From Candidatus Woesearchaeota archaeon (GTDB lineage: Archaea > Nanobdellota > Nanobdellia > Woesearchaeales > GW2011-AR4): 26,847 nucleotides of DNA. Under the pieces are notes generated by a model that was not told the origin of the DNA, made no database searches, and saw only the letters and a list, made by a program, of their open reading frames with translations. The position numbers and the translations under genes are program-made. Below are positions 1 to 26,847 of the stretch, piece by piece; within the stretch, counting starts at the first letter, position 1, and each line of letters begins with the position of its first letter. The DNA lies in contig DUHN01000008.1 in the NCBI GenBank assembly GCA_013330825.1, positions 1-26,847 of the forward strand, read 5' to 3'.

Positions 1-540
1 TTAGTCCGGGGAGTTTCACTTGTCTTTTAAAGTTCATTATTTCAGAATAAGTTTTCGGATGGTAAATATCTTTAAAATGATCATAACCATTTAACATCTG
101 CTTAGAAAAATCTATTTTTTCAAGTCTTTTCTTAACATCTTCAAAGGAAACATTATGAAGTTTTAACTTTGATAGAGTTATTGCAAGTGGGAAAACATCC
201 AACCCAACACCTATACGCCCAAGCTGATTTGCTTCAAAAATTGTAGTGCCACGGCCAGCAAAAGGGTCTAATACTACATCTCCTTCTTTTGAATATTTTT
301 TAATAAAAAAATGAGGGATTTGTGGAGCAAAACAAGCCTGATAGGGAACAATATAATGGAGACTATGCCCCTGTCTCTGTTTTTGCGGCCAAAAACTCCT
401 TCATCTACCTTAACGTGTTTACCGGCGTACTCTTTATGAAAATTCTTTCTGGTTTCCTGTGACGGATGTAGAAGGTACTGATATTCCATGCTCTCGATGA
501 GATCCGCATCGTTTAAATAGTTTACTGATTGATTTTCCAA
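1..540 (-). pseudogene. DNA methylase (N4/N6 class), frameshifted and cut by window edge
   Basis: A DNA-modifying, SAM-dependent methyltransferase. From about position 370 down to 1, one minus frame encodes HSLHYIVPYQACFAPQIP, then motif I DVVLDPFAGRGTT, then FEANQLGRIGVGLDVFPLA, and it is still open at base 1, so the C-terminus lies outside. That frame has no start codon: it is closed by a TGA at 403-401. The preceding N-terminal part, from TTG at 540 with GAGAAGG just upstream, lies in another frame (MENQSVNYLND to about RKNRDRG). The two frames join naturally at the GCCCC run (367-370 on +), where one missing base would give NRDRGHSLHY, resembling the RGH...Y..YPA motif of methylases. It starts 7 nt after the RQC-HTH gene, so the two may be an operon. 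Whether the frameshift is real decay or an assembly error cannot be told here. Confidence 0.75.
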
Positions 541-546
541 ACCTTC

Positions 547-1215
547 TCAAAAATCCTGCTTCCCAGAGCCATCAACTTCCCCGGCCCTCTCCATCTCCGC
601 AACCACGCACTTTATCTCTCCGTAGGAGATGTCATCGGGAAGCTTCTCCTTAATCTCCCTTAGCTTTGGACGTTCTGAAAACGCCTTTCGCGCCTCAATA
701 ATCATATCAATTCTCTCCTGAGCTACAAAAGATTGGGGATTTGCAAGGCCATCCTTGACAAGCCTGAAAAGGTGGTCGTAGATGGTGGACAAAGCCAATC
801 CCCTGGCATGGGAGATATCCGCGGGGCATTTTCCTGAGGAGAGGAGATTGAGGGTAATGCGCTCGGACTCTCCGGCGTGCTCCTCCTTTATCGTCCTCTC
901 TTGCCTCAAGGGAATATCGATTTTGTCCTCAAGCGCCTTGCGCCCGGCATCTGTCACCTCAAGAACATCATAGAACGGCCCAAGCTCAGGCAGCTCCTTT
1001 CTTCTGACTAGCTCCATTTCCAGAAGCTGCTCAATGAAATTTTCAATCACATCGGGATTGCACCAGCACAGGCCGCCAAAGCCACGATCCCCCTCAAGAA
1101 AATCTATCTTATGGGAAGCTGACCCCCTGAGGAAAAGCGCGAGCTTGTGCTTTCCTATGCAGTGCATGGAAACAGCATTCAGTATGACCCTGGCAACCTC
1201 TCCGGAGCGCTCCAT
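547..1215 (-). CDS. Orphan RQC + helix-turn-helix protein (RecQ C-terminus-like)
   Basis: A 222-residue protein starting at ATG 1215 (MERSGEVARVIL). Residues about 3-100 match the RQC winged-helix pattern of RecQ helicases: VARVILNAV, then LFLRGSASHKI, FGGL, and YDVLEVTDAGRKAL. Residues about 125-215 match the RecQ-associated helix-turn-helix domain: ERITLNLLSSGK, ALSTIYDHLFRLVKDGL, DISYGEIKCVV. No helicase domain precedes it. The open frame continues upstream only as antisense of the Bro-N remnant. A TATA-like TTTATACTTT (minus, about 1263-1254) lies about 40 nt before the ATG, so it may be expressed on its own as a DNA-binding protein. It could equally be the leftover 3' end of a recQ gene. 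Domain assignment is from motif memory. Confidence 0.6.
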   Translation of the reverse strand: MERSGEVARVILNAVSMHCIGKHKLALFLRGSASHKIDFLEGDRGFGGLCWCNPDVIENFIEQLLEMELVRRKELPELGPFYDVLEVTDAGRKALEDKIDIPLRQERTIKEEHAGESERITLNLLSSGKCPADISHARGLALSTIYDHLFRLVKDGLANPQSFVAQERIDMIIEARKAFSERPKLREIKEKLPDDISYGEIKCVVAEMERAGEVDGSGKQDF

Positions 1216-1292
1216 CACCTTAAAACCCCCATAATTCGCTGACTTGTCTTTTGAAAGTATAAACCTTTGCACTGGACATCCGCCTGCGCATG

Positions 1293-1301
1293 ATATATAA
1301 A
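1293..1301 (+). promoter_or_regulatory. TATA box for the Bro-N gene
   Basis: ATATATAAA lies 23-31 nt before ATG 1324, the spacing of a leaderless archaeal promoter. It is divergent from the RQC-HTH gene. Confidence 0.5.
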
Positions 1302-1323
1302 CAAGGAAAGCAGCCAGATTCCC

Positions 1324-1692
1324 ATGGATAACGAGAAGGCACTTGTGGTGTTCCAGGGAAAGGGAATCAGGAGGGCATGGTTTAATGATGAATGGTGGTT
1401 TGTCGCCACGGACATTGTTGCCGCCCTTACAGATACGCCTGATCCTTCGGGATATCTCAAGGACATGAGGCGAAGGGATGAGGGATTTTCGCAAGGGTGG
1501 GGGTAAATCGCCACCCCCCTTCCAGTGGATACCTCTGGCGGAAAGCAGAGCATGAATTGTGTCTCGGCGAAGGGGGCTTTTAGGCTCATCCAGTCCATCC
1601 CTTCCCCCAAGGCAGAGCCATTCAAGCAGTGGCTGGCCCAGGTTGGTTATGAAAGGGTTGAAGAGATTCAGAACCCGGAACTGGCAGGATAA
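1324..1692 (+). pseudogene. Bro-N (phage antirepressor/DinD-like) remnant with internal TAA
   Basis: The frame starts at ATG 1324 and reads MDNEKALVVFQGKGIRR, WFNDEWWFVATDIVAALT, YLKDMRRRDEGFSQGWG: a recognisable Bro-N DNA-binding domain found in phage antirepressors and DinD-type proteins. TAA at 1504-1506 interrupts it, but the same frame continues as IATPLPVDTSGGKQSMN, FRLIQSIPSPKAEPFKQW and VGYERVEEIQNPELAG, ending at TAA 1690-1692. Family members have Gln (WGQIATPL) where the stop stands, so one C-to-T change (CAA to TAA) explains it. The usual C-terminal domain after NPELA is also gone. The gene is therefore doubly damaged; the intact part would be a 60-residue peptide. Confidence 0.8.
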
Positions 1693-1716
1693 AATTAGGC
1701 AGCATCCATCCAAAAA

Positions 1717-1727
1717 CCTTTAAATAC
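1717..1727 (+). promoter_or_regulatory. TATA box for tyrS
   Basis: CCTTTAAATAC ends 24 nt before ATG 1751, which fits a leaderless or near-leaderless transcript. Confidence 0.5.
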
Positions 1728-1750
1728 ACTCCCCCTTCATTCTATGAATC

Positions 1751-2833
1751 ATGGATGTTGAAGCAAAACTCAATCTCATCAGGCAGGTCGGCGAGGAAAT
1801 AGTCACCGAAGAAGAGCTCAAAGCGCTGCTTTCTGAAAAGGCGCACCCGGTTGCCTATGATGGCTTTGAGCCCAGCGGCACGGACATCCACGTCGCCCAG
1901 GGCATCATGCGGGCCATCAACGTCAACAAGATGACGAAGGCAGGCGTGAAGTTCAAGATGCTGGTGGCGGACTGGCACGGCTGGGCCAACAACAAGATGG
2001 GGGGAGACCTGGAAAAGATCCAGAAGGTCGGCAGGTTCTACGTGGAAGTGTGGAAGCACTGCGGCATGGACCTCAAGAACGTCGAGTTCGTCTGGGCGTC
2101 CGACCTCCTGGACAACAGGGACTACTGGAAGACCGTCATGCAGGTCGCGAGGGGCAGCACGGTCAAGCGGATACTGCGGACCGTCCAGATCATGGGAAGG
2201 TCGGAATCCGACTCATTGCAGGCATCCCACATCATCTATCCCTGCATGCAGGCAGCGGACATCTTCCACCTGGGAGCGGACATCTGCCAGCTGGGCATGG
2301 ACCAAAGGAAAGTCAACGTCCTCGCCAGGGAACTGGGCCAGAGCATTGGATTCTGGAAGCCGGTCATCGTCTCCCACCACATGCTCATGGGGCTGTCCCA
2401 GCCGGTGAACACGGAAGGCAAGGACGCATTGGAGAGGACGATTGACCTCAAGATGTCCAAGTCACGGCCGGACACCGCGATCTTCATGACAGACAGCCAG
2501 GAAGACATCCAGAGAAAGATGAAGAAAGCGTGGTGCCCGGAAGGGCAGGCAGGGGAAAACCCCGTATTGGAGTATTTCAGATACATCATCTTCGAGAAAT
2601 TCGACGACGTGGTCATCGAGCGCCAGGAGAAATTCGGCGGCAACCTGGAACTCACCAGTTACAAGGAGATGGAGCACCTCTTCGCACAGAAGAAGATACA
2701 CCCCACGGACGCCAAAAGCTGCGCCGCAGCCTACATCGAGAAGATCATCCGGCCGGTGAGGGACGCCATTCTCAAGGACCAGGCATTGAGGAAACTCAGG
2801 GAAGAAGTCAAGTCCTTTGAAGTCACGCGCTAA
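1751..2833 (+). CDS. tyrS: Tyrosyl-tRNA synthetase, eukaryote/archaeal type
   Basis: Charges tRNA-Tyr in the cytoplasm. The 360-residue class I synthetase has the catalytic entry YDGFEPSGTDIHVAQG (HVAQG at 47-51 is the HIGH-equivalent), VADWHGWANNKMGGD, the tyrosine-site segment QLGMDQRKVNVLARE, and a perfect KMSKS at 234-239. The HVAQGIM/AINVNKM signature and the NNKMGGD segment resemble eukaryotic, especially plant-type, TyrRS more than the HLGH form common in archaea. Length is normal for archaeal TyrRS; no C-terminal tRNA-binding extension is present. ATG 1751 is chosen because it directly follows the TATA spacing; ATG 1744 is in another frame. Its TAA (2831-2833) overlaps the TAG of the convergent M16 gene. 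Confidence 0.95.
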   Translation: MDVEAKLNLIRQVGEEIVTEEELKALLSEKAHPVAYDGFEPSGTDIHVAQGIMRAINVNKMTKAGVKFKMLVADWHGWANNKMGGDLEKIQKVGRFYVEVWKHCGMDLKNVEFVWASDLLDNRDYWKTVMQVARGSTVKRILRTVQIMGRSESDSLQASHIIYPCMQAADIFHLGADICQLGMDQRKVNVLARELGQSIGFWKPVIVSHHMLMGLSQPVNTEGKDALERTIDLKMSKSRPDTAIFMTDSQEDIQRKMKKAWCPEGQAGENPVLEYFRYIIFEKFDDVVIERQEKFGGNLELTSYKEMEHLFAQKKIHPTDAKSCAAAYIEKIIRPVRDAILKDQALRKLREEVKSFEVTR

Positions 2834-4029
2834 GGCCCCACGACCGCAACCGCATACGGCTGCGAGAAGTACTTCTTCTGCGCCACAAGGACTTTCCTGA
2901 TGGGAATCGCATTTATCCTGCGGACATAGCCCTCTATTCTCTCGGCGTTGCCCACATACTCCATGAAGCACAGCTCGTCCGCCCGTTCCTCGGGATTCTC
3001 CTGTTCAAGGATGAAGTTCCCCTCAAGGAATGTCTTGGCATCGGAAACTTCCTTCGCCGTCACCGGCCTGCGGAACTCCTCCAGCATGAGGCGCTGCGCG
3101 AGCCCCACCTTCTTCTTGTCCGTTGACGCGTGGGCCGCGATATAGCCCACATCCTTCCCCAGGTCAAGGCGGGCGCCGACCTCGTACGACAGCCCATTCC
3201 GGGTCCTGATGGCGTCGAACACCCTGCCGGACTGCCCCCTCCCCAGCACGGCCTCGAGGATGTCCAGCGCATACGCGTCCGGATGGCTCCTCCCGCAGGT
3301 CAGGAACCCCAGCACGGTATACGCGCTCTTTGTCCTGCGGTGCTCCGAGGAAGACCTCACCGAGCGCAGGGGTCGTTCGGCGGGATGCCTCTTTTTAGGA
3401 ATCCGCTCCCTGTGTGGGAGGGAAAATGCCCTCCTGATCTTCCCCCTGATGCTCCTGGCTCCCCCGATGACCGTGATGATCATGTTCCTCGGCAGGTAAT
3501 GGGCACGGTAGAACCTCACCAGCCTGGAGCGTGTCATGGCAGAGACATCTTCCACCGTCCCGTACGTGGGGTGCCGCATCGGATGCCTGCGGAACAGCGT
3601 CCTCTCGAACAGCATCCACTTGTAGAACCGCGGGTCATCGAGCACCATGTGGATCTCCTTCAGGATGACCTTGCGCTCCTTCTCGACGGCTTTCCCCGGA
3701 AAAGTGGAATGGAGCAGCATGTCGGAAAGCACGTCTATCGCCTTATCAGCGTGCTTCGCCAGCACCTTGATGTGGTACGCAGTCACTTCAGAATTGGTGT
3801 AGGCGTTCATCTCCCCGCCGAGGTCCTCGATGGCTGCCGCGATTGTCCTGCTGTCCGGCCTCTTGGACGTCCCCTCGAACAGCATGTGCTCGAAGAAATG
3901 CGCGATGCCCCTGATGCCGGCTTTCTCGTCGTTCGAGCCGGTCTTCACCATGGCCTCGATGACCATAGACTTGGAATGCGTGGGCTCGTGCAGCAACGTG
4001 ATGCCGTTCCTGAGGATGTGCCTTTTCAT
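2830..4029 (-). CDS. M16 family zinc metallopeptidase (insulinase/MPP-like)
   Basis: A predicted zinc endopeptidase of 399 residues. It carries the inverted zinc motif HFFEH (H44, E47, H48) and a third ligand E125 within VILKEI, exactly the HxxEH-x76-E spacing of the family. The C-terminal half has GRGQSGRVFDAIRTRNGLSYEVGA, the R/Y substrate-gripping motif of M16. Length fits a single M16 unit that would act as a dimer. The frame is open further upstream to 4176, but ATG 4029 (MKRHILRNGITLLHE) matches the family start and lies about 25 nt after a minus-strand TATA-like CCTTAATAAC (4060-4051). It is divergent from the M24 peptidase and sits within a peptidase-rich neighbourhood. Confidence 0.9.
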   Translation of the reverse strand: MKRHILRNGITLLHEPTHSKSMVIEAMVKTGSNDEKAGIRGIAHFFEHMLFEGTSKRPDSRTIAAAIEDLGGEMNAYTNSEVTAYHIKVLAKHADKAIDVLSDMLLHSTFPGKAVEKERKVILKEIHMVLDDPRFYKWMLFERTLFRRHPMRHPTYGTVEDVSAMTRSRLVRFYRAHYLPRNMIITVIGGARSIRGKIRRAFSLPHRERIPKKRHPAERPLRSVRSSSEHRRTKSAYTVLGFLTCGRSHPDAYALDILEAVLGRGQSGRVFDAIRTRNGLSYEVGARLDLGKDVGYIAAHASTDKKKVGLAQRLMLEEFRRPVTAKEVSDAKTFLEGNFILEQENPEERADELCFMEYVGNAERIEGYVRRINAIPIRKVLVAQKKYFSQPYAVAVVGP

Positions 4030-4050
4030 GAGCAGGCAATCACAGAAGGT

Positions 4051-4060
4051 GTTATTAAGG
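4051..4060 (-). promoter_or_regulatory. TATA-like box for the M16 peptidase
   Basis: CCTTAATAAC on the minus strand, ending 21 nt before ATG 4029. This decides the start against the longer open frame. Confidence 0.4.
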
Positions 4061-4163
4061 TTTCCCAATGGAACGCGCCCATTGCGGGGCGCCAAGACAA
4101 TGTGAGCCGGAGGCGAATACCATGATGAGCAACGGTTTGCAGATCCCATATCCAAACAGAAAA

Positions 4164-4174
4164 GGATATAAAAC
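4164..4174 (+). promoter_or_regulatory. TATA box for the M24/M29/M29 operon
   Basis: GGATATAAAAC ends 20 nt before ATG 4195. It is likely the promoter for three tightly spaced peptidase genes. Confidence 0.5.
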
Positions 4175-4194
4175 AAGAAAAAGCCTTCCCAACC

Positions 4195-5250
4195 ATGAGA
4201 GTGAAGGAGTTCCAGGCGTTCCTGCAGGAGAAGAAGGTCGATGCATCAATCCTCGTCAGCATCGGCATGGAGCCGGACCCCAATTTCTTCTATTTCACCG
4301 GCTACGAAGGGGCGGGCGCGCTCATCATTCCCCAGTCGGGAAGGCCGCTCCTCCTCGCCCCTAAGATGGAGCAGGAGCGCGCAAGAAAGAGCAGGATCAA
4401 GTCCGTCAAAATCCTCGAGAAGAAGCGCCTGTTCGATTCCGTCAGGGAGCATGTGGGAAGAGCAAAGAAGATAGGCATGGACGGCAGCGCCCTGGCGCTC
4501 AACGCGGCAAAAGCACTCAGGAAATCGTTCAGGAAAGCGAGGACCATAGACGTCTCCAGAAAAATCAGGGAATTGCGCACGATAAAGACGATGGAAGAGA
4601 TTTCTTATATCAGGCGCTCGTGCCGGGAAGCGGACAGCATACTCCAGCAATGCCTCAAGAACTTCAGGGAGTTCCGGACGGAAAGCGAGGCCGCCGCGTT
4701 CCTGCAGCACGAGGCCCTCAAGAGGGGGCTGGATGTCCCGTTCAGGCCAATCGTGGCCTCTGGAAAGCACGCGAGCATGTCCCACCACGCGCCGCAGAGC
4801 ACGAAGCTCAACAAAGGGTTGTGTGTCATCGACTTCGGCGTCAAGGTCAAGGGGTATTGCTCAGACATGACCAGGACCATCGGCATCGGAAGCGTGCCCC
4901 CGGCACAACGGAAAAAATACCAGAAACTATTGGGCGTGCAGCAGCAGGCCATGGCATCGGCAACGGACGCCATGAAGTGCTCGCTCATCTACGACGGCGT
5001 CATCAGGGCGCTGGGGAAAGACGCCCCTTATTTCACCCACGGCCTCGGGCACGGCATCGGCGTGGAGATACACGAGCTGCCCAACCTCACCATCAGCTCA
5101 ATAGACAGGATGCAGAAGAGCATGGCGTTCACCGTCGAGCCGGGCATCTATTACCCTAAAAAATTCGGCATCCGCATCGAGGACAGCGTCCTTCTCGCCA
5201 CAAGGCCGGAACAGCTCACCAAGACGACGAAGGAGCTCATCATCATCTGA
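4195..5250 (+). CDS. M24B aminopeptidase (Xaa-Pro peptidase-like)
   Basis: A metallopeptidase of 351 residues likely removing N-terminal residues next to proline from peptides in the cytoplasm. The N-terminal creatinase-like domain (about 1-130, with FFYFTGYEG) is followed by the pita-bread domain. All five metal ligands are visible: D213 (CVIDFG), D224 (CSDMTRT), H286 (THGLGHGIG), E315 (VEPGIYY) and E329 (GIRIEDS). SMSHHAPQ at about 195 supplies the usual His. Length is typical of archaeal PepQ. The next gene starts 9 nt after the stop, so it heads an operon with the two M29-type genes. Distinguishing prolidase from aminopeptidase P is not possible from sequence alone. Confidence 0.92.
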   Translation: MRVKEFQAFLQEKKVDASILVSIGMEPDPNFFYFTGYEGAGALIIPQSGRPLLLAPKMEQERARKSRIKSVKILEKKRLFDSVREHVGRAKKIGMDGSALALNAAKALRKSFRKARTIDVSRKIRELRTIKTMEEISYIRRSCREADSILQQCLKNFREFRTESEAAAFLQHEALKRGLDVPFRPIVASGKHASMSHHAPQSTKLNKGLCVIDFGVKVKGYCSDMTRTIGIGSVPPAQRKKYQKLLGVQQQAMASATDAMKCSLIYDGVIRALGKDAPYFTHGLGHGIGVEIHELPNLTISSIDRMQKSMAFTVEPGIYYPKKFGIRIEDSVLLATRPEQLTKTTKELIII

Positions 5251-5259
5251 GGCAGGACT

Positions 5260-7026
5260 ATGAGAGACGACAGGGAAGCATTTGACGCGGCGGTCGGGTA
5301 CTACACACAGGCGCTGCAGGCATTCGCGAAAAAGGACACCCTCATCACCTTCAGCAATGAAGACAAGAGGGCATTTTTCTCCCTCGCCCCCCTTTCCCTC
5401 GCCCTCCATAACCTCAACTGCGAGGTCTCTGCCGCAGGCTACGGGAAGGAAAAGGACGGCCTTCACGCGCTCTTCGACGTCTGGAACTGCTTCAAGGACC
5501 TGAAGCAAGGCATCAGGAACGGCAAAACAGGCGCCTTGCAGGCGTTCATCACGGAAGCGAAAAAGAAGCTCCCTGATGTCGAGAGGCTCTTTGAGCAGCC
5601 GGCGCTCATCCTCGAGGCCAACGGGAAGCACTTCCTGGGGAACAGCCTCACTCTCGACTACAAAGACGACTGGATGAGGGAGCACCGCACCCAAGAGCTG
5701 GAGAGGACATCAAGGATTCTCTGGAAGGATGTCTACAACATCAAGAGCAATGAGAGAGTAGGCGTGGGCTTCTGCCTCCTCCAAAGGGAAGAGATGCTCG
5801 GCCACCCGCTGCAGGATTATCTCGATTCCTACCAGATCGCGTGGGCGATGGCATCCGCGTGCAATGGCAAGGTCTCCATGAGCGCGTACAGCGCAAAGCA
5901 ATCCCAGCTCGAGCCTTCCGAGAGGACCTCAGACCTGCGCGCCACCCTGCTGGGCTGCGAATACGACAAGGAAGTGGACGAGCAGCCATTCATCGCCTTC
6001 AGGCAGCTCTCCAGGGAACTGAAGCTTGACCGGTTCAGGCCGACAGACGCCAGTTTCTTTGTCTCCGGAAAAGGGTATCCTGGCAAGCACCGGTTCGGCG
6101 ACGCGATTGGCTACCCTTCCCCCGACAGGAAGACGAGGTGGAAGACCCCCGGACAGATGCTCTCTAAGTTTGATTTCTATCCGCAGACCAGGGACGAGCC
6201 GCGCGACCCGCAAACCAGGATAGCATTCACAGAAACCCTGCCTATCGATGTCTTCATCGAGACAAACCTCCTCGACTGGAGTGAAGTCCGCTCAAGGAAC
6301 CAGAAGATCAAGGAGGTCATGGACAGGTGCGATGTTATCTACGTCAAGGGCAATGTCAATGAAAAGCACAGGACCAGCCTCGAGGTCGGCCTGGTGAAGA
6401 AAGACGGCACGCGCCGCTGGGTGCGGAGATCGGACACCGATGTGCGGGAGAAGCTGAACAGGGAATATCTCGAGCGCACCGGGATACGCGCGGGCTGCAT
6501 GGGCAACATTCCCGGGGGGGAGGCCTTCACCACGCCGGAATACATCAAGGGCACGTTCGTGGGGGACGTCGTCATCGCCATCGACCAGAGCTATCCGCTT
6601 GACGAGCACGACCCTTTCGTCGTCGAATGCTCCGGAGACAAGTATGAGGTCATTGCCGGGCCTGGCAAGATAGTGAAAAAATTCAGCGAGCGCAAGAAGG
6701 AGGCATGGGACCTCCTCCTGGAATCCGAAAAAAAACGCACCCTCCCACCGGAAATCCTGAAGATCAAGAAAGACAACTTCGAGCGCATCGGGGAGTTCGC
6801 CATCAACACCAACACCAAAGCCCGGCTGTGCGACTACCTCATCGTCAACGAGAAGATCGCGAAGATGATGCACATCGCCTGCGGCTCCGGCTACGAGGAG
6901 GACCGCTCTACTGATTACCACATCGACATCGTGTTCAACGCCCCGCGCCAGAAGCTGGATGTCTGGGGCACGGACAAGGGAGGCAGGGAGCACTGGATCC
7001 TGAAGAAGGGTGAGTTCGTTGTTTGA
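5260..7026 (+). CDS. M29-type aminopeptidase with long N-terminal extension
   Basis: A thermophilic-metalloprotease-like (M29, AmpS/AmpT) aminopeptidase of 588 residues. The catalytic region is C-terminal: NIPGGEAFTTPE (E421), GEFAINTNTKA (E512), HIACGSGYEED (H538 and the nearby Tyr) and DYHID (H554, D556), matching the E, E, H, H, D dimetal ligand set of M29. About 200 residues more than the usual 360-410 are present at the N-terminus. That extra part contains CEVSAAGYG and repeated charged stretches and was not recognised. A purine-rich GAGGCAGG precedes ATG 5260. The end overlaps the next, shorter M29 gene by 17 nt, so translational coupling is likely. It probably trims peptides released by the proteasome; that role is inference. 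Confidence 0.8.
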   Translation: MRDDREAFDAAVGYYTQALQAFAKKDTLITFSNEDKRAFFSLAPLSLALHNLNCEVSAAGYGKEKDGLHALFDVWNCFKDLKQGIRNGKTGALQAFITEAKKKLPDVERLFEQPALILEANGKHFLGNSLTLDYKDDWMREHRTQELERTSRILWKDVYNIKSNERVGVGFCLLQREEMLGHPLQDYLDSYQIAWAMASACNGKVSMSAYSAKQSQLEPSERTSDLRATLLGCEYDKEVDEQPFIAFRQLSRELKLDRFRPTDASFFVSGKGYPGKHRFGDAIGYPSPDRKTRWKTPGQMLSKFDFYPQTRDEPRDPQTRIAFTETLPIDVFIETNLLDWSEVRSRNQKIKEVMDRCDVIYVKGNVNEKHRTSLEVGLVKKDGTRRWVRRSDTDVREKLNREYLERTGIRAGCMGNIPGGEAFTTPEYIKGTFVGDVVIAIDQSYPLDEHDPFVVECSGDKYEVIAGPGKIVKKFSERKKEAWDLLLESEKKRTLPPEILKIKKDNFERIGEFAINTNTKARLCDYLIVNEKIAKMMHIACGSGYEEDRSTDYHIDIVFNAPRQKLDVWGTDKGGREHWILKKGEFVV

Positions 7027-7963
7027 TGCCGAAGCGGTCGCGGCACGCATCCTGAAGAGCGCGATGGGACTCAAACAGGGAGAGAGCCTGCTCATCGTGA
7101 CGGACAGGCAGCTCTGCACGCTCGCAGGGGCATTCTTCAGCGCCGGGCAAAAGCTCACCAAAAAAGCGCGGCTCGTCACCATAGACATCCCCCAAAGCCA
7201 CGGCGAGGAGCCGCACCCAGACATTGCACGGATGATGGCGAAGCACGACGTCTGCATGCTCATCACCACCAAGTCATTGACGCACACCAAGGCGAGAATG
7301 AAGGCGTCCAAGGCAGGAGCGCGCATCGCGAGCATGCCGGGATTGAGGGAGAGCATGTTCTCCACCGCGTTGGCCGCTTCCCCCAAACAGATCGGCGCAT
7401 TGAATGGCAGGCTCATCCGCATCCTCGGCGGAAAAAAGGACATCCGCATCACCACCGGGAAAGGGACGGATGTCACCTTCAGCATCAGGGGAAGGAAATG
7501 GGTGTCCAACCACGGCACGCTCACCAAAAAAGGCGCAGTGGGCAACCTTCCCGCAGGCGAGGTATTCATCGCTCCCCTGGAAGGCAGGACAGAAGGGAGA
7601 TTGGTCGTTGATGAAAGCATCGCCACGGCCGGCAAGGTAAAAAAGCCCATTATCATCAGCATTAAACGGGGCAGAATCGTCTCTGTCGCAGGCGGCAAAG
7701 AGGCACTGGTGTTCGGGGTAGCCCTCGTGACGGACAGGCACCGCATGGTTGCGGAACTCGGCATCGGCACGAATAGGAAGGCAAGAATCACCGGCGCCAT
7801 CCTCGAGGACGAGAAAATGTTTGGCACCTTCCACGTCGCCTTCGGCAACAACAGGCAGTTCGGCGGAACGATCGATGTCCCGTTCCACGTCGATGCCGTC
7901 GCCGCGAGGCCGACCATCATGGCGGACGGAAAGGCCATCATGAGGGAAGGGAAGCTCCTGTAG
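7010..7963 (+). CDS. Second, short M29-type aminopeptidase
   Basis: A 317-residue M29-like protein with the same motif order as its neighbour: NLPAGEVFIAP (E184), ELGIGTN (E249), ILEDEK followed by TFHVAFGNN (H275) and FHVD (H293, D295). The ligand set appears complete, so it should be an active dimetal exopeptidase. GTG at 7010, inside the end of the previous gene and preceded by GAAGAAGG, is the best start; no ATG occurs before the conserved ILKSAMGLKQGESLLIV stretch. The overlap and shared family suggest tandem duplication followed by divergence, or a heteromeric enzyme. Transcription should come from the M24 promoter; PAN downstream has its own TATA box. Confidence 0.8.
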   Translation: MSSLFDAEAVAARILKSAMGLKQGESLLIVTDRQLCTLAGAFFSAGQKLTKKARLVTIDIPQSHGEEPHPDIARMMAKHDVCMLITTKSLTHTKARMKASKAGARIASMPGLRESMFSTALAASPKQIGALNGRLIRILGGKKDIRITTGKGTDVTFSIRGRKWVSNHGTLTKKGAVGNLPAGEVFIAPLEGRTEGRLVVDESIATAGKVKKPIIISIKRGRIVSVAGGKEALVFGVALVTDRHRMVAELGIGTNRKARITGAILEDEKMFGTFHVAFGNNRQFGGTIDVPFHVDAVAARPTIMADGKAIMREGKLL

Positions 7964-7996
7964 TGAGAAAACGGCCCAAAACGGCAAATCCAAAGA

Positions 7997-8006
7997 TTTT
8001 TATATC
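7997..8006 (+). promoter_or_regulatory. TATA box for PAN
   Basis: TTTTTATATC about 20-30 nt before ATG 8027. It indicates PAN is transcribed separately from the peptidase operon. Confidence 0.55.
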
Positions 8007-8026
8007 ATCGTCGATTATCCGTTCCC

Positions 8027-9178
8027 ATGCCTTCTAAGGAAAAGGAGAAGAATCTCATCGACAGCGTGATGTATTCTTACACCGCGACCTCGAACCCCTA
8101 CGAGGACGAGAACCGCATCTTGAAGGAGACGGTCACCAAGCTCAAGGAGGAGTTGGAGAAGTTCAAGACCCCTCCCCTCATGGTCTCGGAAGTGAGGGAC
8201 ATCCTGGGGGAGAACATCATCATCCGCATACCGAACGGAAACCTGTTCTATGTCAATGTGTCGAACGACTGCGACAAGCTGTTTGCCGGCGATCTGGTGC
8301 TCACGGACCAGAAGAACCTCACCATCATCAACAAGGTGCCGGTGGCCAAGCACTTCAACGTCGAGAAATTCGTCATCGTCGAGAAGCCCAACGTGTCCTG
8401 GGAGAGCATCGGGGGCCTTGACGAGCAGATCCGCGAAGTCAAGGAAGTCGTCGAGCTTCCCCTCAAGAAGCCGGAGCTCTTCAAGAAAGTCGGCATCCAG
8501 CCTCCGAAAGGCATCCTCTTCTACGGCGAGCCGGGCACGGGCAAGACCCTGCTCGCGAAGGCGGTCGCCGCGTCCACCAACAGCACCTTCATCGAGGTCG
8601 TGGGCTCCGAGCTCGTGCAGAAGTTCATCGGCGAAGGGGCCAAGCTCATCAAGGACATCTTCGAGCTGGCCAGGAAGAAAGCGCCGTCCATCGTCTTCAT
8701 CGACGAGATCGACGCCCTCGCCGCAAAGAGGGTGGAGCTCGGCACCTCGGGAGAGAGGGAGGTCAATCGCACCTTCATGCAGCTCCTCGCGGAACTGGAC
8801 GGCTTCAAGCCGCTGGACAACGTCAAGATCATCGGCGCCACCAACAGGAAGGATATTCTGGATCCGGCAATCACCCGCCCCGGAAGGCTGGACAGGCTCA
8901 TCTCCGTTCCGAAGCCGGACAAGAAATCGCGCATTTCAGTCCTCAGGATCCATTCGAGGAACATGAGCATCGACCCCTCATTCACCATCGAGGAAATCTC
9001 GGACAAGATGGACGATTTCTCCGGGGCAGAGATTAAGGCATCCTGCACGGAAGCCGGCTACTTCGCCATCCGGGATTCCCGCATCAAAATCACGAGGCAG
9101 GACTTCCTCAGCGCCATCGAGAAGATCAAGCGCACCAAGGAGATAGAAAGCGACGAGTACAAGGGGATGTTTGGATAA
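8027..9178 (+). CDS. pan: Proteasome-activating nucleotidase-like AAA ATPase, no HbYX tail
   Basis: An AAA unfoldase of 383 residues that would feed substrates to the 20S proteasome. Residues about 25-47 form a heptad-like coiled coil (ENRILKETVTKLKEELEKF). An OB domain follows (VRDILGENIIIRIPNGNLF). The ATPase domain has Walker A GEPGTGKT (K173), pore loop KFIGEGA, Walker B IVFIDEID (D226, E227), SRH ATNRKDILDPAITRPGRLDR with arginine fingers, and a C-terminal helical domain (FSGAEIKASCTEAG). It ends in EYKGMFG, without the hydrophobic-Tyr-any tail that docks canonical PAN into the alpha-ring. Length is somewhat short for PAN. It may use a different docking mode or be a related Cdc48-like unfoldase, but the domain order favours PAN. 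Confidence 0.88.
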   Translation: MPSKEKEKNLIDSVMYSYTATSNPYEDENRILKETVTKLKEELEKFKTPPLMVSEVRDILGENIIIRIPNGNLFYVNVSNDCDKLFAGDLVLTDQKNLTIINKVPVAKHFNVEKFVIVEKPNVSWESIGGLDEQIREVKEVVELPLKKPELFKKVGIQPPKGILFYGEPGTGKTLLAKAVAASTNSTFIEVVGSELVQKFIGEGAKLIKDIFELARKKAPSIVFIDEIDALAAKRVELGTSGEREVNRTFMQLLAELDGFKPLDNVKIIGATNRKDILDPAITRPGRLDRLISVPKPDKKSRISVLRIHSRNMSIDPSFTIEEISDKMDDFSGAEIKASCTEAGYFAIRDSRIKITRQDFLSAIEKIKRTKEIESDEYKGMFG

Positions 9179-9219
9179 GCCCACTATTTTTCACACCATC
9201 TTTTCCCGTCAAGAGAATC

Positions 9220-9228
9220 ATTAAAAAG
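9220..9228 (+). promoter_or_regulatory. TATA-like box for the candidate sRNA
   Basis: ATTAAAAAG, 21 nt before the first paired base of the candidate C/D RNA. No protein-coding gene on this strand follows it. Confidence 0.35.
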
Positions 9229-9248
9229 AAAGAAGGATTTCTCCTCCT

Positions 9249-9319
9249 GTGCGCGATGATGAGGTGAACACCCTGGTATCCGCAAGGAGATGACCAGAGT
9301 CTGTAACTGCCGAGCGCAC
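9249..9319 (+). ncRNA. Candidate C/D box guide sRNA
   Basis: A 71-nt segment between the convergent pan and Trm5 genes. Its ends pair perfectly (GTGCGC 9249-9254 with GCGCAC 9314-9319). A perfect box C ATGATGA (9256-9262) follows the 5' stem. Near-consensus boxes are D' CTGG (9273-9276), C' GAGATGA (9287-9293, one mismatch) and D CCGA (9310-9313, one mismatch) directly before the 3' stem. Size and box order fit an archaeal sRNA guiding 2'-O-methylation of rRNA or tRNA. A TATA-like box sits at the right distance upstream and a T-rich stretch follows. The guides were not matched to targets, and imperfect D boxes lower confidence. Confidence 0.42.
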
Positions 9320-9329
9320 GATTCTTTCC

Positions 9330-10163
9330 CTATTCCGCCCTGAAATCCACGCAAACGCGGAAATGGCCGGGAGAGTATTTTCCGCACGGCACGACGCTAA
9401 GCACTGTGCAGCGCCTTCCCGCCTTCCCGCATGCGGCTCCCACGGTCTCCGCCGCTTTTCCGAATTCCCCCTCTTCAAGGAAATCATAGAAATGGATGAT
9501 GCCTCCCCTCTTGGCAGCGGAAAGCGCGAGCGGCAGGTACTCCCCGGCGCTTTTCGGCAGCGGCATCAGGATGCGGTCGAACGACTTCCCGAGGCCGGGA
9601 ACGACCTTCTTCACGTCCCCCTGGAAGAGCTGCACCTTCTCCACCACCTTGTTCCTGATGGCGTTGATCTCCGCGTAATGGTGCGCTGCAGGATTGATCT
9701 CGACGCCATAGACGGACGCGCAGGGCGTGTGCTTGGCAAGCTCCATCACGTACGGCCCCACCCCGGAAAACATCACCAAAATATCCTCTCCCGGCTTGAC
9801 CTGCGAGGCGATGCGCTGCCTCTCCGTCCCCAGGCGCGGGGAAAAATAGGCCTTCTCCACGTGCACGGTGAGCAGGACGCCGTTCTCTCGGTGGGTTGTC
9901 TCCTTGCGCCTCTCGCCGCCGATGATCTTCAGCTTCGGAAGGCGGAACCTGCCGGAGAACTGCTTCACTTTCTTGGTGACAACCTTGACAGAAGGGTAGT
10001 TTGCAAGGATGACTTTGGCAATGTCTTTTTCCTTCTTCTCCAATGCCTTGGGAAAATCGGCAAATATCATGATGTCCCCGACGACGTCAAATGCGTTCGG
10101 CATGAGGGCCAGCTCCCTCGCGGTGAGCACCCCTCTCAGGAAATACTTGATGTTTTTTTTCAT
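9330..10163 (-). CDS. trm5: tRNA (guanine37-N1)-methyltransferase, Trm5-like
   Basis: Methylates G37 next to the anticodon, using SAM. The 277-residue protein has the Trm5 segment GVLLTVHVEKAYFSPRLGTE, SAM motif I ILVMFSGVGPYVMEL, VYGVEINPAA, and DRILMPLPKSA. Two features differ from textbook Trm5: the first residue of the NLP-type motif is Pro, and the motif I acidic residue is Val. The N-terminal D1 domain is short or missing; D2 starts near FDVVGDI. ATG 10163 overlaps the FEN1 stop in an ATGA arrangement, so the open frame further upstream (antisense-like, inside fen1) was rejected. Third gene of a (-) operon. Confidence 0.82.
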   Translation of the reverse strand: MKKNIKYFLRGVLTARELALMPNAFDVVGDIMIFADFPKALEKKEKDIAKVILANYPSVKVVTKKVKQFSGRFRLPKLKIIGGERRKETTHRENGVLLTVHVEKAYFSPRLGTERQRIASQVKPGEDILVMFSGVGPYVMELAKHTPCASVYGVEINPAAHHYAEINAIRNKVVEKVQLFQGDVKKVVPGLGKSFDRILMPLPKSAGEYLPLALSAAKRGGIIHFYDFLEEGEFGKAAETVGAACGKAGRRCTVLSVVPCGKYSPGHFRVCVDFRAE

Positions 10164-11200
10164 GGCGAGAAGAACTCCCCCAATCCCCTCTGGGCCCTGC
10201 CTTTCTGGGACTGCAGCAAGGGATTGATCTGCGCATCCACCCGCTCCTGCGAGAACTCGTGGCCCTCCACCAGCATCCGGGAGACGGCATTGCCGTCCAC
10301 CCTGCCCCATGTGAGGGAATACTCCTCCGTCGTCCTGGTATGCTTGATGAGGTCGAACACGTCCTGCCACGGGTAACCGAAATGCCCATCCCATTTCACC
10401 GACGAGAAAAGCCCTTCCTTGTCCTCCCCGTATTGTTTCACCATCTTCAGCGCATTCTTTGGCCCGATGCCCTTGATGCCCTTGGGATTGTAGTCCGTGC
10501 CCACCAGCATGGCGAGCATGATGAGCTGGTCCTGCGAGATGCCGAGATGGGAGAGGTTCTCCTCCAGCGAGATTACGTCTGGGGTGATGACCTCATACGC
10601 GAGCCTGTTTGCCTTCTTCTTCCTGCCGGCCATGTTGAGGTTCCGCACGATGCGCGGGGCGCCGAACAGCAACGCATCCGCATCCGTGGTGGCAACGGCA
10701 TATGCGTCCCCTTTCCTGACGATGAGCGACGCCTGCGCCTCTGCTTCGGAGGGGGCATCGATGGCCGGCAATCCGAAAGCGCGCACCAGCTCCTTGGCCT
10801 CGCCAATCATGTCCCTGGTGAGCCGCGTGCCCATGGCGGCGTACTTCTTCATGGACTCCAGGTCCTCCACTTTCAGCGCCTCCTGGTATTTTTTCTCCGC
10901 GGCTTCCTTGACAGCTCTCCGCTGCTGCAGCGCCTGTTTCTTCAGCGCAGGGGGCTCGCCGTCGAACACGAACGCCAGCCTGATGTTGTGCTGCATGAGG
11001 TTGGATATCCTGCTGAGCAGCCCCATGAGGTGGGATGTCACATTCCCCCTGGAATCTGTGAGAAGGGAGCCGTCGCGCTGCCTGATCGAGCTCAGGAACT
11101 GGTAGAGCCACATCGGGCTGTCCACCACGAGTGTCTTGCCGCGCAGCTCGTCAAGGGAAATCTCCTTCTTCACCAGCAGCTCGGTTAAGGCGACTCCCAT
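10160..11200 (-). CDS. fen1: Flap endonuclease 1
   Basis: A structure-specific 5' nuclease that removes flaps during Okazaki-fragment maturation and repair. The 346-residue protein has the N domain MGVALTELL and VVDSPMWLYQFL (metal Asp), FVFDGEPPALKK, I-domain DAPSEAEAQAS (two Glu), TTDADALLFG (two Asp), and GTDYNPKGIKGIGPK (Asp plus helix-hairpin-helix). The C-terminus carries a clear PCNA-binding PIP box QRGLGEFF. Length is standard for archaeal FEN1. The start ATG 11200 is 4 nt after the upstream gene's stop; the family start MGV confirms it. Confidence 0.96.
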   Translation of the reverse strand: MGVALTELLVKKEISLDELRGKTLVVDSPMWLYQFLSSIRQRDGSLLTDSRGNVTSHLMGLLSRISNLMQHNIRLAFVFDGEPPALKKQALQQRRAVKEAAEKKYQEALKVEDLESMKKYAAMGTRLTRDMIGEAKELVRAFGLPAIDAPSEAEAQASLIVRKGDAYAVATTDADALLFGAPRIVRNLNMAGRKKKANRLAYEVITPDVISLEENLSHLGISQDQLIMLAMLVGTDYNPKGIKGIGPKNALKMVKQYGEDKEGLFSSVKWDGHFGYPWQDVFDLIKHTRTTEEYSLTWGRVDGNAVSRMLVEGHEFSQERVDAQINPLLQSQKGRAQRGLGEFFSP

Positions 11201-11204
11201 GGCA

Positions 11205-12152
11205 TCACAGCCTGTGATAAGTGACTCCCTTCAGCGAGGGCAGCATCTCCGCCGCTTTCTTGCCCAGCTCACCTGGAGAGAGGATGATGACCGGCAGCTT
11301 TCGCAATTGACCCTGCACGGCCATGGTGCTGAGGTCCCCATCGGAGAGCTTTCTCTTGTTCTTGGCCCGGCACAGGTACTCGAGCTGCCCGAACGCGCTC
11401 GGGATATGGATGACGTACTCGATGTCCGCGTTCTTCTTGATGACGGCCTTTGAGACAATCTCAATGTTGTTTTTGGTGAAGTATGTGGTTATGGACTGGT
11501 CAAATTCCGAAGAGGGGGGAAGGACTGCCTGTTGGGTGATTGGGGACAGTGGCAATGGTGCGCTCACCGATGCTGCTTCCACTGGCGCCGCCGGCAATGT
11601 TGCCTGCCTCTGCTTTCTCTCTCTCTTTGGCCTTTCCACTGCGGTGGCCGCTTTTTCCTTCTTCTGGGCCGGCTCTTGGGCAGCTTCCTTTTCCTTTGGC
11701 TTTTCCTCCGGCTTGAGGTAGAGGGCAATGGCCTTTTCTGCCTCTTCCCCCGGGACAGAGTGGAACCTCCAGAAGATTTCCTCTCCGCCTTCATAGGTCA
11801 CCGTCAACGGAAAGGAGAAATCCTTGATGTTGCGCAACGACACGCGCTCCAATGGTTCGAGGTCCTTGTCCCTCAGCACCCTGTTCTCTTTGAGGAGGGC
11901 ATAGGCCCGCTTCTCCTTCTCGTTGAGATTGTCAGAGAATTTCTCAAGCAGCTCCTCCTGCCCCGGGATGTAGTAAAGAGGGGAGCCGCCGATCTTGATC
12001 CACGAGGACCTGAGCTTGCCGGTTGCCGTCATCTCTGCAAGATGCGCAGAGCCCATGAGGAGGGACATGCCGAGGTGCTTGGCCACCTTTGCCGGCAGTA
12101 TGGGGCCGTTCTGCCTGATGAATGCGAGAATAATCTCCCTGTTGTCTACCAT
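11205..12152 (-). CDS. Winged-helix protein with C-terminal nuclease-like domain
   Basis: First gene of the fen1-trm5 operon, 315 residues. Residues about 1-65 form a winged helix (REIILAFIRQNGPILPAKVAKHLG, then LAEMTATGKLRSSWIKIGGSPLYYIPGQ). A second small domain reaches FWRFHSVPGEEAEKAI. A low-complexity Lys/Glu/Pro/Ala linker spans about 145-215. The C-terminal domain (IEIVSKAVIKKNADIEYVIHIPS, LEYLCRAKNKRKLSDGDL, LPVIILSPGELGKKA) resembles the restriction-endonuclease-like fold, but the usual E-x-K reads R-A-K, so activity is doubtful. I recall similar conserved proteins in DPANN genomes but know no assigned function. Linkage to FEN1 hints at a DNA repair or replication role. A minus-strand TATA (ATTTTAAATC) lies about 20-30 nt before ATG 12152. 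Confidence 0.65.
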   Translation of the reverse strand: MVDNREIILAFIRQNGPILPAKVAKHLGMSLLMGSAHLAEMTATGKLRSSWIKIGGSPLYYIPGQEELLEKFSDNLNEKEKRAYALLKENRVLRDKDLEPLERVSLRNIKDFSFPLTVTYEGGEEIFWRFHSVPGEEAEKAIALYLKPEEKPKEKEAAQEPAQKKEKAATAVERPKRERKQRQATLPAAPVEAASVSAPLPLSPITQQAVLPPSSEFDQSITTYFTKNNIEIVSKAVIKKNADIEYVIHIPSAFGQLEYLCRAKNKRKLSDGDLSTMAVQGQLRKLPVIILSPGELGKKAAEMLPSLKGVTYHRL

Positions 12153-12172
12153 GGGAAATGACAGGTGTCAGC

Positions 12173-12182
12173 GATTTAAAAT
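12173..12182 (-). promoter_or_regulatory. TATA box of the wHTH-fen1-trm5 operon
   Basis: ATTTTAAATC on the minus strand, 20 nt before ATG 12152. It is the only promoter-like element for the three-gene operon. Confidence 0.5.
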
Positions 12183-12309
12183 GTTGTTGGTTTTTGATAG
12201 ATGAGGATAAATAGAAATCAACATAAAAAGCTGGAATCTCTTCTAAATGGACATTTTTATGCTCAATGTAAGCAATTACTTATGTCGCTGAATAAATTTT
12301 TAATGAAAA

Positions 12310-12822
12310 TCATAATTTTTTTAATTCTTTCTTTATAGATGGGTTAAATTCTTCTATAATTTTTACTATGTTTTGAAAATCTTCATTTGAGAGTTTAGTA
12401 ATTGTGTAACGATTAGTACCCAAACGAAATGGTTCAGCATTTGATAATTTATTTTTTTTAATAATATCTTTTGTTAGTTTAATAGGGGTTAATTCTATAA
12501 CTTTTTTCAACGTTACCCTGTCGCTTTCTGAAGCATCTGAGTAATGTTCTTCTCTAGTTACAATAGCTATTGCAGATATTCTTGGGAGTGGCATAAACTT
12601 ATCTTCGCCCTTAATTTTTGTTGATATATAACTACTATGCCCTATAATGATATTTCCTATTTTGAGACTTTTCCAATATAATTTGTTCTTTGTAAAAGAA
12701 CGAAAATCCTGTTCCTTATTTAGCGGGAAATTGTCCCAATCAGTAGGCTGACCATTTGGCCATGGGTATTTCCACTCTCGCCGATTAACTTTTACATAAT
12801 AACAGTTTACCATTTTATTCAT
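12310..12822 (-). CDS. EVE/PUA-like domain protein
   Basis: A 170-residue protein with the look of an EVE (DUF55, PUA-like) domain, a fold that reads modified bases and is frequent in restriction and defence neighbourhoods. Supporting features are YYVKVNRREWKYPWP at the start, LKIGNIIIGHSSYISTKIKG (the beta-strand and turn where EVE proteins place GD.h.Y.S), ISAIAIVTREEHYSD, and the late VIELTPIKLTKDII then PFRLGTNRYTITKL. Base composition is strikingly AT-rich, with many AAA/ATT codons compared with the GC-rich neighbours fen1 and endA. It is divergent from the nuclease gene at 12933 with promoters back-to-back. Start at ATG 12822 or the ATG three codons later. Family call is from pattern only. 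Confidence 0.6.
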   Translation of the reverse strand: MNKMVNCYYVKVNRREWKYPWPNGQPTDWDNFPLNKEQDFRSFTKNKLYWKSLKIGNIIIGHSSYISTKIKGEDKFMPLPRISAIAIVTREEHYSDASESDRVTLKKVIELTPIKLTKDIIKKNKLSNAEPFRLGTNRYTITKLSNEDFQNIVKIIEEFNPSIKKELKKL

Positions 12823-12840
12823 AATGGAAACCCATATACT

Positions 12841-12849
12841 ATTTAAATC
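12841..12849 (-). promoter_or_regulatory. TATA box for the EVE-like gene
   Basis: GATTTAAAT on the minus strand, 19-27 nt before ATG 12822. Confidence 0.45.
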
Positions 12850-12899
12850 TTATTATTTGTTCTTACTAACTTCAAGAAGGTTCAACTTGAAATGGAAAC

Positions 12900-12911
12900 A
12901 TTTAAATATAA
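12900..12911 (+). promoter_or_regulatory. TATA box for the nuclease gene pair
   Basis: ATTTAAATATAA ends 22 nt before ATG 12933 and is preceded by a GGAAAC-like BRE. It would drive both plus-strand genes of the island. Confidence 0.5.
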
Positions 12912-12932
12912 GTTCACTTTAACTATACCAAA

Positions 12933-13859
12933 ATGGGCAATACAAATATATTCCGACATTATTCCCAAGATGAAAATAGGTATACCAACGGATTAATCAG
13001 TTTGTTGAAAATGGGTTCTATTTCAAATTATCCCCTATTGGGGATCTTTTTTAAGGATTTAACAGGCATTAAGTTATCTAGAAATCTTAGTTTTAAGGTC
13101 TTAAGAGAATACAACGGAACTGCTGATGCAGAAATATCATCGGAAGATTCAATAATTCTGCTGGAAACTAAGATTGTCTCTGGAACTTTGAGAGAGGAGC
13201 AGATCAAAAGGCACCTTAAATCATTGGCCAAATACAAGCAAAAAACCAAGCGGCTAGTTTTATTGACCCCAGACAGCTTAGGAAGCCACTATATCCATCA
13301 ATTTGTTAAAATTGCCCCCCGTAGAATCATCCACCTCAATTGGGGCTCTGTAATATCTTTTTTGCAGAATTACCGGAATAAGGACAAACTTTTCTCCCAA
13401 TTGGTCAAGGAGTACATAGAAGAAGTCAAAGAAGAAATATTTGAGCAAGACATCTCATCAGTCATCGTAAAAATCAACTTCGGGGACAAAAGTCAAGTTT
13501 ATCCTGAAGACTATTTGCAGGAATTCAGAGATGGAGAATGGGAAGATTGGCACACCCCCAAGAAATATCATGAACTTGATGGTAGGGGAAAAAAGCTCAT
13601 TTTGTATGATAAGCATAGGGGATTAGTTTTGGAAGCTGAGATAGAGAGGGTGAAGAAGATTCCCAACAGGAAAAATTACCCTTGGAGCAACAAATTTGTG
13701 AAAAAATCCCTGAAAATCTATAGGAAGCCAATACCTCTCCAAATGATAAAGAAAATCCCAGACATCGATGATAAATTCAGTAATTTTGACAAATGCTCCA
13801 CCTCTCACTGGAACCTTACAAGAGAGCAGTATGGATGGCTTATGAACAAAAATGGTTAG
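12933..13859 (+). CDS. Predicted PD-(D/E)XK family nuclease
   Basis: A 308-residue protein. The N-terminal half has the layout of a PD-(D/E)XK nuclease: an opening HYSQDENRYTNGLISLL (the conserved E-N-R-x-T-N helix of a family of defence-associated nucleases), then GTADAEIS with the metal Asp, then IILLETKIVSG giving the E-x-K pair, then a helix with REEQIKRHLKSLAKYK and strand LVLLTPD. The C-terminal half (about 165-308) is charged and aromatic-rich (EWEDWHTPKKYHELDG) and was not recognised. The gene is AT-rich like its island. It overlaps the next gene by 8 nt, so they are coupled. Target and partners are unknown; a defence role is inferred from neighbours. Confidence 0.65.
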   Translation: MGNTNIFRHYSQDENRYTNGLISLLKMGSISNYPLLGIFFKDLTGIKLSRNLSFKVLREYNGTADAEISSEDSIILLETKIVSGTLREEQIKRHLKSLAKYKQKTKRLVLLTPDSLGSHYIHQFVKIAPRRIIHLNWGSVISFLQNYRNKDKLFSQLVKEYIEEVKEEIFEQDISSVIVKINFGDKSQVYPEDYLQEFRDGEWEDWHTPKKYHELDGRGKKLILYDKHRGLVLEAEIERVKKIPNRKNYPWSNKFVKKSLKIYRKPIPLQMIKKIPDIDDKFSNFDKCSTSHWNLTREQYGWLMNKNG

Positions 13860-14436
13860 CGAGCAAATACAGATTGTCATAAAAGATGGGGAGAAAACAG
13901 TTAAGATAAAATTGCCCCCAAAGATTAGTTTGCTTGAGAAAAGCCTGAGAATATTGCACAATCAAAATGAAAGTAACGTTGTTGAAAAGGGGCAATATGA
14001 GTGTGATGATGACGATTACCCCTTAAGGACTTCAAAGGAACTGGCAAAAAACAAGAAATTCAAAGAATCTTTCAACCGAGCTGTAGACGAATTTGGCGAC
14101 AGGCATTTTACTTATTGTAAATTTACCAACATCGTCGAAATATCGCCAAACAAAAAGGAAATACCCATCAAATACACTCTTGACAGGGAGGAATGGAAAA
14201 AACTGTTGCCCTCTCTGTTTGCTGATATAATCAGGGAAAAAGTTGAGTCTGTCATCCTCCACGTGTCAAGCAAAATATCTGACGAGGAAAAAGGTAAAAT
14301 TATTGATGATGTCTTTCAACTGCTTTACAATGTTCCCCTAATCACCTTTAAATCAGAAAGAAAAAGTAAGTCAACGTTGGTGGAGATATTCTTCTTTGGG
14401 AGAGACATTATAAAGTGCGAGCATGGGGTCTATTAG
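13852..14436 (+). CDS. Unrecognised protein coupled to the nuclease
   Basis: A 194-residue protein starting at ATG 13852, inside the last codons of the nuclease gene. No family was recognised. The N-terminus (QIQIVIKDGEKTVKIKLP) looks like paired beta strands, followed by acidic ECDDDDYPLR, a Lys-rich helix, and a C-terminal alpha/beta part (LFADIIREKVESVILHVSSKI, then VPLITFKSERKSKSTLVEIFFFG). No transmembrane segment or signal peptide is visible. It shares the AT-rich composition of the island and should be co-translated with the nuclease, so it may be a partner or specificity/inhibitor subunit; that is inference. Confidence 0.6.
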   Translation: MVSEQIQIVIKDGEKTVKIKLPPKISLLEKSLRILHNQNESNVVEKGQYECDDDDYPLRTSKELAKNKKFKESFNRAVDEFGDRHFTYCKFTNIVEISPNKKEIPIKYTLDREEWKKLLPSLFADIIREKVESVILHVSSKISDEEKGKIIDDVFQLLYNVPLITFKSERKSKSTLVEIFFFGRDIIKCEHGVY

Positions 14437-14469
14437 GCACATTTTTCCTATTCATAGTTTGCCCACTGA

Positions 14470-15048
14470 TTATGGCCGCAGCCACCTGACCTCATAATAC
14501 GTCACGTCCCCCTCATCGTCAACGATGCCCAGCAGCAGCCTTTTCTTGGTGGAATGCGCCACCCGGTTCTTGGCAGAGAAATCATACCACGTGAGCGCAG
14601 ACGCCTCATGCACCGGGAACACCACCCATCTCGCATGGTCCTCTCCCGGCTTCACTCCCCGGTCATAGACGCGGAAATCGCCGCCGAACTTGAGTGCAGT
14701 CTTGATGATATAGCCTTTGTTGCGGATGTCCCTGAAGACAGCATACCGCACGAAGAGGTTGGGATCCGTCTTCTGCCCCTTCTTGAGCAGCGCCTCGAAG
14801 CCAACGTCCTTGTCCCTGCTGTCCACCACCTTGATCTTCTTCTTGTCGAGCAGATACAGGGCCTCGATCAATGACAGCTGGACCTTGCCGCTCTCCAGCA
14901 GCGTGCCGTACCTGCTCTGGTTGTACAGCTCCCGCGCGGCATCAGAGCTCTCCGTCGTCACCCTGTTCTTGGTGAAGAGCGCGGTGATGGTGGCATTCTC
15001 CCCTTCTTTCTGCCCCTCTGCCTGCTCCTGCTTCTTCTTTGGAGTCAT
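14470..15048 (-). CDS. endA: tRNA-splicing endonuclease
   Basis: Cuts introns from pre-tRNA at bulge-helix-bulge sites. The 192-residue protein has the catalytic core YAVFRDIRNKGYIIKTALKF, FRVYDRG (Tyr), EDHARWVVFPVHE (His), and NRVAHSTKKRLLLGIV (Lys), the three catalytic residues of the family, ending in the C-terminal interface strand VTYYEVRW. Length fits the homotetramer-type subunit with a somewhat long Lys/Glu-rich N-terminus. ATG 15048 is 22-31 nt after a minus-strand TATA box. It is convergent with the AT-rich island, marking where GC-rich chromosome resumes. Confidence 0.93.
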   Translation of the reverse strand: MTPKKKQEQAEGQKEGENATITALFTKNRVTTESSDAARELYNQSRYGTLLESGKVQLSLIEALYLLDKKKIKVVDSRDKDVGFEALLKKGQKTDPNLFVRYAVFRDIRNKGYIIKTALKFGGDFRVYDRGVKPGEDHARWVVFPVHEASALTWYDFSAKNRVAHSTKKRLLLGIVDDEGDVTYYEVRWLRP

Positions 15049-15070
15049 ACGGGCAGGCTCGGAAATGGCG

Positions 15071-15080
15071 TTTATATACC
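15071..15080 (-). promoter_or_regulatory. TATA box for endA
   Basis: GGTATATAAA on the minus strand, 22-32 nt before ATG 15048. Confidence 0.55.
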
Positions 15081-15141
15081 TTCGCTATGGAAAGAAGACA
15101 TAGTCAAACCAAATCTTTAAGTGAACAGTCTCTCTTTAGCC

Positions 15142-15210
15142 ATGGCAAAGATTATTAAGAGGATGAAAAAGACGCGTGGAAATGGAAATACGCGCAGTAG
15201 GCGGCTATGA
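15142..15210 (+). other. Possible upstream short ORF before RNase J
   Basis: A 22-codon frame (MAKIIKRMKKTRGNGNTRSRRL) begins at the first ATG, about 20-26 nt after a TATA-like CTTTAAGTG (15115-15123), and overlaps the start of the RNase J gene in another frame. If the transcript begins near 15142, this would be the leaderless start codon and RNase J would need internal initiation. It could also be coincidence. Confidence 0.15.
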
Positions 15211-16507
15211 CGAAGTGGGCAAGAACTGCACCGCCGTCAGGATAGGGAACGAGGCATTCATCTTCGACTGCGGCGTCCACCTGGAGAATTTCATCCAATA
15301 CACCGAGGACGAGCACCTTCTCAGCATCCGCCCGGAGGATCTCATCAAGGTAGGCGCGGTCCCGGACATCTCAAGGATATCGGACTGGAAGAGCAACCTG
15401 AAGATGATCCTCCCCACGCACGCCCATCTTGACCATATCGGAGCACTCCCTTACCTTGCCTCTTCCCTGAAAGTGCCGATAGCCGCCACCCCCTTTACGA
15501 TCGAAGTCCTCAAGGCCATCCTCCAGGACAATGGGATGAAGCTCAGGAATCCGCTCAAGACCGTGCACCCCAACAGCAGCATCAGGGTCTCAAGCACCAT
15601 AACGGCAGAGTTCATCCACGTCACCCATTCCACCCCCCACACCGCGATGATCGCCCTCCACACGCCTGAAGGCACCATCCTCTACGCCAACGACTTCAAG
15701 TTTGACCTCACGCCAACCCTTGGCAAGAAGCCGAATCTCAAGCGCCTGGAGGAGCTCGGCAGGCAAGGGGTCAAGGCGCTGATTGTGGACTCCACCTACG
15801 CTGCAGACCCCCGCAAGATGCCCTCCGAGGCCGTTGCCCGCCAGATGCTCTATGACGTGCTGTTGGGCGTCAACTCCAAGGGCAAGGCCGTCATCGTCAC
15901 CACGTTCTCCTCCCACATCGCCAGGCTGAAGTCCATCATCGAGATGGGGCACAAGCTCGGCAGGAAAATCGTCTTCCTCGGCCGGAGCCTCCACAAATAT
16001 TCCACGGCGGCGGAGCGCGTTGGAATAGTCAATTTCTCGAGGGAAGTGCAGATGATAAAATACCCCAAGCAGATGAAGAAGGAGCTGAGGAGGATTGCGG
16101 CAAGGAAGGAAAAATACCTTCTGGTCGTCACGGGCCACCAGGGCGAGCCGCAGTCGACCTTGTCAAAGATGGTCAATGGCAAGCTCCCCTTCTCCTTCTC
16201 GCCTGAAGACCACGTCGTCTTCTCCTGCAAGACCATCCCGACGGAGACCAACATCCGGAACCGCGAGCGCCTCGAGACCAGCCTGAGAAGCAAGCACGTC
16301 CGCATGTTCCTCGACGTCCATGCCTCGGGCCACGCGGCGCGGGAGGACCTCAGGGATCTGCTCCATCTCGTGAAGCCGCGGCACATCATCCCGGCCCACG
16401 GCGGCATCGAGATGAGGAAGGCCATGGCCTCGCTCGCGGAGGAGCTCGGCTACTCGACAGGGAAGGACGTCCATCTCCTTGACGACGGCAGCTCGATCCG
16501 GCTTTGA
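15176..16507 (+). CDS. rnj: Archaeal RNase J (beta-CASP metallo-beta-lactamase nuclease)
   Basis: A 5'-3' exoribonuclease for RNA decay and processing. The 443-residue protein opens with MEIRAVGGYDEVGKN, has the metallo-beta-lactamase motif THAHLDHIGALP (H82, H84, D86, H87), ILYANDFKFD, the beta-CASP segments VIVTTFSSHIARLKSI and VTGHQGEPQSTLSKM, and the C-terminal DVHASGHAAREDL and HIIPAHGG (motif C and the last metal His). It lacks the N-terminal KH domains of aCPSF proteins, so RNase J is the better name. Start may be GTG 15176 or ATG 15182; AGAGGATG upstream could serve as ribosome binding site. It faces away from endA, and both act on RNA. Confidence 0.93.
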   Translation: MEMEIRAVGGYDEVGKNCTAVRIGNEAFIFDCGVHLENFIQYTEDEHLLSIRPEDLIKVGAVPDISRISDWKSNLKMILPTHAHLDHIGALPYLASSLKVPIAATPFTIEVLKAILQDNGMKLRNPLKTVHPNSSIRVSSTITAEFIHVTHSTPHTAMIALHTPEGTILYANDFKFDLTPTLGKKPNLKRLEELGRQGVKALIVDSTYAADPRKMPSEAVARQMLYDVLLGVNSKGKAVIVTTFSSHIARLKSIIEMGHKLGRKIVFLGRSLHKYSTAAERVGIVNFSREVQMIKYPKQMKKELRRIAARKEKYLLVVTGHQGEPQSTLSKMVNGKLPFSFSPEDHVVFSCKTIPTETNIRNRERLETSLRSKHVRMFLDVHASGHAAREDLRDLLHLVKPRHIIPAHGGIEMRKAMASLAEELGYSTGKDVHLLDDGSSIRL

Positions 16508-16520
16508 TGCGCGCCAATAC

Positions 16521-16530
16521 GTTTAAAAAA
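16521..16530 (+). promoter_or_regulatory. TATA box for the DUF4190-like gene
   Basis: GTTTAAAAAA ends 20 nt before ATG 16551. Confidence 0.5.
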
Positions 16531-16550
16531 CACCGCCCTCCCGCCCTCTT

Positions 16551-16832
16551 ATGAACAAAGACGCCGCAGTCACCTCATTCGTGCTGGGCATCCTCTGTGT
16601 CATCCCGCTCCTGAATTGGGTGCTTGCTCCCCTCGCCATGTATTTTGGCATCAGGGCCCTGCGCAGCATACGCAAGGATCCGCAGCACTACGGCGGAAAA
16701 ACATTTGCCATCATCGGCATCACTCTTGGTTCAGCAGTCCTCTTCTTCAATGTAACGGGAAAGCTCTTCTGGGAAGATGATGCCCTCTACCCGGATTATC
16801 CCCGCAACGTATTGATGTCGCTTTTCTCCTGA
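16551..16832 (+). CDS. Small membrane protein, DUF4190-like
   Basis: A 93-residue protein with two transmembrane helices (FVLGILCVIPLLNWVLAPLA and TFAIIGITLGSAVLFFNVTG) joined by MYFGIRALRSIRKDPQHYGG. That arrangement, with SFVLGIL at the start, a small basic loop, GG, and a second Gly-rich helix, is the DUF4190 pattern. The tail EDDALYPDYPRN is short and acidic. Function of the family is unknown. It has its own promoter and stands alone between RNase J and the repeat/RNA locus. Confidence 0.75.
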   Translation: MNKDAAVTSFVLGILCVIPLLNWVLAPLAMYFGIRALRSIRKDPQHYGGKTFAIIGITLGSAVLFFNVTGKLFWEDDALYPDYPRNVLMSLFS

Positions 16833-16834
16833 CG

Positions 16835-16846
16835 CTCCTCGGGAAA
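16835..16846 (+). repeat. 12-bp direct repeat, left copy
   Basis: CTCCTCGGGAAA, identical to 17073-17084. The two copies flank the nested inverted-repeat region, as a target-site duplication would. Confidence 0.6.
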
Positions 16847-16850
16847 GAGA

Positions 16851-17071
16851 CCGTTCAGATAAGGGAGAACGCCAGGGGTGGCGTCTTGTCGCGAGCGTCT
16901 TGCGGTTAGTAAAATGAGCGCCAAGGGGGACGCCCCGTCCGGGGAATGGCGCCTCGTGGCTACGAATGACAAAGCGGGCCCGATGCCCAGAGCAAGGCGA
17001 TGGGGCACTGGAAACGTGTTTCCGCGTGCCACCCTGCGCAGCAAGGCGTTCTCCCGCGCTTAAGTGAACGG
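16851..17071 (-). ncRNA. Candidate structured RNA (or MITE-like element), strand uncertain
   Basis: A 221-nt gene-free stretch with strictly nested complementary arms: CCGTTCA 16851-16857 with TGAACGG 17065-17071; GGGAGAACGCC 16863-16873 with GGCGTTCTCCC 17045-17055 (11 bp perfect); GGGGTGGC 16875-16882 with GCCACCCT 17028-17035; CGTCTTGC 16896-16903 with GCAAGGCG 16992-16999 (one G-U). Local hairpins: GCGCCA/TGGCGC (16918-16952), TCGT/ACGA (16954-16965), GGGC/GCCC (16976-16988) and GGAAAC/GTTTCC (17010-17023). Minus strand is preferred because a TATA-like TTTTTAAAC (about 17101-17093) is about 25 nt from 17071, while nothing TATA-like precedes 16851. I did not find RNase P or SRP RNA signatures. 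Flanking direct repeats leave a mobile element possible. Confidence 0.5.
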
Positions 17072-17072
17072 C

Positions 17073-17084
17073 CTCCTCGGGAAA
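17073..17084 (+). repeat. 12-bp direct repeat, right copy
   Basis: CTCCTCGGGAAA, exact copy of 16835-16846, immediately outside the outer stem. Confidence 0.6.
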
Positions 17085-17092
17085 AAGGGAAA

Positions 17093-17102
17093 TGTTTAAA
17101 AA
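17093..17102 (+). promoter_or_regulatory. TATA box for the GT2 operon, possibly bidirectional
   Basis: GTTTAAAAAC about 27-36 nt before ATG 17129. Its near-symmetric AT core could also serve the minus-strand RNA starting near 17071. Confidence 0.45.
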
Positions 17103-17128
17103 CGAAAAGAGAGAGCTTTTTCATCACC

Positions 17129-18370
17129 ATGGAGTTCATCATGCAGCTTGGAACGGGACTGTTCTTCATCCTTTTTGCCTTCCTGATGGCTGTTTTTGCG
17201 GTGGTCGTCCTCTCCCTGTTCAGGAAAGACGCCTCCCACGGAGCATTCGAGCCAAAGGTCTCCATCATCATCCCGGCGTATAACGAGGAGCAGCATATCG
17301 GCGACTGCATCAGCTCGGTCAGGTCCCTCGCCTACCCAAAGGAGAAGACGGAAATCATCGTTGTCGATGACGGTTCGGCAGACCATACAGCTTCCATCGC
17401 CAGGCGGCACGGCGCGAAGGTCGTCACCATCCGCCACGCAGGCAAGGTCGCTGCCCTCAACGCGGGAATGAAGCGCGCGAGGCACGGCTTCCTCTTCACC
17501 GTCGATGCGGACACCGTCGTCGAGCAGGACTGCCTCAGGAACCTGGTATCCCCCTTCATCCAGGAGGATGTCGGGGCGACGACAGGGAATAGCAGGGTGA
17601 AGAACTCCCGCAGCGTCATCGGGGCGTTCCAGAACATCGAGTACCATTACAACAACCTCATCCGCGCGAGCTTCTCCAGGGTCTTCAGGACAGGCATCTG
17701 GTTCTTCGGCGCATTGGCCTGCTACCGGAAATCCGCGCTGCTGAAGGCAGGAGGATTCAAGAAGGACACTCTCGCGGAGGACATGGACATCGCATTGGAG
17801 CTCAAGCGTGCGGGTTACCGGAGCGTCAATGTCCCCCGGGCCATCGGCCACACCGTCGCGCCGTCAACGGTCTCTTCCCTCTATAGGCAGCGCTTCCGCT
17901 GGTGGATGGGGACCCTGCAGTCGCTCTTCAAGAACAAGTCTCTCTTCTCGCGGAAATCCCCCTGGAGCATCCATTTCCTCTTCATCAACCAGTACTGGTG
18001 GAGCGTCTACGCGTTCCTCTCCCTGCCGCTCATCATCTACCAGCTCAATTACTGGCTGCCCTCGAACTCCCACACGATAGGGGAGCTTTCCGGCTATCTC
18101 TTCCGCTGGTTCTCGCTCTCCGGTCCGGTGTACGTGCTCTACAAGATCCCCGAATGGGGCATCAACTACTGGACCATCTTCGGCGTGCTGTCCGGCATCA
18201 TCTCGTCCGTCATGATTGTCATCGCCGTTAGGATGTTCAAGGACACCTTCACCCTGAGGAACGCCATCGCGGTGTTCTTCTACTTCCCCTATACCATACT
18301 TTTAAATATCATCATCGCTTTCAGCATCATTCGCTATCACCTCTCTCCGCAGAGGTATTTTGTGAGATGA
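17129..18370 (+). CDS. Processive-type GT2 glycosyltransferase, membrane
   Basis: A membrane glycosyltransferase of 413 residues of the cellulose/hyaluronan/poly-GlcNAc synthase type. It has an N-terminal membrane helix (LFFILFAFLMAVFAVVVL), then VSIIIPAYNEE, VVDDGS (first Asp), FTVDAD (D-x-D), LAEDMDI (catalytic ED) and RQRFRWWMG (Q-x-x-R-W), the D, D, D, QxxRW set of processive enzymes. Four or more C-terminal membrane helices follow (NQYWWSVYAFLSLPLIIY onward). The frame is open back to 17000, but that part is the repeat/RNA locus; ATG 17129 (MEFIMQLG) follows the TATA box and precedes the hydrophobic start. It is one base from the next GT2. Polymer identity cannot be read from sequence. 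Confidence 0.9.
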   Translation: MEFIMQLGTGLFFILFAFLMAVFAVVVLSLFRKDASHGAFEPKVSIIIPAYNEEQHIGDCISSVRSLAYPKEKTEIIVVDDGSADHTASIARRHGAKVVTIRHAGKVAALNAGMKRARHGFLFTVDADTVVEQDCLRNLVSPFIQEDVGATTGNSRVKNSRSVIGAFQNIEYHYNNLIRASFSRVFRTGIWFFGALACYRKSALLKAGGFKKDTLAEDMDIALELKRAGYRSVNVPRAIGHTVAPSTVSSLYRQRFRWWMGTLQSLFKNKSLFSRKSPWSIHFLFINQYWWSVYAFLSLPLIIYQLNYWLPSNSHTIGELSGYLFRWFSLSGPVYVLYKIPEWGINYWTIFGVLSGIISSVMIVIAVRMFKDTFTLRNAIAVFFYFPYTILLNIIIAFSIIRYHLSPQRYFVR

Positions 18371-18371
18371 C

Positions 18372-19718
18372 ATGGACATCCATTCCTCTTTCGTGTGGTG
18401 GGAATCCGCCGTCCGGGCAGCATTCCACGCGTATAGCCAGGCGAGCAGACCAATCCTCGACGTCGTGCAGTCTTTCTTTGAGTATGCGTTCAACGTGCTG
18501 CTCGTCATCACCTTCTTCGTGTCCGTCCTCTATCTTGTCATGACCTTCTATACCGCTGTCCGCAGGAAGAGCGATGGAGAGAAGATTGACCAATCATATA
18601 CGCCTTCCGTCACCATCCAGATCCCCACGTTCAACGAGCCCGTGGCCATACGCTGCGCCAGGGCGTGCCTGGCATTCGATTACCCAAAGGACAGGTACGA
18701 GATCATCATCGGCGACGATTCCAGCATGCCGGAAGTGTCGAAGCAGCTCTCTGCCTTCGCGGCTGGGCACCCGCAGGTGAAGGTGGTCAGGAGGGAAAGG
18801 AACACCGGCTACAAGCCCGGCAACCTCAACAACATGCTCCCCCACTCAAAAGGGGAATTCATCGTGATCTTCGACTCGGACTTCGTGCCGAAGCAGGATT
18901 TCCTGAAGAGGATCGTCCAGCCCTTCAAGGACGACCGGAAAGTGGCCGCGGTGCAGGCGAAATGGACCTTCCTTAACGCGCGGGAGAACATGATCACCGT
19001 GCTGGGATCGAGCATCCTCAATGTCTACCATTACATCACCCTCCCCTTCCTCAAGGGACGAAGGAAGATGTCCTTGCTCTGCGGCTCCGCGGAAGCGGTC
19101 AGGAAGTCCACCCTCGTCCAGCTCGGCGCGTGGGACACCGGAAACCTCACCGAGGACATCGAGTACTCCATCCGCCTCATCAACAGCGGCTACAGGATCG
19201 TCTACCTTGAGGATCTCACCTGCGACTCAGAAGTGCCGCATACCTCCTTTGACCTCTACCGCCAGCAGATGCGCTGGGGATACGGCGTCATCCATTCCTA
19301 TAAGAAGCATTTCAGGGCGATATACACAGGCAAGGGCACTTCCTTCTGGGACAAGGTGGGCGTGAGCATCGTCTGCAGCGGTTACCTGCTGTCATTCCTG
19401 CTGTTTGCGCTGCTCGCGACAGGCACCCTCAGCCTCGTCACCCACGCCCCCGCCCCCGTCGAATGGGGGAAGCTGCTCTCTGAGACGGCAAGGAACATCG
19501 CCATCACTTCCGGCCTTCTTGTCGCGAACATCGTGGCCCTGCGAAGGAGCAGGAACATGGGGTCTTTCTGGAAGATGATCGCATCCTCCTTCAGCTATGG
19601 CATCGTCATGACCTACCACGTCAATAAGGGCATCCTCAAGGCCATCTTCGGCAGGCCGATGGAATGGTTCATGCTCACCAAGAGGGGCAACGAGACATAC
19701 AACCAAGCCCCTTCATAA
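18372..19718 (+). CDS. Second GT2 membrane glycosyltransferase
   Basis: 448 residues with the same processive-type motifs: VTIQIPTFNEP, IIGDDSS, IFDSDFV, NLTEDIEYS and RQQMRWGYG. A membrane helix precedes the catalytic domain (NVLLVITFFVSVLYLVMTF) and two or more follow (YLLSFLLFALLATG, and a helix near IAITSGLLVANIVAL). The ATG comes one base after the upstream stop, so the pair is translationally coupled and probably makes or modifies one envelope polysaccharide together. The N-terminus before the first helix (about 45 residues, WWESAVRAAFHAY) is amphipathic. CesA/CelA-like naming would be too specific. Confidence 0.88.
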   Translation: MDIHSSFVWWESAVRAAFHAYSQASRPILDVVQSFFEYAFNVLLVITFFVSVLYLVMTFYTAVRRKSDGEKIDQSYTPSVTIQIPTFNEPVAIRCARACLAFDYPKDRYEIIIGDDSSMPEVSKQLSAFAAGHPQVKVVRRERNTGYKPGNLNNMLPHSKGEFIVIFDSDFVPKQDFLKRIVQPFKDDRKVAAVQAKWTFLNARENMITVLGSSILNVYHYITLPFLKGRRKMSLLCGSAEAVRKSTLVQLGAWDTGNLTEDIEYSIRLINSGYRIVYLEDLTCDSEVPHTSFDLYRQQMRWGYGVIHSYKKHFRAIYTGKGTSFWDKVGVSIVCSGYLLSFLLFALLATGTLSLVTHAPAPVEWGKLLSETARNIAITSGLLVANIVALRRSRNMGSFWKMIASSFSYGIVMTYHVNKGILKAIFGRPMEWFMLTKRGNETYNQAPS

Positions 19719-19765
19719 ATGACTTTCTTCCCCCTTCCTTCTTGGAACTTCTTTTCCCGATGATA

Positions 19766-19775
19766 AGAATAAATA
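19766..19775 (+). promoter_or_regulatory. TATA box for the GT-C gene
   Basis: AGAATAAATA ends 21 nt before ATG 19797; this makes 19797 a better start than ATG 19790, which is in a different frame. Confidence 0.4.
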
Positions 19776-19796
19776 GGCACGCGCCATAAATGCCTC

Positions 19797-21143
19797 ATGA
19801 AGCGCCACCGCCTGCTGCTCGGCCTCCTGCTGCTGTCCTTCCTGCTCCTCAGCGTGTCCATCGCGGCCCAGCAGCGCGCCGTGTGGTGGGACTCGGCCGT
19901 CTACATCGGCATGGGCAAATACTACTGGTCCGCCGGGCAGTCTGGATTCTCAGAGCCGTCGCGGCCGCCAGCCCTTCCGCTGCTCCTCGGCGCCTTCTGG
20001 AATGCCGGGCTTGACACCATCCTTTCAGGAACAATCCTCATCATAGTGTTCTCCCTCGGCACGGTATTCCTCACATTCAAGATCGGCGAAAAGCTCTTTG
20101 GCGCGAATACCGGCCTGCTCGCGGCATTCCTCCTTGGGTTTTCCTTCACGTTCCTCTCCTTCAGCCACCGGATACTGACGGAGATTCCCTCGTCATTTTT
20201 CCTGCTCCTCGGAGCCCTCCTGCTGCTTAAGCAGAAGCCCGTCCTCGGCGGCATCGCCTTCGGCCTGTCGTTCCTCACGAGATTCTACCAGCTGCTGCCC
20301 ATAATCATCATCCTTGCCGCGTTTCATCTCCAACGGCGCCATGGGAGGAGAGAGCTTCTCCTCGTCATCTCAGGATTCTCCATCCCCCTGCTGCCGTACC
20401 TGCTCTTGGGCGCAATCGCATATGGGAACCCGATGCTTCCCTTCACCCTGCAGCTCTATCTCAGCATGCACACCGGAACCATCTACGCGCAGCCTTTGCT
20501 GTTTTATGCTGCAAGCCTGATAAAGGAGAACATCCTCCTCCTCTCATTGGCTGCGCTGCCTCTGGTGTGGAAAAAAAACCAGCATCTCCGTCTTCTTGCC
20601 TGGATTGCGCTCATTCCCTTGCTCCTGTATACCCTGGCCCCCCACAAGGAGATGAGGCTCCTGCTGCCGCTGCTCCCATTCGTCTCCCTTCTGGCGGCAT
20701 TCTGCACCATTTATCTATCCCATTATCTCGCGCAGCGCTTCGCAATGCCGGATAAGACAATCCTCTTCCTTTTCTGCGCCATCTTTCTCGGCATCGGCCT
20801 CTCCCATACCTTGCTGTTCATCATCCACCCCGGCAGCCAGCCTTCCCCCCAGCAGGAGTTCTTCCAGGAATACCTGCAAGAGCGGGAACACGCCGGCCAG
20901 CATATCTGGATCAGCAGCCCGTTATATGCGCTCAGGACTGATGCGCCTGTCAGCGGCCTGATGTATTATCCCGGCATCAGGGGAGAGCCGGACCTGGCGC
21001 TCGTCAACACCTGCGATTTTCTCGGCAATGACAGGGAATACGGGGCCATGACAAGCCGCAATCTGGACACGGTGATGGCAACCCTCAAGCAGGTGTACTC
21101 TTCACGGGAGAAGGGATGCGTCTACACTATCTACGGAAGGTAG
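19797..21143 (+). CDS. GT-C type membrane glycosyltransferase
   Basis: A polytopic membrane protein of 448 residues with about nine to eleven hydrophobic segments. After the first helix, an outside loop has WWDSAVYIGMGKYYW, with the acidic residue typical of lipid-phosphate-sugar-using GT-C enzymes, and SRPPALPLLLG. Later HKEMRLLLPLLPF matches the HKExR(F) motif of GT22/PIG-like mannosyltransferases and ArnT/PMT relatives. The C-terminal about 100 residues (from HPGSQPSPQQEF) are soluble, presumably outside the cell. Placed after two GT2 genes, it likely transfers sugar from a polyprenyl-phosphate donor to envelope glycan or protein. It has its own TATA box. Its stop abuts the stop of the convergent aMBF1 gene. 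Confidence 0.82.
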   Translation: MKRHRLLLGLLLLSFLLLSVSIAAQQRAVWWDSAVYIGMGKYYWSAGQSGFSEPSRPPALPLLLGAFWNAGLDTILSGTILIIVFSLGTVFLTFKIGEKLFGANTGLLAAFLLGFSFTFLSFSHRILTEIPSSFFLLLGALLLLKQKPVLGGIAFGLSFLTRFYQLLPIIIILAAFHLQRRHGRRELLLVISGFSIPLLPYLLLGAIAYGNPMLPFTLQLYLSMHTGTIYAQPLLFYAASLIKENILLLSLAALPLVWKKNQHLRLLAWIALIPLLLYTLAPHKEMRLLLPLLPFVSLLAAFCTIYLSHYLAQRFAMPDKTILFLFCAIFLGIGLSHTLLFIIHPGSQPSPQQEFFQEYLQEREHAGQHIWISSPLYALRTDAPVSGLMYYPGIRGEPDLALVNTCDFLGNDREYGAMTSRNLDTVMATLKQVYSSREKGCVYTIYGR

Positions 21144-21608
21144 CTAAGAAGACTTCTTGATCTTGATGAAATCGCCGAGCGTGAGCGAGTCCGTCTTGCT
21201 CTTGCTCTTCTGCTGCGGCGCCTCTTTCGCCACCTCGACAAGCTGTATCTTCAGGGCATGCTCCAGTTTCCTGGCGAGGTCGATGGAAGGGCGCTGGCTG
21301 CCGTTCTCCAGGTGGTGGACAAGGGACTCCCGCTCATTGAGCATCTTGGCGAATTCCTTCTGGGTGAGATTGAGCTGCTCGCGCTTCTGCCGGATCCTCG
21401 GGGCGAAGTCCTCCACGACCGTCTCAGGGGAATCCTCTGCCGGCTTCGCCGCTTTGACAGGGAGATGCCCTGCCTTCGGGGGTTCTGCCCTCGCAGAGCG
21501 CACCACTTTGCCGAACCTTGAGCAGTTCTGGCACACCGTGAGCTCCACCCCCTCGATAAGGGCAATAGTTCCCGCACCCTCTTTCCCGCACATGTCGCAG
21601 CCTGGCAT
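21144..21608 (-). CDS. Archaeal multiprotein bridging factor aMBF1
   Basis: A transcription or translation-associated factor of 154 residues. It starts with a zinc ribbon (CDMC at 4-7, CQNC at 26-29), then a Pro/Ala-rich linker, then an Xre-type helix-turn-helix (IRQKREQLNLTQKEFAKMLN, then LVHHLENGSQRPSIDLARKLE). This zinc-ribbon plus HTH order is diagnostic of aMBF1. It ends in a lysine-rich tail (DFIKIKKSS). GGGAGG lies directly before ATG 21608 and AGTTTAAAAG (minus, 21640-21631) is a TATA box about 25 nt upstream. Confidence 0.92.
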   Translation of the reverse strand: MPGCDMCGKEGAGTIALIEGVELTVCQNCSRFGKVVRSARAEPPKAGHLPVKAAKPAEDSPETVVEDFAPRIRQKREQLNLTQKEFAKMLNERESLVHHLENGSQRPSIDLARKLEHALKIQLVEVAKEAPQQKSKSKTDSLTLGDFIKIKKSS

Positions 21609-21630
21609 CCTCCCTGGCTCCTTTTGGAGT

Positions 21631-21640
21631 CTTTTAAACT
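21631..21640 (-). promoter_or_regulatory. TATA box for aMBF1
   Basis: AGTTTAAAAG on the minus strand, 23-32 nt before ATG 21608. Confidence 0.5.
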
Positions 21641-21692
21641 TTTCTTCATTAACGGAACACCATCAGTCTCAAGGCACGTCCAAAAGACAAAG

Positions 21693-21702
21693 ATTTTAAA
21701 CA
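21693..21702 (+). promoter_or_regulatory. TATA-like box upstream of the Tat-motif gene
   Basis: ATTTTAAACA lies 41-50 nt before ATG 21743, farther than for other genes here, so a leader of about 15-20 nt is implied. Confidence 0.35.
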
Positions 21703-21742
21703 ACATGAGCGGAAAAAGCCACGGCCTTGTCGGCGCCTCCTG

Positions 21743-23122
21743 ATGGCAATAAGCATGGACACATATGCAAAAAATCTCCGCTCCAACATAGTCCGCATCG
21801 TGAACGAGTTGAGGAAAGCACCCTACTTTTTCGTTGAAAACTTTATCAATGAGAAATCGACGGAACAATCAATTCAAATGCTTCACAATTACTTTCTCAC
21901 CTATCGTGAAGAAGAAAAACTGCTGCGCATCATCGGTCTGGATCGCGCTCTGGAGGAAGAGCATATATCCATCCTTGTCAGGGAGATCATCGCTTACAAG
22001 ACAATGATGGACAGAAGAACCTTTCTAGGAAAGACAGCGGCAGCCGCCGCGACAATAGCCACTGGCCTTTTCCCTTCACCTGGAAGTGATGTGACAACAA
22101 AGACGTGGACCTTTGGAGACATATACACCTCTCTGAAGGCAAGCCACTTCGACGTCTACGATGCCTTGTGTCACCAGAGCACTAAGAAAAACACATCGAC
22201 GATAATATTCTTCCTCGACAAGGCCGCAGGTCCAGAAGAAAGAGGCATTCACGACTGGAAAACAGATTATGCCAAGATCGAGCTTCTCAGAAAGCTCCTC
22301 CCCATCCACACCATTGGAATAGAAGGATTCGTCCAGGGACACACCGGACAGGACGACATCATCAACGGGACGCCAGAACTCGTCAGGGCACTCATTGCAC
22401 AGCGGAAACAATATCTCCTCGTCGGTCTTGAGCGCAAGGAGCTCCAGCGGGAAAGCCTCGAACTCACCCTCTCATTGAAATTCTGGGCGGATGCATTCCT
22501 TAGCTGGCAGCTCCTCACCTACCAGCATCCGGCCTTCACCTATGGGATTCAAGACATGCGCCACCTGCGAAATCAACTGTTCCCACTCATCGCCAAAGGC
22601 GTATCCCGCCAATCGACATATGGAGCCACCTTCAGGCAATTTCCCCGGCTGCACACGGCACGGCAAAACGTAATCGCGGACATCATCAACAATCTATCCG
22701 ATCTCTATGACTTCATCCTGGCGCTGCGCCTGCCCATTCCAAAATCTGAACAGGAATTCAACGCCGTCCGTCTGGGCCTTTTCGAGGCCTGGATTCGCAG
22801 AGGCTGGTTCTCCGCCACCCCAGAAGGGATTGCAATCAACACGCAGAAGATCCCACAAAGGTACAGCGAACTCCATGAAAAAAGAGACGCATACGCTGTT
22901 GAGATGCTGCTCAGCCACATCAGGATCCGCCCAGGCATCTCTCTTCTGGTCTTCGGCTCCAGGCACGCGCGGGGGATAAGGGACAATATCATCTCCAGGA
23001 CCGGGGGAAACAACCATCTTATAATCATCTCCTACGGGCGCATCCCGTCATCTCATTTAGGGAAAGGATACGACAATCCCCTTCCTCAAAACCCATACCC
23101 TGCATTTAGGCTGCGACTGTAA
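21743..23122 (+). CDS. Unknown protein with internal Tat-like signal; TIKI/EreA-like at best
   Basis: A 459-residue frame of unknown function. A twin-arginine signal-like stretch, DRRTFLGKTAAAAATIATGL, lies at residues 90-109 rather than at the N-terminus. The first 88 residues are helical and charged (NIVRIVNELRKAPYFFVENF). Either the protein has an N-terminal cytosolic domain before a Tat-dependent anchor, or translation really starts at ATG 22004/22007, giving about 372 residues; a TATA-like GCATATATCC at 21961 would allow that. After the signal, IIFFLDKAAGPEERG, IHTIGIEGFVQGH and a late FGSRHARGIRDN (G-x-x-H) faintly recall TIKI/TraB or erythromycin-esterase-like proteins. That assignment is weak. 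Confidence 0.6.
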   Translation: MAISMDTYAKNLRSNIVRIVNELRKAPYFFVENFINEKSTEQSIQMLHNYFLTYREEEKLLRIIGLDRALEEEHISILVREIIAYKTMMDRRTFLGKTAAAAATIATGLFPSPGSDVTTKTWTFGDIYTSLKASHFDVYDALCHQSTKKNTSTIIFFLDKAAGPEERGIHDWKTDYAKIELLRKLLPIHTIGIEGFVQGHTGQDDIINGTPELVRALIAQRKQYLLVGLERKELQRESLELTLSLKFWADAFLSWQLLTYQHPAFTYGIQDMRHLRNQLFPLIAKGVSRQSTYGATFRQFPRLHTARQNVIADIINNLSDLYDFILALRLPIPKSEQEFNAVRLGLFEAWIRRGWFSATPEGIAINTQKIPQRYSELHEKRDAYAVEMLLSHIRIRPGISLLVFGSRHARGIRDNIISRTGGNNHLIIISYGRIPSSHLGKGYDNPLPQNPYPAFRLRL

Positions 23123-23162
23123 CTACCATCAAACCAGCATCCTCACGAAATGAGGAGGAAAA

Positions 23163-23172
23163 CTATAAAAAT
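23163..23172 (+). promoter_or_regulatory. TATA box for the pilin-like/LysM operon
   Basis: CTATAAAAAT ends 22 nt before ATG 23195. It lies inside the longer frame that begins at 23150, which argues against that earlier start. Confidence 0.5.
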
Positions 23173-23194
23173 ACTAGAACAAAAGGAACATCTC

Positions 23195-23968
23195 ATGCAA
23201 AAGAGGGCACAGATAACCATCTTCCTAGTTATAGCGATCATCATGATTGGCACCCTCTTCCTGCTGTCGTACAGCCAGGACACCATTGATGCGATACGCC
23301 CTAGCGCGGACACCACAGGCATCAAGGGCTTCGTCCAGTCCTGCATGTCCCAGATAGGGGAATGGGCGGTCTATGACACTTCCCTCCAAGGCGGATACTA
23401 CACTCCCCCAGAGCCCAATTTCCCCTATTTCTATGTGGCTATCCCCTACTACTGGAACAATCAGGCTGCATCCATCCCTTCGCAGGGAGAAATAGAGCAG
23501 GAGCTCGCGGCGTACCTCTTCGACAACATCAACCATACCTGCCTCAACGACTTCAACGACTTCAGGAAGCTTGGCTACAGGATTTACGGCGCCAGGCTCA
23601 GCGATCCGTCCGAGATATCCGCCGTCATGAGGGACGGCAGCGTCCTCTTCACGCTGAGGCATCCCATCAGCTTCGAGAAGGGGAACTCAAAGACGACGCT
23701 CGATTCGTTCCAGGTCTCCATACCCCTGGACATGAAAAAGCCGTATGACCTCTCGAACGCGATCATCGCGGAGCAGTCCAGGTATCCGAATGAGATGCCG
23801 CTGAGCTCGCTGGCAGCGCTGGCAGCAGCCAACAACTTCACCTTCGAGATCACCTATTTCGGGGAGGATGACGTGCTGTACAGCCTGATATTCGATGTCC
23901 CCCATAAGGAGCCGCTGGTCTATGGCTTCATGGCACGATACGACTGGAGCGAGCTGCGGTATGGATAA
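23195..23968 (+). CDS. Pilin-like single-span extracellular protein
   Basis: A 257-residue protein. It starts MQKRAQITIFLVIAIIMIG, a short basic end followed by a hydrophobic helix of about 20 residues, resembling class III (type IV pilin-like) signal sequences; Q-x-T-I-F openings of this kind are familiar in DPANN genomes. The rest is predicted extracellular: a Tyr/Pro-rich stretch (GGYYTPPEPNFPYFYVAIPYY), single cysteines at CMSQIG and HTCLND, and a beta-rich C-terminal half (VLFTLRHPISFEKG). ATG 23195 is chosen from the TATA spacing. Its TAA overlaps the ATG of the LysM protein (ATGGATAA), so the two are co-translated and probably work together at the cell surface. Confidence 0.75.
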   Translation: MQKRAQITIFLVIAIIMIGTLFLLSYSQDTIDAIRPSADTTGIKGFVQSCMSQIGEWAVYDTSLQGGYYTPPEPNFPYFYVAIPYYWNNQAASIPSQGEIEQELAAYLFDNINHTCLNDFNDFRKLGYRIYGARLSDPSEISAVMRDGSVLFTLRHPISFEKGNSKTTLDSFQVSIPLDMKKPYDLSNAIIAEQSRYPNEMPLSSLAALAAANNFTFEITYFGEDDVLYSLIFDVPHKEPLVYGFMARYDWSELRYG

Positions 23969-26847
23969 GCGCCTCTTGCCATTGGCCGTGATCTACGGAC
24001 TGCTGCTCTTAAGCATCGTGGCTGCTCAGGATGCGTTTGATTCCCCCATGGATGAGTTTGGCAACACGGCATCTGATTCCTCCAGCGACGTTGCAAACAT
24101 TGAGGACACCCTCAAGACGAACCCTGCAGCCGCAACAGCCGAAGACCTGAACAGCCTGGCGCAGGCGAAAGGGTGGAAAGCGAGGTTCGCGGAAGGGGCG
24201 AAAGTCACGTCATATGACGGCAAAACGATAAAGACACAGTCAGCGACATTCAATCCAGGTGAGCTCACCGCAGCCGGCTCGCGGGTGACGGTGCTGGACA
24301 CTGGCGAGCTCGTCATCGGATCGGGGAAAGTTTCTGGGAGTGAGATCAAAGATTGCCCCGGAGGGGTATGCATCACTGCTGGGAAACTCTCCAAACAATC
24401 GACACCTGGCCCAGGAGAGAAAGGAGCATCATTTGTATTAGAGCCGGGCGAGCCAGGCTCAACATTCGACTACGGAGGCCCAAAAATACAACCATTATCC
24501 GGTGAGATAGGAGAGCAAATTAGCGTCACCTTTACGGATGATGGAGAAACAAAGGTTGCTGGTGTGGGAAAAATCGTTGACGATAAAGGACAAGAGATTG
24601 CTACCTTTACCGGGGTAAAGGACGATTCAGAGGCCACCTTGAAACTCGGCCCGAAAGGGACGCTCATTGATGGGATCTATACGCTCAAGGGTTGCCAGGG
24701 TGGTGACTGCCTTACGGTCACAAGCAAGCCAGACCATCCTGTCTTATTGACGCAATCATCCTCCACCTGCACCGATGCCTGCGTCAGCCTCCGTTTTGAC
24801 AATTCAGGGACTTTAAGAACACTCCTGGTGAAAGACGCTGACTTTACAAGTCATCTTGGTCTATCCATTGTTAGGCTGATTTCCACCACCAGCCCTTCCC
24901 CAGCCGGAGGGTTCCAATTACCTACAATTGACTTGCCCGTAATCTCCCCTACACTAGGCAAAGCACCAGATACGGTCCCTGCAAACACGCCACGGGCAGT
25001 CACTCTCCAGCTACCCAATTCACCTTGGCCGGACACTAAAATGCCAATGACAACGTTCACATACGCTTCACTATCAACGCTTGACACCTCCCTTTCAAAG
25101 TTGCCTCTTTTCTGGCAGCAGACAGTGGCCGCATACTATCGGGATGGGACGTTCACCCTGCAACAGCCAGGATATTATCCTTACTCCATTTCCACAGACA
25201 GCATGCTATTGCACTCTGATGGGGAGATAGTAGACTTGTCCAAGAGTCCGCCTCCGCTCTCAGTCGGAACCTTAAGGGTAGTACCGGCGAACGTGCCGTT
25301 CTGGCCCGAGGTCCCGTATGATCTCTCCCTTCCAGCTCCTGCACCAACGGTTTTTCCACCCACTCCAACCAAACAACCTGCTCCTGAAGCCCCGACACCA
25401 GCCGACACCCCCCCTCCCCCGCCAAAAGCGGCTCCAGAGCCAACAGTCATCGCCCACAAAGTATTGGCTGGTGACAACCCCACCCAGCTGGCGAGAATCT
25501 ACGGCGTCACCGAAGCGGACATCGTGAAGGCAAATCTAGACATGGGAAACCGCAGGATCGTCGCCGGGTCACCAGTCATCATCACTGAAGAGACGTTGAG
25601 GGTTCCCATCAGCGACAAATCCCTGATTCCGGTGGATGTCCTGAACGGGAAAGCGGTCGTCTACTCCACTGCGACGGGCAGCCAATTCAAGACTGTCGTC
25701 ACCAAAGATGCCAACGGGGAACCCATAATGGCATGGGCGAAAGTAGACGCAGATTACAACAAGGAAGAAAACGCCGTGGTGACGGAACCCAAGATCCTTG
25801 TAAAACCGGAAGACCTCGCCACAGGAAACCTGAAATACCTGACTAATCCAAGATATTACGCCAGCGGCCGCTTTGATGTTGATCCCATAGACATCCCGCA
25901 GGCTGCTGCGGCTCCCCAGGCCACTCCGGATGCCAAGGCCGTTCCTGCGCCAACGGCCGCACAGCCGCAGCCCCTCGTCATCCCTGGTGCGAAAGAAAAC
26001 GCCATCCTCGTCAACGGAGAAGCGTATCGCCCCACTACCCAGCCCTACGAAGGCACAATCTACTGGGAAAAAAGAACTTATGGCGCCTTTGGCGATGAGA
26101 TTTGGACCCCGAGCGACAGTCCGTATGCATCAGTCAAGCCGGCTGCGGCAGGCACGCTTCCAAATCCCATCTCTCCTGATCAGTATAAAACTCCCTCCGC
26201 GGCTTTTGCGAACAAGCAGTATGTCCAGTTCAACGACGGAGCACAGATAACACAGATAGTCCCGAACAAGGACTCTTCAGGGGATATCTTCGGCGTCACC
26301 ATCAACCCCGGGACAGACAAGGAGGCCTTTGTTCCATTCGAGTCCGGCAATCCGAACAGGCCGTCCAAGGAATGGACCATCAAGCAATTGGTCGACTATG
26401 CGAATGCCCCTCTGCAGGGCACCACCGTTGCCGAGACTCCCATCACTGGCCAATCCAAGGGGAGCCAACTGCCGATTTACATCTTTGATCCCAACACCGA
26501 TGAACTCTTCTCAATCAATGAAAAAGGAGAGCATGTGTCGGTGCCTGATGCCCAATCCATCCTTCCACAGGGCACTACGAGAAGTCCGACATCTCCGCAG
26601 AGTACCCCTTCCAGCCAAACTTCACCACCAGACCAACTAACCTATGTCGTGTACGAAACGAAAGGGACCGACGGCAAAACCTACCAACTGGTACAGGGCT
26701 ACGATTTCACGAAGGAAGCCCAATGGAGGGTGCTGAGCGGCTATGATGACGTCTCCGGCGAGCCGCTCTGGGAGGCGAGCAAGGGCCCGTTGTCCGCAAC
26801 TTCGGCATCCAGCAGCGTGCAACCGCCAAAAACCGAAACATCAGATA
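23961..26847 (+). CDS. Very large secreted LysM surface protein (3' end outside window)
   Basis: An open frame from ATG 23961 to the last base, at least 962 residues with no stop. A signal peptide is visible (MDKRLLPLAVIYGLLLLSIV then AAQ). Residues about 30-260 are Gly/Thr/Asp-rich and beta-like with tight Cys pairs (DCPGGVC at 132-137, then GCQGGDC and CTDAC). A Pro-rich linker spans about 455-495 (PAPAPTVFPPTPTKQPAP). A LysM-like domain follows at about 497-543 (HKVLAGDNPTQLARIYGV, then VAGSPVIIT), which usually binds GlcNAc-containing glycans. After it come Ala/Pro/Gln and Ser/Thr/Pro linkers between small domains. Coupled to the pilin-like gene by overlapping stop and start. Some codon usage is less GC-rich in the first third. 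Surface attachment or cell-cell contact is a plausible role, inferred. Confidence 0.85.
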   Translation, partial: MDKRLLPLAVIYGLLLLSIVAAQDAFDSPMDEFGNTASDSSSDVANIEDTLKTNPAAATAEDLNSLAQAKGWKARFAEGAKVTSYDGKTIKTQSATFNPGELTAAGSRVTVLDTGELVIGSGKVSGSEIKDCPGGVCITAGKLSKQSTPGPGEKGASFVLEPGEPGSTFDYGGPKIQPLSGEIGEQISVTFTDDGETKVAGVGKIVDDKGQEIATFTGVKDDSEATLKLGPKGTLIDGIYTLKGCQGGDCLTVTSKPDHPVLLTQSSSTCTDACVSLRFDNSGTLRTLLVKDADFTSHLGLSIVRLISTTSPSPAGGFQLPTIDLPVISPTLGKAPDTVPANTPRAVTLQLPNSPWPDTKMPMTTFTYASLSTLDTSLSKLPLFWQQTVAAYYRDGTFTLQQPGYYPYSISTDSMLLHSDGEIVDLSKSPPPLSVGTLRVVPANVPFWPEVPYDLSLPAPAPTVFPPTPTKQPAPEAPTPADTPPPPPKAAPEPTVIAHKVLAGDNPTQLARIYGVTEADIVKANLDMGNRRIVAGSPVIITEETLRVPISDKSLIPVDVLNGKAVVYSTATGSQFKTVVTKDANGEPIMAWAKVDADYNKEENAVVTEPKILVKPEDLATGNLKYLTNPRYYASGRFDVDPIDIPQAAAAPQATPDAKAVPAPTAAQPQPLVIPGAKENAILVNGEAYRPTTQPYEGTIYWEKRTYGAFGDEIWTPSDSPYASVKPAAAGTLPNPISPDQYKTPSAAFANKQYVQFNDGAQITQIVPNKDSSGDIFGVTINPGTDKEAFVPFESGNPNRPSKEWTIKQLVDYANAPLQGTTVAETPITGQSKGSQLPIYIFDPNTDELFSINEKGEHVSVPDAQSILPQGTTRSPTSPQSTPSSQTSPPDQLTYVVYETKGTDGKTYQLVQGYDFTKEAQWRVLSGYDDVSGEPLWEASKGPLSATSASSSVQPPKTETSD

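Follow-up and report, generated by a model that had tools for sequence, protein, structure and literature searches.

Genes and repeats at the locus

The window, the whole 26,847-nt stretch of a Candidatus Woesearchaeota contig analysed here, contains a 229-bp palindromic unit lying between a DUF4190 protein gene and a glycosyltransferase family 2 gene and enclosed by exact direct repeats (Table 1). The listed open reading frame (ORF) of the glycosyltransferase opens at 17000, inside the unit, and an ATG beyond the unit is its likely true start. Three listed ORFs overlap the unit: two on the minus strand lack a Pfam match, and the third runs into the glycosyltransferase. Further upstream lie a tRNA-intron endonuclease gene (14470-15048, minus strand) and a gene for an RNase J-like beta-CASP protein (15176-16507, plus strand), both ordinary genes.

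Table 1 Features of the candidate mini-transposon and its surroundings (window positions)
Feature	Positions	Strand	Remarks
DUF4190 protein gene, upstream	16551..16832	+	5 nt separate its stop codon from the duplication
Left 9-bp target-site duplication CTCGGGAAA	16838..16846	+	From the sequence; duplication 9/9, arm 11/14
Candidate MITE unit	16847..17075	+	229 bp; plus is the strand with the AAGGGGGACGYCCC core motif
Left terminal inverted repeat GAGACCGTTCAGATAAG	16847..16863	+	Inverted-repeat search
Second arm, 5' side GGGAGAACGCC	16863..16873	+	Exact 11-bp pair with 17045..17055
Third arm, 5' side GGGTGGC	16876..16882	+	Exact 7-bp pair with 17028..17034
Core hairpin GCGCC...GGCGC	16918..16952	+	Encloses conserved motif AAGGGGGACGCCCCGTCCGGGGAATG at 16923-16948
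Third arm, 3' side GCCACCC	17028..17034	+	Exact 7-bp pair with 16876..16882
Second arm, 3' side GGCGTTCTCCC	17045..17055	+	Exact 11-bp pair with 16863..16873
Right terminal inverted repeat CTTAAGTGAACGGCCTC	17059..17075	+	Inverted-repeat search
Right 9-bp target-site duplication CTCGGGAAA	17076..17084	+	Copy of the left duplication
TATA-like box TTTAAAAA of the downstream gene	17095..17102	+	19 nt from element edge; family norm 15-17
Glycosyltransferase family 2 gene, downstream	17129..18370	+	ATG at 17129 is the likely true start

The terminal inverted repeats are imperfect (82% of 17 positions complementary). The original prediction described four nested stems of 7, 11, 8 and 8 bp, of which we recover the nesting order, the 7-bp stem inside the outer arms and the exact 11-bp pair, together with a further exact 7-bp pair; the fourth, 8-bp stem was not recognised as a separate pair among the 25 of 29 inverted pairs displayed. 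An arm like the second is the outermost one in some other copies from the same genome (L180, L184, L185). Likewise, the 12-bp direct repeats noticed earlier exist (CTCCTCGGGAAA, at 16835-16846 and 17073-17084), but only 9 bp of them are flush with the inverted repeats, and the extra three bases, which overlap the right terminal repeat (...GGCCTC), are taken as chance. The earlier suggestion that the repeats are a target duplication fits both the flush, exact 9 bp and the 9-bp duplications found in relatives.

Copies and distribution of the family

A DNA search with the 229-bp unit found further places in the genome of origin (G000) and in nine of 58 relatives, some of the matches (in G057, and one in G000) being at contig ends. 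The conserved centre AAGGGGGACGYCCCNTNCGGGGAATG matched exactly in 30 stretches of an 84,980-species collection from which records of the genome of origin were perhaps excluded, and the titles of these records read Woesearchaeota, 'Nanoarchaeota archaeon' or 'archaeon'; viral contigs gave no match to the core pattern. A covariance model built from 17 copies matches the window copy at 16870-16999 (54.9 bits, E 4.7e-13). With this model, the check for other copies in the same genome returned 42 matches at E<=1e-3 (150 of 245 candidates scored, the weak ones possibly chance), and four other genomes gave 35, 77, 8 and 24. Order-wide, 124 of 352 genomes have matches at E<=1e-4 with eight candidates scored per genome, the E-values being rough and the weak matches perhaps due to chance.

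Some copies depart from the common form. Three longer ones (L227:942-1294, L228:941-1356 and L229:985-1351; 353, 416 and 367 bp, the last with masked bases) seem to hold several extra hairpins nested inside the outer palindrome, as though hairpins had accumulated one inside another. Downstream of the listed element, L061 and L066 each show a second core motif in reverse, perhaps as part of one larger unit of about 286-291 bp. L181 (G000:C44:21184-21294) has different ends (TGTGTTTAGCAGC) and a GAAGAGGTA repeat, and lies between genes that we take to be rpl2 and rpsS.

Target duplications, an empty site and stacked elements

With unrefined model ends, the two flanks agree at 8 or more of 9 positions in 34 of 93 copies, compared with 7 of 8556 swapped pairs; refined ends were moved within 25 nt, which favours duplications. 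Exact flanking repeats peak at 9 bp (21 cases). One empty site, of the kind that the original prediction had named as a mark of a mobile element, was found, and it belongs to L127, a relative of the window copy. L127 (duplication 8/9) has matches in all 20 genomes of its genus, its own included. In the seven congeners with both flanks resolved, the gap between the flanks is 16-90 bp, except in G016 and G032, where they overlap by 6 and 2 nt, respectively. Since gaps of this size are too short for the 165-bp element, the site is empty in these congeners, and the 6-nt overlap in G016 indicates one, diverged, target. Among the collected loci themselves no empty site was seen, the six junction matches being self-matches of the query locus in five cases and a match to an overlapping locus in the sixth.

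In five cases (L282, L289, L299, L300 and L305), the end of a second element lies at the duplication or 1 nt from it, on the side opposite the TATA-like box, an arrangement that new copies landing between older ones and the promoter would produce. A third copy of the duplication was absent from four of these, and L299 has one with a mismatch, away from the element ends.

IS5-type elements as a likely transposase source

Full-length insertion sequences (ISs) were located by searching for paired ends. The 281-aa ORF of one such locus, L226, matches Pfam DDE_Tnp_1 (8.2e-11; score 42.5 against a cut-off of 23) and, over residues 27-258, the NCBIfam model of the IS5 family (transpos_IS5_2, NF033579; 3.6e-36), where its 125.1 bits fall below the curated cut-off of 140. 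At 1e-10, 65 of the 352 genomes of the order hold relatives. Target-site duplications of at least 8/9 together with well-paired ends are seen at 8 of the 30 IS loci fetched, with lengths of 877-909 bp, and most IS ends begin with GGC. IS903 has GGCTTTGTTG ends and 9-bp duplications. Because the IS5-type elements share similar ends and 9-bp duplications with the small elements, they are the likely source of the transposase; the small elements resemble them only in their ends and carry no transposase. In G177, an IS and a small element have an identical 15-nt end GGCTCTGTCCTAAAT, the duplication of the IS not being visible because it starts at a contig edge.

Full-length partners with matching ends were found for GGCTC... 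types, as in G177, and none was seen with the window's own end (GAGACCGTTC; GAGACC type). The genome of origin, 87% complete, yielded no IS5_2 relative at 1e-10 and no DDE_Tnp_1 match at 1e-3. In 18 IS loci scanned, the core of the covariance model was not found inside an IS; its only matches, in L264 and L259, lay apart from the IS. Among other transposase profiles, PF01609 was found in 3 of 10 genomes and PF13610 in 6 of 12, and PF12762 in none of 12. PF13737 gave nothing in 10 genomes; as the controls were likewise blank, this is no evidence of absence. C-terminal pieces of the transposase (about residues 219-278) are numerous in four genomes (G009, G300, G084 and G317), frequently at contig ends; they may represent another type of MITE arising by internal deletion of an IS.

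The window copy has terminal inverted repeats, a target-site duplication, a length of 229 bp, no transposase gene and many genomic copies. From these sequence features, we conclude that it is very probably a non-autonomous mini-transposon (MITE) mobile in trans. This had been one of two readings offered by the original prediction, and it gains from the many copies, the target duplications, the likely transposase source with similar ends and the empty site of a relative.

Fold and co-variation of the arms

The other reading makes the feature a structured non-coding RNA gene or a cis-regulatory RNA, with incidental duplications. Compared with dinucleotide shuffles, the sequence folds somewhat better, yet not extremely so (plus strand, z -2.30 with 5 of 200 shuffles as good; minus strand, z -3.32 with 0 of 200). 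An argument for an RNA is strong co-variation: compensatory changes in homologues, proposed as the test of an RNA, are present, with 721 double-change cells at pairs against a mean of 194 in shuffles, none of 500 reaching that count, in an alignment fitted to the tested structure, which flatters the signal. Both sides change in 31 of 34 pairs, a value reached by 6 of 500 shuffles, and sliding the pairing partners abolishes the co-variation. However, paired transposon ends also change together.

G-U and A-C pairs are about equally scarce in the terminal arms of the outer helix (32:31) and in P4 (12:11); the balance leans to G-U in P2 (7:3) and P5 (9:1), and the pooled inner helices give 28:15 (two-sided p 0.066). 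P3 (A-C 30, G-U 4, other 103) stands outside the pooled figure, because its columns were judged to be misaligned. We take the complementarity of the terminal arms to be a property of the DNA; the inner counts settle the matter neither way, leaving room for a role of the G-U-leaning inner helices as RNA or as single strands. Tandem-GA internal loops that we interpret as resembling k-turns would also suit an RNA. Conversely, the inner nested inverted repeats may be held complementary at the DNA level, e.g., by hairpin-templated correction.

The Rfam search suggested in the original prediction found no match over the whole window at the gathering thresholds and none up to E = 10 over 16780-17140; tRNA and tmRNA were tested among the RNA readings and rejected. 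The facing promoter lies on the left side of the element in 31 cases and on the right in 34, i.e., in either orientation, and the 9-bp duplications are flush with the element. The TATA-like stretch once proposed to start an RNA on the minus strand is, in our interpretation, better suited to be the plus-strand promoter of the next gene. Without an Rfam match, a G-U excess in the terminal arms or a preferred orientation to promoters, the RNA reading is not supported, and we consider it very improbable beside a MITE.

A narrow register upstream of promoters

In 62 of 80 distinct well-bounded insertions, a TATA-like box starts 15-17 nt from the element edge (discovery set, 30 of 39; hold-out set, 24 of 34; full-length ISs with clear duplications, 8 of 8). 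Random positions have a TATA-like hexamer in this register in 343 of 20000 cases for the discovery loci (1.7%) and in 434 of 20000 for the hold-out loci (2.2%). The discovery set comprises insertions with a duplication of at least 8 and an arm of at least 7, taken from 94 tabulated copies after removal of one duplicate. These 94 derive from 103 model matches; of the nine left out, seven were second entries or edge cases, one was read on the opposite strand, and one, L046, omitted inadvertently, has a 9/9 duplication and would count as a register match. The hold-out set comes from one genome, G060, and contains the 34 insertions with a duplication of at least 8, out of 38 with paired ends among 40 fetched. 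The same genome also contributes L152 and L195b to the discovery set. Because L152 is the same insertion as L273, counting as a miss in the discovery and the hold-out set alike, the 81 rows stand for 80 insertions. The IS set consists of the 8 of 30 fetched loci with a duplication of at least 8, other ISs being uncounted. Both the choice of hexamers and the 15-17 range drew on the discovery set, the hexamers being selected while it was in view and the range once its histogram was known; G060 was scored later.

In the 78 flanks of the 39 discovery insertions, hexamers start at offsets 15, 16 and 17 in 16, 11 and 22 cases, against 0.34 per offset at 60-139 nt. Off the register, the discovery set has 8 hexamers each at 8-14 and at 18-24, and the full-length ISs have 6 at 18-24. 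Read outwards from the duplication, the consensus is about nnAA(c)(c)TTTATAAA, which we read as a probable BRE plus TATA. An outward ORF start follows the TATA in 55 of 65 TATA-bearing flanks. Outward ORF starts cluster at 45-49 nt (22 of 65), in a count that excludes eight named loci with doubtful ends. The 18 insertions without a strict hexamer at 15-17 include some with looser TATA-like stretches visible by eye. The window copy, whose row was fixed by hand at its 9-bp boundaries, adjoins a promoter and counts as a miss, its TATA-like box being outside the register.

The near-constant distance of the relatives upstream of promoters suggests that the moving enzyme is guided to promoters. Selection against insertions within genes adds to any apparent promoter preference, and the register might reflect survival only, insertions elsewhere having been lost. 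Only 7 of 85 insertions lie between convergent genes without a facing promoter (by a rough ORF call on the flanks), a scarcity that selection or targeting could give. However, sites further upstream should survive too, yet between 21 and 59 nt the hexamer frequency is 0.59 per offset, close to background, against 11-22 per offset at 15-17, and we regard survival alone as very unlikely to set the register.

Alternatively, the fixed distance may arise because promoter DNA is generally accessible or bent, in a way that many transposases could exploit, and not from a property of the IS5-type transposase. We compared five other ISs, picked by eye from 23 loci. Two elements with an IS240 domain (PF13610), L213:584-3276 and L219:1099-2099, have 8- and 9-bp duplications and TATA-like boxes near the same register (13-15 in L213; 14 and 16 in L219), whereas three others with well-paired ends and 4-6 bp duplications (L198, L201 and L203) have no TATA-like hexamer there. 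Because two elements lie near the register and three do not, accessibility remains a rival; the narrowness of the register (47 hexamers at 15-17 and none at 18-24 in the hold-out set) speaks against it, and we consider it possible, if rather doubtful.

A proposed model for promoter-directed insertion and its known counterparts

Most MITEs and ISs with clear duplications share one layout, in either orientation: the 9-bp duplication, about 6-8 bp at the place of the BRE, and then the TATA box. The IS5-type transposase would move the MITEs in trans, and the layout would reflect target choice. The transposase may dock on, or read, the TBP/TFB-bound promoter, which would place the element next to a core promoter that is left intact. 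We judge it an evenly balanced proposition that a DPANN IS5-type transposase has evolved to recognise the TBP/TFB-bound promoter (or BRE/TATA DNA) and inserts both its own IS and a host of MITEs at a constant position immediately before the BRE, paralleling in archaea, from a different transposase superfamily, what TnGBS does in bacteria and Ty3 in yeast. Should the transposase set the register, this would be a natural, narrow-register promoter-targeting DDE transposon in archaea, present in many members of a large order known from metagenomes. It would offer a route to testing how transposases read the basal transcription machinery, it would point out archaeal promoters where a genome lacks RNA data, and a mobile palindrome could sit beside the core promoters of dozens of genes per genome.

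The closest parallel is bacterial. According to the excerpted text of PMC3942029, TnGBS, ISLre2 and some ISKra4 elements (p-MULT 3 and 4) insert at sigma-A promoters, 15-17 bases upstream of the -35 region, a contact with the RNA polymerase initiation complex is proposed for them, and members whose inverted repeats are near-perfect either have a promoter on each side or insert in either orientation. The archaeal MITEs are alike in their very similar promoter distance and in both orientations; they differ in that the bacterial elements are Mutator-type and measure from a -35 box, whereas the archaeal ones are IS5-type and adjoin BRE/TATA. The partner transposase matches DDE_Tnp_1, and the Mutator-type profile PF00872 (IS256 relatives), which covers p-MULT only partly, was found in none of 17 genomes. 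In the same excerpts, a preference of the archaeal ISH6 for promoter or intergenic regions is merely raised as possible. Searching open-access papers in PMC brought up no report of an archaeal promoter-register element of this kind, and the excerpts of PMC6640164 hold nothing of the kind for Pyrococcus. Yeast Ty3 integrase is cited in the PMC3942029 excerpts as interacting with TFIIIB and TFIIIC.

ERIC and Correia, the bacterial palindromic MITEs, are short, intergenic and present in many copies, with long imperfect palindromes and TA-type duplications. The archaeal MITEs resemble them in size, copy number and palindromes and differ by the 9-bp duplication and the promoter register. Ty3 inserts position-specifically beside the core promoter, as the archaeal elements do, but by a retrotransposon integrase and at RNA polymerase III promoters.
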